Assembly: GCF_004571075.1 (NCBI RefSeq) | Contig: NZ_SPQP01000008.1 | Coordinates: 62,001 to 126,000 of the forward strand | From: Blastococcus sp. TF02A-35 | GTDB taxonomy: Bacteria; Actinomycetota; Actinomycetes; Mycobacteriales; Geodermatophilaceae | Reading direction: 5' to 3' | DNA length: 64,000 nt | Shown here: piece by piece, positions 1 to 64,000 of the stretch | Position numbering within the stretch: position 1 is the stretch's first letter | Layout: each line of letters starts with the position of its first letter | The notes under the pieces: generated by a model | The model's input: the letters and a program-made list of their open reading frames with translations, nothing else | Database searches by the model: none | What the model was told of the DNA's origin: nothing | Translations under genes and position numbers: made by a program

Positions 1-39
1 GAGGAGCAGGGCCGGCAGGACGGCGGTGGGACGGCGCAT
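1..39 (-). CDS. Start of a probable exported protein, cut by the left edge
   Basis: Only the first 13 codons lie in the window, reading MRRPTAVLPALLL. Two arginines followed by a hydrophobic run look like the start of a signal peptide or membrane anchor. The gene would diverge from the Nramp-like transporter at 113. Nothing can be said about its function, and the call rests on a very short stretch. Confidence 0.35.
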   Translation of the reverse strand, partial: MRRPTAVLPALLL

Positions 40-58
40 GGCGCTGCCCTACCCGCTC

Positions 59-79
59 GGGACGGGCCGTCCCCTTTTT
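59..79 (+). terminator. Short hairpin plus T-run in the leader of the Nramp-like gene
   Basis: A GGGAC/GTCCC stem with a 5-nt loop is followed directly by CTTTTT. It lies between two divergent genes and upstream of the GTG at 113, so on the plus strand it would act inside the leader of the transporter mRNA. The stem is short; it may be an attenuator or a chance structure. Confidence 0.3.
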
Positions 80-112
80 GCGGCTTCCCGCCCCCTGCGA
101 TGCACTGGGGCC

Positions 113-1402
113 GTGCCCGAGGACCGCGAACCGCTGACCGAGCAGGTGGACCCCGCGGCCGAGGCGCCGCTGCAGCGGACGAGGAAGTGGAGCCTCGTCG
201 GCCCCGGCATCGTCGTCGCGGCCACCGGTGTCGGCGCCGGCGACCTCGTCGCCACGCTGATCGCCGGCTCCCGGTTCGGCTACGCGCTGCTGTGGGCGGT
301 CGTGCTGGGCGTCGTCGTGAAGATCGCGCTCGCCGAGGCGACCGGCCGCTGGCACCTGGCCAGCGGCTCGACGATCTTCACCGGCTGGCGCACCCTCGGC
401 GCCTGGACCTCGGTCTACTTCGTCGTCTACGTGGCCGTCTGGGGATTCGTCTACGGGGCGACGGCGATGACGTCGTCGGCCCTGCCGCTGGCCGCTCTGT
501 TCCCGGTGCTGTCGATCCCCGCGTGGGGCGTCATCTGCGGCGTCGTCGGGCTGGCCGTCGTCTGGTTCGGCAGCTACCGGGTCTTCGAGAAGGTCATGAC
601 GGTCCTGATCGGGGTCATGTTCGTGATCGTCGTCGGGCTCGCGGTCCTCGTGGTGCCCGACCTCGGCGCGACGCTCTCCGGCCTGGTGCCGAGGCTGCCG
701 GAGGGCTCGGCGGTCTACACCCTCGGGCTGGTGGGCGGCGTCGGCGGCACGATCACCATGGCCGCCTACGGCTACTGGGTGAACGCCAAGGGCTGGCGCG
801 ACGCCTCGTGGATGAAGGTCATGCGCCTGGACAACCGGGTCGCCTACATCACCACCGGCGTCTTCGTCGTCGCGATGCTGGTCGTCGGCGCGGACCTGCT
901 GCACAACTCGGGCGTCTCGCTCACCGAGGGCGACCGCGGGCTGCTCGACCTCGACGAGATCCTGCGCGACCGCTTCGGCGCAATCGTGAGCACGCTGTTC
1001 CTCATCGGCTTCTTCGCGACGTCGTTCTCCTCGCTGCTCGGCGTCTGGCAGGGGGTCAGCCTGCTGGTCACCGACTTCGTGCGGACGTCGAAGCGGGCCG
1101 GCGGCCAGCTCGCGGAGGGGCCGGCCGAGCGGAGCCTGCCCTACCGCGCCTACCTGCTGTGGCTCACCTTCCCGCCGATGGCGCTGCTCTTCCTGGACCG
1201 CCCGTTCGCCCTCGTGGTGGCCTACGGCGCGCTCGGCGCGTTCTTCATGCCGTTCCTGGCGATCACCCTGCTGTGGCTGCTCAACAGCCGGCGCACCCCG
1301 GAGCGCTGGCGCAACGGGTGGCTGTCCAACGCGTTGCTCGCCGGCGCGGCCGTGCTCTTCCTGGCCCTCTGCGTGAACGAGCTCAGCGGCCTCGGTTCGT
1401 GA
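113..1402 (+). CDS. Divergent Nramp-family (APC-fold) transporter
   Basis: An integral membrane protein of 429 residues with about 11 hydrophobic segments, related in layout to Nramp divalent-metal transporters. The GTG at 113 is preferred because the residues before it look like untranslated leader. The canonical DPGN motif of helix 1 is replaced by ATGVGAGDL (residues 37-45), and the MPH motif of helix 6 by MAAYG (216-220), so the usual Mn/Fe ligands are missing. It belongs to the Nramp-like branch whose substrate is not fixed; Mg2+ or another solute is possible. A GC hairpin followed by five T lies in its leader (59-79). It stands alone, with a probable exported protein on the opposite strand upstream. 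Confidence 0.7.
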   Translation: MPEDREPLTEQVDPAAEAPLQRTRKWSLVGPGIVVAATGVGAGDLVATLIAGSRFGYALLWAVVLGVVVKIALAEATGRWHLASGSTIFTGWRTLGAWTSVYFVVYVAVWGFVYGATAMTSSALPLAALFPVLSIPAWGVICGVVGLAVVWFGSYRVFEKVMTVLIGVMFVIVVGLAVLVVPDLGATLSGLVPRLPEGSAVYTLGLVGGVGGTITMAAYGYWVNAKGWRDASWMKVMRLDNRVAYITTGVFVVAMLVVGADLLHNSGVSLTEGDRGLLDLDEILRDRFGAIVSTLFLIGFFATSFSSLLGVWQGVSLLVTDFVRTSKRAGGQLAEGPAERSLPYRAYLLWLTFPPMALLFLDRPFALVVAYGALGAFFMPFLAITLLWLLNSRRTPERWRNGWLSNALLAGAAVLFLALCVNELSGLGS

Positions 1403-1450
1403 TCAACACCGGGGTTTGCCCCCCGGGGTGGGTGCGGGTACGCCCGGTGG

Positions 1451-2356
1451 GTGACCTACTCGATCGTGGCCCGTGATCCCGAGACGGGGGAGATGGGCGT
1501 CGCCACCCAGTCCCAGGCGTTCGCCGTCGGCAACAGCGTCCCGTTCGCCCTGCCCGGGCACGGGGTGATCGCCACCCAGTCGATGGCCGAGCCGATGTAC
1601 GGCTCGGTCGGTCTGGACCTGCTGCAGGGCGGCTTCACCGCCCAGGAGGTGCTGACGGCGCTCAGCAGCGTCGACCCGCAGCCCGAGCGGCGGCAGGTCG
1701 CCGTCCTCGGCGTGAACGGCGACCTGGCGGCCTACACCGGCAGCAGCTGCGTGGACGACGCCGGCCACCTCATGGGCGACAACTGCGTCGCGCTGGCGAA
1801 CATGGCCAGCTCGCCGGCCGTGTGGGAGGCGATGGTCGAGCGCTTCGAGGGCTCGGCCGGCCCGCTCGCCCAGCGGCTGCTCTCCTCGCTGGTGGCGGGG
1901 GAGGAGGCCGGCGGCGACTTCCGGGGCCGGCGCTCGGCGGCGATCATGGTCATCCGCTCGACCACGACCGGCCGGCCCTGGCACGACATGGTGGTCGACC
2001 TGCGCGTCGACGACTCCCCGGACCCGCTCGGCGTCCTCGCCGACCTCACCGTCACCCGCGCCCGCTACCAGGACGTCGTCCGCGCCTTCCAGCAGGCGAT
2101 CGACGGCGACCCCGTCACCGCCGACCGCGAGCTCGATCTGCTGCGGCCCATGGACCCGGTCACCGAGCCCGACCAGCTGATGTGGCGGGCGGTCATCGCC
2201 GCCCTGGCCGGCCGCGAGGACGCTGCCCGGGACATGCTCAAGGAGCTGGCCGCTCTCGCTCCGCAGTTCGTCGAGGCGGCCAGCCGCTTCGGCAAGGCCG
2301 GGCTCATGCCGGCCGACGTGATCGAGCGGATCATCCCGCCGGTGCCCGCGACCTGA
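1451..2356 (+). CDS. DUF1028 family protein (Ntn-hydrolase-like)
   Basis: A 301-residue soluble protein. The N-terminal two thirds match the DUF1028 family: a start like MTYSIVARDPETGEMGVATQS, then repeated glycine-rich strands (GVIATQSMAEP, GDNCVALANM) and a conserved RGRRSAAIMVI segment near residue 160. DUF1028 proteins have an Ntn-hydrolase-like fold, and their substrate is unknown. The last 100 residues are helical and resemble a TPR-like tail (VVRAFQQAIDGDP, AALAGREDAARDML), as in many actinobacterial members. The GTG at 1451 opens directly on the conserved motif. It follows the transporter by 48 nt and may share its transcript. Confidence 0.82.
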   Translation: MTYSIVARDPETGEMGVATQSQAFAVGNSVPFALPGHGVIATQSMAEPMYGSVGLDLLQGGFTAQEVLTALSSVDPQPERRQVAVLGVNGDLAAYTGSSCVDDAGHLMGDNCVALANMASSPAVWEAMVERFEGSAGPLAQRLLSSLVAGEEAGGDFRGRRSAAIMVIRSTTTGRPWHDMVVDLRVDDSPDPLGVLADLTVTRARYQDVVRAFQQAIDGDPVTADRELDLLRPMDPVTEPDQLMWRAVIAALAGREDAARDMLKELAALAPQFVEAASRFGKAGLMPADVIERIIPPVPAT

Positions 2357-2359
2357 GGG

Positions 2360-2752
2360 TCAGCCCGCGGGGAAGCGGTGCTCGGCCACCAGCCGGCGAG
2401 GCGCCCGGGACGCCCACGCCTCGCCGACCAGCTCCGCGAGCACCGGGCCGTCGACCCGGTCGAGCCGGCACAGCACCGCCGCCCAGCCGTCGAAGTGCGA
2501 CGTCGTGAAGCAGACGTCCGGCTCGGCGGCGAGCAGCGCGGCCTTGGCACTCTCGTCCGGCACCGAGACGACCGCGACCGGCCCCTGCGGCGCAGCGGGG
2601 CCCAGCTCGGCCAGGTCCTTGGCGTGCAGCGGGCGCTCCCGGACGAAGGTCCTCCCGCGCACCAGCCAGCGGCGCCGCCCGCTCGCCGACACCGCCTCGG
2701 TCGTGCCCGGCAGCGCGAGGCACAGGCGCGCCACGTCGTCCCAGTCGGCCAC
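2360..2752 (-). CDS. MmcQ/YjbR family protein
   Basis: A 130-residue small protein of the MmcQ/YjbR family, which has a CyaY-like fold. Typical pieces are the start MADWDDVARLCLALPGTTE, the RRRWLVRGRTFV strand, the FTTSHFDGWAAVLCRLDRV segment and the WASRAPRRLVAEH end. A nucleic-acid role is often assumed for the family but is not proven. It converges tightly on the DUF1028 gene (3-nt gap). The GTG at 2752 lies 6 nt behind TACCGT and has no Shine-Dalgarno, so the mRNA is probably leaderless. Confidence 0.82.
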   Translation of the reverse strand: MADWDDVARLCLALPGTTEAVSASGRRRWLVRGRTFVRERPLHAKDLAELGPAAPQGPVAVVSVPDESAKAALLAAEPDVCFTTSHFDGWAAVLCRLDRVDGPVLAELVGEAWASRAPRRLVAEHRFPAG

Positions 2753-2758
2753 GGGTGC

Positions 2759-2764
2759 ACGGTA
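2759..2764 (-). promoter_or_regulatory. -10 element of the leaderless MmcQ/YjbR gene
   Basis: On the minus strand TACCGT (TAnnnT) sits 6 nt before the GTG at 2752, where the transcription start would coincide with the start codon. No ribosome binding site is present. Confidence 0.45.
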
Positions 2765-2792
2765 CGGAACGCGCCCCGCCCCTGGACGCCAG

Positions 2793-2824
2793 AAGGCCCC
2801 CTCCGGAGAACCGGAGGGGGCCTT
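2793..2824 (-). terminator. Strong terminator after sdhB
   Basis: A nearly perfect inverted repeat, AAGGCCCCCTCCGG paired with CCGGAGGGGGCCTT around a short AGA loop, lies 19 nt past the sdhB stop codon. The A-rich flank gives a short U-tract on the minus strand. It closes the sdhCAB operon and separates it from the MmcQ/YjbR gene. Confidence 0.8.
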
Positions 2825-2842
2825 CGTGGCGCTAGCGGTGGC

Positions 2843-3648
2843 TCAGCTCTTCGGCCGTGCGCCGGCGCGCAGGGCGCCGAGCAGGTCGTGGTTCAGCCGG
2901 GAGATGGTCTCCATCGAGATGCCCTTCGGGCAGGCGGCCGAGCACTCGCCGATGTTCGTGCAGCCACCGAAGCCCTCGCGGTCCTGCTGGGCGACCATGT
3001 TGACCACGCGGTCGTCCCGCTCCGGCTGCCCCTGGGGGAGCAGGCCGAGGTGGGTCACCTTGGCGGCGGTGAACAGCATCGAGGAGGCGTTCGGGCAGGC
3101 CGCCACGCAGGCGCCGCAGCCGATGCAGGTGGCGGCGTCGAACGCGGCGTCCGCGTCGGCCTTGGGCACCGGGGTGGCGTGCGCCTCCGGGGCCGTGCCG
3201 GTCGGGACCGAGATGTAGCCGCCGGCCTGGATGATCCGGTCGAACGCCCGCCGGTCGACGGCGAGGTCCTTGATCACCGGGAACGGCGAGGCGCGCCACG
3301 GCTCGATGTCGATCGAGTCGCCGTCCTTGAACGAGCGCATGTGCAGCTGGCAGGTGGTGGTCTGCTGCGGACCGTGCGCCTGCCCGTTGATCATCAGACC
3401 GCACATGCCGCAGATGCCCTCGCGGCAGTCGTGGTCGAAGGCGACCGGGTCGTCGCCCTGCATGATCAGCTGCTCGTTGAGCACGTCGAGCATCTCGAGG
3501 AAGGACATGTCCGGCGAGATGTCGGTGACCTTGTAGGTCACCATCTTGCCCTTGACCGACGGGTCCTTCTGCCGCCAGATGCGCAGGGTCAGGTTCATCC
3601 CGAGCTTCTCGTCGGCCGGGTTGCCGACGCTGGACTGCATGCTGGCTG

Positions 3649-3652
<4 letters not shown>
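2843..3652 (-). CDS. sdhB: Succinate dehydrogenase iron-sulfur subunit
   Basis: Electron-transfer subunit of succinate:menaquinone oxidoreductase, 269 residues from the GTG at 3652 whose GTGA overlaps the sdhA stop. The plant-type [2Fe-2S] loop is CREGICGMC (C76, C81, C84) with a fourth Cys about 20 residues later (TTTCQL). The C-terminal half carries [12 protein letters not shown] (C176-C186) and [12 protein letters not shown] (C231-C241), the ligands of the [4Fe-4S] and [3Fe-4S] clusters. Last gene of sdhCAB, with the order and subunit sizes of mycobacterial Sdh1. An ATG at 3640 is an alternative start. Confidence 0.95.
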
Positions 3653-5595
<1,943 letters not shown>

Positions 5596-5607
5596 CGGGG
5601 GAGCTCC

Positions 5608-6309
5608 TTAGTCGACGAGCCCGAAGAGGACGCTGAACGGCACGATGAGGAAGCCGGCGATGAGGATCGTGGAGAAGACGATCGCGAAGGCGTTGACCGT
5701 CCGCTCCCGCCGCCGGTTGCTCTGGCCGAGGGTCTGCGTGGCGCTCCAGATGCCGTGGCGCAGGTGCATGCCGAGCAGCAGCAGGGAGATCACGTAGAAG
5801 GCCGTGATGAACGGGTTGGAGAAGCTCGCGACCAGCCGGTCGTACGGCGAGGCGTCGTGGCCCTCCGGGTTCACGACACCCATCGTCAGGTCGAGGATGT
5901 GGTAGACGATGAAGAGCAGGACGATCACGCCGCCCCAGCGCATGGTGCGCGACGCGTAGCTCTGCGCCACGGCCTTCTTGGTCACGTACCGCTCGGGGCG
6001 GGCGCGCCGCGCCTGCCGCCACAGCGAGACCGCGGCCCAGAAGTGCGCGACGACCGCGGCCAGCAGGACGACGCGGATGATCGTGAGGGCCGTCTGCTCG
6101 GGCAGCGCGGGCGCACCGATGGTGCGGATCCACTCCGAGTAGTGGTTGAAGGAGTCGCGGCCCGTGTAGACCTTCAGGTTCCCGATCATGTGCGCGATCA
6201 GGTACAGCACCATGACGATGCCGCTGACGGCCATGACGGCCTTCTTCACGACCGAGTTGGTCTTTGCAACCTTCGGGGTTCTACGACCCGCGTGCGTCAC
6301 CGTCACCAC
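5608..6309 (-). CDS. sdhC: Succinate dehydrogenase cytochrome b subunit (five-helix type)
   Basis: Membrane anchor of the complex, 233 residues with five predicted helices. It is the single fused cytochrome b558-type subunit, so no separate sdhD is needed. Helix-borne histidines suited to two b hemes are visible: LIAHMIGN, VVAHFWAAVSL, FIVYHILDLTMG and LLGMHLRHGIW. The start is set at the GTG 6309 because it lies 8 nt behind a TAGCGT -10 hexamer without a Shine-Dalgarno, and the sequence VVTVTHAGRRTPKVAKT follows; a GTG at 6300 is also possible. First gene of the operon. Confidence 0.92.
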   Translation of the reverse strand: MVTVTHAGRRTPKVAKTNSVVKKAVMAVSGIVMVLYLIAHMIGNLKVYTGRDSFNHYSEWIRTIGAPALPEQTALTIIRVVLLAAVVAHFWAAVSLWRQARRARPERYVTKKAVAQSYASRTMRWGGVIVLLFIVYHILDLTMGVVNPEGHDASPYDRLVASFSNPFITAFYVISLLLLGMHLRHGIWSATQTLGQSNRRRERTVNAFAIVFSTILIAGFLIVPFSVLFGLVD

Positions 6310-6317
6310 AAGCCCCC

Positions 6318-6347
6318 ACGCTAGGACTACCGGAGCCTCGCCACCAA
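6318..6347 (-). promoter_or_regulatory. Promoter of sdhCAB
   Basis: On the minus strand TTGGTG (6347-6342) and TAGCGT (6323-6318) are 18 nt apart. The -10 hexamer is 8 nt from the GTG at 6309, giving a leaderless or nearly leaderless sdhC transcript. Confidence 0.5.
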
Positions 6348-6476
6348 ACCAACACGAGGTGACACACCTCATGTAAGGGTGCCCTCACCGCAGGTCAGCC
6401 GGGGGTATCCGTCATTCCCGCAGGTCGAGGCACCGCGCCACGGTTGAGCCGGCGGCCCGCGGGGGAGGAGGGCACC

Positions 6477-7085
6477 GTGCCCTCTCCCACACGTGGTTTT
6501 CTCGGCCGCCGGCGCGAGCGCGACCCGCGGCTGCCGCCGGGGCAGTACGACGTCGGCACCGACTGGCCGGTGCTCACCGCCGAGCCCACGCCCCGCATCC
6601 CGCCCGAGCGCTGGAGCATCACCGTGGACGGGGAGGTGGAGAGCCCGACGACGTGGACCTGGGACGAGGCCCACCGCCTGCCGCCGTCGGAGTACCGGGG
6701 CGACATCCACTGCGTGACGACCTGGTCGAAGTTCGACACCCGGTTCGGCGGGGTCTCCCTCGACACCCTGCTCGAGGCGGCGCGGCCGACCGCGGCGGCC
6801 CGCTTCGTGCTGGCCACGTCCTCGACCGGCTACACGACCAACCTGCCGCTGGCCGACGTGACCGGTGGCAGGGCGTGGCTCGCCTGGGAGTTCGACGGCC
6901 GGCCGCTGACCCCCGAGCACGGCGGCCCGGTGCGGCTGCTGGTGCCGCACCTGTACTTCTGGAAGAGCGCGAAGTGGGTCAGCCGGCTGACCCTGCTCAC
7001 CGAGGACCGGCCGGGGTTCTGGGAGCAGAACGGCTACCACGACCGCGGCGACCCGTGGCGGCAGCAGCGGTACCAGGGTGACTGA
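6477..7085 (+). CDS. Sulfite-oxidase-like molybdopterin oxidoreductase
   Basis: A 202-residue cytosolic protein of the YedY/sulfite oxidase molybdopterin-binding fold. The cysteine that ligates molybdenum is C79 in IHCVTTWSKFD, followed by the family segments GVSLDTLLE, ATSSTGYTTNLPL, and GGPVRLLVPHLYFWKSAKW. There is no signal peptide or heme domain, unlike MsrP or true sulfite oxidase. The GTG at 6477 is chosen because GGAGGAGGG sits just upstream. It overlaps the following flavoprotein by 8 nt, the standard actinobacterial pair in which the reductase is thought to deliver electrons. The natural substrate is unknown. Confidence 0.88.
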   Translation: MPSPTRGFLGRRRERDPRLPPGQYDVGTDWPVLTAEPTPRIPPERWSITVDGEVESPTTWTWDEAHRLPPSEYRGDIHCVTTWSKFDTRFGGVSLDTLLEAARPTAAARFVLATSSTGYTTNLPLADVTGGRAWLAWEFDGRPLTPEHGGPVRLLVPHLYFWKSAKWVSRLTLLTEDRPGFWEQNGYHDRGDPWRQQRYQGD

Positions 7086-7794
7086 GCCGGGGCGCGCCCC
7101 GGCCGGGGGCTGGCGGACGGCGACCGTCGCCGGGGTGCGCCGGCCCGTGCCGCGCTCGGTACAGCTGCGGCTCGACGTGCACGACCGCATCGACCACCTG
7201 CCCGGCCAGCACTACGTCGTCCGGCTGACCGCGCCCGACGGCTACACCGCCCAGCGCTCGTACTCGGTGGCCTCGGCGCCGGGCGACCCGCTGGTCGAGC
7301 TGTTCGTCGAGCGGCTGCCCGACGGCGAGGTGTCGACGCACCTGGCCGACGTCGTCGAGCCCGGCGACGAGCTGGAGGTGCGGGGGCCGATCGGCGGCTG
7401 GTTCGTCTGGGACACGGTCTCCCCGGCCCTGCTGGTGGCCGGCGGGTCGGGTGTCGTCCCGTTCGTGGCCATGCTGCGCGCGGCGCGGGCGCTGGGGCGC
7501 ACGGACCTGCTGCGGGTGGCGGTCTCCGCCCGCACCCGCGAGGAGCTGCCCTACGCCGACGAGCTCGAGGCGGCCGGTGCGCTCGTCGTCCTCACCCGCG
7601 AGGCCAACGGCATCCGCCCGGCCGGCCGGCTCACCGCCATGGACCTGGTGCCCCTGGTCGAGCCGGGGCAGACGGCGTACGTGTGCGGCTCCGGGCTGTT
7701 CGCCGAGGCCGCGGCCCAGCTGCTGCTCGAGCTGGGCGTGGACCCGTCCGACGTCCGGGTGGAGCGCTTCGGCCCCAGCGGCGGACCGGCCTGA
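7078..7794 (+). CDS. FAD/NAD(P)-binding ferredoxin-reductase-type oxidoreductase
   Basis: A 238-residue flavoprotein of the ferredoxin-NADP reductase superfamily. It has the FAD-binding RSYSVASAP motif (near residue 62), the nucleotide-binding GGSGVVPFVAML loop (near 122), and the C-terminal YVCGSGLFAEAAAQLL segment. There is no [2Fe-2S] ferredoxin domain, so electrons must go to a partner, most simply the molybdopterin protein encoded just upstream with an 8-nt overlap. The start GTG at 7078 lies inside the end of that gene. Electron donor and acceptor are inferred from context. Confidence 0.87.
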   Translation: MTEPGRAPAGGWRTATVAGVRRPVPRSVQLRLDVHDRIDHLPGQHYVVRLTAPDGYTAQRSYSVASAPGDPLVELFVERLPDGEVSTHLADVVEPGDELEVRGPIGGWFVWDTVSPALLVAGGSGVVPFVAMLRAARALGRTDLLRVAVSARTREELPYADELEAAGALVVLTREANGIRPAGRLTAMDLVPLVEPGQTAYVCGSGLFAEAAAQLLLELGVDPSDVRVERFGPSGGPA

Positions 7795-7813
7795 CCTGCG
7801 GCAGGGTGTCGCC

Positions 7814-9385
7814 ATGACGACGACCGCCCCGCACCCCACGCCGGCGCTGGACCCCGCCCTGGTCGCCCGGCTCGCCGCCCTGGTCACCGCAGCTCCCGAC
7901 CGCCCCAGGCAGGCCTCGCACGCGCCGTTCACCGGCGACGTCGTCGGTGAGGTGCCGACCTGCACCGCCGAGGACGTGCAGGAGGCGCAGCGCCGGGCGC
8001 GCGCGGCCCAGGTCGAGTGGGCGCGCCGCCCGATCGCCGAGCGCTGCGCCGTGATGCTGCGCTACCACGACCTGGTCCTGGAGCGGCAGGAGCAGATCCT
8101 CGACGTCGCCCAGACCGAGACCGGCAAGGCGCGGGTCAGCGCCTTCGAGGAGCTGGCCGACGTCGCCATGACGGCGCGGTACTACGCGAACACCGCGGCG
8201 AAGCACCTGCGGCCGACCCGCCGCCAGGGCGCGCTGCCGGTGCTCACGAGGACCACCGAGCACCACCACCCCAAGGGCCTGGTCGGCGTCATCAGCCCGT
8301 GGAACTACCCGCTCACCCTCGCCGTCTCCGACGCGATCCCGGCGCTGCTCGCGGGCAACGGCGTCGTGCTCAAGCCCGACGCACAGACCCCGTTCACCGC
8401 GCTGATCGCCGTCGAGCTGCTCTACGAGGCCGGCCTGCCGCGCGACCTGCTCCAGGTGGTCACCGGCGCCGGCCGGGTGCTGGGGACGCCGCTGATCGAG
8501 GGCGTCGAGTACCTGATGTTCACCGGCTCCACCGCCACCGGGCGCACCGTGGCCGAGCAGTGCGCCCGCCGGCTGATCGGCTTCTCCGCCGAGCTGGGCG
8601 GCAAGAACCCGATGGTCGTGCTGGCCGACGCCGACCTGGAGAAGACGGTCGAGGGCGCGGTGCGGGCCTGCTTCTCGAACTCCGGCCAGCTGTGCATCTC
8701 GGTGGAGCGCATGTACGTCGAGGACGCCATCTACGACCGGTTCGTGCCCGCGTTCGTCAAGCGGGTGGAGCGGATGAAGCTCGCGGCCGGGTTGACCTGG
8801 GACGCGGAGATGGGGTCGCTGGTGAGCCAGGACCAGCTCGACGTCGTCTCCCGGCACGTCGACGACGCCGTCGCGAAGGGCGCCCGCGTGCTCGCCGGTG
8901 GCAAGGCGCGCCCCGACCTCGGGCCGCTGTTCTACGAGCCGACCGTGCTGGAGGGCGTCACCGACGGGATGGAGCTGACCCGCGACGAGACCTTCGGCCC
9001 GGTGGTGGCCATCAGCCGGGTCCGCGACGCCGAGGAGGCGGTCGAGCGGGCCAACGACACCGAGTACGGGCTGAACGCCAGCGTCTGGTCCACGCCGCGC
9101 CGCGGCGCGGAGATCGCCACCCGCATCCGGTCGGGCACGGTGAACGTGAACGAGGCGTACGCCGCGGCCTGGGCCTCGCACGACGCCCCGATGGGCGGGA
9201 TGAAGGACTCGGGCGTGGGCCGCCGGCACGGCGCCGAGGGCATCCTGAAGTACACCGAGTCGCAGACCGTCGCCGTCCAGCGCGGCGTGCCCGTCGGGCC
9301 GCTGCCGGGTCTCCCGCTGGACCGCTACGCGAAGGTCATGACGGCGGGGCTCAAGGCGCTCAAGCGGGCGCCCTTCATCCGCTGA
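7814..9385 (+). CDS. gabD2: Succinate-semialdehyde dehydrogenase (GabD2 type)
   Basis: Aldehyde dehydrogenase of 523 residues that oxidises succinic semialdehyde to succinate with NAD(P)+, feeding the TCA cycle and the succinate dehydrogenase encoded nearby. General-base E260 is in ELGGKNP and the catalytic thiol is C294 in SGQLCIS; the cofactor segment SPWNYPLTL is also present. The long N-terminus and the C-terminal YAKVMTAGLKALKRAPF tail are typical of actinobacterial GabD2. The ATG at 7814 follows CAGGGT by 6 nt. Its last 11 nt overlap the end of the convergent LysR gene. Confidence 0.85.
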   Translation: MTTTAPHPTPALDPALVARLAALVTAAPDRPRQASHAPFTGDVVGEVPTCTAEDVQEAQRRARAAQVEWARRPIAERCAVMLRYHDLVLERQEQILDVAQTETGKARVSAFEELADVAMTARYYANTAAKHLRPTRRQGALPVLTRTTEHHHPKGLVGVISPWNYPLTLAVSDAIPALLAGNGVVLKPDAQTPFTALIAVELLYEAGLPRDLLQVVTGAGRVLGTPLIEGVEYLMFTGSTATGRTVAEQCARRLIGFSAELGGKNPMVVLADADLEKTVEGAVRACFSNSGQLCISVERMYVEDAIYDRFVPAFVKRVERMKLAAGLTWDAEMGSLVSQDQLDVVSRHVDDAVAKGARVLAGGKARPDLGPLFYEPTVLEGVTDGMELTRDETFGPVVAISRVRDAEEAVERANDTEYGLNASVWSTPRRGAEIATRIRSGTVNVNEAYAAAWASHDAPMGGMKDSGVGRRHGAEGILKYTESQTVAVQRGVPVGPLPGLPLDRYAKVMTAGLKALKRAPFIR

Positions 9386-10289
9386 CGGCGGCGAGCAGGG
9401 CCGCGATGGTCTCCGCCACGGAGGGCAGGGACTCGGCGCCGGGGGCATGGGCGAGCAGGAGCCGGCGGCCCTGGGGTGGGACCAGGGCCGCCGTCACGGT
9501 GTGCGAGGGGCTGGCGGCGGCAAGCGCCAGTTCCGGGAGGAGAGCGACCCCGAGCCCGGCCGCGACGAGCGTCTGCGTGACCACGTAGTCGTCGGTGACA
9601 TGCCGGATGTCGGGGGTGAAGCCGGCGACCGCGGCGCACTCCATGAGGTGGGTGCGGCAGCGCACGCAGCCGGCCACCCACTGCTCGTCGCTCAGGTCGG
9701 CGAGTGACACCTCGGGGTCCGCAGCTCGAGGGTGCCCGGGCGGCAGGACAGCGCGGATCGGGTCGTCGGCCAGCGGCAGGGTCACCAGGTCCTCGAAGGA
9801 CTCGCCCTCCTCGTCGTAGGCGAACAGGAGTGCCAGATCGACCTCGCCGGCCAGCAGCAGCTGCCGGGCGACGGCAGGGTCGGCCTCGGTGAGGCGGACC
9901 TGCAGCTCGGGAAAGCGCTCGGCCAGCTGCCTCATCGCCCTGGGCACGAGGGTCGCGCTCGCGGACGGGAACGCGGCCAGCCGGACCCGGCCCGCGCGGA
10001 GGTCGGCGAGTGCGGACAGCTCCTCCGCGGCGACGCCGAGCCGGGCCGCGATCGCATCCGCGTGGCGGAGCAGCACCTGCCCGGCCTCGGTCAGCCGGAT
10101 CCCCCGGGCGCTGCGGAGCAGCAGCGGTTGGCCGAGGTCGCGTTCCAGTCGCTTGAGCTGCTGGCTCACGGCCGGTGCCGTCCAACCCAGCTCCCGCGCA
10201 GCGGCCGACATCGATCCGGCCCGCCCGACGGTCCGGAAGACGAGCAGCCGTCGCGGGTCGACTTCCGGAACTGCCTGGTCGCGGGCCAT
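9375..10289 (-). CDS. LysR-family transcriptional regulator
   Basis: A 304-residue LysR regulator. The N-terminal winged helix-turn-helix (residues about 12-70, FRTVGRAGSMSAAARELGWT then APAVSQQLKRLE) is followed by a periplasmic-binding-like effector domain (about 95-295). It is transcribed away from the SAT/EamA-JAMM/CysK-like/AlaX operon, and the 63-nt gap between them holds an array of GAAGC/GCTTC half-sites. It is therefore the likely regulator of that operon; the co-inducer is probably the pathway product or a precursor. CVRCRTHLMEC in the effector domain brings three cysteines close together, which could sense thiols or redox state. Its 3' end overlaps gabD2. Confidence 0.88.
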   Translation of the reverse strand: MARDQAVPEVDPRRLLVFRTVGRAGSMSAAARELGWTAPAVSQQLKRLERDLGQPLLLRSARGIRLTEAGQVLLRHADAIAARLGVAAEELSALADLRAGRVRLAAFPSASATLVPRAMRQLAERFPELQVRLTEADPAVARQLLLAGEVDLALLFAYDEEGESFEDLVTLPLADDPIRAVLPPGHPRAADPEVSLADLSDEQWVAGCVRCRTHLMECAAVAGFTPDIRHVTDDYVVTQTLVAAGLGVALLPELALAAASPSHTVTAALVPPQGRRLLLAHAPGAESLPSVAETIAALLAAVSG

Positions 10290-10297
10290 GGATCATT

Positions 10298-10347
10298 GAA
10301 GCCCGCTGGGGCGCTTCGCGGAAGCCGCAGGGTGTGAAGCGCTGCTT
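10298..10347. promoter_or_regulatory. Probable LysR operator array
   Basis: Five half-sites lie between the divergent LysR and SAT-like genes: GAAGC (10298-10302), GCTTC (10313-10317), GAAGC (10321-10325), GAAGC (10336-10340) and GCTT (10344-10347). They form a GAAGC-N10-GCTTC inverted repeat and two compact N3 palindromes. This fits binding of a LysR tetramer at an upstream recognition site and a downstream activation site. Confidence 0.5.
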
Positions 10348-10352
10348 GGGGG

Positions 10353-11486
10353 ATGCTGAACCAGAACGGCCTTGTTCCGGTCTGGGGGGCTCCCCACCAT
10401 GAGGACGTGGTCACCGCCGAGACCGTCCGCCCGTCCGGAACCGCCCGCACCGCGCCCGTCGCCCCACGCCGACCGGCCGCCGCTGTCACCGTCCCCGTGT
10501 CACCCGAGTGCCGGGTCGACGTCGACGCCGTGGAGTCCCGCCTGTGGTGGCTCCTCGTCGCCCGGCTCCCGGCGGAGCTCGCCGGGTCGCTGCGCCCCGA
10601 CGTCGTCGTCGCAGCCGTGCGTCGCGCGACCGACCTGGCGCTGCGTGACCTGCACGGACTGGTCGCCCGCGATCCGGCGGCGATCTCGGCGGCATATGCG
10701 CTGACCAGCTACGTGTGCTTCCGAGCCGTGGCGTCCCACCGCCTGGCCCACGAGCTGCACCGGCTCGCGGACCGTGAGCCGGCCTCGGCAGAGCTGCTGC
10801 GAGGAGCGGCACGGGGCCTCGCCGAGCGGACCAAGGTCGAGACCGGGGTCGAGATCCACCCGGCCGCCCGCATCGGCGCGCGGTTCGTCCTCGACCACGG
10901 CGTGGGGACGGTCATCGGGGAGACGGCGGTGGTGGGTGAGGACTGCTACGTGCTGCAGGGGGTGGTCCTCGGGTCGGTCGGCATCGCGGACAACCCGACC
11001 GGCCCGCGTCATCCCACCGTGGGTGACCGGGTGGAGATCGGGTCGTTCGTGCGGGTGCTGGGGCCGGTGACGGTCGGCAGCGACTGCGTTCTCGATCCGC
11101 ACACCGTCGTGACCACCGACGTCCCGGCCGGCAGCCGGGTGCGCCTGGTGACCCAGCACCAGGTCACGTCGGGGACGGAGGCCACGTGGGTCGCCGGTGT
11201 CCGGCTCTGCCGGGGCCGGGTGACCGTGTGGGGCAGTGACCTGGCCGGGGTGACACCCCAGTTGCTGGAGCCTGATGGAACCGTCGTCGAGCTCAGGGTG
11301 GCCGTCCGTTCCGAGGAGCGGCTGGAGGCCGAGCTGCCCTCGCACCTGGGTGCGGTCGCCGGTGACCTCCTGCTGGTGGAGGAGGGTGAGCGATGTCGCC
11401 GTGCCCGTGTACGGCTGACCCATCAGTGGGCCGAGCGGCAGCACCGTTCCTGCGCGACGTGCCCACGGCGCGAGGACGTGCGGTGA
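10353..11486 (+). CDS. Serine O-acetyltransferase-like protein with extra C-terminal domain
   Basis: A left-handed beta-helix acyltransferase related to CysE. The catalytic Asp-His pair is D181-H182 in VLDHGVGTVIGET, followed by hexapeptide repeats (AVVGEDCYVLQGVVLG, VGDRVEIGSFVRVLG). It should acetylate L-serine or a similar amino acid. About 100 residues are added after the helix, perhaps a small beta-sandwich, ending in a cysteine tail CATCPRRED. The usual short CysE tail that docks into CysK is not recognisable. The start is uncertain: ATG 10353 or GTG 10407. It is the first gene of a four-gene operon and overlaps the next by a GTGA. Confidence 0.78.
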   Translation: MLNQNGLVPVWGAPHHEDVVTAETVRPSGTARTAPVAPRRPAAAVTVPVSPECRVDVDAVESRLWWLLVARLPAELAGSLRPDVVVAAVRRATDLALRDLHGLVARDPAAISAAYALTSYVCFRAVASHRLAHELHRLADREPASAELLRGAARGLAERTKVETGVEIHPAARIGARFVLDHGVGTVIGETAVVGEDCYVLQGVVLGSVGIADNPTGPRHPTVGDRVEIGSFVRVLGPVTVGSDCVLDPHTVVTTDVPAGSRVRLVTQHQVTSGTEATWVAGVRLCRGRVTVWGSDLAGVTPQLLEPDGTVVELRVAVRSEERLEAELPSHLGAVAGDLLLVEEGERCRRARVRLTHQWAERQHRSCATCPRREDVR

Positions 11487-12928
11487 GCGGTGGCTCGGGC
11501 GCACCCACGGCCAGGAATGTGCTGCTCGGGGTCGTCTACCTGCTGATCGTGCTGATCTGGGGCACGACCTGGTACGCGATGAAGGTGTCGGTGGAGTCGA
11601 TCCCGCCGATCACCTCTGCCGGCCTGCGCTTCGCCTGCGCGTTCCCCTTCCTGCTCGTCGCCGTGTGGCTCGTGCCGTCGTGGCGTCTCCTGCCCCCGCC
11701 GGGCAGTCGCTGGCTGGCGGCGGTGCTCACCGTCAGCTACGTGGCCGTTCCGTATGCGCTGATCAACTACGGCGAGCAACGCACCTCGTCGGGGCTGGCC
11801 GCGATCATCTTCGCCTCGGTCACGGTGCTGCTCGTCGTCATGTCGGTGGCGCTCGGCACCACCCGCGTCACGCCGGTGCAGTGGGGAGCGATCACCGTGG
11901 GCCTCGGATTGCTGGCGGCTCTGGTGATCGCGGCGGGCGAGGGGCTCGGCGTCTCCAGCCCGGTCGGCCCGCTGGCGATCTTCGTCGCCGCCGTTCTGCA
12001 CGCGCTGAGCTACGCCCTGATCGCCCGGTTCGGCCGCGAGGTCGATGTCATCAGCCTGGAGGTGCTGCCCATCGGCCTGGGTGGGGCGCTCCTGCTGGCG
12101 CTGGGAGCGGTGGTCGAGCGCCCGGAGATCGGAGCGGTCACGGCGCGCTCCTTCACCGCGGTGCTGTATCTCGCCCTGGTCGCCTCGGTCATCGGCTTCG
12201 CCCTGTACTTCCACCTCCTCCAGCGAGTGACGCCGGTCGTCGGCTCCTTCGTGTTCATCTTCTTCCCGATCGTGGCCCTGGGACTGTCGGTCGCGCTGGA
12301 GGGCGTGCGCTTCACCGTGCCCATGGCACTCGCCGTCCTCGGGGTGCTCGTGGCCTTCTCGGTCGCGAAGACGGCCGGCGCCGGGGCGCCGGCGGAGACG
12401 GCGGAGGTCTCCGAGGGTGTGCTCGCGGGTGCGTGCGCGGCCGCCGAGCGCGCGTTCCCCAAGGAGGCCTGCGGCTTCGGCCTGGTCTCCGGCGAGCTGC
12501 GCGCCGTCGCCAACATGGCCGACGAGAGCGTTGGTCCCGAGGAGGTGCCCTGGCACCGGAGCGGCGAGACGGGCTACGTCATGGCACCGGCCGACGTGCG
12601 CTACCTGGAGGACAGCCTGGACGGGCCCGCTCCGGTCGATCTGATCTACCACTCGCACCCGAACGGGGCCGCGTACTTCTCGGCCGAGGACCTGCGGCAC
12701 GCGGTGTTCGAGGGGCGTCCGGTCTTCCCGGGGGTGCGGCACCTCGTGGTCGGTGTGACCTCCGACGGTGTGCAGGAGGCGGCCCTCTTCGACCTCTCCG
12801 ACGGCACGGCGCGGGAGCTCCGGCGGTGGGGCCGGGAAGCGCTGCCCGCTCGGGGCACCCGGGGCGACCGCAGGGCGGAGCACCCGCCGGCTCCGGACTC
12901 CCTGGTGCACTCGGAGGTCCGGGGATGA
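11483..12928 (+). CDS. EamA-family exporter fused to a JAMM metallopeptidase domain
   Basis: A 481-residue fusion. Residues about 10-300 form ten hydrophobic helices in the two-EamA-repeat pattern of drug/metabolite exporters, a group that includes cysteine/O-acetylserine exporters. Residues about 315-440 form an MPN/JAMM domain with a full metal motif: E328 (KEACGFG) and H390-S-H392-x7-S400-x2-D403. This domain resembles Mec of Mycobacterium, which frees cysteine from the carrier CysO. With ten helices the peptidase should face the cytosol. The GTG at 11483 overlaps the SAT-like stop, and ATGA couples it to the CysK-like gene. Exported substrate and peptidase target are unknown. Confidence 0.85.
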   Translation: MSGGSGAPTARNVLLGVVYLLIVLIWGTTWYAMKVSVESIPPITSAGLRFACAFPFLLVAVWLVPSWRLLPPPGSRWLAAVLTVSYVAVPYALINYGEQRTSSGLAAIIFASVTVLLVVMSVALGTTRVTPVQWGAITVGLGLLAALVIAAGEGLGVSSPVGPLAIFVAAVLHALSYALIARFGREVDVISLEVLPIGLGGALLLALGAVVERPEIGAVTARSFTAVLYLALVASVIGFALYFHLLQRVTPVVGSFVFIFFPIVALGLSVALEGVRFTVPMALAVLGVLVAFSVAKTAGAGAPAETAEVSEGVLAGACAAAERAFPKEACGFGLVSGELRAVANMADESVGPEEVPWHRSGETGYVMAPADVRYLEDSLDGPAPVDLIYHSHPNGAAYFSAEDLRHAVFEGRPVFPGVRHLVVGVTSDGVQEAALFDLSDGTARELRRWGREALPARGTRGDRRAEHPPAPDSLVHSEVRG

Positions 12929-13887
12929 CCCTGCTGTCCTCGGTGCTGGACGCGGTGGGCGGGACGCCGCTCGTCCGTCTCGACCGGCTCGCGCCCGCGG
13001 GCACCCGGTTGCTGCTGAAGTGCGAGCAGCTCAATCCCGGCGGCAGCCACAAGGCCCGCATCGCCCTCAACATGATCCGCGCGGCGGAGCGGGACGGCTG
13101 GCTCACGCCGGGCTCGGGGCAGACGATCCTCGAGCCGACCGGCGGGAACACGGGCATGGGCATCGCGATGGCAGCGGCCGTCCTGGGCTATCGGGTGGTG
13201 CTGGTCGTCCCCGACAACTACAGCCTCGACAAGCAGCGGTTGCTGCGAGCGCTGGGAGCCGAGGTCGTGCTGTCCGACAGCACGCGGGGGAACAACTCCC
13301 ACGGTGAGAAGGCGATGGAGCTGCAGTTCGAGAACCCCACGTGGGTGATGCTCAACCAAGGGGCGAACCCGGCCAACCCGGCTGTCCACCGCGACGTGAC
13401 CGCTCGGGAGCTGGTGAGGGACCTGGGTGGCCTCGATCCCGACGTGCTGGTCGCCGGGATCGGCACCGGGGGGCACATCAGTGGCGTGGGCGCGGTGCTG
13501 CGCGAGCGCTACCCCGCCCTCCGGATCATCGGGGTCGAGCCCGAGGGGTGCTCCTTGCGGGAGAATCGTTACCGCCGGCACCGCATCCAGGGGCTGGCGA
13601 TCGGCTACGTGCCCGCGAACCTCGACGTCCGGCTGCTCGACGACGTCTGCACGGTGAGCGAAGGGGAGGCCGTCGCGGGGATGCGAGCGCTGATGCGCAG
13701 CGAGGGGATCTGCGCCGGGGTGTCGACGGGGGCGAACATCGCTGCCTCCCTGCGCCTGGCTGCGCAGCTCCCCCCGGACGCGACGGTGCTGACGTTCGCC
13801 TACGACGGGGCACACGACTACCTGGACCTGCTCGGCGAGGACGGCGCCGACCTGGCCGCCACCACGACGGATGGGACCCAGGCATGA
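12925..13887 (+). CDS. Divergent O-acetylserine sulfhydrylase-like PLP enzyme
   Basis: A fold-type II PLP enzyme of 320 residues close to CysK/CysM. The PLP lysine is K43 in GGSHKAR, where sulfhydrylases have SVKDR-like sequence. The substrate loop is TGGNTG (72-77), the phosphate loop GTGGH (180-184, usually GTGGT), and the residue facing the pyridine nitrogen appears to be T268 in VSTGAN (usually SSGA). These changes suggest beta-replacement on an O-activated serine with a nucleophile other than plain sulfide, though cysteine formation is not excluded. It is coupled by ATGA overlaps to the exporter-JAMM gene before it and the AlaX gene after it. Confidence 0.85.
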   Translation: MTLLSSVLDAVGGTPLVRLDRLAPAGTRLLLKCEQLNPGGSHKARIALNMIRAAERDGWLTPGSGQTILEPTGGNTGMGIAMAAAVLGYRVVLVVPDNYSLDKQRLLRALGAEVVLSDSTRGNNSHGEKAMELQFENPTWVMLNQGANPANPAVHRDVTARELVRDLGGLDPDVLVAGIGTGGHISGVGAVLRERYPALRIIGVEPEGCSLRENRYRRHRIQGLAIGYVPANLDVRLLDDVCTVSEGEAVAGMRALMRSEGICAGVSTGANIAASLRLAAQLPPDATVLTFAYDGAHDYLDLLGEDGADLAATTTDGTQA

Positions 13888-14597
13888 CCGAGCGCTACGA
13901 GCTGGTGGATGCGACGGTCCGTGACTGGGATGCCGTGGTTCTGGCCTCCGGTCCCGACGGCGTCGTCCTGGACCGCTCCGCCTTCTACCCCGGGGGTGGC
14001 GGTCAGCCACCGGATCACGGCGTCCTGCTCTGGGCGGGGGTCCGGACCCGCGTCGTCGGATCTCGTCGCGGTGACGATGTCGTCCTCGTCGTCCACGAGG
14101 AGGACCCCGTTCCCCCGGTGGGGACCGCGGTCCGCGGCGCCCTGGACGACGCCCACCGGACCGCGCTCATGCGGACGCACTCGGCGCTGCACGTGCTCTC
14201 GGCCGTGGTCCACCGTGACTTCGCGGCGCGGGTGACCGGCAGCGGGATGCAGCCCCTGCTGGGGCGCATGGACTTCAACCTGGCCGAGGTCCCCCCGGAC
14301 TTCCGGACGGCCGTGGAGGACGCGTGCAACGCCGCCATCGCGGCAGACCACCGGGTGGAGGTGCGGTTCGTCGCCGCCACCGAGGCCGCCGCGCTACCGG
14401 AGCTGTCGCGGTCCGAGGAGAGCCACGTCCCCGAAGGGCTGGAGATCGTGCGTCTGGTCGACATCGTCGGGCTGGACACCCAGGCCGACGCGGGCACGCA
14501 CGTCGCGTCCACGGCGCAGATCGGCGCGGTGCGCGTGACCAAGCTCGAGAGCAAGGGCAGGGGATTCCGCCGGGTGCGGCTGGCGGTCGAGAACTGA
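13884..14597 (+). CDS. AlaX-type alanyl-tRNA editing domain protein
   Basis: A 237-residue free-standing editing domain of the threonyl/alanyl-tRNA synthetase second additional domain family. It has the FYPGGGGQP entry motif (from residue 34), the metal motif H99-x3-H103 (HSALH), and the second metal motif as D202-A-G-T-H206, where the standard form is C-x3-H. AlaX proteins remove serine or glycine wrongly attached to tRNA-Ala. As the last gene of an amino-acid synthesis and export operon it may clear tRNA mischarged with the pathway product, a self-protection role that is inferred. It is joined to the CysK-like gene by an ATGA overlap. Confidence 0.85.
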   Translation: MTERYELVDATVRDWDAVVLASGPDGVVLDRSAFYPGGGGQPPDHGVLLWAGVRTRVVGSRRGDDVVLVVHEEDPVPPVGTAVRGALDDAHRTALMRTHSALHVLSAVVHRDFAARVTGSGMQPLLGRMDFNLAEVPPDFRTAVEDACNAAIAADHRVEVRFVAATEAAALPELSRSEESHVPEGLEIVRLVDIVGLDTQADAGTHVASTAQIGAVRVTKLESKGRGFRRVRLAVEN

Positions 14598-14623
14598 CCG
14601 TCCGCCGCACCCGGCGACGTGGA

Positions 14624-16747
14624 TCAGGCGGTCACGGTGGGCGGCACCATGGATGCGTTCACCAGCGGCTGCCGGTCCCACGCCCGGTGCATGCCCAGCG
14701 CGGCGATCGTCTCCGCGGACATCGCGGCGTTCGCCTTCTTGCCGGTGATGACGCCGGGGGCCTTGGGGTCGATGCCCGCGGCGCGCAGCACCTCGACGCC
14801 GTCGCCCCACGCCCCGATGCCCTTCAGGTGGCGGAACGCCTCCTGCAGCATCACCAGGGCGCGGAAGTCGCCGTCCTTGGGTGCGCCGTCGGCCACGACG
14901 ATCGCGTCGAACTCGATCGAGCGGCCGGTGGCGAAGGTCCGCTCCACGATCTCGACGTCGCGGCCGCTGACCAGCTGGCCACCGTGCGGGGCGATCACCT
15001 TCACCTGGGCGCCCTCGGCCTCCAGCGCCTCGCGCAGCTTCGCGATGCCCTTCAGGTCGGCCTTCGGGCCGGCGACCACGCCGACGATCCGGCCGTCGAT
15101 CGGGAACGGCGTCGGCTTGATCTGGCGCAGCGCCGGCGACTCGCCGCGCACCTTCTCCGGCTTGATCTTCTTCGGCACCGGCAGACCCAGGCCCGCGGCC
15201 ACCTGCGCGCAGAGCTTCTCGTCGATGCGGGCCAAGATGGTGAGGGCCCGCTCCTTGATCGGCTGCTCGAAGCACTTGCCGAGCTCGAAGGTGTAGGCGT
15301 CGATCACGTGCTGCTGCTCGACGCTGGTCAGGCTCTTGTAGAACAGCGCCGGCTGCGAGAAGTGGTCGTCGAAGGACGCCGGCGCGCTCCGGCCCACCTC
15401 GCCGCTGACCGGCCGCGGCACGTTGACGTAGCCGCCCTCGGACCAGTCGGCCGGGAACGGGCTGCCGCCGTCCACGCTGTTGGGCGTGTAGGGCGCCTGG
15501 CCCTGGTGGACGGCGTGCTGGTGGAAGCCGTCACGGGTGTTGTCGTTCACCGGGGCGTGCGGCCGGTTGACCGGGATCTGGGTGAAGTTCGGTCCGCCCA
15601 GCCGGGTCAGCTGGGTGTCCAGGTAGGAGAAGTTGCGGCCCTGGAGCAGCGGGTCGTTGGTGCCCTCGATGCCCGGCACGAGGTGGCCGGTGTGGAAGGC
15701 GACCTGCTCGGTCTCGGCGAAGAAGTTCGTCGGGTTCGCGTTGAGCACCAGCTTGCCGATCGGCTGCACCGGGGCGAGCTCCTCCGGCACGATCTTGGTC
15801 GGGTCGAGCAGGTCGATGCCCTCGAAGGTCTCCTCCGGGGTGTCGGGGAAGACCTGGATGCCGAGCTCCCACTCCGGGAAGGCGCCGGCCTCGATCGACT
15901 CGTACAGGTCGCGGCGGTGGAAGTCGGGGTCGACACCCGCGGCGATCTGGGCCTCCTCCCAGGTCAGGGAGTGCACGCCCAGCTTCGGCTTCCAGTGGAA
16001 CTTGACCAGCACCGTCTCGCGCTCGGCGTTCACCAGCCGGAAGGTGTGGACGCCGAAGCCCTCCATCGTCCGGTAGCTGCGCGGGATGCCCCGGTCGCTC
16101 ATGTTCCAGATCGTGTGGTGCGTGGCCTCGGTGTGGAGGGTGACGAAGTCCCAGAAGGTGTCGTGGGCCGACTGCGCCTGCGGGATCTCGTGGTCCGGGT
16201 GCGGCTTGCCCGCGTGGATCACGTCGGGGAACTTGATCGCGTCCTGGATGAAGAACACCGGGATGTTGTTGGCGACGAGGTCCCAGGTGCCCTCCTTCGT
16301 GTAGAACTTCGTCGCGAACCCACGGGTGTCGCGCACCGTGTCGGCCGAGCCGCGCGAGCCCAGCACGGTGGAGAAGCGGACGAAGACCGGCGTCTCCAGG
16401 CCCTTCTCGGCCAGGACGGCGGCCCGGGTCACCGAGGCGGCGGTGCCGTAGGCGGTGAAGACGCCGTGGGCGCCGGAGCCGCGGGCGTGCACCACGCGCT
16501 CCGGGATGCGCTCGTGGTCGAAGTGCATGATCTTCTCGCGGAGGTGGAAGTCCTCCAGCAGCACCGGGCCGCGCGGGCCCGCCTTGAGCGAGTGGTCGGT
16601 GTCGGGGATCCGGACACCGTTCGGGGTGGTGAGCGTGTCACCGGCCTGGGCCCGTGGGTCGCGGCCGTCCTTCGGTCCCTCGTAGCCGACACCGGTCGGG
16701 CTGACGGTGCGGGGCGCGGACGTGTTCGGCTTGCGCGTGGGGGGCAC
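14624..16747 (-). CDS. katE: Large-subunit catalase (HPII/KatE type)
   Basis: Clade 2 heme catalase of 707 residues that decomposes hydrogen peroxide. The distal histidine lies in VVHARGSGAHG, the distal asparagine in LVANNIPVFF, and the proximal heme tyrosine in NFSYLDTQLTRLG. The last 150 residues are the flavodoxin/DJ-1-like domain typical of large catalases (DGRIVGVVAGPKADLKG to the C-terminus). The GTG start at 16747 has a GAGGAG ribosome binding site. It is a single gene; an array of TTCCGC/GCGGAA half-sites lies in the divergent upstream region. Confidence 0.95.
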   Translation of the reverse strand: MPPTRKPNTSAPRTVSPTGVGYEGPKDGRDPRAQAGDTLTTPNGVRIPDTDHSLKAGPRGPVLLEDFHLREKIMHFDHERIPERVVHARGSGAHGVFTAYGTAASVTRAAVLAEKGLETPVFVRFSTVLGSRGSADTVRDTRGFATKFYTKEGTWDLVANNIPVFFIQDAIKFPDVIHAGKPHPDHEIPQAQSAHDTFWDFVTLHTEATHHTIWNMSDRGIPRSYRTMEGFGVHTFRLVNAERETVLVKFHWKPKLGVHSLTWEEAQIAAGVDPDFHRRDLYESIEAGAFPEWELGIQVFPDTPEETFEGIDLLDPTKIVPEELAPVQPIGKLVLNANPTNFFAETEQVAFHTGHLVPGIEGTNDPLLQGRNFSYLDTQLTRLGGPNFTQIPVNRPHAPVNDNTRDGFHQHAVHQGQAPYTPNSVDGGSPFPADWSEGGYVNVPRPVSGEVGRSAPASFDDHFSQPALFYKSLTSVEQQHVIDAYTFELGKCFEQPIKERALTILARIDEKLCAQVAAGLGLPVPKKIKPEKVRGESPALRQIKPTPFPIDGRIVGVVAGPKADLKGIAKLREALEAEGAQVKVIAPHGGQLVSGRDVEIVERTFATGRSIEFDAIVVADGAPKDGDFRALVMLQEAFRHLKGIGAWGDGVEVLRAAGIDPKAPGVITGKKANAAMSAETIAALGMHRAWDRQPLVNASMVPPTVTA

Positions 16748-16822
16748 GGGTCTCCTCGGAGGTAATCGACTGCTTCGATCCCCGGCGCGCTACCCGAGCG
16801 GCTGGCCAGCGCAAACGACCGC

Positions 16823-16845
16823 TTCCGCGCAGCGGAACGTTCCGC
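16823..16845. promoter_or_regulatory. TTCCGC/GCGGAA half-site array between katE and a DoxX-like gene
   Basis: TTCCGC (16823-16828), GCGGAA (16832-16837) and TTCCGC (16840-16845) alternate; the last two make the perfect palindrome GCGGAACGTTCCGC. The array is about 75 nt from the katE start and 30 nt from the DoxX-like start, a plausible operator for either gene. The binding protein is unknown. Confidence 0.4.
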
Positions 16846-16874
16846 AGCGCCCGGCGCCGGGGCAGGATCGCGCC

Positions 16875-17288
16875 ATGACCGACGTTCCCGCGCTGGGTCT
16901 GGCCGCGCTGATGACCGGTTCGGGGATCGGGCACGCCGTCGCGCCCGCGTACTTCGGCCGTCTGGTGCCGGACTGGCTGCCCGCGCCGGAGGCCGCCGTC
17001 GCGGTCAGCGGTGCCCTGGACGTCCTGGCCGGGGTGCTCGTCGCCGTCCCTGCCACACGGTCCGCGGGCGGGTGGCTGACGGCCGGGCTGATCACCGCCT
17101 ACCTGCCGGCGCACCTGGACCCGCTCCGCCGGGCCGCCTCGGCAGCCCGCATGTTCGACCGCACGCCGGGCATCGCGGCCCGGGTGCTGGTGAACGTGGG
17201 CTACATCGGCTGGGCGGTGGCCGTGGCCCGCGCGGGCGGACCGGTCAGGCGAACGCCCACCGGGCCTCGGCGAGCACCGCGGGGCTGA
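16875..17288 (+). CDS. Small DoxX-like membrane protein
   Basis: A 137-residue protein with four hydrophobic segments in the DoxX/MauE-like pattern: GSGIGHAVAPAYFGRLVPDW, then AVSGALDVLAGVLVAVPATR, GWLTAGLITAYLPAHLDPLRR and VNVGYIGWAVAVARA. DoxX-like proteins are linked to redox or quinone chemistry at the membrane, but this member has no obvious catalytic residues. The ATG follows CAGGAT by 6 nt. Its last 44 nt overlap the convergent DUF6817 gene. Confidence 0.65.
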   Translation: MTDVPALGLAALMTGSGIGHAVAPAYFGRLVPDWLPAPEAAVAVSGALDVLAGVLVAVPATRSAGGWLTAGLITAYLPAHLDPLRRAASAARMFDRTPGIAARVLVNVGYIGWAVAVARAGGPVRRTPTGPRRAPRG

Positions 17289-17775
17289 GCACCGGTGCCC
17301 ACCGCTCGGTGAGCCGCCGGAAGTACGCGCCGTGCTCCTCGAGGAAGCCGGGCGCGTGCTCGGCGACGTCGATCTCGTTGACCAGGCTCAGGTCGGTGAA
17401 CTCGCGGAGCTGGTCGGCGTCGAGCTCCTCGACGGCGCCGGTGTGCCGGTCGTGCACCCGGCGGGTGGTCGCCAGCTCCGCCCAGGTCGCGTCCCGGTCG
17501 CACGCGCCGTACCGGCGCACCAGCTCCTCGGCCGCCGGGCCGATGATCCCGGTCAGCAGCGGCCGCTCGTCGTCGGCGAGGAGCCGGACGTCGAACCCCT
17601 GGGTGCCGTAGACGGCGTGCGCCCGGCCGGCCAGCTGCACGGAGAGGGAGAGGCCGAGCGCCGCGAGCCGCCCCTGCACCCGCTCCAGGTGGCCGTCCAG
17701 GGTGCCGCCGGGGTGCGCGATGCCTTCGGCGCCGCGACCGCGCAGCAGCGCCGTCAGCCGCTCGGTGCTCTCCAT
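17245..17775 (-). CDS. DUF6817 domain protein
   Basis: A 176-residue soluble protein with the DUF6817 pattern: GIAHPGGTLDGHLERVQGRL at the start, then LSVQLAGRAHAVYGTQGFD and ADQLREFTDLSLVNEIDVAE. Several conserved His and Asp residues (H22, H30, H56 region) suggest an HD-like metal-binding helical fold, so a hydrolase is possible but not shown. The ATG at 17775 lies 8 nt behind TACCGT without a Shine-Dalgarno, which suggests a leaderless mRNA. Its end overlaps the DoxX-like gene by 44 nt. Confidence 0.7.
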   Translation of the reverse strand: MESTERLTALLRGRGAEGIAHPGGTLDGHLERVQGRLAALGLSLSVQLAGRAHAVYGTQGFDVRLLADDERPLLTGIIGPAAEELVRRYGACDRDATWAELATTRRVHDRHTGAVEELDADQLREFTDLSLVNEIDVAEHAPGFLEEHGAYFRRLTERWAPVLSPAVLAEARWAFA

Positions 17776-17783
17776 GGCCGGCG

Positions 17784-17789
17784 ACGGTA
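17784..17789 (-). promoter_or_regulatory. -10 element of the leaderless DUF6817 gene
   Basis: TACCGT on the minus strand, 8 nt before the ATG at 17775, with no ribosome binding site between. Confidence 0.4.
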
Positions 17790-17827
17790 GCAGTGTGACC
17801 TCGGGGGACGCGGGTAGGGCGGCACCC

Positions 17828-18649
17828 GTGGCAGAGGAGCACGCACGCGAGGAGCTGGGCAGCACGGGCGCCCCCGAAGAGGACGAGCTGGTGCAGGCCT
17901 TCGACCGCATCGTCGGGCAGGGCGCGCAGCGGCTGCACCGCACCTGGCGCGAGGTGCTGACCACCGGCCTGGCCGGTGGGCTCGAGGTGGGGATCGGGGT
18001 CGTGGCCCTCTTCGCCGTGTACGCCGAGACCGGCAGCCACCTGCTGGCCGGGCTGGCGTTCAGCGTCGGCTTCATCGCCCTGCTGCTGGCCCGCAGCGAG
18101 CTGTTCACCGAGGGCTTCCTCGTGCCGGTGACGGCGGTCGTCGCCGGCCGGGCCGGGATCGGGCAGCTGGCCAAGCTGTGGGCCGGCACGCTCGTGGCCA
18201 ACCTCGTGGGCGGCTGGCTGGTCATGTGGGTGGTCGTGCACGCGCTCCCGGACCTGGGGGCGACGGCGGTGGAGTCGGCCACCACCTTCGTCGACGCGCC
18301 GCTGGACCTCCGCGCGGTCTGCCTGGCGCTGCTCGCCGGGAGCGCGATCACCCTGATGACCCGCATGCAGCAGGGGGCCGAGAGCGAGGCCGGGAAGATC
18401 GTCGCCGCCGTCGCCGGCGCCTTCGTGCTCGCCGGGCTGGTGCTGTTCCACTCGATCCTCGACTCGCTGATCATCTTCGCCGGCATCCATGCCGGCGGGC
18501 CGTTCGGCTACGGCGACTGGCTCGCCTGGTTCTGGTACACGACGCTGCTCAACATGGCCGGCGGGCTGCTGGTCGTCACGCTGCTGCGGCTGGTGCGCAG
18601 CAAGGACCTCATCGAGCGGGAGCGCGAGGCGGTCGCCGACGGCCGCTAG
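17828..18649 (+). CDS. Formate/nitrite transporter (FNT) family channel
   Basis: A 273-residue membrane protein of the FNT family (pentameric anion channels), closest in style to the YfdC-like subgroup. A charged N-terminus leads into six helices; typical segments are GLAGGLEVGIGVVALFAVY, RSELFTEGFLVPVTAVV, and FHSILDSLIIFAGIHAGG. The substrate could be formate, nitrite or another small anion. The GTG at 17828 sits 7 nt behind TAGGGC; a GTG 33 nt upstream is possible. It is followed by an ABC exporter operon without obvious linkage. Confidence 0.82.
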   Translation: MAEEHAREELGSTGAPEEDELVQAFDRIVGQGAQRLHRTWREVLTTGLAGGLEVGIGVVALFAVYAETGSHLLAGLAFSVGFIALLLARSELFTEGFLVPVTAVVAGRAGIGQLAKLWAGTLVANLVGGWLVMWVVVHALPDLGATAVESATTFVDAPLDLRAVCLALLAGSAITLMTRMQQGAESEAGKIVAAVAGAFVLAGLVLFHSILDSLIIFAGIHAGGPFGYGDWLAWFWYTTLLNMAGGLLVVTLLRLVRSKDLIEREREAVADGR

Positions 18650-18685
18650 GCGCGCGCCTGCTGCGCGGGCGGCGGCCGGTTCGCC

Positions 18686-19600
18686 ATGCTGACGCCCGTG
18701 ATCGAGCTGCGCGGCCTGACGAAGCGGTACCGCTCCCGCGTCGCCGTCGACGCGCTGACGGTCACGGTGGAGCCCGGCCGGGTCACCGGCTTCCTCGGCC
18801 CCAACGGCTCCGGCAAGACGACGACGCTGCGCTGCATCCTCGGCCTGACCCGCCCCACCGAGGGGACGGCGACCGTGCTCGGCCGGCCCTACCGCGAGCT
18901 GCCCCGCCCGATGCGGCACGTCGGTGCGCTCATCGACCCGCGCGCCCGCCACCCCGGGCGCACGGCGCACGCCCACCTGCTCGCGCTCGCGCAGAGCAAC
19001 GCGCTGCCGCGCGACCGGGTCGACGAGGTGATCGACCTGGTGGGCCTGGAGCCGGTGGCCCACGAGCGGGTGCGCGGGTTCTCCCTCGGCATGGGGCAGC
19101 GGCTGGGCATCGCCGCGGCGCTGCTCGGCGACCCCGACGTCCTGCTGCTCGACGAGCCGGTCAACGGGCTGGACCCGGAGGGCATCCGCTGGGTGCGAGA
19201 GCTGCTGCGGGCGCTGGCCGACGAGGGCCGCACGGTGCTGGTCTCCAGCCACCTGATGAGCGAGATGGAGGACACCGCCGACCACCTGGTCGTGCTGGGC
19301 CGCGGGCGGCTGCTCGCCGACGTCCCGATGGCCGACCTGCTGGGGGCGCACTCCGCCGTCCGGGTCCGGAGCCCGCAGGCGCCGGTGCTCGCCTCGGCGC
19401 TGCAGCGCGCCGGCGGGCACGTGGAGCTGGAGATCGACGGTGCCCTGCGGGTCGAGGGCCTGGACTGCGACCAGGTGGGCGACGTCGCGTTCCTCGCCGG
19501 GGTCCGGGTGCACGAGCTCGGCCGGGTCACCGCCTCGCTGGAGGCCGCCTACCTGGAGCTGACCGGGGACGACGTCGAGTACCGGGCGGCGGCGCTGTGA
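18686..19600 (+). CDS. ABC transporter ATP-binding protein
   Basis: ATPase of a two-gene exporter-type ABC system; 304 residues. Walker A is GPNGSGKTTT (near residue 38), the signature is SLGMGQRLGIA (about 130), Walker B is VLLLDEPVNGLDPEG (about 152), and the switch histidine is in SSHLMSEM. The C-terminal 90 residues form the extra domain common in antibiotic or lipid exporters of the CcmA/DrrA group. The stop overlaps the permease start by GTGA. The cargo is unknown. Confidence 0.88.
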   Translation: MLTPVIELRGLTKRYRSRVAVDALTVTVEPGRVTGFLGPNGSGKTTTLRCILGLTRPTEGTATVLGRPYRELPRPMRHVGALIDPRARHPGRTAHAHLLALAQSNALPRDRVDEVIDLVGLEPVAHERVRGFSLGMGQRLGIAAALLGDPDVLLLDEPVNGLDPEGIRWVRELLRALADEGRTVLVSSHLMSEMEDTADHLVVLGRGRLLADVPMADLLGAHSAVRVRSPQAPVLASALQRAGGHVELEIDGALRVEGLDCDQVGDVAFLAGVRVHELGRVTASLEAAYLELTGDDVEYRAAAL

Positions 19601-20346
19601 GCCGCGCGGTGCCGTTCACCTCGGTGGTGACCAGCGAGTGGACGAAGCTGCGGACGGTGCGCTCCACCTGGTGGTGCACCGCGCTCTACGTCGCCGTCGT
19701 CGGTGCCGGGGGGTGGTTCGGCGCGGCGATCACCCAGTCCGCGCCCCGAGCCGACTTCGCCGTGGGCTCGGCGCTGACCGGGTTCGGGTTCGGGCAGGTG
19801 CTGGTCGTGGTGCTGGGCGTCCTCGCCGTCACGAGCGAGTTCCGGACGGGGATGGTGCTCGCCTCGCTCACGGCGGTGCCCGGCCGCGGGCGGCTGCTGC
19901 TGGCCAAGACCGTCGTCGTGGTCGCCTGGACGGTCCTGCTCACCGCGCTGCTCTGCCTCTTCTGCTGGTTCGCAGCCAGCCGGCTCACCGCCGTCGAGGG
20001 CGGCGTCCCGCTGACCGACCCCGGGGTGCTGCGGCAGCTGGGCCTGCAGGTCGCCTGCGCCGCGCTGGCCGGGGTGCTCGCCGTCGGCCTGGGGACGCTG
20101 CTGCGCTCCTCGGCCGGGGCCATGGGGGCGGCCATCGGCGTGATGCTGGTGCTGCCCCCCGTGCTGCTGATCTCGGCGTCGGACCAGGCCGAGCGCCTCG
20201 CCCGGGCCCTGCCCGCGTTCCGGGTGGGCGACGAGCCCTTCTTCGCCACGGCGACCTCCTGGCAGGAGGGGCTGGTCGTGCTCGGCGCCTGGGTGGTCGC
20301 CTCCTGGACGCTCGGCGCGGTGCTGCTGGCCCGCCGCGACGTCTAG
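19597..20346 (+). CDS. ABC-2 type permease
   Basis: Membrane partner of the preceding ATPase; 249 residues with six hydrophobic helices. It begins with a cytosolic SEWTKLRTVRSTWWC segment, typical of ABC-2 permeases related to bacitracin or sodium exporters, and contains VTSEFRTGMVLASL after helix 2. Starts at the GTG 19597, overlapping the ATPase stop. The substrate cannot be deduced. Its last 4 nt overlap the convergent DUF1990 gene. Confidence 0.85.
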   Translation: MSRAVPFTSVVTSEWTKLRTVRSTWWCTALYVAVVGAGGWFGAAITQSAPRADFAVGSALTGFGFGQVLVVVLGVLAVTSEFRTGMVLASLTAVPGRGRLLLAKTVVVVAWTVLLTALLCLFCWFAASRLTAVEGGVPLTDPGVLRQLGLQVACAALAGVLAVGLGTLLRSSAGAMGAAIGVMLVLPPVLLISASDQAERLARALPAFRVGDEPFFATATSWQEGLVVLGAWVVASWTLGAVLLARRDV

Positions 20347-20888
20347 CCGGCGGTCGCCCGCCGGATCGCCTGCACGTAGCGCGCGGTCGACGCGCGCTGG
20401 AGCAGCAGGCTCGCCGGGCCGGCCAGCCGCGCGGCGGGGGAGGCCAGCCGGAAGAACACCCGGATCGTGTAGACGACGTCGCCGTCCTCGGTCAGCCGCA
20501 CGGTGAACCGCTCCTCGCCGCTCTCGGGGTGGCCCGGCAGCGTGCCGTAGGAGAAGCCCCGCAGGTCGCCGGTGGTGCTCGCCCACACCACCCGGCACGG
20601 GATGTCGTAGCCGAGCCGGGGCAGCCCCGCGGTGAGGACGACCACGGTGCCCGGCGTGCTCGCCGGCCCGGTCGCCCGGACTCGCAGCCCGACGCCGCGC
20701 TGCGCCCGCCAGCCGAAGACGGCCGCCGCCGCCCGCTCCAGCGCCGCCGGCCCCGAGCCGACGACGGCGGAGTGCTCGGCCAGGTGGTAGCCCGCGGGGA
20801 GCAGGTCCTCGCCGGTGGCGCCCACCTCGGCGTAGGTGAACGGGGCGTCGGCCAGGGTGGCGGGGTCCAGCGCCCGCAGGAGGCCCAT
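20343..20888 (-). CDS. DUF1990 domain protein
   Basis: A 181-residue protein of the DUF1990 family (a START-like helix-grip fold). Conserved pieces include TYAEVGAT, LPAGYHLAEHSAVVGSG, AAAAVFGWRAQRGVGLRV, GFSYGTLPGHPESGEERF and a C-terminal YTIRVFFRLASP. The function of the family is unknown. Its ATG directly follows the stop of the hydroquinone-reductase-like gene upstream, so the two are probably cotranscribed and translationally linked. Confidence 0.85.
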   Translation of the reverse strand: MGLLRALDPATLADAPFTYAEVGATGEDLLPAGYHLAEHSAVVGSGPAALERAAAAVFGWRAQRGVGLRVRATGPASTPGTVVVLTAGLPRLGYDIPCRVVWASTTGDLRGFSYGTLPGHPESGEERFTVRLTEDGDVVYTIRVFFRLASPAARLAGPASLLLQRASTARYVQAIRRATAG

Positions 20889-21896
20889 CTACAGCTGCTG
20901 GGCGATGACCTCGGCGGCCGGCGCCGGGCCCGGGGGAGTGCCGTCGCCGAACGGCCGCCCGCCGAGCGACTCGCGGCCGTGCGGTCTCGTCAGCCCCGAC
21001 AGGTCGGGCCCGGCCGGCACGATCTGCGTCGGGTTGATGTTGGCGTGCACCTGGTAGTAGTGCCGCTTGATGTGGTCCAGGTCGACCGTGTCCCCGAAGC
21101 CCGGGGTCTGGAACAGGTCGCGCAGGTAGGCCCAGACCACCGGCATCTCGGTGATCTTGTTCCGGTTGCACTTGAAGTGGCCGTGGTAGACCGCGTCGAA
21201 GCGGACGAGCGTGGTGAACAGCCGGATGTCGGCCTCGGTGATCGTGTCGCCCACCATGAAGCGCTGGCCGGCCAGCCGCTCCTCCAGCCAGTCCAGGCAG
21301 GCGAAGACGCGCGTGTAGGCGTCCTCGTAGGCCGCCTGGGTGGTGGCGAACCCGGCCTCGTACACGGCGGCGTTGAGGTCGCGGTAGAGACGGGCGTTCA
21401 CCTCGTCGATCTCGCTCCGCAGCGCCTCGGGGTAGAGGTCGGGCGCGCCCTCGCGGGCGAAGGCCCGCCACTCGGTGGCGAGATCCAGGGTCACCTGGAA
21501 GACGTCGTTGGTGACGACGGCGCCGGTGGGCACGTCGACGACCGCCGGCACGCTGATCCCGCCGTCGTAGGTGGGGTCGGCCTTGTGGTACGCGTCGGCC
21601 AGGAAGGCGATGCCCAGGACCGGGTCGACGTCGCCGGGGTCGAGGGTGAACCGCCAGCTGCGGTCGTCCTGGATCGGGTCGGTGACCGCCACGCTGATGG
21701 CGTCCTCCAGGCCCATCAGCCGACGGGTGACCAGCGTGCGGCTGGCCCACGGGCAGGCCCGGCTGACGACGATCCGGTAGCGACCGGGCTCGGCCGGCCA
21801 GCCGTCGCGGCCGTCGGCGGTGATCCGGTCGGTGAAGTGGAAGGGCTGCCGCTCGTAGCGGCCGTCGTCGGTCGTCGGGGGTGCACTGTTCGCCAC
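20889..21896 (-). CDS. Glutathionyl-hydroquinone reductase-like (Xi-class GST) protein
   Basis: A thioredoxin-fold plus helical GST protein of 335 residues. The catalytic cysteine is C48 in SRACPWASR, and the C-terminal part has VGDTITEADIRLFTTLVRFDA style helices typical of Xi-class enzymes, which reductively remove a thiol from conjugated hydroquinones. Actinobacteria with mshB use mycothiol, so the natural conjugate may be a mycothiol-hydroquinone. The GTG at 21896 is preceded by GACACT at -12 to -7 inside a CGGAGACACTGG element that also precedes cysC. The DUF1990 gene follows immediately. Confidence 0.85.
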   Translation of the reverse strand: MANSAPPTTDDGRYERQPFHFTDRITADGRDGWPAEPGRYRIVVSRACPWASRTLVTRRLMGLEDAISVAVTDPIQDDRSWRFTLDPGDVDPVLGIAFLADAYHKADPTYDGGISVPAVVDVPTGAVVTNDVFQVTLDLATEWRAFAREGAPDLYPEALRSEIDEVNARLYRDLNAAVYEAGFATTQAAYEDAYTRVFACLDWLEERLAGQRFMVGDTITEADIRLFTTLVRFDAVYHGHFKCNRNKITEMPVVWAYLRDLFQTPGFGDTVDLDHIKRHYYQVHANINPTQIVPAGPDLSGLTRPHGRESLGGRPFGDGTPPGPAPAAEVIAQQL

Positions 21897-21900
21897 GGCA

Positions 21901-21912
21901 CCAGTGTCTCCG
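21901..21912 (-). promoter_or_regulatory. CGGAGACACTGG element before the hydroquinone-reductase-like gene
   Basis: This 12-nt string lies 4 nt before the GTG at 21896 on the minus strand. An identical string sits at the same distance before cysC (29284-29295). It may be a -10 region (GACACT) of leaderless promoters or a shared regulatory site. Confidence 0.3.
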
Positions 21913-21952
21913 GCTTCCCCCGCGCGCGCCCGGCGGTAGGTTGACCAGCACT

Positions 21953-22810
21953 GTGCTGCCCGCCGTCACCGCCACCCGCTACGTCACCCCGCTGCGCGAG
22001 GGTGGGTCGCTGCCTGGGCTGATGGAGGCCGACGACCTCGGCACCTACGTCGTGAAGTGGCGGGCCGCCGGCCAGGGCGTGCGGGTGCTCGTCGCCGAGG
22101 TGGTCTGCGGGGAGCTGGCCCGCGCCCTGGGCCTGCCGGTGCCCGCGCTCGTGACGGTCGACGTCGCGCCCGAGCTCGCGGTGGGGGAGCCCGACTACGA
22201 GGTGCAGGAGCTGCTCCAGCGCTCCGCCGGCCGCAACCTCGGCCTGGACTACCTGCCGGGGGCGCTGGACTTCGAGGCCGGCGCCGACGGCGTGGACCCG
22301 GAGCTGGCCGGCCGGGTGCTGTGGTTCGACGCGCTCGTGGGGAACGTGGACCGGTCCTGGCGGAACCCGAACATGCTCTTCTGGCACGGCCGGCTGCAGC
22401 TGATCGACCACGGTGCCGCGCTGACCTTCCACCACCACTGGCCCGGCGCCGAGGCCGCCGTCACCCGGCCCTACGACGCCTCCGCGCACGCGCTGGTCGA
22501 GTGCGCGCCGGACGTGCCTGCGGCCGACGCCGCCCTGGCCCCCCGGGTCACCCGGCCGCTGCTCGAGGGCGTGCTGGCGCAGGTGCCCGACGAGTGGCTG
22601 GAGGGTGCGACGCCGGAGGAGCCGCCGCACGCCGTCCGCGAGCGGTACGTGGGCCAGCTGATGGCCCGGCTGGCGGCCCGCGACGCCTGGCTGGCCGGCC
22701 TGGTCGCCGCCGCCGCTGCCGGTGGCGCCGGGCGCCGCCGCCCGCGGGTGGGGGAGAACCGGCCCGGCTGGCTCGGGCCGCCGCCGCCCGAGGGGATGAG
22801 CCAGCGATGA
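21953..22810 (+). CDS. HipA-like kinase domain protein
   Basis: A 285-residue protein with a HipA-type kinase-like fold. A phosphate-loop region (residues about 15-35) is followed by a catalytic segment FDALVGNVDRSWRNPNML and a metal-binding LIDHGAALTFHHHW. It lacks the HipB-like operator-binding partner of a toxin-antitoxin pair. Instead its ATGA overlaps a DUF3037 gene, a recurrent pairing in actinobacteria. The GTG at 21953 follows TAGGTT by 10 nt. Whether it phosphorylates a protein or small molecule is unknown. Confidence 0.78.
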   Translation: MLPAVTATRYVTPLREGGSLPGLMEADDLGTYVVKWRAAGQGVRVLVAEVVCGELARALGLPVPALVTVDVAPELAVGEPDYEVQELLQRSAGRNLGLDYLPGALDFEAGADGVDPELAGRVLWFDALVGNVDRSWRNPNMLFWHGRLQLIDHGAALTFHHHWPGAEAAVTRPYDASAHALVECAPDVPAADAALAPRVTRPLLEGVLAQVPDEWLEGATPEEPPHAVRERYVGQLMARLAARDAWLAGLVAAAAAGGAGRRRPRVGENRPGWLGPPPPEGMSQR

Positions 22811-23199
22811 CGCGGGACACCTTCGAGTACGCCGTGCTGCGCGTCGTCCCCCGCGTCGAGCGGGGGGAGTCGCTCAACGCCGGCGTCCTCGTCTACTGCC
22901 GGCAGCGCGACTACCTGGGCTCGCGGCTGCACCTGGACCCCGACCGGCTGCGCGCCCTGGACCCCACCGCCGACCCGGCCGCCATCGGCCGGGCCCTGCA
23001 GGCGGCGGCCGACGTGTGCGCCGCCGACCCCGGAGCCGGGGCGGCCGGGCGCGAGGCGCTGGGGTCCCGGTTCCGCTGGCTGACGGCGCCGCGCAGCACG
23101 GTGATCCAGCCGGGGCCGGTCCACACCGGCCTCACCGAGGCCCCGGACGCCGAGGCCGACCGCCTGCTCCGCCTCCTGGTCCTCCCCGTCACCGCCTGA
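22807..23199 (+). CDS. DUF3037 domain protein
   Basis: A 130-residue protein of the DUF3037 family: FEYAVLRVVPRVERGESLNA near the start, then GVLVYCRQRDYLGSRLHLD, and RFRWLTAPRSTVIQPGPVHTGL toward the end. No enzymatic motif is recognised. It is translationally coupled to the HipA-like gene by ATGA, so the two proteins probably act together; a regulator or target of the kinase-like protein is the simplest idea. Confidence 0.82.
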   Translation: MTRDTFEYAVLRVVPRVERGESLNAGVLVYCRQRDYLGSRLHLDPDRLRALDPTADPAAIGRALQAAADVCAADPGAGAAGREALGSRFRWLTAPRSTVIQPGPVHTGLTEAPDAEADRLLRLLVLPVTA

Positions 23200-23221
23200 C
23201 CGTCGCCATCGGTGGCCAGGA

Positions 23222-23243
23222 GGTCACCGCAGGTTCACCCGAC
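23222..23243 (+). promoter_or_regulatory. Pho box upstream of phoX
   Basis: Two adjacent 11-nt direct repeats, GGTCACCGCAG and GTTCACCCGAC, match the G(G/T)TCACC unit bound by PhoP in Streptomyces and relatives. They lie 69 nt before the phoX start, so expression under phosphate starvation is expected. Confidence 0.6.
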
Positions 23244-23311
23244 GGCCACGCGCCCGTGGACCGGGCCGGGTTGGCTGCGCAGGCCAGTCTCCGCGCGACC
23301 AGAGGGACCCG

Positions 23312-25558
23312 ATGACCGACATCCAGGAGCCGCGCCCCCGGGCGCTGCTGCCGTTCCTGAGCACCCTGCGCCACGGCAGCCGCAGCCACGCGACCTGCTT
23401 CTACAAGTGCGGCAACGCCTGCGACTCGCCCATCCCGAACCAGACCGACAACCCGACCTTCGCCGAGGTCGTGCAGACGGCGTTCAGCCGGCGCAACATG
23501 CTGAAGGCCGCCGGCATCGGTGCGCTGGTCGTGGCGGCCGGCCCGGCCCTGCCCGCGGCGGCCCACGACCAGAAGGGCCCCGGCGGCGGCCGCGGCAACG
23601 GTGGGTCCCGCGGCGCCCTGACGTTCCAGCCGGTGGCGCAGAACCTCGAGGACGAGCTGATCGTCCCCACCGGCTACGGGTACTCGGTCGTCATGCGCTG
23701 GGGCGACCCGGTGGAGAAGGGCGCGCCGGCCTTCGCCGTGGACGCGCAGACCCCCGAGGCCCAGGCCAAGCAGTTCGGCTACAACTGCGACTACATCGGC
23801 TTCCTGCCGCTGGACGGGCGCGGCGACCGGTTCCTGCTCGTGGTCAACCACGAGTACACCAACGAGGAGCTGATGTTCTCCGGCGTCACCTCCGCGGCGG
23901 CGACGACCACCCAGCAGAAGCGCATCGCGATGATGGCGCACGGCATCTCGGTGGTCGAGGTCCGGCGGGACGGCCGCTCCGGCAACTGGAAGCCGGTCCC
24001 CGGAGCCGCCAGCAACCGGCGGATCACCACCGACACCCGCTTCGAGCTGACCGGCCCCGCGGCCGGGTCGCGCTACCTGCAGACCAAGGCCGACCCCAGC
24101 GGGCGCGTGGCCCTGGGCACGCTCAACAACTGCGCCGGCGGCATGACGCCGTGGGGCACGACCCTGCACGGCGAGGAGAACTTCAACCAGTACTTCGGGA
24201 CGGCGACGCCGTTCGCCGAGGACCCCGCCGAGCCGCGGCTGGCCCGGTACGGGGTCCGGATCGCCCCGTCCGGCCGCCGCTGGGAGACGGTCGACCAGCG
24301 GTTCGACCTGTCGGTGGAGCCCAACGAGGTGAACCGCTTCGGCTGGGTGGTCGAGGTGGACCCCTACGACCCGCGCTCGACGCCGAAGAAGCGGACGGCC
24401 CTGGGGCGGTTCAAGCACGAGGGCGCCAACGTGCAGATCGCCGAGGACGGCCGGGTGGTCGCCTACTCCGGTGACGACGAGGCGTTCGACTACATCTACA
24501 AGTTCGTCTCGAAGAAGAGGATGAAGAAGGGCAACGACCGGCACTCCCGGGCCCACAACCTCACCCTGCTCGACGAGGGCGACCTCTACGTCGCCCGGTT
24601 CGTCGGCGACTCCCCGCCGGCGCAGGTCACCGGCACCGGCGACCTGCCCGCCGACGGCGAGTTCGACGGCTGGGGCCAGTGGATCCCGCTGGTCAAGGAC
24701 GGCCGCTCGATGGTCAAGGGCAAGGACGTCGCCTGGGTGCTGACCTTCACCCGCCTGGCGGCCGACCGCCTCGGCAAGGAGCTGGACGCCAACGGCAACT
24801 TCCCGGTGCCCGCGGCGCCCGTGGTCGTCGACGCCAGCAAGGTGCCCACCCGCATGGACCGGCCGGAGGACATCCAGGTCAACCCGGTCAACGGCCGGGT
24901 CTACGCCGCCCTGACCAACAACTCCAGCCGCACCGGCGCACCGGGCTCGGCGACCGGGCCCGACGAGGCGAACCCGCGCAACACCTCGTTCGGCTTCGAC
25001 CGGGGCACCTACGGCCCGCGCCCCGGCAACCGCAACGGCCACATCATCGAGTGGCGCGAGACGCGCGGCGCCACGGGTGACCGGTTCGAGTGGCGGCTGT
25101 TCCTCGTGGCCGGTGACCCGAACGACCCGGGCACCTACTTCGCCGGCTACGACAAGTCGAAGGTCAGCGCGATCTCCTGCCCGGACAACCTCGAGTTCGA
25201 CCCGGCCGGCAACCTGTGGATCTCCACCGACGGCAACGTGCTGTCCAACCGGAACCAGTCCGAGGGGACCACCGCGGTGGCCGCCAACGACGGTCTGTTC
25301 GCCGTCCCCACCGAGGGCCGGGAGCGCGGCCACGTCAAGGCGTTCCTGACCGTGCCGCGCGGCGCGGAGTGCAGCGGTCCGCTCATCCCCGAGGACGGCA
25401 GGTCGGTGTTCGTCTCCGTGCAGCACCCGGGTGAGGCGAGCGGCTCCACCCGGGACAACCCGAACAGCACGTGGCCCGACCGGGCCCCCGTCCGGCCGTT
25501 CCCGCGGCCCAGCGTCGCCGTCGCCTACCGGCTGGACGGCGGTCGGGTCGATAGCTGA
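23312..25558 (+). CDS. phoX: Tat-exported PhoX-family alkaline phosphatase
   Basis: A phosphatase of 748 residues that releases phosphate from organic esters outside the cell. A long N-terminus leads to a twin-arginine signal (SRRNMLK, residues 59-65), a hydrophobic stretch and an AxA-type site near residue 84. The mature part has PhoX segments such as FLLVVNHEYTNEE, NNCAGGMTPWGTTLHGEENF, and a long C-terminal beta-propeller region ending in FVSVQHPGEASGST. PhoX uses Ca/Fe cofactors, so folding before Tat export makes sense. A Pho box upstream and a hairpin terminator downstream frame it as a single-gene unit. Confidence 0.92.
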   Translation: MTDIQEPRPRALLPFLSTLRHGSRSHATCFYKCGNACDSPIPNQTDNPTFAEVVQTAFSRRNMLKAAGIGALVVAAGPALPAAAHDQKGPGGGRGNGGSRGALTFQPVAQNLEDELIVPTGYGYSVVMRWGDPVEKGAPAFAVDAQTPEAQAKQFGYNCDYIGFLPLDGRGDRFLLVVNHEYTNEELMFSGVTSAAATTTQQKRIAMMAHGISVVEVRRDGRSGNWKPVPGAASNRRITTDTRFELTGPAAGSRYLQTKADPSGRVALGTLNNCAGGMTPWGTTLHGEENFNQYFGTATPFAEDPAEPRLARYGVRIAPSGRRWETVDQRFDLSVEPNEVNRFGWVVEVDPYDPRSTPKKRTALGRFKHEGANVQIAEDGRVVAYSGDDEAFDYIYKFVSKKRMKKGNDRHSRAHNLTLLDEGDLYVARFVGDSPPAQVTGTGDLPADGEFDGWGQWIPLVKDGRSMVKGKDVAWVLTFTRLAADRLGKELDANGNFPVPAAPVVVDASKVPTRMDRPEDIQVNPVNGRVYAALTNNSSRTGAPGSATGPDEANPRNTSFGFDRGTYGPRPGNRNGHIIEWRETRGATGDRFEWRLFLVAGDPNDPGTYFAGYDKSKVSAISCPDNLEFDPAGNLWISTDGNVLSNRNQSEGTTAVAANDGLFAVPTEGRERGHVKAFLTVPRGAECSGPLIPEDGRSVFVSVQHPGEASGSTRDNPNSTWPDRAPVRPFPRPSVAVAYRLDGGRVDS

Positions 25559-25573
25559 CGACCCACGCCCCGG

Positions 25574-25602
25574 AGCCCCCGCACCCGACCGGTGCGGGGG
25601 CT
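25574..25602. terminator. Bidirectional terminator between phoX and the pterin dehydratase gene
   Basis: AGCCCCCGCAC pairs with GTGCGGGGGCT around a 7-nt loop: a perfect 11-bp GC stem. It sits between two convergent genes and can serve both. Confidence 0.75.
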
Positions 25603-25609
25603 CTGCGCG

Positions 25610-25903
25610 TCAGCGGGGCAGCAGGGCGTCGATGCGCCGGGCGAGCTCGAGGTCCAGCTCGCTGGCCCCGCCCGCGGAGTGGCTGACCAGCGTCAGGTGG
25701 AGGGTGCGCCAGCGCAGGTCGATGTCGGGGTGGTGGTCCATCTCCTCGGCGACGTCGGCGATGGCCACGACCGCGGCGACGGCGTCCCGGAAGCTCGGCA
25801 GCTGCACCGAGCGCCGGATCCCGTCGCCGTCGCCGGACCACAGCGGCAGCCCGTGCATCGAGGCGGCGAGCTCGTCGGGGGAGAGGCGCGGTGGGCGAGG
25901 CAT
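25610..25903 (-). CDS. Pterin-4a-carbinolamine dehydratase
   Basis: A 97-residue protein of the PCD/DCoH family, which dehydrates 4a-hydroxytetrahydropterin. The active-site signature is EEMDHHPDIDLRWRTLHLTL, and FRDAVAAVVAIADVAE precedes it. It is last on the minus strand after the sulfate-reduction genes, 26 nt past cysH. No aromatic amino acid hydroxylase is nearby, so in this setting a role in molybdopterin or pterin repair is possible. Confidence 0.88.
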   Translation of the reverse strand: MPRPPRLSPDELAASMHGLPLWSGDGDGIRRSVQLPSFRDAVAAVVAIADVAEEMDHHPDIDLRWRTLHLTLVSHSAGGASELDLELARRIDALLPR

Positions 25904-25929
25904 GCGCCCATGGTGACGTGCCGGCCGGC

Positions 25930-26640
25930 CTAGGTGTGGAGACCGCACTCCGTCTTGCCGCGGCCGGCCCAGCGCCCGGCGCGCGGGTCCTCGCCAGGGG
26001 CGACGGGACGGGTGCACGGCGCGCAGCCGATCGAGCCGTAGCCGACCTCGAACAGCGGGTTCACCGGGATCTGGTGCTCGACGGTGTAGGCGTCGACGAC
26101 GTCCTGGGTCCAGGCCGCCATCGGGTTGACCTTCACCATGCCGCGCTTGGCGTCCCAGTCGACGAGCCTCGTGCCGGCGCGGGTCGGCGACTCGTCGCGC
26201 CGCACCCCGGAGCCCCAGGCGGTGAAGCCGGCCAGCGCCTGGGCCAGCGGCTTGACCTTGCGCAGGTCGCAGCACAGGTCCGGGTCGCGGTCGTGCAGCT
26301 TCGCGCCGAACGAGAGGTCCTGCTCGGCGACGGTCTGCGGCGGGGTGACGTTGTGCAGGGTGATCGGCAGGACGCTGCTGATCCAGTCGCGGGTGCCGAT
26401 GGTCTCGGCGAAGTGGTAGCCGGTGTCGAGGAAGACGACGTTGACCCCGGGGATCACCCGGCTGGCCAGGTGCGAGAGCAGGCCGTCGGCCATGGACGAG
26501 GTGATGGCGAACCGGTCGCCGAACGTCTCCCCGGCCCAGGTCAGCACGGCGAGCGCCTGCTCGACGGGGTCGGCGATGCCCTCGAAGCGTGCGTCGGCCT
26601 CGGCGGCCATCTCCGGCGTGGCGACGACTGCTGTCGTCAT
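25930..26640 (-). CDS. cysH: Assimilatory adenylylsulfate (APS/PAPS) reductase
   Basis: Reduces activated sulfate to sulfite with thioredoxin; 236 residues. The cysteine pair C123-C124 (LCCDLRK) and C206/C209 (GCAPC) are the ligands of a [4Fe-4S] cluster, which marks the bacterial APS-reductase type. The catalytic cysteine is C232 in KTECGLH. The nucleotide-binding stretch TSSMADGLLSH and LDTGYHFAET are present. It overlaps the 54-residue zinc-ribbon gene by ATGA and belongs to the cysC-sir-cysH run. Confidence 0.94.
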   Translation of the reverse strand: MTTAVVATPEMAAEADARFEGIADPVEQALAVLTWAGETFGDRFAITSSMADGLLSHLASRVIPGVNVVFLDTGYHFAETIGTRDWISSVLPITLHNVTPPQTVAEQDLSFGAKLHDRDPDLCCDLRKVKPLAQALAGFTAWGSGVRRDESPTRAGTRLVDWDAKRGMVKVNPMAAWTQDVVDAYTVEHQIPVNPLFEVGYGSIGCAPCTRPVAPGEDPRAGRWAGRGKTECGLHT

Positions 26641-26801
26641 CCCTGCACCCCCGTCGCGATCAGGCGGACCGAGAAGGCCCGCAGGCAGGCGCCGCAGCGC
26701 CAGCCCTGGTCGTCGTGCGGCGTGAGGTCCTCGTCGCCGCAGTACGGGCAGTGGAACACCGGCAGCTGCCGGGTCCTTCCCGACGTCGCCTCCTCGGTCA
26801 C
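26637..26801 (-). CDS. 54-residue zinc-ribbon protein between sir and cysH
   Basis: A small protein with two CxxC knuckles: C18-P-Y-C21 and C36-G-A-C39, spaced like a rubredoxin-like zinc ribbon. It starts at GTG 26801 with GAGAGGG upstream, 10 nt past the sir stop, and its TGA overlaps the cysH ATG. The tight spacing shows it is a real gene. Small CxxC proteins occur at this position in other actinobacterial sulfite reductase operons, and the ferredoxin-like cysX of Corynebacterium is comparable. An electron-transfer or assembly role for sulfite or APS reductase is inferred. Confidence 0.8.
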   Translation of the reverse strand: MTEEATSGRTRQLPVFHCPYCGDEDLTPHDDQGWRCGACLRAFSVRLIATGVQG

Positions 26802-26811
26802 AGCGGCCCTC

Positions 26812-28485
26812 TCACAGCAGCCAGGCCTCCTCGGCGCGGGAGACGTAGTGCGCGAAGGACTCGCCGGGCGTGCGGCGCTCGAGGAAACCGCGCAGCAGCC
26901 GCTCGCAGTAGTCGGCGGTCTCGGCCTTGGTCACCTTGTGGCCGCGGAACTTGCGGCCGAAGGTGGCCTCCACGCCGAGGTGGCCGCCGAGGTGCACCTG
27001 GAAGCCCTCGACCATCTCGCCGTTGTCGTCCTTGACCATCGAGCCCTTGAACCCGATGTCGGCGGTCTGGAAACGGGCGCAGCTGTTCGGGCAGCCGTTG
27101 ACGTTGATCCCGATCGGGGTGTCGAAGTCCGGCAGCCGCTTCTCCAGCTCGGCGTACAGGTCCTGCGCGTGCTGCTTGGTCTCGACGATCGCGAGCTTGC
27201 AGAACTCCAGGCCGGTGCAGGCCATCGTCCCGCGGCGGAAGGCGCTCGGGCGGACCTGCAGGTCGTGCTCGGCGAGCGCGTCGACCAGCGCCTCCACCGA
27301 CTCGTCCGGCACGTCGAGGATGACCAGCTTCTGCTGGGTCGTCGTCCGGATGCGGCCCTGGCCGTACTCGTCGGCCAGGTTCGCGATCGTGGTCAGCAGG
27401 GAGCCGCTGATCCGGCCGGTGCGCAGCGCGAAGCCGACGGCGTTGAGGCCGTCCTTCTGCCGGCTGACGCCGACGTGGTCCCGCTGGTCGTGCTTGGCCG
27501 GGGCCGGCGCCGGGCCGTCGGGCAGCTGGGCGTGCAGGTACTCGTCCTCCAGCACCTGGCGGAACTTCTCCGGCCCCCAGTCGGCCATGAGGAACTTGAT
27601 GCGGGCGCGGTTGCGCTGCCGGCGGTAGCCGTAGTCGCGGAAGACCGAGGTGCAGGCGGCCCACACGTCGGTGACCTGGTCCGGCCGCACGAAGACGCCG
27701 ACCCGCTGGGCGAACATCGGGTTGGTCGAGAGGCCGCCGCCGACCCAGAGGTCGTAGCCGGCCTCGCCTGCCTCGTTGACCACGCCGACGAAGGAGACGT
27801 CGTCGATCTCGGGCTCGGTGCAGTGGTCCACGCACCCCGACATCGAGGTCTTCCACTTGCGCGGCAGGTTGCTGAACTCCGGGCTGCCGACGTACTTCTC
27901 GACGGTGGCGGCGATGACGTCGGTGGCGTCGATGACCTCGTCCTCGAGGATGCCGGCCAGCGGGCAGCCGAGCATCACGCGCGGCACGTCGCCGCAGGCC
28001 TCCATCGTGGAGAGCCCGACCGACTCCAGCCGGCGCCAGATCTCGGGCACGTCCTCGATGCGGATCCAGTGGTACTGCACGTTCTGCCGGTCGGTGACGT
28101 CGGCGACGTCGCGGCCGAACTCGGTGCTGATCCCGCCCAGGACGCGGAGCGCGTCGCTGGTGAGCTGCCCGCCGTCGATGCGGGCGCGCATCATGAAGTA
28201 GGAGTCCTCGAGCTCCTCCGGCTCCAGGACGGCGGTCTTGCCGCCGGGGATCCCCTGGGCGCGCTGGGTGTAGAGGCCCATCCAGCGCATGCGGCCACGG
28301 AGGTCACCCGGGTCGATCGACTCGAAGCCGGCCTTGGAGTAGATGTCGAGGATCCGCTGACGGACCTCGAGCCCGTCGGAGTCCTTCTTCATCCGCTCGT
28401 TCGGGTTGAGCGGCTCGCGGTAGCCCAGCGCCCACTGGCCCTGGCCGCGTTGCGGCCGGTTGCTGGTGCGGGTGGGGGTGCTCAC
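26812..28485 (-). CDS. sir: Ferredoxin-type sulfite reductase
   Basis: Siroheme/[4Fe-4S] enzyme of 557 residues reducing sulfite to sulfide for cysteine synthesis. It has two nitrite/sulfite reductase half-domains; the cluster and siroheme ligands lie in TMACTGLEFCKLAIVETK and NVNGCPNSCARFQ. The N-terminal half has DRQNVQYHWIRIEDVPEIW. The sequence is typical of actinobacterial sulfite reductases (SirA), which take electrons from ferredoxin. A good ribosome binding site, AGGAAGAAG, precedes the GTG at 28485. About 105 nt upstream a cysteine leader peptide ends, so sir expression is probably attenuated by cysteine supply. Confidence 0.94.
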   Translation of the reverse strand: MSTPTRTSNRPQRGQGQWALGYREPLNPNERMKKDSDGLEVRQRILDIYSKAGFESIDPGDLRGRMRWMGLYTQRAQGIPGGKTAVLEPEELEDSYFMMRARIDGGQLTSDALRVLGGISTEFGRDVADVTDRQNVQYHWIRIEDVPEIWRRLESVGLSTMEACGDVPRVMLGCPLAGILEDEVIDATDVIAATVEKYVGSPEFSNLPRKWKTSMSGCVDHCTEPEIDDVSFVGVVNEAGEAGYDLWVGGGLSTNPMFAQRVGVFVRPDQVTDVWAACTSVFRDYGYRRQRNRARIKFLMADWGPEKFRQVLEDEYLHAQLPDGPAPAPAKHDQRDHVGVSRQKDGLNAVGFALRTGRISGSLLTTIANLADEYGQGRIRTTTQQKLVILDVPDESVEALVDALAEHDLQVRPSAFRRGTMACTGLEFCKLAIVETKQHAQDLYAELEKRLPDFDTPIGINVNGCPNSCARFQTADIGFKGSMVKDDNGEMVEGFQVHLGGHLGVEATFGRKFRGHKVTKAETADYCERLLRGFLERRTPGESFAHYVSRAEEAWLL

Positions 28486-28556
28486 GTGGCGTACTTCTTC
28501 CTGCGCTCTGCGCCGTCCGGCAGCGGGCCGGGAGACGAGGCGCTGCTGGATCGGGA

Positions 28557-28575
28557 CGCAGCCGGAGGAGCTGCG
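28557..28575 (-). promoter_or_regulatory. Hairpin with anti-Shine-Dalgarno loop between leader peptide and sir
   Basis: On the minus strand CGCAGC-TCCTCCG-GCTGCG forms a small stem whose loop carries TCCTCC, complementary to the AGGAAG(A)AG ribosome binding site of sir (28502-28494). It could switch between masking and exposing that site depending on ribosome position in the leader peptide. Confidence 0.4.
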
Positions 28576-28590
28576 CGGAGGAACCGGGGG

Positions 28591-28677
28591 TCAGCGCACG
28601 GGGCGACAGGCGGCGCTGGAGACCAGCGCCAGATCGATGTGCAGCCGCGCAACGAGGAGCGCGCCGCGGTCGGTCAT
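28591..28677 (-). CDS. Cysteine leader peptide of the sulfite reductase gene
   Basis: A 28-codon reading frame ATG to TGA upstream of sir. Its product contains HIDLALVSSAACRPVR, the signature of short actinobacterial leader peptides found ahead of sulfur genes (His-x-Asp-Leu ... Ser-Ala-x-Cys-Arg near the end). In mycobacteria such cysteine-containing small frames are often leaderless and control the next gene by ribosome stalling at the Cys codon when cysteine is short. Here the Cys is codon 24. A CACCCT hexamer lies 6 nt before the ATG, consistent with a leaderless start. Confidence 0.8.
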   Translation of the reverse strand: MTDRGALLVARLHIDLALVSSAACRPVR

Positions 28678-28742
28678 GCGTCAAGGGTGCCACAAGAGCG
28701 GCGCCGGGCCGCCGTGCACCGGCTCACACGGGTGAGCCGGGG

Positions 28743-29279
28743 TCAGCCGCGGTCCATCTCCGCACGGATGCGGGCGACGGACTCCGTCAGCGGCGTCACC
28801 GACGTGTCGATGACGAGCTCGGCGCGGGCCGGGGGCTCGTAGGGGTCGCTGACGCCGGTGAACCCGGGGATCTCGCCGGCGCGCGCCTTGGCGTACAGCC
28901 CCTTCACGTCGCGGTCCTCGCACACCTCGAGCGGGGTGGAGAGGTGCACGAGCACGAACCGGCCGTGCTCCTCCACCAGCCGGCGGGCGTCGGCGCGGGC
29001 GGCCTCGTAGGGCGCGATGGCGGCGACCACGACCGTCCCGCCGTGCTTGACCACCTCGCCGGACACCCAGCCGATCCGCCGGATGTTGAGGTCGCGGTGC
29101 TCCTTGGAGAAGTCCAGCTCGCTGGACAGGTGCGTGCGGACGACGTCGCCGTCGAGCACGGTGACCGGCCGGCCCTCCGCCTCCAGCTGGGCGACCAGCG
29201 CGTCGGCGATCGTGGACTTGCCCGCGCCCGAGAGGCCGGTCAGGAAGACGGTGACACCGGGGCGCTGCGCAGCGGTCAT
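28743..29279 (-). CDS. cysC: Adenylylsulfate kinase
   Basis: Converts APS to PAPS; 178 residues. The P-loop is GLSGAGKST (residues 15-23), followed by LDGDVVRTHLSSELDFS, the HRDLNIRRIGWV segment and the FTGVSDPYEPP stretch, all standard for CysC. CysH here looks like an APS reductase, so CysC may serve PAPS-dependent sulfotransfer as much as assimilation. It lies between the Rrf2 regulator and the sir leader peptide, same strand. The ATG is preceded by CGGAGACACTGG. Confidence 0.93.
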   Translation of the reverse strand: MTAAQRPGVTVFLTGLSGAGKSTIADALVAQLEAEGRPVTVLDGDVVRTHLSSELDFSKEHRDLNIRRIGWVSGEVVKHGGTVVVAAIAPYEAARADARRLVEEHGRFVLVHLSTPLEVCEDRDVKGLYAKARAGEIPGFTGVSDPYEPPARAELVIDTSVTPLTESVARIRAEMDRG

Positions 29280-29283
29280 GCCG

Positions 29284-29295
29284 CCAGTGTCTCCG
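29284..29295 (-). promoter_or_regulatory. CGGAGACACTGG element before cysC
   Basis: The same 12 nt, at the same 4-nt distance from the start codon, precede the hydroquinone-reductase-like gene at 21896. GACACT would be a -10 hexamer 6 nt from the start codon; alternatively GGAG is a distant ribosome binding site. Confidence 0.3.
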
Positions 29296-29331
29296 TCGTG
29301 CCCGCCGCGCCGGGTGACCGGGGGTCGCGCG

Positions 29332-29805
29332 TCAGTCGCGCGAGGGCTCGCTGAACGACCGCCAGGCGTTGTCCATGGCGACCAGCTCCGCCGCGTGCTC
29401 CGGCAGCTCCCCGGCGACGACGTCGGCGACGGTCACGCCTTCGAGCACGCGCCGGTAGGCCTCGCGCGCCGCCACCCAGACCGACGCCAGCTCCGTGGCC
29501 GCACCGGGATAGGTGACCTCCTCCGGGCGCTGGCCGTGCACCTCGGCCAGGAAGCCCTGCTCCACCCGCATCACGCGGGCGATGGAGATCTCCGAGGCCG
29601 GCAGCGCGAGGCGGTAGCCACCGTCGCGGCCGCGCTGGCTGGTGACCAGCCGCGCGTGCTGCAGGTCGGCGAGGATCGCCTGCAGGAAGCGGGACGGGAT
29701 GTCCTGCGCCGCGGCGATCTTGTCGCAGGTGAGCGCGTCGGGCGCTGCCGCGGCGAGCTCGAGGACCGCTCGGACGGCGTAGTCGACCCTGGCGTTGATG
29801 CGCAC
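29332..29805 (-). CDS. Rrf2-family transcriptional regulator
   Basis: A 157-residue Rrf2 winged-helix regulator: MRINARVDYAVRAVLELAAA at the start, a recognition region RFLQAILADLQHARLVTSQRG, and GGYRLALPASEI. The cluster-binding triple cysteine of IscR/NsrR is absent; only C27 is seen. It therefore resembles the CymR-like, cluster-free group that controls sulfur metabolism. Its place just upstream of cysC and sir on the same strand supports a role in sulfate-assimilation control. It diverges from the NUDIX fusion gene over a 35-nt gap. Confidence 0.87.
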   Translation of the reverse strand: MRINARVDYAVRAVLELAAAAPDALTCDKIAAAQDIPSRFLQAILADLQHARLVTSQRGRDGGYRLALPASEISIARVMRVEQGFLAEVHGQRPEEVTYPGAATELASVWVAAREAYRRVLEGVTVADVVAGELPEHAAELVAMDNAWRSFSEPSRD

Positions 29806-29840
29806 GCTGCCATAGTGCCGTGGTCTGGGAGAGTGCCCGC

Positions 29841-30596
29841 GTGTCGCAGCTCCGTTTCACCACGTCGGTGGAGGCGCCGCTGACCGTGGCGTTCGACGTC
29901 GCCCGTGCCCTCGGGCGGCCCTGGCCCTTCCCGCTGGCGGAGGTCGTCGCCGTCCGGCCGGAGCGCGACGTCTTCACTGCGCCGGTCGGCGCGCGCGGCC
30001 GGGTGACCCACTCGCGCACCTTCACCGCCACCGCCGCCGGCACGAGGGTGGACGAGCAGGTCGAGTGGCAGAGCGGCCTGCCCGCCGTCCTCGGTCGGGT
30101 GGTCGAGCCGGTGCTGCGCCGCAGGGTCGCCCGCGCGATGCGGGCGCACCTGGACGCGTTCGCCGCGGCCGCCGCCCGCCGCGCGCCGGAGGTGGTGCAG
30201 GTGGTGGGGGCCGCCGTCGTCCACCGCGGACGGGTGCTGGTCGCGCAGCGGTCCGGCGGCAGGTACGACGGCCGGTGGGAGTTCCCCGGCGGCAAGGTCG
30301 AGCGCGACGAGCCGGAGCTGGTGGCGCTCGTGCGGGAGTGCCGGGAGGAGCTCGGCGTCACCGTCGTCCCGGGGTCCTTCGTGGGGGAGGTGCCCCTCGA
30401 CGGCGTGGTCGCCGGCGGCGCGCCCGGCGCCTCGACCATGCGGGTGTGGTCGGCCGGCATCGTCGCCGGCGACCTCGTGGCCCACGAGCACTCCGAGCTG
30501 CGCTGGGTGGGGCCGGGGGAGCTCGACGCGCTGGACTGGATCCCCGCGGACCGCCCGCTGCTGCCCGCCGTCCGCGCGCTCCTCGACCGCGCCTAG
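29841..30596 (+). CDS. START-like domain fused to a MutT-type NUDIX hydrolase
   Basis: A 251-residue two-domain protein. Residues about 1-110 look like a SRPBCC/START-like helix-grip domain (LRFTTSVEAPLTVAFDVARA, then GRVTHSRTFTATAAGTRVDE and an amphipathic C-terminal helix). Residues about 115-250 are a NUDIX hydrolase with a perfect box G151-x5-E-x7-REcrEELGV. The WEFPGGKVE context is that of MutT/8-oxo-dGTP-type enzymes. The domain joining is unusual; a lipid- or ligand-sensing partner for nucleotide clean-up is one idea. The start is GTG 29841 (or 29820). It diverges from the Rrf2 gene. Confidence 0.82.
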   Translation: MSQLRFTTSVEAPLTVAFDVARALGRPWPFPLAEVVAVRPERDVFTAPVGARGRVTHSRTFTATAAGTRVDEQVEWQSGLPAVLGRVVEPVLRRRVARAMRAHLDAFAAAAARRAPEVVQVVGAAVVHRGRVLVAQRSGGRYDGRWEFPGGKVERDEPELVALVRECREELGVTVVPGSFVGEVPLDGVVAGGAPGASTMRVWSAGIVAGDLVAHEHSELRWVGPGELDALDWIPADRPLLPAVRALLDRA

Positions 30597-30604
30597 GAAC
30601 GCCG

Positions 30605-30637
30605 ACGGGCGCCGTCCCCGTGGGGACCGGCGCCCGT
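30605..30637. terminator. Bidirectional terminator between the NUDIX fusion and csbD-like genes
   Basis: ACGGGCGCCGTCCCC pairs with GGGGACCGGCGCCCGT with one bulged C: about 15 bp of GC-rich stem with a minimal loop, between convergent genes. Confidence 0.75.
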
Positions 30638-30673
30638 GCGACGTCCGGAACGGCCCTCTGCAGGGCGGCCCGG

Positions 30674-30844
30674 CTACTTGAAGATGTCCTTGACCTTCTC
30701 GCCGGCCTGCTTGAGGTTGCCGGCCGCCTGGTCCTTCTGCCCCTCGGCCTGCAGGTCGCGGTCGTCGGTCGCGTCGCCCACGGCCTCCTTGCCCTTGCCG
30801 GACAGTTCCTGGGCCTTGTTCGTCAGCTTGTCCATACCGCTCAT
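30674..30844 (-). CDS. CsbD-like general stress protein
   Basis: A 56-residue, very hydrophilic protein of the CsbD family: MDKLTNKAQELSGKGKEAVG followed by a second related unit AEGQKDQAAGNLKQAGEKVK. CsbD-like proteins are abundant under general stress in many bacteria; their molecular role is not known. The ATG at 30844 has a GGAGG site 8 nt upstream. It ends 37 nt from a strong bidirectional terminator. Confidence 0.88.
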   Translation of the reverse strand: MSGMDKLTNKAQELSGKGKEAVGDATDDRDLQAEGQKDQAAGNLKQAGEKVKDIFK

Positions 30845-31051
30845 CGCGCTGCCTCCGTCGAGTTCGTCGATCGTGTGCCACCCCGACCTACCCCGGGGCG
30901 GCCCGCGCGACACCCGCCCGGCCGAGCGGCCGGAAAGGCTCCGGCAGCCCCCGCGAGGGGCGCGGAGGACGTCCGCCTCCCGGCCGAGAATGCGTGGAAG
31001 TTACGGTGACGGGGCGGATCGTGAGCGGAGGTCACAACTCGGCCACGGCCG

Positions 31052-31081
31052 TGGACACTCCCTCCGGGGCGTGCCTAGGGT
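31052..31081 (+). promoter_or_regulatory. Probable promoter of the peptide ABC operon
   Basis: TGGACA (31052-31057) and TAGGGT (31076-31081) are separated by 18 nt. Transcription would begin near 31088, leaving a leader of about 130 nt that contains a second copy of the ACGGCCGTGGACA repeat and an inverted repeat. Confidence 0.4.
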
Positions 31082-31169
31082 CCACCCGTCGTACCGGGGA
31101 AACGTCTCCGTGTCCCGGGTGCGTTCCGCTCGACACCAATCAGTCGTCCCACGGCCCGGTGACGGCCGT

Positions 31170-31183
31170 GGACAGACCTGTCC
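31170..31183. promoter_or_regulatory. GGACAG/CTGTCC inverted repeat before the peptide-binding lipoprotein gene
   Basis: A perfect 6-bp inverted repeat with a 2-nt spacer, 38 nt before the GTG at 31222 and overlapping the second ACGGCCGTGGACA copy. It is a plausible repressor site or leader structure. Confidence 0.3.
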
Positions 31184-31221
31184 GTTCCCCCCGCACATGC
31201 GGGACGAGGGAGGCCTTGCAC

Positions 31222-32835
31222 GTGAAGTCCAGCAAGCGCAGTAGTTCGCTCGTCGCGACGGCCATCGCCGCCGCCCTGCTCATGACCGCCTGCGGCGGCA
31301 GCGACGAGGGTGGCGAGGGGGGCGGCGCGACCGGCGGCACCTTCTCCGCCTACATCGGCGAGCCCGAGAACCCGATCGTCCCGGGCAACACCACCGAGAG
31401 CGAGGGCAGCAAGGTCATCACCGCCCTCTGGACCGGTCTGGTGACCTTCTCCGAGGAGGGCGAGGTCGAGTACAACGGCGTCGCCGAGTCGATCACGTCC
31501 GACGACAACCAGAACTGGACCGTCACCCTCAAGGACGGCTGGACCTTCCACGACGGCACCCCGGTCGACGCGCAGTCCTTCGTCGACGCGTGGAACTACA
31601 CCGCCGACCCGCAGAACGCCCAGGACGGCGCCAGCTACCTCGGCCGCATCGCCGGCTACCAGGAGCTGCAGGACGGTGCCGCGACCGAGCTGTCCGGCCT
31701 CCAGGTCCAGGACGAGACCACCTTCACGGTGGAGCTCTCCGCCCCGTTCGCCCTGTTCCCCGCGGTGGTCGGCTACCAGACCTTCTACCCGCTGCCCGAC
31801 GCGTTCTTCGAGGACCCCGAGGCCTTCGGCACCGCGCCGATCGGCAACGGCCCGTTCAAGGCCGACGGCGAGTTCACCCCCGGCCAGGGCATGAAGCTCA
31901 CCCGCTTCGACGAGTACGCCGGTGACGACAAGGCCAAGGCCGACGGCATGGAGTTCATCGTCTACGCCGACCAGGCCACCGCCTACACCGACGCCCAGGA
32001 CGGCAACGTCGACATCGTCGACGTCATCCCGCCGGACGTCATCGAGTCGGCCGAGAGCGAGTTCGGCGACAACTTCATCCGCACCGAGGTCTCGCAGATC
32101 ACCTACCTCGGCTTCCCGACCTACGACGCCCGCTTCGCCGACCCGCGGGTCCGCCAGGCGATCTCCATGGCGATCGACCGGGAGGCCATCGGCACGGCGA
32201 TCTTCTCCGGCACCCGCACCCCGGCCGACGCCTTCGTCGCCCCGGTCGTGGACGGTTACCGCGAGGGCGCCTGCGAGTTCTGCGCGTTCGACCCCGAGGC
32301 CGCCAACGCCCTGCTGGACGAGGCCGGCTTCGACCGCAGCCAGCCGGTCGACCTGTGGTTCAACGCCGGTGTCGGTCACGACGCGTGGCTGGAGGCCGTG
32401 GGCAACCAGCTGCGCCAGAACCTGGACGTCGACTTCCAGCTCCGGGGTGACCTGGACTTCGCGCAGTACCTGCCGCTGGGCGAGGAGAAGGGCTTCACCG
32501 GCCCGTTCCGCTACGGCTGGAGCTTCGACTACCCGGCTGCCGAGAGCTACCTGACGCCGCTGTTCTCCACGGTGTCGCAGCCCCCGGCGGGCTCGAACTT
32601 CAGCTTCTACTCGAACCCCGAGGTCGAGCGGCTGATCGCCCAGGGTGACCAGGCGTCCAGCGAGGAGGAGGCCGTCGAGGCCTACCAGCAGGCCGAGGAC
32701 CTCATCGCCGCGGACATGCCGATGGCCCCGCTGTTCTTCACCGAGATCCAGACCGTCCACACCGACAAGGTGGACAACGTCCGGATCGACCTGTTCCAGC
32801 ACCCGATCTGGTCCGAGGTCACCGTCAACAACTGA
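31222..32835 (+). CDS. Peptide ABC transporter substrate-binding lipoprotein
   Basis: Extracellular solute-binding protein family 5 (OppA/DppA type), 537 residues. The signal peptide ends in the lipobox LMTAC with C24 as the lipidated residue, then a Gly-rich linker. Family motifs include GWTFHDGTPVDAQSFVDAWN, GNGPFKADGEF and DPRVRQAISMAIDRE. GGGAGG lies 8 nt before the GTG 31222. The four genes that follow encode a complete importer. The location ahead of mshB recalls lpqW of Mycobacterium, but lpqW lacks the permease and ATPase genes. A large hairpin lies between this gene and the permease. Confidence 0.93.
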   Translation: MKSSKRSSSLVATAIAAALLMTACGGSDEGGEGGGATGGTFSAYIGEPENPIVPGNTTESEGSKVITALWTGLVTFSEEGEVEYNGVAESITSDDNQNWTVTLKDGWTFHDGTPVDAQSFVDAWNYTADPQNAQDGASYLGRIAGYQELQDGAATELSGLQVQDETTFTVELSAPFALFPAVVGYQTFYPLPDAFFEDPEAFGTAPIGNGPFKADGEFTPGQGMKLTRFDEYAGDDKAKADGMEFIVYADQATAYTDAQDGNVDIVDVIPPDVIESAESEFGDNFIRTEVSQITYLGFPTYDARFADPRVRQAISMAIDREAIGTAIFSGTRTPADAFVAPVVDGYREGACEFCAFDPEAANALLDEAGFDRSQPVDLWFNAGVGHDAWLEAVGNQLRQNLDVDFQLRGDLDFAQYLPLGEEKGFTGPFRYGWSFDYPAAESYLTPLFSTVSQPPAGSNFSFYSNPEVERLIAQGDQASSEEEAVEAYQQAEDLIAADMPMAPLFFTEIQTVHTDKVDNVRIDLFQHPIWSEVTVNN

Positions 32836-32846
32836 CCGACCAGCCA

Positions 32847-32906
32847 GACGCACGACCCGCCGGGGGCGCCCTCCACCAGGACGGTGCCCCCGGCGGCGCG
32901 TGCGTC
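32847..32906 (+). terminator. Large intercistronic hairpin after the binding-protein gene
   Basis: The outer arms GACGCACG (32847-32854) and CGTGCGTC (32899-32906) pair, and the inner arms CGCCGGGGGCGCC (32858-32870) and GGTGCCCCCGGCG (32883-32895) pair with one G-T mismatch around a 12-nt loop. There is no T-run. It more likely protects the 3' end of the abundant binding-protein mRNA or attenuates readthrough into the permease genes than acting as a full terminator. Confidence 0.6.
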
Positions 32907-32976
32907 GGGCGCCGGGCAAGATGAACACCGGCGCCGCGGCAGCTGACCGCGGCGTCTCACCACCCCGAGGGGGACC

Positions 32977-33900
32977 ATGGGCCGCTACGTCGCGCGCCGA
33001 CTACTGCTGACGATTCCGGTGCTGCTCGGCGCCTCGTTCCTGATCTTCGCCATGGTGTACGCCCTCCCGGGCAACCCCATCCGGGCGCTCGCGGGCGACC
33101 GGCCGGTGTCACCGGCGGTCGTCGAGGTGCTCACCGAGCGCTTCCACCTGAACGACCCGCTGTGGGTGCAGTACTGGGAGTACCTCAAGAACCTGTTCTC
33201 CGGTGACCTGGGCACCGACTTCCGCGGTCGGCCGGTCATCGACACCATCGAGCGCACCCTGCCGGTCACGATCAAGCTGACCGCGGTCGCCATCGTGTTC
33301 GAGGCGATCATCGGCATCATCGCCGGTGTGCTGGCCGGCATCCGCCGCAACAGCTTCTTCGACAACCTCGTGCTGGTCTCGACCACGGTCATCGTGTCGA
33401 TCCCGATCCTGGTGCTGGCCTTCATCGCGCAGCTCGCGCTGGGCCTGAAGCTCGGCTGGTTCCCGATCGCCGGCACCCGTGAGGGCCTGTACAGCTACAT
33501 CCTCCCAGGCCTGGTGCTCGCCTCCGGGTCGCTGGCCTACGTCGCCCGGCTCACCCGGACGAGCATCGCGGAGAACATGCGGGCGGACTACGTCCGGACC
33601 GCGCGGGCCAAGGGGCTGCCGAACCGGACGGTCATCGTCCGGCACACGCTCCGCAACAGCCTCATCCCGGTCGTCACCTTCATCGGTGCGGACATCGGGT
33701 CGCTGCTCGGCGGCGCGATCGTCACCGAGACCGTGTTCAACCTGCCGGGCATCGGGCGCGAGGTGTTCGACTCGGTGCGCTCCCAGGAGGGCGCCGTCGT
33801 CGTCGGCATCGTCACGCTGATGGTGTTCTTCTTCATCTTCTTCAACCTGGTCGTCGACGTGCTCTACGCCGTCCTCGACCCGAGGATCCGCTATGACTGA
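32977..33900 (+). CDS. Peptide ABC transporter permease (DppB/OppB type)
   Basis: First inner-membrane permease, 307 residues and six helices. The first helix GRYVARRLLLTIPVLLGASF is typical of DppB/OppB; the large periplasmic loop contains RFHLNDPLWVQYWEYLKNLF; the EAA-like cytosolic loop that contacts the ATPases is ARAKGLPNRTVIVRHTLRNS. It overlaps the second permease by 8 nt. Confidence 0.94.
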   Translation: MGRYVARRLLLTIPVLLGASFLIFAMVYALPGNPIRALAGDRPVSPAVVEVLTERFHLNDPLWVQYWEYLKNLFSGDLGTDFRGRPVIDTIERTLPVTIKLTAVAIVFEAIIGIIAGVLAGIRRNSFFDNLVLVSTTVIVSIPILVLAFIAQLALGLKLGWFPIAGTREGLYSYILPGLVLASGSLAYVARLTRTSIAENMRADYVRTARAKGLPNRTVIVRHTLRNSLIPVVTFIGADIGSLLGGAIVTETVFNLPGIGREVFDSVRSQEGAVVVGIVTLMVFFFIFFNLVVDVLYAVLDPRIRYD

Positions 33901-34867
33901 CCAGCAACAGCAGCTGGATCTGCGCAAGGACGAGGTCGAGGCGGGCACGACGACCGGCCTGGCCAGCCCGTCGGTCGACGTCACCGACTCGCGGCAGAAC
34001 AGCCTCTGGAGCGACGCCTGGCGCTCGCTCAAGCGCAACCCGCTCTTCTGGCTGGGCGCGACCTTCGGCATCGTGTTCCTGCTGATCGCGATCGCCCCGC
34101 AGGTCTTCGCCCGCGGCGTCGACCCGCGCGCCTGCGACCTGGCCAACTCCAAGGCCACGCCGTCGGCCGACCACTGGTTCGGCTACGACGTCCAGGGCTG
34201 CGACTACCTGGCCAACGTCGTCTACGGGGCGCGGAACTCGCTGATCATCGGGATCTTCGCCGTGCTGGTGGTCCTGCTGCTCGGCGTGGTCGTGGGAGCG
34301 ATCGCCGGCTTCTACGGCGGCTTCACCGACGGCCTGCTGTCCCGCATCGCCGACATCTTCTACGCGCTGCCGCTCATCCTCGGCGCGCTCGTCCTGCTGC
34401 GGGTCGGGCCGGAGACCAGCATCCCGATCCTGAACAGCCGAGGGCCGGGCGCCGTCGCGCTGGCGCTGGCGCTCTTCGGCTGGATGACGGCGATGCGGCT
34501 GGTGCGCTCCCAGGTCATCGCGGTGAAGAGCTCGGACTACGTGGCGGCCGCCCGCGCGATGGGCGCCTCCGACATCCGGATCCTGGTGCGGCACATCCTG
34601 CCCAACGCGGTGGCGCCGGTGCTCGTCTACACGACGATCACCATCGGCGTGCTGATCGCCGCCGAGGCGACGCTGACCTACCTGGGCGTCGGCCTGCAGC
34701 GCCCCGCCATCTCCTGGGGCCTGCAGATCGAGGCGGGGCAGGACTCCATCCGCAGCGCCCCGCACCTGGTCCTGTTCCCGAGCCTGATCCTGACCATGAC
34801 GGTGATGGCGTTCGTCATGATGGGCGACGCGCTGCGCGACGCCCTCGACCCGAGGCAGCGTTCATGA
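33893..34867 (+). CDS. Peptide ABC transporter permease (DppC/OppC type)
   Basis: Second permease, 324 residues. A cytosolic N-terminus of about 50 residues (SLWSDAWRSLKRNPLFWLG) precedes six helices, as in DppC/OppC. The ATPase-contact loop is ARAMGASDIRILVRHILPNA, and AEATLTYLGVGLQRPAISWG follows. The ATG starts inside the end of the first permease gene, and the stop overlaps the first ATPase by ATGA. Confidence 0.94.
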   Translation: MTDQQQQLDLRKDEVEAGTTTGLASPSVDVTDSRQNSLWSDAWRSLKRNPLFWLGATFGIVFLLIAIAPQVFARGVDPRACDLANSKATPSADHWFGYDVQGCDYLANVVYGARNSLIIGIFAVLVVLLLGVVVGAIAGFYGGFTDGLLSRIADIFYALPLILGALVLLRVGPETSIPILNSRGPGAVALALALFGWMTAMRLVRSQVIAVKSSDYVAAARAMGASDIRILVRHILPNAVAPVLVYTTITIGVLIAAEATLTYLGVGLQRPAISWGLQIEAGQDSIRSAPHLVLFPSLILTMTVMAFVMMGDALRDALDPRQRS

Positions 34868-35916
34868 GCACCGCGTCCACGTCCGCACCGGCCGGGCAGG
34901 CCCGCGCCGGGTCGGGCCCCGTCCTGGAGGTCGACGACCTCCGGGTGCAGTTCCGCACCGACTCCGGGCTGGTCAACGCCGTCAACGGCGTGAGCTACAC
35001 CGTGTCCGCGGGGGAGACCCTCGCGATCCTCGGGGAGTCCGGCTCGGGCAAGTCGGTCTCGGCGCAGGCGATCATGGGCATCCTCGACATGCCGCCGGCC
35101 GAGATCACCAGCGGCCGGATCATGTTCGAGGGCCGCGACCTGCTGACCGTCTCGCCGGAGGAGCAGCGCAAGGTGCGCGGGCCGGGGATCTCGATGATCT
35201 TCCAGGACGCGCTGTCCTCGCTGAACCCGGTCTACAGCGTCGGCTACCAGATCGGCGAGATGTTCCGGGCGCACCGGGGCATGTCCCGCAAGGACGCGAA
35301 GAAGCAGGCCGTCGAGCTCATGGACCGGGTACGCATCCCGGCCGCCGCGCAGCGGGTGAACGACTACCCGCACCAGTTCTCCGGCGGCATGCGGCAGCGC
35401 GTCATGATCGCCATGGCGATCGCCCTGGACCCGAGGATCCTCATCGCCGACGAGCCGACGACGGCCCTCGACGTGACCGTGCAGGCCCAGGTCATGGACC
35501 TGCTCAAGGACCTGCAGCGCGACACCGGCATGGGCCTGGTGCTGATCACCCACGACCTGGGCGTGGTCAACGAGGTCGCCGACAACGTCGCGGTCATGTA
35601 CGCCGGTCGTATCGTGGAGCGGGGCACCGTCGACGACGTCTTCGGCAACCCGGCCCACCCCTACACCGAGGGGCTGATGAGCTCCATCCCCCAGGTGGAG
35701 GCCAAGGGCGGGCGGCTGCAGCCGATCGGCGGCCAGCCGCCGAACCTGGCGAACATCCCGTCGGGCTGCCCGTTCCACCCCCGGTGCCCGAAGCGCCGGA
35801 CCGGCGCCGACGCGCTCCCCGGCCGGCACTGCGCCGAGGACGTCCCGCCGCTGCGGCTGGTCGTCCCGGGTCGCGAGGCGGCCTGCCACTACAGCGAGGA
35901 GGTCCTCGGTGTCTGA
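34864..35916 (+). CDS. Peptide ABC transporter ATP-binding protein (DppD type)
   Basis: Nucleotide-binding subunit, 350 residues. Walker [14 protein letters not shown]-loop [12 protein letters not shown], signature [15 protein letters not shown] and Walker [17 protein letters not shown] are all intact. The C-terminal oligopeptide domain includes [14 protein letters not shown], a Cys-bearing stretch that in homologues can hold an iron-sulfur cluster. It overlaps the second ATPase gene by 8 nt. Confidence 0.94.
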
Positions 35917-36967
35917 GCCCACCGACGACGCAGCGGCACCGCTCCAGCCGGTCGCACCCGGCGAGGTGCTGCTGGAGGTCAACGACCTCAAGAAGCACTT
36001 CCCGCTCACCCAGGGCATCGTCTTCAAGCGCACCGTGGGCCACGTCCGCGCGGTCGACGGCGTGAACCTGACGCTGCGCCGCGGCGAGACCCTCGGCCTG
36101 GTCGGCGAGTCCGGCTGCGGCAAGTCCACGGTCAGCAAGCTGCTCGTGGCCCTGGAGAAGCCCACCAGCGGCGAGATCGTCTACAAGGGCCGCGACGTCG
36201 CCAAGATGGGCGGCCGAGCGCTCAAGCAGTACCGCCGCGAGGTCCAGATCATCTTCCAGGACCCCTACGCGTCGCTGAACCCGCGCATGACCGTCGGTGA
36301 CATCGTCGCCGAGGGCTGGTCGGTGCACGCCGACATCGCCCCCCGCAAGGGCCGCCTCCAGCGCACCCAGGAGCTGATGGAGCGGGTCGGGCTCAACCCC
36401 GACTTCGTCAACCGCTACCCCCACCAGTTCTCCGGTGGCCAGCGGCAGCGCATCGGCATCGCCCGCGCCCTGGCGCTGCAGCCGGAGATCATCGTCTGCG
36501 ACGAGCCGGTCAGCGCCCTGGACGTGTCGGTGCAGGCCCAGGTCGTGAACCTGCTGGAGGACCTGCAGGACGACTTCGGCCTGTCCTACCTGTTCATCGC
36601 CCACGACCTGTCGGTGGTGCGGCACATCTCCGACCGCGTCGCCGTGATGTACCTGGGCAGCGTCGTCGAGGAGGGCACCGACACCGAGGTCTACACCTCC
36701 GCGTCGCACCCCTACACGCAGGCGCTGCTGTCCTCGGTCCCGGTGCACGAGCCGCAGCTGCGCGGGCTCAAGGAGCGGATCCTGCTGCAGGGCGACGTCC
36801 CCAGCCCCGCCAACCCGCCGTCGGGCTGCCGGTTCCGCACCCGGTGCTGGAAGGCGCAGGACATCTGCGCCACCGAGGCACCGGCGCTGGTGGACCGCGG
36901 GCAGGGCCACGCCTCGGCCTGCCACTTCGCCGAGGCCCGCACGGTCATCCCGGTCGACGTCGACTGA
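35909..36967 (+). CDS. Peptide ABC transporter ATP-binding protein (DppF type)
   Basis: Second nucleotide-binding subunit, 352 residues. Walker [16 protein letters not shown]-loop [17 protein letters not shown], signature [16 protein letters not shown] and Walker [17 protein letters not shown] are intact, and the C-terminal domain contains [15 protein letters not shown]. It ends the peptide importer operon; a 13-bp terminator hairpin follows 9 nt after the stop. Confidence 0.94.
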
Positions 36968-36976
36968 CCGGCCGGT

Positions 36977-37004
36977 CGCGCCGGGCGGGAGCCCGCCCGG
37001 CGCG
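36977..37004 (+). terminator. Terminator of the peptide ABC operon
   Basis: CGCGCCGGGCGGG pairs perfectly with CCCGCCCGGCGCG, a 13-bp stem with a tight loop. It lies between the DppF-type stop and mshB on the same strand. Confidence 0.75.
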
Positions 37005-37022
37005 GTCCGGCAGGATCGGGGC

Positions 37023-37907
37023 GTGATCGCCACCCGCCGGCTCCTGCTCGTCCACGCCCACCCGGACGACGAGAGCATCACCACCGGCGCCACGATGGCC
37101 CGCTACGTGGCCGAGGGCGCCCACGTCACCCTGCTCACCTGCACCCTGGGGGAGGAGGGCGAGATCCTCGTCCCGGAGCTGGCGCAGCTGGCCGCCGACC
37201 AGGCCGACCAGCTCGGCGGCTACCGCATCGCCGAGCTGCGCGCGGCGATGGCCGAGCTGGGCGTCGGCGACATCCGGTTCCTCGGGGGAGCGGGGCGCTA
37301 CCGCGACTCCGGGATGGTCGGCACGCCCGCGAACGAGCGGCCCCGGGCGTTCTGGAACGCCGACCTCGACGAGGCGGTGGCGCACGCGGTGGCGGTCGTC
37401 CGCGACGTGCGCCCCCAGGTCGTCGTCACCTACGACCCCGACGGGGGCTACGGGCACCCCGACCACATCCAGGCGCACCGGGTCGCCATGCGCGCCGTCG
37501 ACGCCGCCGCCGACCCCGGCTACCGGCCGGAGCTGGGCGCGCCGTGGGACGTCGCCAAGGTCTACTGGTGCCGCCTGCCCCGGACCGCCGTCCGCGAGAG
37601 CGACGACGCGCTGGCGGCCGCCGGGGAGCGGGTCCCGTTCCTCCCGTCGGCCGCGATCGAGCACGCGCCCTTCGTGGTCGACGACGACGAGGTGACGACG
37701 GAGGTCGACGCCGAGGGGCTCACCGGGCGCAAGAGCGCCGCCCTGCGTGCCCACGCCACCCAGGTCACCGTGCGGGAGGGCTTCTTCGCGCTCTCCAACG
37801 ACCTCGGCCAGCTGGTCCGCGGCACCGAGTTCTTCCAGCTGGTCCGCGGGGAGCGGGGCGGGGACCCGGGGGACCGGGAGCGCGACCTGTTCGCCGGTCT
37901 CCCGTGA
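37023..37907 (+). CDS. mshB: Mycothiol biosynthesis deacetylase MshB
   Basis: N-acetyl-1-D-myo-inositol-2-amino-2-deoxy-alpha-D-glucopyranoside deacetylase, the second committed step of mycothiol synthesis; 294 residues. Zinc ligands are seen in AHPDDES (H13, D16) and GHPDH (H145, H148 region), with the general-base Asp15. The segment [20 protein letters not shown] is typical of MshB rather than the related Mca amidase. The GTG at 37023 follows CAGGAT by 6 nt. It is coupled by GTGA to a small membrane protein, as in other actinobacteria. Confidence 0.94.
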
Positions 37908-38305
37908 CGCCGCGCTCGGCGGCGGCCGCGGCCGGCTGGGGCCTGTGCACCGTCGCGGTCTCCGCGTGGCTGGCGGTCGTGGAGGTGTTCTGGCTGCCGC
38001 TGCGGGTGGGCGGCGTGCCGGTGCCCGTGTCGGTCCTGGCCGCCGTCGTCGGCAACCTGCTGCTGGTCCGGGCGGCGCTGCGGGTCTCCGGCTCGCGGGT
38101 CGTCGCGGCGCTGCCGGCCGTGGTGTGGCTGGTCGTCGCGGTGGCGGCGATGGGCCGCCGGCCCGAGGGCGACCTGGTCATCACCAACAGCTGGGTGAAC
38201 CTGGTCTTCCTGGGGCTGGGCCTGCTGGCCGCGGCGTTCGCGGTCGGCACCGCCCTGGGCCCGGCCGCGGCGCCGCCGGGACGGCGCGGCTCGCCGGCCG
38301 GCTGA
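37904..38305 (+). CDS. DUF6113-like membrane protein
   Basis: A 133-residue protein with four hydrophobic helices ([39 protein letters not shown], and two more) and no catalytic motif. Proteins of this size and layout follow mshB in many actinobacteria (the Rv1171 position in M. tuberculosis). GTGA overlap with mshB implies coupled translation. The function is unknown. Confidence 0.75.
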
Positions 38306-41158
38306 TCAGCGCTGGGCGCCCGGTGCGGCGGCGGGCGCCCGCTGCGCCTCGAGCCAGCCCAGCACGCGCTCGGCCGGCATCGGCCGGGAGATGTGGTACC
38401 CCTGCGCCACGTCGCAGCCCCACTCGCGGAGCGCGGCCAGGGAGGCGGAGTCCTCGACGCCCTCGACGACCATGCTCATGCCCAGGTCGCGGCTGAGCTG
38501 CAGCGTGCTGCGCACGATCGCGGCCGCGCGGGTGTCGGTCGTCAGGTGGGTGACGAAGCTGCGGTCCAGCTTCAGCTCGTCCACCGGCAGGGCGCGGAGG
38601 TAGGACAGCGACGAGTAGCCGGTGCCGTAGTCGTCGACCGACAGCCGGACGCCCAGGCGCCGCAGCCCGGCCATGACCTGCTGGCTGCGGGCGGCGTCGG
38701 CCATCAGCACGTCCTCGGTGATCTCGAGGACCAGGGCGTCGGCCGGCACGGCGAAGGCGTCCAGCAGCATCGCGACCTGCTCCGGCAGGGCGACGTCCTG
38801 GAGGTTGGACACCGACAGGTTCACCGCCACGGACAGGTCGTGCCCGTGCGCCCGCCAGCCCTGGAGGTCGCGCAGCGAGCGCTCCAGCACCCGCAGGGCC
38901 AGGCGGCGCATCAGGCCGGCCTGCTCGGCCAGCGGCAGGAAGACGTCCGGGTAGAGCATGCCGCGGGTGGGGTGGTTCCAGCGGACCAGCGCCTCCAGGC
39001 CCGTGACGCGGCCGGTGCGCAGGTCGAGCTTGGGCTGGTAGTGCGTGGTCAGCTGGTCGTCGTCCAGCGCGGTGCGCAGCTGCTCCAGCGTCTCCAGCCG
39101 GTCACGGGTGGCGGGGGTGCCGTCGGGCGCCCACACCTCGTAGCCGTGCCGGCCCCGCTTGGCCGCGTACATCGCGGTGTCGGCCCGGGCCAGCAGCAGC
39201 GAGCGGTCCCGGCCGTGGTCCGGGCACAGGGCGATGCCGATGCTGGCGTCGACGTGCAGGGGCATCCCGTCGAGGACGAAGGCGTCGCGGAGCGCGGCGC
39301 CGAGCGCCTCGCCCACCTCGCGGGCCCGCGCGGCGTCGGCGTCGGGGAGCAGGACGGCGAACTCGTCGCCACCCATCCGCGCGAGCAGGTCTCCGGGACG
39401 CAGCGCCTGCTGGAGGCGCGGGCCGACCAGGCAGAGCAGGTCGTCTCCGACGCTGTGCCCGAAGCTGTCGTTGATCTCCTTGAACCGGTCCAGGTCGATC
39501 ATCAGCAGGGCGCAGCTGCGGTCGCCGGCGCCGTAGACGGTGGCCTCGACCTCCTCGATGAACCGGCGGCGGTTGGCCAGGCCGGTGAGGGGGTCGGCGT
39601 GCGCCTCGGTGGCCAGCTGGGCCAGCCGCAGCTGCTCGGCGGCCCGCAGCTCGGCGTTCTCGACGACGAGCGAGCCCTCGAGGGTCACCTGCCGCACGGC
39701 GTCGCGCACCGCGGGGGCCCAGGAGCGTGCGGCGCCGACGGCGCCGGTGACGACGAGGCCGCGCAGCCGGTCACCGGAGATCAGCGGCACGCTGATGTAG
39801 GAGGCGAGGTCCAGGGCCCGGCAGAGGCGGGGGTCCAGGAGGTCGCTGGTGGCGGTGTCCTCGACGAAGACCGGGGTCTTCTGCTCGGCGCTGAGCCGCC
39901 ACAGGGGGATGTCGCTGCCCCGGCGACCGACGAGCTGCCGCTGGATGACCGCCTTGTGGTCGTCGGCCCAGTCCACGTGGCGCACCTCGACCAGCCGGTC
40001 CTCGGCGTCGACGAGGTAGGCGGCGCTGCGGGACGTGCCGGCCAGCCGCTGCACGGCACGGGCCACCACCTCGGCGGCCTCGCCGACACCGGTGGCGCCG
40101 GAGCCGTCGACCAGGAGCTGCCGGACGACGCGGGCGGTGCTCAGGGAGGCCGCGCGCGCCTGGCTGGTGCGGGCCTGCTCGATGACGCTGCCGAGGTGCG
40201 CGCCGGCGGCCCCGGCGAGCCGGCGCACGTCCTCGGAGAAGGGCCGCACGTGCGTGCTGTCCAGCGTGAGCACCCCGGCGAGCTCGGGGCTGCGGCCGAG
40301 GGGGACCGCGAGCGCCGAGGCGATGTGGAAGGAGTCCACCCACCAGCCGGAGACCAGCCCGCTGCTGCGGTCGGCGGTCATCGGCTCACCGGTCCGGAGC
40401 ACGGTCTCGGCGAGCGGCAGGGAGACGGGGGCGTTGCGGAACTGCTGCCAGGTGGCCAGATCGCGCCGGCCGTCGGCGTAGGCAGCCATGCTCGGGACCA
40501 GCCGCCCGTCCTCCAGCAGGAAGATGCAGGCGCGCTCGACCTCGCCCAGCTCGGCGAGCTGGCGGCAGGCGGAGCTGAGCAGGTGGTCCAGCGACTGGGC
40601 CTGCGCGGCGGTCTCGATCAGCCCGAGCAGCACGGCCGCCTGGTCGAGGCGGCGTTGCTGGGACCGGCGCGCCCACGCCTCGGAGACGGCGGCGGCGAGC
40701 TTCGGGGCGACCTGCCGGAGCAGGTGCGGGGCGGCTGCGGCGGCGGGCTCGACGGTGAGGACGCCGACGACCTGGCCGTCCAGCAGCAGCGGCTCGCCGT
40801 GGGCGGACCGGATGCCGACCTCGGCCAGCTGCCGGTCGGTCGAGCGCCGGCCGTCCGCGCGGCCGGTGACGGCCTGGCGGGTGCGCACGACGGCGGCGAG
40901 GAAGGGGGAGTCCGACAGCAGCGCGGGGGTGACCAGCGCGGGGTGCCCGGGACCCTGGTCGGCGCCCGGGCAGACGGCCTGCCGGAAGGGCACCAGGAGG
41001 TCGGTGGTGGCCTCGTGCACCCAGACCGACACCCGGGTGGCACCCGAGGACGCGCGCAGCCGGCTCAGCAGGCTCGCGAGCGCGGCCTGGGCGTCGTAGG
41101 GCGACGCCGGCGACGTGGGTCGCGGCGCAGCCTCTCGGTGCGTCCTCTGCTCGGGCAC
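38306..41158 (-). CDS. Multi-GAF diguanylate cyclase/phosphodiesterase
   Basis: A c-di-GMP signalling protein of 950 residues. Three GAF-like sensor regions (about 25-160, 165-330, 350-510) precede a GGDEF domain with an intact RMGGDEFAVLLP site (GGDEF at 596-600) and an EAL domain with E722-A-L, DDYGTGYSSLSYL and VEGVED. Both catalytic sites look intact, so it may make and degrade c-di-GMP depending on the sensed signal. There are no membrane segments; it should be cytosolic. The GTG at 41158 diverges from the ferredoxin gene and lies 38 nt from a DosR-like box. Confidence 0.92.
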   Translation of the reverse strand: MPEQRTHREAAPRPTSPASPYDAQAALASLLSRLRASSGATRVSVWVHEATTDLLVPFRQAVCPGADQGPGHPALVTPALLSDSPFLAAVVRTRQAVTGRADGRRSTDRQLAEVGIRSAHGEPLLLDGQVVGVLTVEPAAAAAPHLLRQVAPKLAAAVSEAWARRSQQRRLDQAAVLLGLIETAAQAQSLDHLLSSACRQLAELGEVERACIFLLEDGRLVPSMAAYADGRRDLATWQQFRNAPVSLPLAETVLRTGEPMTADRSSGLVSGWWVDSFHIASALAVPLGRSPELAGVLTLDSTHVRPFSEDVRRLAGAAGAHLGSVIEQARTSQARAASLSTARVVRQLLVDGSGATGVGEAAEVVARAVQRLAGTSRSAAYLVDAEDRLVEVRHVDWADDHKAVIQRQLVGRRGSDIPLWRLSAEQKTPVFVEDTATSDLLDPRLCRALDLASYISVPLISGDRLRGLVVTGAVGAARSWAPAVRDAVRQVTLEGSLVVENAELRAAEQLRLAQLATEAHADPLTGLANRRRFIEEVEATVYGAGDRSCALLMIDLDRFKEINDSFGHSVGDDLLCLVGPRLQQALRPGDLLARMGGDEFAVLLPDADAARAREVGEALGAALRDAFVLDGMPLHVDASIGIALCPDHGRDRSLLLARADTAMYAAKRGRHGYEVWAPDGTPATRDRLETLEQLRTALDDDQLTTHYQPKLDLRTGRVTGLEALVRWNHPTRGMLYPDVFLPLAEQAGLMRRLALRVLERSLRDLQGWRAHGHDLSVAVNLSVSNLQDVALPEQVAMLLDAFAVPADALVLEITEDVLMADAARSQQVMAGLRRLGVRLSVDDYGTGYSSLSYLRALPVDELKLDRSFVTHLTTDTRAAAIVRSTLQLSRDLGMSMVVEGVEDSASLAALREWGCDVAQGYHISRPMPAERVLGWLEAQRAPAAAPGAQR

Positions 41159-41195
41159 GTCGTCAAGATCGGCCGATCCCGCCGAGTCTTGAGCA

Positions 41196-41209
41196 GGGAC
41201 TTTGGACCC
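41196..41209. promoter_or_regulatory. DosR-like palindrome upstream of the ferredoxin gene
   Basis: GGGACTTTGGACCC matches 12 of 14 positions of the core GGGACTWWAGTCCC of the mycobacterial DosR box. It is 135 nt before the ferredoxin start and 37 nt before the divergent c-di-GMP gene. Hypoxia or NO control of either gene is possible. Confidence 0.35.
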
Positions 41210-41344
41210 ACCCCGAAAGGGGGGAGCGGCCCTCGGCGGGTGACCCGTCGAACGCCCGGTGACCTGGCAGGTGATACTTGGTGCGCATCTGGCGCCCCGG
41301 TCCCCGGCCGTGGGCGCCGCCGAACGTCCCCGGGAGGGAACCCC

Positions 41345-41671
41345 GTGACCTACGTCATCACCCAGGCCTGCGTCGACGTTCTCGACAAGGCGTGCATCGA
41401 CGAGTGTCCGGTGGACTGCATCTACGAGGGCGACCGGATGCTCTACATCCACCCCGACGAGTGCGTGGACTGCGGTGCCTGCGAGCCGGTCTGCCCCGTG
41501 GAGGCCATCTACTACGAGGACGACGTCCCGGACAAGTGGAAGGACTTCTACAACGCCAACGTGGAGTTCTTCTCCGACCTGGGCAGCCCCGGCGGCGCCG
41601 CCAAGACCGGGAAGGTCGGCAAGGACCACCCGCTGGTCGCCGCCCTGCCGCCCCAGGGCGAAGGTCACTGA
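41345..41671 (+). CDS. fdxA: Seven-iron ferredoxin
   Basis: A 108-residue ferredoxin with one [3Fe-4S] and one [4Fe-4S] cluster. Ligand cysteines follow C9-x7-C17-x3-C21-P and C40-x2-C43-x2-C46-x3-C50-P, with an extra C25. The C-terminal half is the longer tail of actinobacterial FdxA/FdxC proteins. By position (next to dapC, near mshB) it corresponds to M. tuberculosis FdxC. It may feed ferredoxin-dependent enzymes such as the sulfite reductase encoded here. GGGAGGGA precedes the GTG 41345. Its TGA overlaps the unusual CTG start of dapC. Confidence 0.93.
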   Translation: MTYVITQACVDVLDKACIDECPVDCIYEGDRMLYIHPDECVDCGACEPVCPVEAIYYEDDVPDKWKDFYNANVEFFSDLGSPGGAAKTGKVGKDHPLVAALPPQGEGH

Positions 41672-42786
41672 CCGCTCCGGGCCCCGGCGCGCCCCGCGCG
41701 CTGCCGGACTTCCCCTGGGACTCCCTCGCCGGGGCGCGGGCGCGAGCCGCGCAGCACCCCGGCGGGGTGGTCGACCTGTCCATCGGGACCCCGGTCGACA
41801 GCACCCCGCCGGTGCTGCGGGAGGCCCTCGCGGCCGCTGCTGACGCGCCGGGCTACCCGACCGCGCTGGGCACGGCCGACCTGCGCGCCGCGGCGGCCGG
41901 CTGGCTGCGCCGACGCCTGGGCGTCGACGCAGCCGACCCCTCCGGCGCCGAGCCCTCCGTGATCCCGACGGTGGGCTCCAAGGAGCTCGTCGCCCTGCTG
42001 CCCACGCTCCTGGGCCTGCAGGGTGGTGCCACCACCGTGCTCCTGCCGGAGATCGCCTACCCCACCTACGAGGTGGGGGCGGTGCTGGCCGGGCTGGCCG
42101 TGCGCCGCTGCGACACCCCGCCGGCCGACGGGGCCGGGGTCTCCCTGGTCTGGTTGAACTCCCCGGGCAACCCGCACGGGCGGGTGCTCCGGGACGACGA
42201 GCTGCGGGCCTGGGTCGAGTGGGGCCGGGCGCACGGGGTCCCCGTCGTCGCCGACGAGTGCTACATCACCCTCGGCTGGGACGTGGAGCCCCGGTCGGTC
42301 CTGCACCCCGCGGTCGCGGGCCCGGACCACACCGGCCTGCTGGCCGTGCACTCCCTGTCGAAGCAGTCCAGCGCCGCCGGGTACCGGGGCGGGCTGCTCT
42401 CCGGCGACCCGGCGCTGGTGCGCCGCGTCTGGGAGGTGCGCCGGCACCTGGGGCTGCTGGTGCCGGCCCCGGTGCAGGCCGCCATGGCCGCCGCCCTGGC
42501 CGACGACGCCCACGTGGACGCCCAGCGGGAGCGCTACCGCGCCCGCCGCGACCGGCTGAAGGCCGCCGTGCTCGGCGCGGGCATGCGGGTCGACCACTCC
42601 GAGGCCGGCCTGTACCTGTGGGCCACCCGTGACGAGGACTGCTGGGCCACCATCGACCGGCTCGCGGGGCTCGGCATCGTCGCCGCCCCGGGGAGCTTCT
42701 ACGGCCCCGCGGGGTCCCGGCACGTGCGGCTGGCGCTCACCGCCACCGACGAGCGGATCGACGCGGCGGTCGAGCGCCTGGCCTAG
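41668..42786 (+). CDS. dapC: Succinyldiaminopimelate aminotransferase
   Basis: PLP aminotransferase making N-succinyl-LL-2,6-diaminopimelate for lysine and peptidoglycan; 372 residues. The conserved N-terminus LPDFPWDSL is followed by DLSIGTPVDSTPP, and the PLP lysine is K232 in HSLSKQSSAAGYRGG. To include the N-terminus the start must lie before about 41700, and the only candidate initiator in frame there is CTG 41668, whose CTGA overlaps the ferredoxin stop. GAAGG lies just upstream. A CTG start is rare, and coupled re-initiation would explain it. DapD and DapE of the same pathway are 1.4-2.5 kb away. Confidence 0.9.
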   Translation: MTAPGPGAPRALPDFPWDSLAGARARAAQHPGGVVDLSIGTPVDSTPPVLREALAAAADAPGYPTALGTADLRAAAAGWLRRRLGVDAADPSGAEPSVIPTVGSKELVALLPTLLGLQGGATTVLLPEIAYPTYEVGAVLAGLAVRRCDTPPADGAGVSLVWLNSPGNPHGRVLRDDELRAWVEWGRAHGVPVVADECYITLGWDVEPRSVLHPAVAGPDHTGLLAVHSLSKQSSAAGYRGGLLSGDPALVRRVWEVRRHLGLLVPAPVQAAMAAALADDAHVDAQRERYRARRDRLKAAVLGAGMRVDHSEAGLYLWATRDEDCWATIDRLAGLGIVAAPGSFYGPAGSRHVRLALTATDERIDAAVERLA

Positions 42787-42798
42787 GCCGGGCCCTCC

Positions 42799-43350
42799 TC
42801 AGACCGGCTCGCGGTACCGGATGACGGTGCCGGCGCCCACGCGCCGGGCGGCGGTCAGGCTGAGCGTGGCCCGCCGGAACACCTCGCCGGCGGTCAGCTC
42901 CGGCGTCAGCGGCGCGATGCCCGCCGAGGCCGACAGCCCGGGGATGCCGAGGGCGTCGACGGCCGCCACCAGCCGGGCGCCGACGATCTGGGCCGTCTCG
43001 GCCGGGCCGGCGAGGACGATGCCGAACTCGGCGGCGCCGGAGGCGCCCAGCCAGTCGTCGCCCCGCACGGAGCGGGCGAGCAGGCTGGTCACCTGGGTCA
43101 GCGTGGTGTGCGGGGTCGGCCAGCCGTCGTCGCGGCGCAGCAGGCCGATCACCAGGAGGGTCACGGGCTGCTCGGCGGAGCCGGGGAGCTGGTCACCGAT
43201 CCGCTCGAGCAGGGCCTCACGGGTGGGGAGGAGCACCGGCATGTCGGCGACCGCGGGGGCGGCGGCCGCGGCGGGGGCCGCCTGGGGGAACTCGTCGGAC
43301 GCGATCGTCATGGACCGGTTGTCGGTGCGCCCGTCTCGGTGGTTGAGCAC
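42799..43350 (-). CDS. Degenerate GGDEF-domain protein
   Basis: A 183-residue protein (or 170 from the ATG at 43311) made of a short Ala/Pro-rich N-terminus and one GGDEF-like domain (PTREALLERIGDQLPGSAEQ onwards). The active-site loop reads GASGAAEFGIVL, so the GGDEF motif is SGAAEF and catalysis is unlikely. Such proteins can act as c-di-GMP or GTP sensors or have structural roles. It converges on dapC with a 12-nt gap. Confidence 0.75.
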   Translation of the reverse strand: MLNHRDGRTDNRSMTIASDEFPQAAPAAAAAPAVADMPVLLPTREALLERIGDQLPGSAEQPVTLLVIGLLRRDDGWPTPHTTLTQVTSLLARSVRGDDWLGASGAAEFGIVLAGPAETAQIVGARLVAAVDALGIPGLSASAGIAPLTPELTAGEVFRRATLSLTAARRVGAGTVIRYREPV

Positions 43351-43362
43351 CTCGCACCTCGG

Positions 43363-43381
43363 GTCCCCCGGGAGGGGGGAC
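43363..43381 (-). terminator. Hairpin after the lysozyme-like gene
   Basis: GTCCCCC and GGGGGGAC form a short GC stem between two minus-strand genes, 20 nt past the stop of the right-hand gene. There is no T-run, so it is a weak call. Confidence 0.35.
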
Positions 43382-43400
43382 TAGAACGTGCGCAATTGGA

Positions 43401-44117
43401 TCAGGCGCACTCGAGGGTGTCGGTGGCGAGCGCGGTCGTCAGCTGCTGGGCCATGGGCTCCCACTGCTGGTACAGCTCCGGGAACCCGGAGCGCTGGACG
43501 GCCTGGGCCATCTCGGTGAGCCGGCCGGCCTCCCAGCCGGGGATGGTGACCAGCCGGTCGTAGAACTGGCCGGCGGCGTAGACCGGGTCGCGCACCTCCA
43601 GCTCGCTGCCCCAGCCCTGGGAGGGGCGCTGCTGGAACAGCCCGAGCGAGTCGCGGTCCCCGTAGTCGAGGTTGCGCAGCCGGGACTCCTGCTGGGCGGT
43701 CGCGAGCGCGATGACGACGGCACGCTCGGGCAGCCCGCGGTCCCAGCCGACCTGCGCGATCGTGGCGGCGTTGCCGGCCTGCTCGGCGGTGACGGTGACC
43801 GAGCCGTCGGGGACCGTGCAGGTGCCGGCCGCCGGGATGTCCGGGGCCTGCCTCTCGGTGCCCCAGGCCACCCCCGCGAACAGGGCGGCCGCGACGAGCA
43901 GCGCCGGCCACCAGCGGGCGACGCCGGTCAGGCCGCCGGGCGCGCGTCCCCGCGTGCCGGGGCCCCCGGCCGGGCGCCGCCGGGCCGGGCCGCGGCGGGC
44001 GGTGCTCCGCCGCGCGCTCCCGCGCCGGGCCGGGCCGCGACCGGTGGACCGCTTCGGTCGCGTACCGGTGCGGGCCCGGCCGGCGGCCGGGTGCGTCGCG
44101 GTGCGGGGGCTGGTCAT
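43401..44117 (-). CDS. Membrane-anchored protein with a lysozyme-like domain
   Basis: A 238-residue protein. Residues 1-65 are an Arg/Pro/Gly-rich cationic tail, residues about 66-86 one membrane helix (WWPALLVAAALFAGVAWG), and residues about 95-238 an extracytoplasmic domain with ALATAQQESRLRNLDYGDRD and SLGLFQQRPSQGWG. The glutamate in QQESRL sits where soluble lytic transglycosylases have their catalytic Glu, so a peptidoglycan role is plausible. This family is common in actinobacteria but uncharacterised. The ATG lies 8 nt behind TACCCT, a leaderless arrangement. Confidence 0.72.
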   Translation of the reverse strand: MTSPRTATHPAAGRARTGTRPKRSTGRGPARRGSARRSTARRGPARRRPAGGPGTRGRAPGGLTGVARWWPALLVAAALFAGVAWGTERQAPDIPAAGTCTVPDGSVTVTAEQAGNAATIAQVGWDRGLPERAVVIALATAQQESRLRNLDYGDRDSLGLFQQRPSQGWGSELEVRDPVYAAGQFYDRLVTIPGWEAGRLTEMAQAVQRSGFPELYQQWEPMAQQLTTALATDTLECA

Positions 44118-44125
44118 CGTCCCCG

Positions 44126-44131
44126 AGGGTA
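44126..44131 (-). promoter_or_regulatory. -10 element of the leaderless lysozyme-like gene
   Basis: TACCCT on the minus strand, 8 nt before the ATG at 44117; no ribosome binding site. Confidence 0.4.
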
Positions 44132-44187
44132 GGCGCCGGACCTGGGATCGCCGGGGTGCCCGAGGTCACCCCGGCGAGGCCGCCGCG

Positions 44188-45186
44188 CTAGTTGGCGTGC
44201 AGGTCGGCGTTCAGCTCGCCCCAGGTGCCCTCGCGGGGCAGCGCCTCGAGCGCACCGCTGACGCTGTTGCGCCGGAACAGCAGCCCGTTGCGGCCGGAGA
44301 GCTCCTTGCCCTTCACCACCGAGCCGTCCGGGAGCGTGATCCGCGACCCGGCGGTGACGTAGCAGCCGGCCTCGACGACGCAGCCGTCGCCGAGCGAGAT
44401 GCCGATGCCGGAGTTGGCGCCGAGGAGGCAGCCGCTGCCGATCGAGATCACCTCGGTGCCGCCGCCGGACAGCGTGCCCATGATCGAGGCGCTGCCGCCG
44501 ATGTCGCTGTCCGCGCCCACCACCACGCCGGCGCTGATCCGGCCCTCGACCATGGAGGGGCCCAGCGTGCCGGCGTTGAAGTTCACGAAGCCCTCGTGCA
44601 TGACCGTCGTGCCCTCGGCGAGGTGGGCGCCCAGGCGCACGCGGTCGCCGTCGGCGATGCGCACGCCGGAGGGGATGACGTAGTCGACCATGCGCGGGAA
44701 CTTGTCGACGCCGAAGACGGTCAGGTGCCCGACGGCGGCGCGCAGCTTGTGGGCGTTGAAACCGGCGGCCTCGACCGGTCCGGCGCTGGTCCAGGCCACG
44801 TTGGTCAGCAGGCCGAAGATGCCGGTCAGGTTCGCCTGGTGCGGCTGGATCAGCCGGTGGGACAGCAGGTGCAGCCGCAGCCAGACGTCGTGGGTGTCCA
44901 CCGCGGGCGCGGACAGGTCCGCGATGACGGTGCGCACCGCGATGACCTCCACGCCGCGCGCCTGGTCGGTGCGCACCAGGCCGCCGTAGTCGGGACCGAG
45001 CTCACCGGAGAGCTCCAGCGCCCCGAGCCGGGTGGTGCCCGAGGCGGCACCGGCGGGGGCGCCGAGGCGGGGCTCGGGGTACCAGGTGTCGAGCACCGTG
45101 CCGGAGGGGGTGACGGTCGCCAGTCCGGCGGCGGATGCCGAGACGGGCACGGCGACGGGGGCAGCGTCAGGGGCAGCGTCGGTCAC
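44188..45186 (-). CDS. dapD: Tetrahydrodipicolinate N-succinyltransferase
   Basis: Left-handed beta-helix acyltransferase of 332 residues that commits tetrahydrodipicolinate to the succinylase branch of lysine/diaminopimelate synthesis. It is the long actinobacterial DapD type: N-terminal domain with [20 protein letters not shown], then hexapeptide repeats ([40 protein letters not shown]) and the C-terminal ELNADLHAN. The GTG at 45186 has no ribosome binding site but lies 7 nt behind TAGCGT. It diverges from dapE, the same arrangement as in Mycobacterium. Confidence 0.95.
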
Positions 45187-45193
45187 GGCGGGA

Positions 45194-45199
45194 ACGCTA
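45194..45199 (-). promoter_or_regulatory. -10 element of leaderless dapD
   Basis: TAGCGT on the minus strand, 7 nt before the GTG at 45186. It is the same hexamer as before sdhC, tag and the GT39 gene. Confidence 0.5.
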
Positions 45200-45236
45200 C
45201 CGATCGGCCACCCCGGCGGTGGCGGTCAGGGCCTTC

Positions 45237-45242
45237 TAGGCT
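45237..45242 (+). promoter_or_regulatory. -10 element of leaderless dapE
   Basis: TAGGCT on the plus strand, 8 nt before the GTG at 45251, with no Shine-Dalgarno sequence. Confidence 0.5.
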
Positions 45243-45250
45243 CGGCGGTC

Positions 45251-46363
45251 GTGAGCACCCCGCCCGAGCTCGATCTCTCCGCCGACGTCCTCTCGCTCAC
45301 CCGCGCGCTGGTCGACGCGCCCTCGGTCTCCGGCAGCGAGACGGCGCTGGCCGACGCGGTCGAGGCGGCGCTGCGGGCCCTGGGCGGCCTCGAGGTGGAG
45401 CGCGTCGGTGACGCCGTCCTGGCCCGCACGAACCTCGACCGGCCGACCCGGGTGGTGCTCGCCGGCCACCTGGACACCGTGCCGATCGCGGACAACCTGC
45501 CCAGCCGGCTGGACGAGGCGACCGGACGGCTCTACGGGTGCGGCACCAGCGACATGAAGGCCGGGGACGCGGTGATGCTGCGGCTGGCCGCGACCTTCGG
45601 CGTCCCCGGTGCCGCGCCCGCGCACGACCTCACGTTCGTCTTCTACGACAACGAGGAGGTCGAGGCGGTGAAGAACGGCCTCGGCCGGGTGGCCCGCGAG
45701 CGGCGCGGGTGGCTGTACGGCGACCTGGCGATCCTGCTGGAGCCCACCGACGGCGAGATCGAGGCCGGCTGCCAGGGGACGCTGCGCGCGGTGCTGGAGA
45801 CGCGGGGCCGCCGGGCGCACAGCGCGCGCAGCTGGCTCGGGGAGAACGCGGTCCACGCGCTGGCCGGCGCCCTGGGCGCCCTCGCGGCCTACCGCCCTCG
45901 CGAGGTCGAGATCGACGGCTGCCGCTACCGCGAGGGTCTCAACGCGGTCGGGATCTCCGGAGGGGTGGCCGGCAACGTCATCCCCGACGAGGCGTCCCTG
46001 ACGGTGAACTTCCGCTACGCCCCCGACCGAGACGAGGACGCCGCCGAGGCGCACGTCCGCGAGGTGTTCGCCGAGGCGGTCGCGGCCGGGGCGACGCTCA
46101 CCGTCGTCGACAACGCCGGGGGCGCGCTGCCCGGCCTCGGCGAGCCCGCCGCGGCGGCGTTCATCGAGGCCGTCGGCCGGCCGGCGCGCGCCAAGCTCGG
46201 CTGGACCGACGTCGCCCGGTTCGCCGCGTTCGGCATCCCGGCGGTCAACTACGGCCCCGGCGACCCGCAGCTGGCGCACACCCGCGAGGAGCACGTCGTC
46301 GTCGACCGGCTGCAGCCGGCCGTCGACGCGCTGACCGCCTACCTGTCGACGCCGACCCGCTGA
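45251..46363 (+). CDS. dapE: Succinyl-diaminopimelate desuccinylase
   Basis: Zinc M20 peptidase-fold amidase of 370 residues that frees LL-diaminopimelate from its succinyl form. The metal-site segments are [26 protein letters not shown], and [17 protein letters not shown] with the catalytic Glu pair, followed by the dimerisation domain and a last ligand in [13 protein letters not shown]. With dapC and dapD the whole succinylase branch is clustered here. The GTG start at 45251 is set by the upstream TAGGCT hexamer. The LOG-family gene follows 10 nt after the stop. Confidence 0.94.
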
Positions 46364-46373
46364 GGAGCGCCGC

Positions 46374-47210
<837 letters not shown>

Positions 47211-47211
47211 C

Positions 47212-47580
47212 GTGCTCTCGTTCGTCGTCTTCGTCCTCGCCGTCCTGCTGGTGGGCGGGGTCCTGTTCCTGGTGGCCTCGCTGCTCCTGGGCCGGGGCGA
47301 GTCCCAGCCGCCGGCGGACACCGACCGCTCCCCGGTGGAGCTGCCCGAGGACCGGGCGGTCACCGCGGCCGACGTCCACGCCCTGCGCATGACCGTGACC
47401 GTCCGGGGCTACCGGATGGCCGAGGTGGACTGGCTGCTGGACCAGCTCGCCCGGGCCCTGGACGACCGCGACGCCGAGATCGCCGACCTGCGGGCAGAGC
47501 TCGCGGCGCGGGCCGAGCAGGACATCCCGACCGACCCGGGCGCCGAGCCCACCGAACGAGGAGCGACCCGCGATGCCTGA
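47212..47580 (+). CDS. Membrane-anchored DivIVA-like protein
   Basis: A 122-residue protein: one N-terminal helix (VLSFVVFVLAVLLVGGVLFL), a short linker, then a DivIVA-type motif TVRGYRMAEVDWLLDQLARA, from which a coiled coil continues, and an acidic tail. DivIVA domain proteins recruit partners at curved membrane or septa. In M. tuberculosis a similar gene (Rv1209) sits at this place. It overlaps the downstream SRPBCC gene by 8 nt. Confidence 0.78.
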   Translation: MLSFVVFVLAVLLVGGVLFLVASLLLGRGESQPPADTDRSPVELPEDRAVTAADVHALRMTVTVRGYRMAEVDWLLDQLARALDDRDAEIADLRAELAARAEQDIPTDPGAEPTERGATRDA

Positions 47581-48031
47581 GCTGGTGGAACGGATCGACG
47601 TCGACGCACCGCCCGAGCAGGTGTGGGCGGCGCTGACCGACTGGGCGCGGCAGGGCGAGTGGATGCTGGCCACCGACGTCCGCACCGTGGCCGGGCCGGC
47701 GCAGGGGTTCGGCGGCCGGCTGGCCGCGCGCACCGGGATCCCGCTGCCCGGTGGCCGGCACGTCGGGCTGCTCGACACGATGGTGATCATGAAGTGGGAG
47801 CCGCCGCGGCTGGTGGAGGTGCAGCACACCGGCCGGCTGGTGCGCGGCCCCGGCATCTTCGAGATCGAGCCGCGCGGCGAGCACTCGACCTTCGTCTGGA
47901 CCGAGCGGCTCTACCTGCCCTACGGCTACCTCGGCGTGGCCGGGTGGGCGCTGGTCAGGCCGTTCGCGCTCCTGGGGATCCGGCGGTCGCTGCGCCGCTT
48001 CGCCGAGTTCGCCCGCACGTACCCCGCCTGA
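47573..48031 (+). CDS. SRPBCC (polyketide-cyclase-like) family protein
   Basis: A 152-residue START/SRPBCC fold protein: LVERIDVDAPPEQVWAALTD at the start, WEPPRLVEVQHTGRLVRGPG in the middle and a long C-terminal helix with PFALLGIRRSLRRFAEFAR. The fold makes a hydrophobic pocket; ligand and reaction cannot be predicted. It overlaps the DivIVA-like gene and probably shares its transcript. A hairpin follows the stop. Confidence 0.8.
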   Translation: MPELVERIDVDAPPEQVWAALTDWARQGEWMLATDVRTVAGPAQGFGGRLAARTGIPLPGGRHVGLLDTMVIMKWEPPRLVEVQHTGRLVRGPGIFEIEPRGEHSTFVWTERLYLPYGYLGVAGWALVRPFALLGIRRSLRRFAEFARTYPA

Positions 48032-48062
48032 CGCCGTCCCGGCAGGCGCCGGGGGACCGGCG
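48032..48062 (+). terminator. Hairpin after the SRPBCC gene
   Basis: CGCCG-TCCCGGC and GCCGGGGGA-CCGGCG can pair with small bulges immediately after the stop codon, before the next promoter-like TAGGCT at 48067. Confidence 0.35.
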
Positions 48063-48066
48063 CTCC

Positions 48067-48072
48067 TAGGCT
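48067..48072 (+). promoter_or_regulatory. -10 element of a leaderless membrane-protein gene
   Basis: TAGGCT lies exactly 7 nt before the GTG at 48080, matching the dapE arrangement. Confidence 0.5.
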
Positions 48073-48079
48073 CCGCACA

Positions 48080-49435
48080 GTGCTCACGGACCACCCCCTG
48101 ACCGAGCCGTCGACCCGGCGGCGCACCTGGGGACCGGTACTCGCCGTGGCCGGTGCCGCGCTGTTCGTGACCGTCGTCCACCTCGTGGGGCAGCGGCTCG
48201 AGGAGACCGGCACGGACCTCCGGCTCCTGGGCAGCGCCGTCATGCGGGGCACCCCCGACGTGGTCCTCACCCCACGGGTGCTGATGCCGGTCGTCGTCGG
48301 CGCGGCCGGCGTTCTCTGGGGCCCCTCCTGGGCCGCCCGCCTCCGCTGGCGGCACCTGCTGTGGGGGTCGGCGGCCGCAGCCGCCGTCTGGGCGGTGGCA
48401 CTGGCCCTGACCAGCGGCTGGGGCCGGCTCACCGAGCCGCTGGGCTCGGTCTACGAGTACCCGAACGACGTGCCCAAGGTGGAGTCGCTGGGCTCGTTCC
48501 TCCCCACCTTCCTCGACTCGGTGCCGCCGGACTCCGCCGACCCGTGGACCGCGCACGTCGGGGGCCACCCGGCGGGCGCGCTGCTCGTTTTCGTGCTGCT
48601 GGACCGCGCGGGTCTGGGCGGGCTGGGCTGGGCCGCCGCGCTCTGCATCGCCGGCGGTGCGCTCGCCGTCCCCGCCGTGCTCGTCGGGGTGCGGGCGGTC
48701 GCCGACGAGGCCGCCGCCCGCGTGGTCGCCCCCTTCGTCGTCCTGGCGCCCACCGCGCTGTTCGTCGCCACCAGCGCCGACGGGTTCTTCACGCTGGTCA
48801 GCGCGTGGGGCATCGCGCTGGTGGCGGTGGGCGCCGCCGGCGGGCCGGGGCGACGGCGGGACGTCGCCGCGCTCGCGGGTGGCCTGCTGCTGGGGCTCGG
48901 GCTGTTCCTGTCCTTCGGCCTGGCCGCGCTGGCCCCGCTGGCGGCGGCGGTGGTCGTCGTCCGGCACCGCGAGATCGGCTGGGGACGGGTGCTGCGGGTG
49001 CTGCTGCTCGGGGCGGCGGGGACCCTCGTGGTGGTCGCCCTCTTCGCGGTCGCCGGCTACTGGTGGTTCGACGGTCTGGCCGCGACCGACGCCCGGCTGG
49101 CGACGGGCCAGGCCCTGACCAACCGCCCGTGGAGCTACTTCGTCTGGGCCAACGTGGCGGCCGGGATCCTGGCGGTGGGCCCGGCGGCCGTCGCGGGGCT
49201 GGGCGCCCTCCGGCGGGCCCGCCTCGCGGTGCTCCCCCTCGGCGCCCTCGCCGGGGTGCTGGTCAGCGACCTCACCGGGGTGGTCCGTGGCGAGACCGAG
49301 CGCATCTGGCTGCCGTTCGAGGTGTGGGTGCTCGTGGCCACCGCCTTCCTGCCGGCGCGCCACCGTCGCTTCTGGCTGGCCGGCGGGGTCGTCTGCGCCC
49401 TGGTGCTGGAGGTCGGCCTCCGCCTGGAGTGGTGA
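48080..49435 (+). CDS. Polytopic membrane protein (GT-C-like)
   Basis: A 451-residue integral membrane protein with about 11-12 helices. The loop after helix 3 carries SLGSFLPTFLDSVPPDSADP and TAHVGGHPAGALL, and the overall layout resembles GT-C glycosyltransferases or actinobacterial membrane proteins of that superfamily. I see no certain DE/DxD catalytic pair near the first loop, so the activity is open. The start at GTG 48080 is supported by TAGGCT 7 nt upstream. It is a single gene. Confidence 0.62.
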   Translation: MLTDHPLTEPSTRRRTWGPVLAVAGAALFVTVVHLVGQRLEETGTDLRLLGSAVMRGTPDVVLTPRVLMPVVVGAAGVLWGPSWAARLRWRHLLWGSAAAAAVWAVALALTSGWGRLTEPLGSVYEYPNDVPKVESLGSFLPTFLDSVPPDSADPWTAHVGGHPAGALLVFVLLDRAGLGGLGWAAALCIAGGALAVPAVLVGVRAVADEAAARVVAPFVVLAPTALFVATSADGFFTLVSAWGIALVAVGAAGGPGRRRDVAALAGGLLLGLGLFLSFGLAALAPLAAAVVVVRHREIGWGRVLRVLLLGAAGTLVVVALFAVAGYWWFDGLAATDARLATGQALTNRPWSYFVWANVAAGILAVGPAAVAGLGALRRARLAVLPLGALAGVLVSDLTGVVRGETERIWLPFEVWVLVATAFLPARHRRFWLAGGVVCALVLEVGLRLEW

Positions 49436-49507
49436 CCGCCGGCCGCGTCCGGCCGTAGGCGACGATGTCGGCGTGCGGATCGGGGCGAGGACGACGGAGG
49501 TGCGGGC

Positions 49508-50410
49508 GTGAGCCGCCGGGGCTGGGCGCTGTTCGTGGCGATGTCGGTTATCTGGGGCGTGCCCTACCTGCTGATCAAGGTGGCCGTGGGCGAGGTGTCG
49601 CCGGTCGTGGTGGTGTTCGCCCGCTGCGTCGTCGGCGCCGCGCTGCTGCTGCCCTGGACCATCGCGCGCGGCCAGCTGCGCCCGGCGCTGCGGCACTGGA
49701 AGCCGCTGCTGCTGTTCACGGTCCTGGAGATGACCGCCCCGTGGCTGCTGCTCTCCTGGGCCGAGCAGTCGCTGTCCAGCTCGCTCACCGGGCTGCTGGT
49801 GGCCGGCGTGCCGTTCGCCGCCGCGCTGGCAGCGCGGGTGGCGGGGGAGGAGGACCGGCTGACCCGCTCCCGGCTGCTCGGGATGGCGATCGGTGTCGTC
49901 GGGATCGCGGTGCTGCTGGGCCTGGACCTGGAGGGCGCCCAGCTGCTGCCGCTGCTCGCCGTGGCCCTGGTGGTCGTCGGCTACGCGACGGCCCCCATGG
50001 TGGTCTCCCGGGCGCTCCCCGACGTCCCGGGGGTGGCGGCCAGCTCCGTCGCGCTGTTCCTGACCGCGGTCGTGTACGCGCCCTTCGCCGTCCCCCGGCT
50101 CGGGCAGGTGGCCGACGCGTCGTCCGACGCCGTGCTCTCCCTGGTCCTGCTCGGCGTGCTCTGCACCGCGGTGGCGCTGACGCTGTTCTTCGCGCTCATC
50201 CGGGAGGTCGGCCCGCAGCGCGCGCTGGTCATCACCTTCGTCAACCCGGCGGTCGCCGTCCTGCTGGGCGTGTGGCTGCTCGACGAGCCGTTCACCCTGG
50301 GCATCGCCCTGGGGCTGCCGCTGGTGCTGGCCGGCTGCGTGCTGGCCACCGGTCGCGGGGGAGCCGCCCCCCGGGCCGAGGTCGAGGCGGTCGACGCCGC
50401 CGCGCGCTGA
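49508..50410 (+). CDS. EamA-family transporter
   Basis: Drug/metabolite transporter superfamily protein of 300 residues with ten helices in two EamA repeats (VIWGVPYLLIKVAVGEVSPV in the first, ALFFALIREVGPQRALVITF in the second, followed by the LDEPFTLGIALG signature). The substrate is unknown; such proteins often export amino acids or nucleosides. GGAGGTG precedes the GTG 49508. Unlike the EamA protein at 11483 it has no fused domain. Confidence 0.88.
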   Translation: MSRRGWALFVAMSVIWGVPYLLIKVAVGEVSPVVVVFARCVVGAALLLPWTIARGQLRPALRHWKPLLLFTVLEMTAPWLLLSWAEQSLSSSLTGLLVAGVPFAAALAARVAGEEDRLTRSRLLGMAIGVVGIAVLLGLDLEGAQLLPLLAVALVVVGYATAPMVVSRALPDVPGVAASSVALFLTAVVYAPFAVPRLGQVADASSDAVLSLVLLGVLCTAVALTLFFALIREVGPQRALVITFVNPAVAVLLGVWLLDEPFTLGIALGLPLVLAGCVLATGRGGAAPRAEVEAVDAAAR

Positions 50411-50411
50411 G

Positions 50412-51911
50412 TCAGCCCAGCCGGCGCAGCTCCGGCCAGATCTCGGCCCACGTCACCTGCCGGTCGGTCGCGACCCACACGGGCTCGCCCTGCTCCTCGT
50501 TGTCCAGGCCCACGCCGTTGTCGATGCGCCCCGCCCGGGTCACCGAGCCGAACCAGCGCTCCAGGTCGGCCCGGGGGATGCCCACGACCACCGCGGCGTG
50601 GGCGTCCTCCGGCGGCGGCCCCCACTCCCCGTAGGAGTTGTGCCCGCTGTAGGCCGGGCCCAGCGCCGGGGCGAACCGGTCGACGGCGCCGGCCTCCCCG
50701 TAGTTGCCGGTGAGCACCACGACCCGCGCCCCGGCGGGCAGCTGGTCCCGCGCACGCGCCACGGTCGCCGCGAACCGCGGCCAGCCGACGGTCTCGGCGG
50801 CGTCGTAGTTGAGGTCGGGCACGGGGGTGCGCCCGAGCCGGTCGACGGGCAGCAGCGGCAGCATGAGCACGGCGTTCACCACGAGGCCGAGCGCGAGGGC
50901 GTACGGCAGGGCCCTGCGCCGTGCGCGCCGCCGCCGCACCCACGCCAGGGCCGGCTCGGCGCCGGCGGCCAGCAGCAGCGGGTAGAGGCCGGCGAGGTAG
51001 TACGGCTTGCCGCCGGTCAGCAGGAAGAGAACCGCCAGCACGGCGTAGGCGACGGCGAAGGCCCGCCAGGTCCGCAGCGCCGGGTCCCGCAGCAGCCGCC
51101 ACCACCCGGCCGCCCAGACCGGGACGAGGACGGGGCTGACGAGGACCAGCTGGAACGGGAGGAACAGGTACCAGGGCTCGCTGGTCCCCGAGCTGCCCGC
51201 CGCGATGGCCTCGGCGAGCTCGAGCTGCGGCCAGCCGTGGGCGGCCTGCCAGGCCAGGTTGGGCGCCCACACGGCGAGCGCCAGGAGGCCGGCGAGCCAC
51301 GGCCACGGCGACCGCAGCGCGGACCGCGGACCGACCGCCAGGACACCGAGCACGACGGCACCGACCAGGAAGGCCGGCTGGACCTTGTTCTGCAGGGCGA
51401 GCCCGGCCGTGGCCCCGGTGAGCAGCCAGGTCCAGCCGCCGTCGCGCAGCGAGCGGACCAGCAGCCACGACAGCGCGGTCCAGGCCAGCAGGTCGAAGGT
51501 GGTCGTCGACAGGAGGTGGCCCACGAGGAGCAGGACCGCGGAGACGGCCATCCCGGCGGCGGCGAGCAGCTGACCGGCCCGCCCGGCGCCGAGCTCGCGG
51601 GCGATAAGCCCGGTCAGCACGACGACCAGCGCGGCCGCCAGCGCCGAGGGGGTGCGCAGCGCCACGAGCGAGCCGGGCGCGAGCTCGTCGGCCAGGCGCG
51701 CGACCAGAGGGGTGAGCGGGGGGTTGTCGACGTAGCCGAGCGCCGGCTCCCGGCCGGCCCGGAGGAAGTAGAGCTCGTCGCGGTGGTGGCCGTACCGCCC
51801 GGCGACGGCGAGCAGCACGCCGGCGAGGGCGGCGGCCAGCGCCAGCAGCGGGCGGGTGGCGAGGGCCGGGCGCGCGCCCGTACCGCGGTCGGTCCCGGCG
51901 ACGGTGCTCAC
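50412..51911 (-). CDS. GT39-like membrane glycosyltransferase
   Basis: A 499-residue GT-C protein of the ArnT/PMT_2 type, which transfers sugars from polyprenyl phosphate to an extracytoplasmic acceptor. The first loop holds the catalytic acidic pair in RYGHHRDELYFLRAGREPAL followed by GYVDNPPLTPLVARL. About 10-11 helices follow, then a soluble C-terminal domain of about 120 residues (GARVVVLTGNYGEAGAVDRF, and so on). The GTG at 51911 lies 7 nt behind TAGCGT and is leaderless. It converges on the EamA gene and diverges from tag. Confidence 0.85.
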   Translation of the reverse strand: MSTVAGTDRGTGARPALATRPLLALAAALAGVLLAVAGRYGHHRDELYFLRAGREPALGYVDNPPLTPLVARLADELAPGSLVALRTPSALAAALVVVLTGLIARELGAGRAGQLLAAAGMAVSAVLLLVGHLLSTTTFDLLAWTALSWLLVRSLRDGGWTWLLTGATAGLALQNKVQPAFLVGAVVLGVLAVGPRSALRSPWPWLAGLLALAVWAPNLAWQAAHGWPQLELAEAIAAGSSGTSEPWYLFLPFQLVLVSPVLVPVWAAGWWRLLRDPALRTWRAFAVAYAVLAVLFLLTGGKPYYLAGLYPLLLAAGAEPALAWVRRRRARRRALPYALALGLVVNAVLMLPLLPVDRLGRTPVPDLNYDAAETVGWPRFAATVARARDQLPAGARVVVLTGNYGEAGAVDRFAPALGPAYSGHNSYGEWGPPPEDAHAAVVVGIPRADLERWFGSVTRAGRIDNGVGLDNEEQGEPVWVATDRQVTWAEIWPELRRLG

Positions 51912-51918
51912 GCGGCGG

Positions 51919-51924
51919 ACGCTA
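51919..51924 (-). promoter_or_regulatory. -10 element of the leaderless GT39-like gene
   Basis: TAGCGT on the minus strand, 7 nt before the GTG at 51911. It forms a divergent pair with the identical hexamer of tag. Confidence 0.5.
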
Positions 51925-51964
51925 GCGGCTCCGCCGGCCGCGGTGCGGTGTCGGTCGCCGCCGC

Positions 51965-51970
51965 TAGCGT
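51965..51970 (+). promoter_or_regulatory. -10 element of leaderless tag
   Basis: TAGCGT on the plus strand, 7 nt before the GTG at 51978; no Shine-Dalgarno. Confidence 0.5.
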
Positions 51971-51977
51971 CTGCCCC

Positions 51978-52556
51978 GTGGAGCCGGAGAGATCACGCTG
52001 CGGCTGGGCGACCAGCGCACCGGAGTACGTCGCGTACCACGACGAGGAGTGGGGGAGGCAGCTGCGCGGGGACGACGCCCTCTTCGAGCGGCTCTGCCTC
52101 GAGGCGTTCCAGTCCGGCCTCTCGTGGATCACCATCCTGCGGAAGCGGCCGGCGTTCCGGGCGGCGTTCGCCGGCTTCGCGATCGACGCGGTCGCCGAGT
52201 TCACCGCCGAGGACGAGGAGCGGCTGATGGCCGACGCCGGCATCGTCCGGAACCGGGCCAAGGTGCGTGCCGCGATCGGCAACGCCCGGGCCGCCCAGCG
52301 GCTGCCGGAGGGCCTGTCGGAGCTGCTCTGGTCCTTCGCACCGACCGGGCCGCAGCCCCGGCCGGCCACGCTCGCCGACGTGCCGGCGACCAGCCCCGAG
52401 TCGGTCGCGATGGCCCGCGGGCTCAAGCGGCGGGGGTTCGTCTTCGTCGGCCCGACCACGGCGTACGCGCTCATGCAGGCCACCGGGATGGTCGACGACC
52501 ACGTCGCCGGCTGCTTCCGGGCGCAGCCGGAGGGCACGCACCCGGGCGCGGAGTGA
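51978..52556 (+). CDS. tag: DNA-3-methyladenine glycosylase I
   Basis: Base-excision repair enzyme of 192 residues that removes 3-methyladenine from DNA. Typical segments are RCGWATSAPEYVAYHDEEWG, LFERLCLEAFQSGLSWITIL and RKRPAFR, and the C-terminal GFVFVGPTTAYALMQATGMV DDH, with Cys and His residues that form the structural zinc site. The GTG at 51978 is fixed by the TAGCGT hexamer 7 nt upstream. It precedes the DUF3117 gene, the order seen in M. tuberculosis (tagA, Rv1211). Confidence 0.94.
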   Translation: MEPERSRCGWATSAPEYVAYHDEEWGRQLRGDDALFERLCLEAFQSGLSWITILRKRPAFRAAFAGFAIDAVAEFTAEDEERLMADAGIVRNRAKVRAAIGNARAAQRLPEGLSELLWSFAPTGPQPRPATLADVPATSPESVAMARGLKRRGFVFVGPTTAYALMQATGMVDDHVAGCFRAQPEGTHPGAE

Positions 52557-52586
52557 GCCCGAAAGCGTGGCCTCCTGGGCCTCATG

Positions 52587-52615
52587 TTGGACGGATCGTC
52601 GTCATACGGGATCAT
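52587..52615 (+). promoter_or_regulatory. Probable promoter of the DUF3117 gene
   Basis: TTGGAC (52587-52592) and GATCAT (52610-52615) are spaced by 17 nt. Transcription would begin about 65 nt before the ATG at 52688, so unlike tag this gene has a leader and a strong ribosome binding site. Confidence 0.35.
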
Positions 52616-52687
52616 TGGTGCGGAGCTCACAGCATCGGACACCGCGCGCCTGCCCCGGCAGTCGTGCGGCTGGCGAAGGAGGCACGC

Positions 52688-52855
52688 ATGGCGGCCATGA
52701 AGCCGCGCACGGGTGAAGGTCCCCTCGAGGTCACCAAGGAAGGGCGCGGCCTGGTCATGCGGGTACCGCTGGAAGGTGGCGGTCGCCTGGTCGTCGAGCT
52801 GTCGCCCGACGAGGCGGCGGCGCTGTCGGAGGCCCTGAAGGGCGCCACCAGCTGA
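52688..52855 (+). CDS. DUF3117 domain protein
   Basis: A 55-residue protein, MAAMKPRTGEGPLEVTKEGR then GLVMRVPLEGGGRLVVELSP, almost identical along its length to the DUF3117 family that is nearly universal in actinobacteria. The function is unknown; strict conservation and a perfect AAGGAGG ribosome binding site suggest an abundant housekeeping protein. It has its own promoter-like region and a strong terminator. Confidence 0.93.
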   Translation: MAAMKPRTGEGPLEVTKEGRGLVMRVPLEGGGRLVVELSPDEAAALSEALKGATS

Positions 52856-52890
52856 CCTTCGCGGGCTGCCCCCGGGCGGCCCGCCCGCAG

Positions 52891-52943
52891 ACGAGACGCG
52901 GCCCCGGCCGCCGGCACCCGCCGGCGACCGGGGCCGCTCCTCG
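52891..52943. terminator. Strong bidirectional terminator between DUF3117 and crtI
   Basis: GCGGCCCCGG (52898-52907) pairs with CCGGGGCCGC (52928-52937), with GCCGGC arms inside and ACGAG/CTCGT arms outside. It serves two convergent genes. Confidence 0.75.
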
Positions 52944-52971
52944 TCCTGCCCGCCCCGGCGGGGCCAGGGCG

Positions 52972-54474
52972 TCAGGGCGGGCCGACGAGGCCCGCGACGA
53001 TCTCCGCCGAGAGGGTCACCAGCGGCAGCCCGCCGCCGGGGTGCGCCGAGCCGCCGACCAGGAAGAGCCCGGGGACGGGCGAGGCGTTGGACGGCCGCAG
53101 GAAGGCGGCCCGGCTGCCGTTGCTCGAGGACCCGTAGATCGAGCCGCCCACGCTGCCGGTGTCGCGCTCGAGGTCGGCAGGCGTTCGCACCACGCGCCGC
53201 CGGATGCGCTGCCGCACGTCGAGACCGCGGCGGGCCATGACGCCCAGCACCTCGTCGGCGTACCGGTCGGCGAGACCGGGGGAGTCCCAGTCCACGCCAC
53301 CCTCCGGGTCGTGCCGGGGCGCGTTGACGAGCACGAACCAGGACTCGCTGTCCTCGTCCGGCACCAGCGCCGGGTCCGCGGGCGCGCTGACGTACACGGT
53401 CGGGTCCGCCACCGGCACGGGGCGCCCCGCGTGCCGGCCGACGCCGAACACCGCGTCGAACTCGGCGTCGTAGTCGTCGGGGAACAGGACGGTGTGGTGG
53501 GCCAGCCCGGGCGTGCGGCCGCGCAGCGCCAGCATGAGGACGACGCCGGACAGCGACGGCGTCGCCCGGCCCAGGTCCCGCCGCACGCCGCGGGTCCGCC
53601 GGTCGTCCGGCAGCAGCCGGCCGTGGAGGGCGGCCGCGTCGACCCCGGAGACGACGACGTCGGCCGGCACCCGCTCGCCGTCGGCCAGCTGCACGCCGCT
53701 CGCCCGCCCGCCCTCGACCAGCATCCGGTCGACCGCGCACCCGGTGCGGGGGACGGCGCCGTGCGCGACGGCCCGGTCGAGGACGGCCCGGGCCAGCTCG
53801 TGCAGCCCGCCGCGCACGTACCAGGAGCCGAAGGCCTGCTCGGCGTACGGGACGGTCGCGAGCACCGCCGGCGCACGCCGCGGGTCGGAGCCGGAGTAGG
53901 TGGCGTAGCGGTCGAGGAGCGTGCGCAGGTGCGGGTGCCTCAGGTGCTGGCGGCCGAGACCGCGCAGCGACTGCCAGGGGGCGACCGTGGCGACGTCGGA
54001 CGGGCGGCGGGCGAGCCGGGCCAGGGTCGCGGCCCCGGCCAGCGGGGAGCGCAGGAACGGCCCCTCGCTGATCCGCCACATGGCCGCGGCCCGCTCCATC
54101 AGGGCGTCCCACTGGCGGCCCGCGCCGTCGCCGAGCGCCTCGTCGAGCGCCCGTGGCACCTCCTCGGCCCGGCCGGGCACGGACAGCCGGGTGCCGTCGG
54201 CGAACCGGTAGGCCACCGCCGGGTCGAGCCGGACCAGGTCGACGCTGTCCTCGAGGCGGGCGCCGGTGGCGGCGAACAGGTCGCGCAGCACCTGCGGCAG
54301 CGTGACCAGGCTGGGGCCGGTGTCGAAGGAGTGGCCGTCGACGTCGAGCCGGCCCAGCTTCCCGCCGATCCCGGCCGCCTGCTCGAGCACCGTCACCGCA
54401 TGCCCCGCGGCGGCCAGCCGGGCCGCGGTGGCCAGGCCGCCGAGCCCTGCGCCCACGACCACCACCCGCGCCAC
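52972..54474 (-). CDS. crtI: Phytoene desaturase-family protein
   Basis: FAD-dependent CrtI-type desaturase/isomerase, 500 residues. The dinucleotide-binding motif is VVGAGLGGLATAARL (from residue 6) with the downstream VLEQAAGIGGKLG; the C-terminal FAD site is GLFLVGGSAHPGGGLPLVTL. It should desaturate phytoene or a later carotenoid intermediate; related ketolases or oxygenases (CrtO/CrtP) share this fold, so the step is not certain. No other crt gene is in the window. The GTG at 54474 lies 6 nt behind TACGGT. Confidence 0.88.
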   Translation of the reverse strand: MARVVVVGAGLGGLATAARLAAAGHAVTVLEQAAGIGGKLGRLDVDGHSFDTGPSLVTLPQVLRDLFAATGARLEDSVDLVRLDPAVAYRFADGTRLSVPGRAEEVPRALDEALGDGAGRQWDALMERAAAMWRISEGPFLRSPLAGAATLARLARRPSDVATVAPWQSLRGLGRQHLRHPHLRTLLDRYATYSGSDPRRAPAVLATVPYAEQAFGSWYVRGGLHELARAVLDRAVAHGAVPRTGCAVDRMLVEGGRASGVQLADGERVPADVVVSGVDAAALHGRLLPDDRRTRGVRRDLGRATPSLSGVVLMLALRGRTPGLAHHTVLFPDDYDAEFDAVFGVGRHAGRPVPVADPTVYVSAPADPALVPDEDSESWFVLVNAPRHDPEGGVDWDSPGLADRYADEVLGVMARRGLDVRQRIRRRVVRTPADLERDTGSVGGSIYGSSSNGSRAAFLRPSNASPVPGLFLVGGSAHPGGGLPLVTLSAEIVAGLVGPP

Positions 54475-54480
54475 GTGCCC

Positions 54481-54486
54481 ACCGTA
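54481..54486 (-). promoter_or_regulatory. -10 element of leaderless crtI
   Basis: TACGGT on the minus strand, 6 nt before the GTG at 54474. Confidence 0.4.
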
Positions 54487-54585
54487 GCCACGGGTGCCGG
54501 TGGCACCGGTCGCCCGCCCGGGCGACCGCAGGTGTCGCCCGGGGGATGCCGGGTAGCCGGTCCAGCGATGAGGGAGGTGCGCGCT

Positions 54586-54978
54586 GTGTCCACGCGGCGG
54601 TGGCGGGGCGTCTGCGCGGCGGCCGGTGCGGTCGCCGTGCTCGCCGGGTGCGGCGCGGTCGACGACGACGGGGTGCGGTCGGTGGCTGCCACGTTCGCCG
54701 ACGCGGCCCCCGGGGCCCGGTGCGAGCTCCTGGCCGAGAGCACCCGGCAGGCCCTGGAGGAGGACGAGCAGGCCGGCTGCGAGGTCGCGCTGCCGGAGCT
54801 GCCGCTGGGCAGCGGGCGGGTCACCGCGGTCGAGGTCTGGGGGGACGAGGCGCAGGTGCGGCTGGCCGACGACACGCTCTTCCTGACCCGGACCCGCGAG
54901 GGGTGGCGGGTCGTCGCCGGCGCCTGCCGCCCGACCGGTGCCGAGGCGCCCTACGACTGCCGCCTGGAGGGGTCGTGA
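54586..54978 (+). CDS. Small lipoprotein
   Basis: A 130-residue secreted lipoprotein. The start at GTG 54586 is chosen because GGGAGG lies about 9 nt upstream and gives a compact signal peptide ending in the lipobox VLAGC with C22 lipidated. The mature part has four cysteines (RCELLAE, QAGCEVALPE, AGACRPTG, YDCRLEG) that could form two disulfides, and a beta-rich middle. I do not recognise a family. It overlaps the 30-residue membrane peptide gene by GTGA, starting a chain of three coupled genes. Confidence 0.72.
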   Translation: MSTRRWRGVCAAAGAVAVLAGCGAVDDDGVRSVAATFADAAPGARCELLAESTRQALEEDEQAGCEVALPELPLGSGRVTAVEVWGDEAQVRLADDTLFLTRTREGWRVVAGACRPTGAEAPYDCRLEGS

Positions 54979-55067
54979 GGAACGTCCGCGCCGTGTACGT
55001 CGCCTACCTGGTGGTCATCGCGCTGGGCATCGTCTACTGCACCGCGCTCGGCCTGCTGGGCCGGTGA
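54975..55067 (+). CDS. 30-residue single-helix membrane peptide
   Basis: A tiny protein with a single membrane helix (YVAYLVVIALGIVYCTALGL) between a short basic head and an LGR end. It is a real gene candidate because its GTG overlaps the lipoprotein stop and its TGA overlaps the next GTG, both by GTGA, an arrangement unlikely by chance. It may be a small partner of the DUF6766 membrane protein or the lipoprotein. Confidence 0.65.
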   Translation: MRNVRAVYVAYLVVIALGIVYCTALGLLGR

Positions 55068-55744
55068 GCGCGGTGCGGACCCTCAAGGAGAACGGGCTGA
55101 GCCTGGCCTTCGGCGCGCTCTTCCTGCTCTCGCTCGTCGGCCAGGCGCTCGCGGGCGCCGCCGCGTACAACGACGAGCGGCTGGCCGAGGGGATGGAGCA
55201 GGTCTCCGTGCTGCGCTACGTCAGCTCGTCGTCGTTCGGTGTCGCGGTGATGGAGAACTGGCAGTCGGAGTACCTGCAGTTCTTCCTCTACGTCTTCGCC
55301 ACCGTCTGGCTGGTGCAGCGCGGCTCCGCGGAGTCCAAGGAGCCGCGGCAGGCCGGCCCGGAGGACGACCGCGAGCAGATGGTGGGTACCGCCGCGCACG
55401 AGGACTCGCCGCCGTGGGTCCGGGCCGGGGGCTGGCGAACGGCGGTGTACTCGCGCTCCCTCGGGGTGCTGATGGGCACCCTGTTCCTGCTCACCTGGGC
55501 CGCGTCGTCCGTGGCGGGCTGGGCGGAGTTCAACAACCAGCAGCTGATGTCGCTGGCCGACCCGGTGAGCTGGCCGGGCTACCTCGGCAAGGCCGACTTC
55601 TGGGAGCGGACCTTCCAGAACTGGCAGTCGGAGATGCTGGCCGTCGGGTCGTTCGTCGTCTTCACCGTCTACCTCCGGCAGCGCGGCTCGCCGGAGTCCA
55701 AGCCGGTGGGCGCGGCGCACGCGGACACCGGCGAGACCGGCTGA
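55064..55744 (+). CDS. DUF6766 family membrane protein with internal repeat
   Basis: A 226-residue protein with four helices arranged as two similar halves. Each half has a helix, a loop ending in NWQSE, a second helix, and a close QRGSxESK end (QRGSAESK in the first half, QRGSPESK in the second). The GLSLAFGALFLLSLVGQALA start marks the DUF6766 family. The function is unknown. It is translationally coupled to the membrane peptide and lipoprotein genes upstream. Confidence 0.8.
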   Translation: MSAVRTLKENGLSLAFGALFLLSLVGQALAGAAAYNDERLAEGMEQVSVLRYVSSSSFGVAVMENWQSEYLQFFLYVFATVWLVQRGSAESKEPRQAGPEDDREQMVGTAAHEDSPPWVRAGGWRTAVYSRSLGVLMGTLFLLTWAASSVAGWAEFNNQQLMSLADPVSWPGYLGKADFWERTFQNWQSEMLAVGSFVVFTVYLRQRGSPESKPVGAAHADTGETG

Positions 55745-55753
55745 GCCGGGGGC

Positions 55754-57415
55754 TCAGCGCGGGACGGTGAGCGCCAGGACGGCGAGGTCGTCGTGCTCGT
55801 GCCGGGAGCCGGCCAGATGCTGCTCCACGGCGGCCGCGACCGCACCCACCGTCGCCTCGGCGTCGAGGGGGGCGCCGGCGACCACCCGCAGCAGCGCGTC
55901 CTCGCCGAACTGGCGGCCGGCGTCGTCCCGCGCCTCGGTGACCCCGTCGGTGTAGAGGACCAGCGTCGACCCCGCGGGGAGGGCCAGCTCGGTCTCGGTG
56001 AAGCGCACGTCCGGGTCGATGCCCAGCGGCCGGCCGGCGGCGCCGACCTCCGAGGCGTGCCCGTCCGGGCAGCGCAGCACCGGCAGCGGGTGGCCGGCGA
56101 CGCTGAGGGTGGCGCGGTGCCCGGCGCCGGTCGGTTCGAGGACGAGGCAGCAGGCGGTCACGAAGCGCAGCGGCGCCTCGCCCTGCTGCTGCAGGAGGGC
56201 GGCGTTGACCGCCGCGAGGATCTCGGCCGGGCTCCCGGCCGCGGCGGCGGCGCGGGCGGTGTGCCGGGTGACGGCGGTGACGGCAGCGGCCTCGGCCCCC
56301 GTGCCGCAGACGTCGGCGATCAGCACCATCCAGCGCCCATCCGGCAGCGGGGTCACGTCGTAGGTGTCGCCGCCCACCAGGGCGGCGTCGGCCCCCGGGC
56401 GGTACCGGGCGGCGAGCTGCAGCCCCGGGATGACCGGCAGGTGCGAGGGCAGCAGGCTGCGCTGCAGGGTGTCGGCCAGCTCGCGGACCGCGGACTCGGC
56501 CCGGAGGCGGTCCAGGAACTGCCCGATCTGACGGCCGGCGTGCGCGAGGACCTCCAGCAGCTCGGGTGGCACCGGGCGCAGCGCCGTCGAGAACAGCTCG
56601 CAGACGGCCAGGACGGTCTCGCCCCGCAGCACCGGGAAGGCGACCCCGGTGCTCAGGCCGTCGGACCGGATCGCGGCTCTGCGCACGACCGCCGGGTTGC
56701 TGGCGAGGTCCTCCACCACGACCGGGACACGGTTCTTCCACGCCTGCCCGGGAAGCCCCTCCCCGCGGCGGAAGAGGCGCTGGGTGGCGTCGGCGGTCAG
56801 CGCGGGGACGTCGGCGTCCGGAGCGGTCCAGGTGCCGGCGTGCCGCAGCCGGCCGCGGTCGGCGTCGGCCTGCCAGAGGAGCGCCGCGTCCCAGTCGAGC
56901 TCGGTGCAGAGGGTCGGCAGCAGCTGGTGGAAGGCGACGTCGGCGTCGGCGGCCTCGGTGAGCGCGGCGGTGACCCGCAGGGTGGCGGCCAGGTAGCGAC
57001 TGACCTCGAACTGCCGCTCCAGGAGGATCGTCGTGCTCGCGTCGCGGAGGACGGCGACCACGAGGGCGTCGCCCGGCTCGTCGTCGACCGACGGCGTGAG
57101 GCGGGAGAGGGTCAGGTCGACCGGCACCTCGTGGCCGGCCGCGTGCAGGGCCGGCACCTGCGTGGTGGCACCGACCAGCTTGCCCTCACCGGTGGCGCGG
57201 TAGCGGGAGAAGCCCTCGCTGTGGCCGCGGCGGAGCCGCTCGGGCATGAGCACCTGCAGGGGGCGACCCGTGAGCGTCGCCGCGTCGTAGCCGAGCAGGC
57301 TCTGCACCGACGGGCTCACGTAGGCGATGCGGCCCTCGCCGTCGGCGACGACCACCGTGTCGGGAAGTGCCGCCAGCAGGGTCCGGGCACTCACCCCCGC
57401 GGTGTTGTCCGGCAC
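55754..57415 (-). CDS. PAS-GAF-SpoIIE serine phosphatase
   Basis: Signalling protein of 553 residues. A PAS domain (about 8-130, TLLAALPDTVVVADGEGRIA) and a GAF domain (about 150-300) precede a PP2C-type SpoIIE phosphatase domain (about 330-553) whose Mg/Mn ligands lie in LVGGDTYDVTPLPDGRW, LIADVCGTGAEA and HDDLAVLAL. It probably dephosphorylates an anti-sigma-factor antagonist in a partner-switching pathway, in response to a small molecule or light/redox cue. No such antagonist is encoded in the window. It is soluble. Confidence 0.9.
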   Translation of the reverse strand: MPDNTAGVSARTLLAALPDTVVVADGEGRIAYVSPSVQSLLGYDAATLTGRPLQVLMPERLRRGHSEGFSRYRATGEGKLVGATTQVPALHAAGHEVPVDLTLSRLTPSVDDEPGDALVVAVLRDASTTILLERQFEVSRYLAATLRVTAALTEAADADVAFHQLLPTLCTELDWDAALLWQADADRGRLRHAGTWTAPDADVPALTADATQRLFRRGEGLPGQAWKNRVPVVVEDLASNPAVVRRAAIRSDGLSTGVAFPVLRGETVLAVCELFSTALRPVPPELLEVLAHAGRQIGQFLDRLRAESAVRELADTLQRSLLPSHLPVIPGLQLAARYRPGADAALVGGDTYDVTPLPDGRWMVLIADVCGTGAEAAAVTAVTRHTARAAAAAGSPAEILAAVNAALLQQQGEAPLRFVTACCLVLEPTGAGHRATLSVAGHPLPVLRCPDGHASEVGAAGRPLGIDPDVRFTETELALPAGSTLVLYTDGVTEARDDAGRQFGEDALLRVVAGAPLDAEATVGAVAAAVEQHLAGSRHEHDDLAVLALTVPR

Positions 57416-57526
57416 ACGTCCCCCTGAGACCGACTTCCCCCTGCCCCGGCTGGTCGGACCGGCGGCAACCTCACCTTCTCATACGCGCGGTGAGGGGCTG
57501 AACACGATTCGTCGATATGTGGTCAT

Positions 57527-57548
57527 GTCGACACGGCGCCGTGCCGAC
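57527..57548 (-). terminator. Palindromic hairpin after the SPL-like gene
   Basis: GTCGGCACGGC and GCCGTGTCGAC form an 11-bp stem including one G-U pair, 8 nt past the stop codon on the minus strand. It is a plausible terminator, though the loop is tight and no U-run follows. Confidence 0.4.
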
Positions 57549-57555
57549 CTGTCGG

Positions 57556-58674
57556 TCAGAACGCGTAGCGCACCCGGAGCCATGGGGCGTGGTCCCGGAC
57601 CAGCCCCTGGAGCCGGGCCAGCGCCGCCCGCTTGGCACCCGCCCGGTACCGCACGTTGTCCTGGCCGTTCTGGCTGCGCTTGGGCTCCTGCAGGTCCGGC
57701 CGCCAGAGCAGGTCCTCCGCCGCCGGGTGCCAGCCGAGGTTGACCTCGTGCAGGGCCTCGTTGTGGGTCAGCATGATCACCTCGGCGGCCGCCTGGGCCT
57801 TGGCGGCCGGCGAGAGGACGTCGTCCAGGTGCCGGAGCAGGTCCGTCCACGCCTCCTCCCAGCCCTCGCGGAGCACGACGGGGGAGAGGTTGAGGTGGAC
57901 CTCGTAGCCGGCCTCGACGAAGTCGTCCACGGCCGCGATCCGCTCGGCCACCCGGCTGGTGCGCACGTCGAGCACGCGGGCGTCGTCGTCGGGCATGACC
58001 GAGAACCGGACCCGGGTGCGCCCGGCGGGGTCGAGCTCGAGCAGCTGCCGGTTGACGTACTTGGTGGCGAAGGAGGCCTTGGCGGTCGGCAGGTCCCGGA
58101 ACGTCGCCACCAGGTCGGCGACGTTGTCGCTCACCAGCGCGTCGACCGAGCAGTCGCCGTTCTCGCCGATGTCGTAGACCCAGCTGTCCGGGTCGCACTG
58201 GTTCGGCTCGGTCTTGGGCCCCTGGCGGGCGACGTGCCGGCGCAGGTGCGCGGTGATCTGCTCGATGTTGGTGAAGACGGTGATCGGGTTGGCGAAGCCC
58301 TTGCGCCTGGGCACGTAGCAGTAGGCGCAGGCCATCGCGCAGCCGTTGGACGGGCCGGGCGCGATGAAGTCCGCGGAGCGGCCGTTCGGGCGGGTGGCCA
58401 GGCCCTTCCGGACCCCGAGGACCAGGGTCTCGGTCTTGACGCGCACCCAGCGGTCGACGTTGCCCGCGTTGCCGTGCAGCTCGGGGATCTGCCAGTGCGA
58501 GGGCACCTCGACCACCTCGGCGCCGGGGAAGCGGCCGAGGACCTGGCGGCCCCGCGGTGAGTCGGCGGCCGCGGGCTCGGCGTAGATCCGCCGGACCTGG
58601 AGGAGCCGGTTCGGGCGCATCGGCGTGGGCGGGGGCCCGACGTCGAAGAGGGTGAGCGGCTCGGCGGCGGCCAT
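57556..58674 (-). CDS. Spore photoproduct lyase-like radical SAM protein
   Basis: A 372-residue radical SAM enzyme. The cluster motif is C112-x3-C116-x2-C119 in [14 protein letters not shown], followed by SPL-family segments [40 protein letters not shown] and [20 protein letters not shown]. In Bacillus the homologue repairs the thymine photoproduct of spores. Related proteins without sporulation are common in desiccation- and UV-tolerant actinobacteria, so DNA photodamage repair is likely but not proven; the C-terminal radical-relay cysteine cannot be confirmed by eye. It diverges from pxpA. Confidence 0.88.
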
Positions 58675-58797
58675 GCCCTGTGCAGCGCCGTTGCCGGCCC
58701 GGGCATTCCGGCCGCACGCGCGTCGGGGCTGCACGCCAGGTCCCGAGGGGGACGCGGCGTGGTCGAGGGGCCGCCCGCCCGGTGCGAGGATGCGCCG

Positions 58798-59559
58798 GTG
58801 ACCAGCATCGACCTGAACGCCGACCTCGGCGAGGGCTTCGGGGTGTGGCGGCTCGGCGACGACGACGCGCTGCTGCAGGTCGTCAGCAGCGCCAACGTCG
58901 CCTGCGGGTTCCACGCCGGTGACCCGCTGACCATGCGCCGGGTGACCGCCGCGGCGGTCGCGGGCGGCGTCTCGGTCGGTGCGCAGGTCGCCTACCGGGA
59001 CCTGGCCGGGTTCGGGCGGCGCTTCGTGGACGCCGACCCCGTGGAGCTGGCCGCCGACGTGCTCTACCAGCTCGCCGCGCTGGACGGCATCGCGCGGACC
59101 GCCGGCGGCCGGGTCTCCTACGTCAAGCCGCACGGGGCGCTCTACAACGCACTGGTGCACCACGAGCGGCAGGCGCGGGCGGTCGTGGAGGCCGTGCACG
59201 CCTACGACCCCGCGCTGCCGGTCCTCGGCCTGCCGGGGTCGGCGCTGCTGCGGCTCGCGGCCGGGGCGGGCCTGCCCACCGTCGCCGAGGGCTTCGCCGA
59301 CCGCGGCTACACCCCGGACGGCACGCTCGTGCCCCGCAGCGCGCCGGGCGCGCTGGTGCACGACCCGGCGGAGGTCGCCGAGCGGGCGGTGCGCATGGCG
59401 ACCGAGGGCCGTGTCGTGGCCGTCGACGGCAGCACCGTGCCGGTGGCCGTGGGTTCGGTGTGCGTGCACGGCGACACCCCGGGCGCCGTCGGGCTCGCCC
59501 GGTCGGTGCGGGCGGCGCTGGAGTCGGCCGGCCTCGCGGTGCGCCCGTTCGCCCGCTGA
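58798..59559 (+). CDS. pxpA: 5-oxoprolinase subunit A (LamB/YcsF family)
   Basis: A 253-residue subunit of the ATP-dependent prokaryotic 5-oxoprolinase PxpABC, which reopens pyroglutamate to glutamate. Family motifs are [34 protein letters not shown] and [11 protein letters not shown], with [12 protein letters not shown] near the end. The GTG at 58798 is preceded by GAGGA. Subunits B and C lie 3.2 kb downstream on the same strand, behind three minus-strand signalling genes, so the usual pxpABC operon is split here. Confidence 0.93.
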
Positions 59560-59563
59560 GCGG

Positions 59564-60292
59564 TCAGCCCGCGGCGCGCAGGTCCGCCGCCACCCGGCGC
59601 CCCGCCAGCACGTCGGCGGCGACGTCGTCCACGGTGCGGCCGGCGGCCGAGGCGGCCGAGCGCAGCAGGGCCAGCGCCTCCTCCGTGGGGACGTCGAGGT
59701 CCATGCACACCCGGCCCATCGCCTCCCACACCCGCGTGCGGTCGCGCGTGACCGGCCCGCGCAGCCAGGCCGGGTCCTCCCCGGGAGGCCACGTGGCCCA
59801 GACGGTGGCGTCGCTCAGCGCCGCGCTCACCAGCTCGCCGACGGCGGTGGCGGCGAAGGCGTCGACCTCGGCGACCCGAGCGCCGGAGCGGAGGTAGAGG
59901 TCCAGCGCGCCCTGGCCCCAGGGTGCGGGGCCCAGCGGCAGCGCGATGACGGCGCGGTACGGGGTGACCGCGAGGAGCCGCTCGGTGAAGGCCGGCCAGC
60001 GCCGTCGCAGCTCCTCCTCGACGGCCAGCACGGGCTGGCCGGTGCTCCGCGCCGTCCGGCACGGGCCCTCGCCCGCGGTGAACTGCACCCGCTCGGCGGT
60101 GCTCGCCGCGTCCGCGCTGGCCCCGAGGGGCAGCCAGCGCCCGAGCGCGTCGACCATGCCGAGACCGGCGGCGTCCACGCCGAGGGCGGAGGCGACGGCG
60201 CGGCTCAGCCGCACCGGCAGCAGCTCCGGGCCGGTCGGTCCCGCCTCGGCCGCCTGCGAGAGCGCGGCGGCGAAGCGATCGGAGATGGCCAC
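59564..60292 (-). CDS. GAF-ANTAR regulator
   Basis: A 242-residue protein: a GAF domain (about 35-165, VQFTAGEGPCRTARSTGQPV) and a C-terminal ANTAR RNA-binding domain (about 175-242, TRVWEAMGRVCMDLDVPTEE). ANTAR proteins bind paired hairpins and prevent transcription termination, so it may be an antiterminator responding to a ligand in the GAF pocket. It converges on pxpA with a 4-nt gap. Confidence 0.88.
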   Translation of the reverse strand: MAISDRFAAALSQAAEAGPTGPELLPVRLSRAVASALGVDAAGLGMVDALGRWLPLGASADAASTAERVQFTAGEGPCRTARSTGQPVLAVEEELRRRWPAFTERLLAVTPYRAVIALPLGPAPWGQGALDLYLRSGARVAEVDAFAATAVGELVSAALSDATVWATWPPGEDPAWLRGPVTRDRTRVWEAMGRVCMDLDVPTEEALALLRSAASAAGRTVDDVAADVLAGRRVAADLRAAG

Positions 60293-60343
60293 ACCCGAGT
60301 GTCCCGCGCCGGATCGCGCGCCACACGTCGTGGCGTCACCCCG

Positions 60344-61459
60344 TCAGGGGCCCGACCGCTCCGGCCGGTACGTGTACGCGGCCTCCCGCACGGTCTCGTC
60401 GCTCTCCAGACCGGCTCCCAGCGCACCGCCGACCGTCGCCAGGGAGCAGGTGAGCCAGGCCAGCTCCAGGTAGTCGGAGAAGCGGGCCGGGTGCCCCAGG
60501 CCCTCGCTGAACAGCGGCTCGACCACGAGGAACAGGCCGCCGAGCAGCGCCAGCACGAACAGCGCCAGGTACAGGCACAGGACACCGATCGTGACGGTGG
60601 CCGCCGTCGCGATGTTGAACAGCACCACCTGCTTGCGCACCCGGCGCGACCGCGGCCGCTCCCACATCTCCGCACCGACGATGAGCGTCACGGCGATGGC
60701 GACGACCGAGCCGATGCCGACCAGCAGCAGGCGCAGCCAGCCGAAGGCGTCGGCCAGCCGCCAGATGTCGGCGGTGACCAGGGCGAAGACCCCGGCGGCG
60801 ATGGCCGCGGTCAGCGCGCGGGAGAGCCGGATCGCCAGCCGCCACGGACGGTTCGCCCGCACCATGCCGCTGAGCAGCCGCAGGTTGCCCGACAGGACCC
60901 GCGCGGTGAAGCGCACGCCGTCGGTGGAGCCGGCCGGGTCCGTGGCGAGCTGCCGCAGCCTCCGGCCGAGGTCCGCGCGGTCGTCGGGGTCGTCGGGGTC
61001 GTCGCCGCCGTCGCTGACCAGGGCCTGCACCAGGCCGATGGCGGTCTCCAGCGCTCGCCGGCGGCGGCCGACCGCGCCGAGCGCCGGCAGGGACAGCACG
61101 CCGACGCCGTGCAGCGGGCTGGCGTGGCCGGTCACCGGGCGGCGGTCGACCTCCAACGGCACGTCGGTGAGGCACAGCGCCAGGTCCCAGTCGGCTCCCA
61201 GCAGCCGCTCGCGGGTGGCGGCCACCAGCTCGGCGTCGTCGGCGGGCGGCTGGACCAGCCCGTCCTCGACGGTCTGCACCTGCCAGGTGACCTCCGGGTG
61301 CCGGCGGGCCAGCTCGGCGGCGAGCTCGTCGGCCAGCCCGTGCGCCAGCTCGGCGGGCGCGCCGGGTGCGGCGACCAGCCCGACCACGACCACCGGTGCG
61401 ACGGCCTGGGCCACCTCGTCCTCTTCCCTCTCGTCCAGCGGGACGTCCTGGGCGCTCAC
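60344..61459 (-). CDS. Membrane protein coupled to a SpoIIE phosphatase
   Basis: A 371-residue protein. The N-terminal 200 residues are soluble (VGLVAAPGAPAELAHGLADE, then QTVEDGLVQPPADDAELVAA and LGADWDLALCLTDVPLEVDR), and the C-terminal half has about four helices (TAAIAAGVFALVTADIWRLA onwards). I do not recognise a family. Its GTG overlaps the SpoIIE phosphatase stop by GTGA, so the two proteins are made together. The soluble part may sense or relay a signal. Confidence 0.72.
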   Translation of the reverse strand: MSAQDVPLDEREEDEVAQAVAPVVVVGLVAAPGAPAELAHGLADELAAELARRHPEVTWQVQTVEDGLVQPPADDAELVAATRERLLGADWDLALCLTDVPLEVDRRPVTGHASPLHGVGVLSLPALGAVGRRRRALETAIGLVQALVSDGGDDPDDPDDRADLGRRLRQLATDPAGSTDGVRFTARVLSGNLRLLSGMVRANRPWRLAIRLSRALTAAIAAGVFALVTADIWRLADAFGWLRLLLVGIGSVVAIAVTLIVGAEMWERPRSRRVRKQVVLFNIATAATVTIGVLCLYLALFVLALLGGLFLVVEPLFSEGLGHPARFSDYLELAWLTCSLATVGGALGAGLESDETVREAAYTYRPERSGP

Positions 61460-62682
61460 AGCCGCAGCTGCTCCTCGCGGCCGGTGCGCCACTCGACCAG
61501 CACGATCGACGCGTCGTCCTGCAGCTGGCCGGACTGGTGGTCCATGACGCTGCGCATCAGCCGGCGGAGCGTCTCCGGCGGGGGGTCCCCGGCTGCCTCG
61601 GCGCGGACCACGAAGTCGGCCAGCCGGTCCTCGCCGAAGAACGCCCCCTCGGGGGACCGGGCCTCGACGATGCCGTCGGTGTAGAGCAGGATCCGGTCGC
61701 CCGGCCCGAGCTGGACCGAGCACTCGTGCGCGGGGCCGGGCTGCAGCCCCAGGGGCAGCGAGGACCGGCAGGGGTGCGGGGGGAGGAGCTCCCCGTCGCG
61801 CACCACCAGCGGCGCGGGGTGCCCGGCGTTGACCCAGCTGAACCGGCCGGTGTCCAGGTCCAGCCGCGCCAGCAGCGCGGTGGCGAACTGGCTCGCGGCG
61901 AACTGCTCCCTAATCGCCTGGTCCATGCGCGCGGAGATCTCCGGCAGGGGAAGCCCCGCGCGCCGGCCGGAGCGGTAGGCGCCCACGGCGACCGTGGACA
62001 GGAGAGCGGCGGGCAGGCCGTGCCCCACTGCGTCGAGCACCATGAGGTCGGCGACCGGGCCGTTGACGGCGTAGTCGAACGTGTCGCCGCCGATCTCGTA
62101 CGACGGCTCCAGCGCGGCGGCGATGACGATGCGGTCGGTGCCGAAGGTCAGCGGCGGGACCAGCTCCCACTGGATCTCCGCGGCGATGCTCATCGGCCGG
62201 TTCCGCCGCAGCCGGGTGAGGACGTCGCTGTACGCGTCGCGCGTGACGCACAGCTCGGCCACCAGGGCGGCGAACGCCCGGATCTCCTCGCCCCGGTCCG
62301 ACGGGGGCCCGCCGTCGAAGCCGAGCTCCAGGACCCCGAGCCGCTCCGCGCCGTCGAGCAGCGGCACCCACAGGGTGGTCGCCGTCCCGCCTCCCGTGGC
62401 GGCGGGCACGATCTCCACCCGCCGGAAGGCGGCACCCCCGGTCGCGTCGTCGACGTCCAGCGGCGCACGGGACGGGACGTCCGAGCCGGCCAGCGGCACG
62501 AGGGACTGCTGCTCGTAGTCGGCGAGGTAGACCACGGCGTGGTGGGCGCCCAGGCGGGCGGCGAGCCGGGAGACGGCCGTGCCCAGCTGGTCGGCGCGCA
62601 GGTGGTGCGAGGCGCGCAGCAGCGCGTGCATCGGGTCCAGCGCGTCGGGGTGGGGCGGAGTCACGACAGCCGAGCATTCCAC
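61456..62682 (-). CDS. GAF-SpoIIE serine phosphatase
   Basis: A 408-residue protein: a GAF-like N-terminus (about 15-155) and a PP2C/SpoIIE phosphatase domain (about 170-400) with metal ligands in SYEIGGDTFDYAVNGPVADL, LDAVGHGLPAALL and LQDDASIVLVEW. It is expected to act in an anti-sigma/antagonist switch, like the larger phosphatase at 55754. It is translationally coupled to the membrane protein downstream. The start is a GTG at 62682; a GTG 18 nt later is an alternative. Confidence 0.88.
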   Translation of the reverse strand: MECSAVVTPPHPDALDPMHALLRASHHLRADQLGTAVSRLAARLGAHHAVVYLADYEQQSLVPLAGSDVPSRAPLDVDDATGGAAFRRVEIVPAATGGGTATTLWVPLLDGAERLGVLELGFDGGPPSDRGEEIRAFAALVAELCVTRDAYSDVLTRLRRNRPMSIAAEIQWELVPPLTFGTDRIVIAAALEPSYEIGGDTFDYAVNGPVADLMVLDAVGHGLPAALLSTVAVGAYRSGRRAGLPLPEISARMDQAIREQFAASQFATALLARLDLDTGRFSWVNAGHPAPLVVRDGELLPPHPCRSSLPLGLQPGPAHECSVQLGPGDRILLYTDGIVEARSPEGAFFGEDRLADFVVRAEAAGDPPPETLRRLMRSVMDHQSGQLQDDASIVLVEWRTGREEQLRL

Positions 62683-62764
62683 CCCCCGGCCTGGCCGGCT
62701 CCCTCTGGCGGCGACAGCAGGCGCAGGTCACGCGGCCGGGTGAGCCATGCACGATCATGGGCGG

Positions 62765-63382
62765 GTGCCGGTCGAGCGGGTCGTCCCCTACGGGGACCGC
62801 GCGGTCCTGCTCGACGCCGGGCCCTCGGTCGTCCGGGGCCTGCACGCCGCGCTCACCCTCAGCCCGCTGCCCGGCCAGGTCGACCTCGTCCCCGCCGCGC
62901 GCACGCTGCTCGTCGTCCTGGACCGGTCGCCGGACGAGTCCGATCTCGCCGCCCTGCGCCGGCTCCGTCCGGTGCCACCGTCGGACGGGCCGGCGCGGGA
63001 CCTGGTGGAGGTGCCGGTCGTCTTCGACGGCCCCGACCTGGCCGACGTCGCGGAGCTGACCGGACGCCCGGTGGCCGACGTGGTGGCCGGCCTGGTCGGC
63101 ACCTCCTTCACGGTCGCCTTCGGCGGGTTCGCGCCGGGCTTCGGCTACCTCACCGGCCTGCCGGAGGAGCTGCACGTGCCGCGCCGCGCCACGCCGCGCA
63201 CCCGGGTGCCCGCCGGCGCCGTCGGTCTGGCCGGGCCGTACGCCGGCATCTACCCGCGGGCGTCCCCGGGTGGGTGGCAGCTGGTCGGCCGGACCGACCT
63301 GGTGCTCTTCGACGTCGACCGGGACCCACCGGCGCTGCTCTCCCCGGGGACCGCCGTCCGGCTGCGGGCGGTGGGCGGGTGA
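62765..63382 (+). CDS. pxpB: 5-oxoprolinase subunit B (KipI type)
   Basis: A 205-residue subunit of 5-oxoprolinase, of the KipI/allophanate-hydrolase-1 family. Motifs: VVPYGDRAVLLDAG near the start, VPVVFDGPDLADVAELTGRP, FGGFAPGFGYLTGLPEELHV, and VGLAGPYAGIYPRASPGGWQ. The GTG at 62765 gives the usual N-terminus; GATCAT lies 6 nt before it. It ends in GTGA overlapping pxpC. Confidence 0.93.
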   Translation: MPVERVVPYGDRAVLLDAGPSVVRGLHAALTLSPLPGQVDLVPAARTLLVVLDRSPDESDLAALRRLRPVPPSDGPARDLVEVPVVFDGPDLADVAELTGRPVADVVAGLVGTSFTVAFGGFAPGFGYLTGLPEELHVPRRATPRTRVPAGAVGLAGPYAGIYPRASPGGWQLVGRTDLVLFDVDRDPPALLSPGTAVRLRAVGG

Positions 63383-64000
63383 TCGAGGTGCTGGCCCCCG
63401 GGCCGCTCACGACCGTGCAGGACCGCGGCCGGCCGGGCTGGGCGGGGATCGGCGTGACCCGGTCCGGTGCCGCCGACCGCGCCTCGGCCGCGCTGGCCGG
63501 CCGGCTGGTCGGCAACGACCCCGGGGCCGCCCTCCTGGAGACGACGGCCGGTGGCCTCCGGGTGCGTGCCCGGCGCACGCTGCTGGTCGCGCTCACCGGG
63601 GCACCGGCCGGGCCGCGGGTGGACGGCCGCGCCGCGCCCTGGAACGCGCCGTTCACCCTCCGCGCCGGGTCCGAGCTCGCCCTCGCCGCGCCCGCGGTCG
63701 GGCTGCGCAGCTACCTGGCGGTGCGCGGCGGCATCGACGTCCCGCCGGTGCTGGGCTCCCGCAGCACCGACACCCTCTCGGGTCTGGGGCCCGCACCGCT
63801 GCGCGCCGGCGACCTGCTGCCCGTCGGCGGGCCGGGGGAGGAGCAGCCGGTCGTGGACGTCGCCCCGGTCCCGCCACCGCGCGCCGACCCGGTGCTGCGC
63901 GTGCTGCCCGGGCCGCGGCGGGACTGGCTGGCGCCCGAGGCGTGGCGGGCGCTGGTGACGGCGGAGTGGGTCGTGGGCACGGCCAGCGACCGGGTCGGGC
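63379..64000 (+). CDS. pxpC: 5-oxoprolinase subunit C (KipA type), cut by the right edge
   Basis: The first 207 residues of the third oxoprolinase subunit, of the KipA/biotin-dependent-carboxyltransferase family; the gene continues beyond the window. Typical segments are VLAPGPLTTVQDRGRPGWAG, GVTRSGAADRASAALAGRLV, ALTGAPAGPRVDGRAAPWNA and SYLAVRGGIDVPPVLGSRST. It begins at GTG 63379, overlapping the pxpB stop, so the two subunits are translated as a pair. Confidence 0.92.
   Translation, partial: MIEVLAPGPLTTVQDRGRPGWAGIGVTRSGAADRASAALAGRLVGNDPGAALLETTAGGLRVRARRTLLVALTGAPAGPRVDGRAAPWNAPFTLRAGSELALAAPAVGLRSYLAVRGGIDVPPVLGSRSTDTLSGLGPAPLRAGDLLPVGGPGEEQPVVDVAPVPPPRADPVLRVLPGPRRDWLAPEAWRALVTAEWVVGTASDRVG

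Follow-up and report, generated by a model that had tools for sequence, protein, structure and literature searches.

A horizontally acquired cassette in Blastococcus sp. TF02A-35 probably makes a small beta-substituted L-alanine and not ordinary protein cysteine, a reading to which we give a probability of about 0.55. The cassette lies in a window (the whole stretch of DNA analysed) of 64,000 nucleotides, and its core of a serine-acetyltransferase-like (SAT-like) protein, a JAMM metallopeptidase and a CysK-like PLP enzyme is conserved in a few other actinobacteria, which is new here. Our literature searches, whose coverage of subscription journals was thin, returned no description of this gene combination or its logic, nor of a JAMM hydrolase linked to beta-replacement outside the CysO system.

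An inserted operon

The features of the locus are as follows.

9375..10289, reverse strand: LysR-type regulator, 304 aa (PF00126, PF03466)
9386..14601, no strand: inserted block, the island (empty sites in same-genus genomes, low GC3)
10290..10496, no strand: divergent regulatory region (sequence reading, palindrome)
10497..11486, forward strand: SAT-like protein, 329 aa from GTG 10497 (PF00132, cysE)
11148..11486, forward strand: C-terminal extension of the SAT-like protein, about 113 aa (alignment)
11483..12928, forward strand: EamA exporter fused to a JAMM metallopeptidase, 481 aa, GTG start (PF00892, PF14464)
12431..12736, forward strand: JAMM domain with active-site residues EACGF, YHSHP, S and D (Pfam, alignments)
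12925..13887, forward strand: CysK-like PLP enzyme with SHKAR and TGGN motifs, 320 aa (PF00291, E 9.4e-75)
13884..14597, forward strand: AlaX-M-type alanyl-tRNA editing protein, 237 aa, divergent (NF040865, tRNA_SAD)
14624-16747, reverse strand: katE, right-hand flank of the island

Pfam domains in all five proteins and a check of the open reading frames bear out the gene positions and identities given by the first-pass annotation. The LysR gene is on the reverse strand, and the SAT-like, EamA-JAMM, CysK-like and AlaX genes diverge from it on the forward strand, where their open frames overlap by GTGA (11483-11486), ATGA (12925-12928) and ATGA (13884-13887); the overlaps claimed earlier are therefore present, more precisely as three overlaps joining four genes. 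None of the 25 NCBIfam matches listed, of 58 for the LysR protein, reached its cut-off. The SAT-like frame could also start at ATG 10353 (377 aa), but GTG 10497 is likelier because the Parafrankia homologue starts there, and this start leaves about 207 bp of divergent DNA between the LysR and SAT-like genes. An imperfect palindrome at 10361-10385 in this region, CCAGAACGG-N7-CCGGTCTGG, is a candidate LysR site. A scan for promoters and terminators found nothing, with no match to the sigma-70 consensus within 9300-14800.

On the left, the 3' end of the LysR gene overlaps the 3' end of an aldehyde dehydrogenase gene, which ends at 9385. A katE match was found in 9 of 23 same-genus genomes, the source genome included, and in six of the eight others 31-73 nt separate the end of the dehydrogenase match from the beginning of the katE match; the exceptions are L060, without a dehydrogenase match, and L063, with a different junction. 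Since the flanking genes are adjacent in six related genomes, the block 9386-14601 is one insertion, which makes the earlier placement between housekeeping genes stronger than claimed. The less GC-biased codon use noted at first sight was also confirmed: the pooled GC3 of the island is 0.911 (single genes 0.882-0.928), below all 35 other window genes, picked by hand, with which it was compared (minimum 0.937, median 0.975). A search of 120 bp at both island ends gave no direct repeats of at least 9 bp. The empty sites and the low GC3 support a foreign, horizontally acquired origin, and the island looks like a small, recently acquired mobile cassette.

Two enzymes apart from their ordinary relatives, and a JAMM-exporter fusion

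The SAT-like protein is a hexapeptide acetyltransferase whose top NCBIfam match is cysE, and it scores well below the curated cut-offs (cysE 134.9 vs 210.65 bits, EpsC 118.9 vs 150). As controls, the ordinary proteins of L009 and L011 exceed both cut-offs and the cluster copy L065 exceeds that of EpsC only. The DHG and RHP motifs are kept, with D133, H134, R171 and H172 invariant in 13 aligned sequences. Together with its homologues it forms a five-member clade apart from ordinary CysE (support 100/100, in a tree whose bootstrap had not settled), and six positions are identical in all members but found in at most 5% of 43 distinct relatives, collected from loci with filters similar to those used for CysK below. 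The C-terminal extension can be aligned in G896, G958 and Parafrankia, whereas the same region spans 7-86 residues in the 39 relatives with a measurable tail, the other four running off their locus; Pfam gave no match in the last 78 residues of the protein.

The CysK-like enzyme was compared with 65 relatives from collected loci (E<=1e-25; short or stop-containing matches removed), giving 61 distinct sequences besides those of the window and Parafrankia. K43 aligns with the PLP lysine of all 61. In place of the K-D-R lysine motif and the T-S-G-N loop it carries SHKAR and TGGN, whereas in 60 of the 61 relatives the lysine is followed by D, and in 60 the loop contains S; the S-H-K-x-R and TGGN motifs occur in none of them. 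Its scores are well below the curated cut-offs of TIGR01136 (295.1 of 344.15) and TIGR01139 (292.2 of 350.95), while the controls L119 and L122 exceed both (443.8-464.2; 443.8 and 446.3 on the first model) and L065 is over the first (360.0) and just under the second (348.1). Ten positions are identical in all five members of the group, among them H42, which precedes the PLP lysine, and G73 of the TSGN loop; eight of these are found in at most 5% of the 61 relatives and the other two in at most 5% of 23. The members form one clade apart from ordinary CysK (SH-aLRT 97, in a tree without bootstrap), although the Parafrankia branch is very long (4.2) and the tree tool warned of long branches meeting. 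The altered motifs do not by themselves prove a different nucleophile.

A single frame carries the EamA domain (PF00892, E 8.9e-28) and the Prok-JAB domain (PF14464, E 1.6e-8, above cut-off). Many different cargos are known for EamA proteins; the best model match of this one is YedA (E 2.6e-21). The JAMM/MPN+ motif consists of a catalytic Glu and HxHP-x(n)-S-xx-D, and alignments show both parts, EACGF and YHSHPNGAAYFSAED. JAMM identity is 43-47% within the new group and 25-27% to the Mec-like protein of the host. Since no MoaD/ThiS-like gene lies in the island, any substrate named for the JAMM is a guess.

These proteins could also serve ordinary cysteine synthesis: the SAT-like and CysK-like enzymes would make plain L-cysteine, perhaps with carrier-bound sulfur released by the JAMM, EamA would export surplus cysteine or O-acetylserine, and AlaX would clear Ser-tRNA-Ala. 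All three enzymes have homologues in cysteine synthesis, and among solved structures the PLP enzyme comes nearest to a cysteine synthase and then to O-ureidoserine synthase 3x43 (3.3e-66). EamA has a weak match to an O-acetylserine/cysteine exporter model (E 2.3e-4), and an ordinary SAT/CysK locus (L149) also adjoins a weak EamA match (27%). According to the available text of one source, operons of a ThiS/MoaD-like protein, a JAB protein and cysteine synthase are known, actinobacteria included (PMC1779556). Against it, the host already has Mec-CysO-CysM and CBS-CGL genes outside the island (read by eye), the five island genes include no carrier, and the PLP lysine motif and TSGN loop depart in a conserved way. 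We consider plain cysteine synthesis a real but rather doubtful alternative.

Recurrence of the core and the place of AlaX

One half of what the first-pass annotation said would refute its proposal was a lack of conservation of the AlaX or EamA-JAMM genes with the PLP enzyme in other genomes; such conservation was seen, for EamA-JAMM in two other genomes and for the JAMM in a third. A neighbourhood search found SAT, a full-length EamA-JAMM fusion (51% identity in G896) and the CysK-like gene in G896 and G940, as a second clean insertion beside alaX; the common insertion site makes these two one event. Their Ka/Ks is 0.075 for the CysK-like gene, 0.178 for the fusion and 0.411 for SAT. In a third genome, G958, SAT, a free-standing JAMM and the CysK-like gene lie within an NRPS cluster. 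The NRPS genes on either side encode condensation, adenylation and carrier domains, and genes for an MFS transporter, an Asp/Glu-racemase-family protein, an aldo/keto reductase and an FAD oxidoreductase accompany them. At the usual motif positions, the A-domain codes of G958 read as one leucine-like and one unfamiliar, which is a lead only; two of its NRPS genes gave no hit for the code motifs. Parafrankia EUN1f (G339) has SAT and the CysK-like gene, and a PatB-like C-S lyase (partial) and an M20 amidohydrolase lie nearby. A chance grouping is disfavoured because the gene set recurs, and the NRPS-embedded copy argues against plain cysteine. A pattern search and reading by eye of the scanned loci gave no convincing candidate for a small carrier with C-terminal GG.

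At E<=1e-25, 107 of 394 genomes of the class sample match SAT, among which the source genome (821 bits) and G339 (188) stand out, the next scoring 122; at E<=1e-42, 39 of 249 genomes of the order match (own 531, G896 242.5, next 218 bits). SAT matches were found in 7 of 60 relatives at E<=1e-20, within the family in the source genome only (none in the 22 others of the genus or in 13 more of the family, thus 1 of 23 in the genus), in 1 of 35 genomes of the family of G339 and, at E<=1e-40, in 3 of 81 of the genus of G896; the source genome has no second SAT match. The JAMM domain matched 1 of 394 class genomes, its own, at E<=1e-8, and a contig search with two narrow peptide patterns returned one locus.

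Several candidates were rejected. The pair on a Streptomyces zaomyceticus plasmid is not the same system, its CysK having SIKDR and TSGN. Eight order-search loci were examined (L148-L154 and L045, the other 29 matching genomes lying outside this set): the CysK proteins of L148-L152 and L154 carry SVKDR, and L153 and L045 have no CysK within the available flank. A phage or virus origin was rejected as well, since viral JAMM hits are weak (seven of 34% over 85 residues, one of 58% over 26), with no viral hits for the G958 JAMM and no phage hits for the fusion. As to plasmid copies, the 20 SAT matches listed of 275 records show 34-44% identity over 42-60% of the query, the fusion reaches 80% coverage in none of 830 records, and all CysK-like matches are below 60% identity (610 records; 511 in a second search).

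AlaX carries tRNA_SAD and tRNA-synt_2c domains, with the HxxxH motif as THSALH, aligned with archaeal AlaRS, and is the sole AlaX match of the source genome at E<=1e-25. Its NF040865 (AlaXM) score is 206.2 vs a cut-off of 300, which three actinobacterial orthologues also miss (212.9-231.0). Its end branch is tenfold longer than the median (0.73 vs 0.074), in a tree where its placement is weakly supported (84/57). Its residue differs at 19 positions that at least 93% of 29 orthologues have in common, while each orthologue departs at 0-11. The orthologues come from the 29 best loci out of 71 other matching genomes, and the tree adds 13 weaker ones. At 29 AlaX loci of other genomes, searched within flanks of up to about 1.5 kb, no SAT, CysK, EamA, JAMM or LysR match lies beside AlaX at E<=1e-3. 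In G896 and G940 the island ends at a pre-existing alaX-xseA pair, which exists in G095 without the island, in G958 alaX is 30 kb from the trio, and the Parafrankia genome has no AlaX match at E<=1e-25. AlaX was therefore rejected as part of the conserved cassette: of the beta-substituted amino acid operon first proposed, the parts, the layout (AlaX included here) and the foreign origin stand, and AlaX as a transferable core member does not.

Relaxed selection could likewise account for the long AlaX branch. One could regard the CysK-like and AlaX genes as drifting, unneeded genes in a decaying insertion, their functional linkage accidental, and the presence of SAT in a single genome of the genus agrees with this. 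We consider it very unlikely given the four open, overlapping frames, the retained JAMM and SAT active-site residues and PLP lysine, and Ka/Ks below 1 between G896 and G940. Somewhat less improbable, yet still unlikely, is a resistance island against an external serine- or alanine-like antimetabolite, which the acetyltransferase would modify, the PLP enzyme beta-eliminate, the JAMM free from peptides, EamA pump out and AlaX edit. The island is mobile, with its own LysR, exporter and editing protein, the Parafrankia pair lies near the lyase and amidohydrolase, and CtdA is described as a dedicated deacylase against the foreign antimetabolite canavanine (in the part of PMC10018355 available). Against this, the trio lies within an NRPS cluster in G958 and is without its own AlaX in the islands of G896, G940 and G958. 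Moreover, a SAT and CysK pair is a standard means of building beta-substituted alanines.

Proposed pathway and comparison with known systems

The altered motifs of the CysK-like subfamily, the NRPS-cluster copy and the divergence of AlaX are in keeping with a beta-substituted alanine against which the producer protects itself. We infer from sequence all the reactions, the cargo of the exporter and what the regulator senses. The SAT-like enzyme would acetylate L-serine to O-acetylserine, from which the S-H-K-x-R PLP enzyme would eliminate acetate, adding a nucleophile to the aminoacrylate (for the cysteine synthase mechanism, see the available part of PMC10233618). The JAMM would hydrolyse an amide-type bond, thereby releasing either nucleophile or product, perhaps from a host-supplied MoaD/CysO-like carrier in the manner of Mec. 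The product would leave through the fused EamA domain, AlaX would hydrolyse the amino acid when AlaRS loads it on tRNA-Ala, and LysR would turn the gene set on. Known AlaXp activity is hydrolysis of Ser/Gly-tRNA-Ala, as far as the available text goes (PMC11295145). Modified cysteine, other beta-substituted alanines and plain cysteine are alike compatible with these steps and cannot be told apart.

Tentatively, the S-H-K-x-R PLP enzyme may act together with SAT and JAMM as a new biosynthetic trio: the JAMM would free the beta-substituent or product from a protein or peptide carrier, and the new small amino acid would be an exported antimetabolite (EamA fusion, retuned AlaX) or an NRPS building block (G958). 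If so, the fusion with the exporter would tie release by the JAMM to export, both taking place at the membrane. If the main reading is right, a new amino acid can be made by a cassette that is compact and transferable, in which a membrane exporter brings along a metallopeptidase and AlaX may have been retuned in its specificity. The S-H-K-x-R/TGGN signature and the JAMM motif are handles for finding more such clusters, and the G958 copy could give access to the product via the peptide.

The D-cycloserine and CysO/CysM/Mec pathways, invoked in the first-pass annotation, proved to be analogies and not memberships. Like DcsE and DcsD, the island pairs a SAT-like with a cysteine-synthase-like PLP enzyme, and an O-ureido-L-serine synthase is its second-best structure. 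Unlike that pathway, the island consists of LysR, SAT, EamA-JAMM, CysK-like and AlaX genes without further Dcs genes, and 3x43 has S-V-K-D-R and T-S-G-N. The D-cycloserine pathway is not known to have a JAMM, EamA or AlaX. The product of DcsE is given as O-acetylserine in the available text (PMC10214352). As in Mec/CysO/CysM, a JAMM with catalytic residues common to the host Mec-like protein goes with a cysteine-synthase-like enzyme; unlike there, the JAMM is fused to an exporter or free, SAT is present, and the MoaD-like carrier is missing from the five genes, the host CysO-like gene (by eye) lying elsewhere. In the operons of Iyer et al. 2006, JAB likewise adjoins cysteine synthase, but with ThiS/MoaD and often E1-like proteins; SAT, an EamA fusion and AlaX are not named in the available part of that source (PMC1779556).

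Ordinary SAT/CysK pairs also have SAT adjoining CysK (L065, L148-L152, L154), but with SVKDR/SIKDR and [TS]SGN motifs; the L065 pair differs in scoring mostly near or over the curated cut-offs, and the S. zaomyceticus pair sits in a cluster with two ATP-grasp genes and NikS. No JAMM match was found in the available flanks of L148-L154, and none is annotated in L065. The fluorothreonine gene cluster, as described in the available text, holds a trans-acting deacylase FthB and an amino-acid exporter FthC (PMC7408626). FthB is ProXp-ST1-related by description (PMC11295145, in part), whereas the island protein is AlaX, and the island exporter is fused to a JAMM. In both, genes for an aminoacyl-tRNA deacylase and an exporter stand together, in the Fth case in the cluster of a toxic amino acid, and by this analogy self-protection in the cassette, on the best reading, would work like FthB and FthC in fluorothreonine producers.

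Insertion of the five-gene island

The island (9386-14601) lies in the window between an aldehyde dehydrogenase gene ending at 9385 and katE (14624-16747, minus strand), and its genes are as follows.

Genes of the island (window coordinates)
9375-10289, minus strand: LysR regulator, diverging from the four plus-strand genes
10497 or 10353 to 11486, plus strand: serine-acetyltransferase-like protein (SAT)
11483-12928, plus strand: EamA transporter fused to a JAMM metallopeptidase
12925-13887, plus strand: CysK-like PLP enzyme
13884-14597, plus strand: AlaX-M-type protein

The gene overlaps GTGA, ATGA and ATGA read in the first-pass annotation were confirmed in the window sequence, and EamA and JAMM share a single open frame. 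GTG 10497 is more likely to be the SAT start, because the Parafrankia homologue starts there; with this start, about 207 bp containing an imperfect palindrome separate LysR and SAT.

The island is an insertion between the dehydrogenase and katE. At E<=1e-50, katE was matched in 9 of the 23 genus genomes, including that of the host. In six of the eight others, only 31-73 nt separate the end of the dehydrogenase match (window 9379-9386) from the start of the katE match (14602-14634); one locus (L060) has no dehydrogenase match, and the junction differs in another (L063). The GC3 of the five island genes (0.882-0.928) is below that of each of 35 other, hand-picked window genes (minimum 0.937, median 0.975). 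At E<=1e-20, SAT was matched in none of the 22 other genus genomes and in none of 13 family genomes; with 0 of these 35 genomes matching, the family may be without CysE. By eye, the convergent flanking genes are separated by a GC-rich hairpin at several empty sites; the insertion replaces this hairpin.

Recurrence of the SAT, JAMM and CysK-like core

In the class sample (394 genomes), the sole SAT relative standing out from ordinary CysE was that of G339, the genome with the Parafrankia SAT. In Parafrankia sp. EUN1f (contig NZ_ADGX01000277.1), the CysK-like gene is directly upstream of SAT. The neighbours of this pair are a partial PatB-like C-S lyase/aminotransferase (L052, 3-509, minus strand) and an M20 amidohydrolase (3246-4559, minus strand), the latter an amide hydrolase at the place of the other members' JAMM.

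The order sample (249 genomes) yielded G896, and in both G896 (L155) and G940 (L159) SAT, the EamA-JAMM fusion and the CysK-like gene are all present, with a divergent MocR-type regulator (GntR and aminotransferase domains). The G896 fusion is 51% identical over its length to that of the window, and the CysK-like proteins of both loci are 64% identical to the window's. A lipoprotein-like gene flanks the CysK side of the G896 island; in G095, a relative without a SAT match, this gene lies about 60 nt from the alaX-xseA block. Since G095 has this empty site, the G896/G940 island is a second clean insertion, of about 5.1 kb, beside alaX and common to both genomes. The empty sites of both islands have GC-rich terminator-like hairpins between the flanking genes by eye (junctions of L057, L058, L059, L061, L062 and L064; L193, 9060-9170), which would fit such hairpins being preferred places of insertion.

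In G958 (L160), SAT, a free-standing JAMM (about 170 residues, 43% identity) and the CysK-like gene (62%) are embedded between NRPS genes that encode condensation, adenylation and carrier domains. The cluster also contains an MFS transporter, an Asp/Glu-racemase-family protein, an aldo/keto reductase and an FAD oxidoreductase; no EamA match was found at this locus. An alaX, a LeuRS-like gene and a 2OG-Fe dioxygenase lie 26-31 kb upstream of the trio. The NRPS cluster holding the trio (G958 contig C1, about 1504-1543 kb; L160, L190, L192) has further features: the dioxygenase is of PF10014, a fatty-acid-desaturase-family protein is encoded, and an amidinotransferase-like gene was seen by eye, without a Pfam match. 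By its code positions, one A domain may be leucine-like.

Altogether, the SAT/CysK-like pair was identified in five genomes (window, G896, G940, G958 and Parafrankia EUN1f), with JAMM adjoining in 4 of 5, and the SAT/JAMM/CysK-like core is conserved.

Divergence of the island enzymes and AlaX

The five CysK-like members have ten residues in common, including H42, G73, C209 and D298, that are found in <=5% of the 61 related sequences, or of 23 for two positions close to the C-terminus. H42 directly precedes the PLP lysine and G73 lies in the T-S-G-N loop; in 60/61 relatives D follows the PLP lysine, and S is in the loop in 60/61. All five group in a single clade (SH-aLRT 97) of a tree without bootstrap; this tree has a very long Parafrankia branch and came with a warning about long branches meeting. 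The five SATs share six residues likewise rare in 43 relatives, and their clade support is 100/100, with the bootstrap not fully settled. The window SAT has a C-terminal extension of about 113 residues, a region that could be aligned in four of the members; the 39 of 43 other SATs that were measurable have 7-86 residues there. SAT and CysK-like scores are well under curated cut-offs, which ordinary controls pass. These sequence features set the island enzymes apart from ordinary CysE and CysK. The comparison of G896 with G940 gives Ka/Ks values of 0.075 (CysK-like), 0.178 (fusion) and 0.411 (SAT).

Other arrangements were also observed. A Streptomyces zaomyceticus plasmid cluster (L065, NZ_CP108063.1) has SAT, a CysK with the ordinary motifs, two ATP-grasp genes and NikS; it is a candidate for another route, to an amino acid derived from O-acetylserine and joined by ligases. 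In G891 (L149), a weak EamA-family match (27%) adjoins an ordinary SAT/CysK pair, and neighbouring transporters may be a wider feature of such pairs.

AlaX was matched at E<=1e-25 in 72 of 394 class genomes, the host included, mostly at 55-65% identity, and none of the other island genes was near AlaX in the flanks examined of 29 other loci. The linkage of AlaX rests on two different arrangements, inside the window island and beside the G896/G940 island, the latter counting as a single event, and more loosely on G958. At 19 positions with >=93% conservation in the 29 orthologues, the window AlaX has another residue; each of the 29 differs at 0-11 of them. Its end branch is the longest in the 43-row tree (0.73 versus a median of 0.074), and its placement within a large group has support of 84/57. 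HxxxH is retained, with Ala before GTH versus Gly in 29/29. This divergence would fit a changed substrate or relaxed constraint.

Proposed pathway and known systems

In the proposed mechanism, SAT would produce O-acetylserine, the CysK-like enzyme would swap the acetate for a nucleophile, and JAMM would act on a carrier or peptide to release the nucleophile or the product; EamA would be the exporter, AlaX would clear mischarged tRNA-Ala, and LysR would regulate the set. Alternatively, the cassette could be a variant cysteine route. In known ThiS/MoaD operons JAMM adjoins cysteine synthase (PMC1779556), but the island genes include no carrier of this kind. By eye, the host's cysteine genes comprise a Mec-CysO-CysM set (L054) and CBS-CGL (L055). 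The protein encoded by the CysO-like gene (L054, 8790-9068, minus strand) ends by eye in GGC, with cysteine after the di-glycine, and CysH-, sulfite-reductase- and CysC-like sulfate-assimilation genes (by eye) lie at window 25930-29279, 11 kb from the island.

Human AlaRS is reported to charge tRNA with BMAA, a small beta-amino-alanine, and to leave it unedited (PMC7904546), so a product resembling diaminopropionate or BMAA is no more than one candidate. In fluorothreonine producers, FthB acts as the deacylase of fluorothreonyl-tRNA and FthC as the exporter of the amino acid (PMC7408626); for canavanine there is the deacylase CtdA (PMC10018355). The protective logic predicted for the cassette has tested precedent in FthB/FthC and CtdA.
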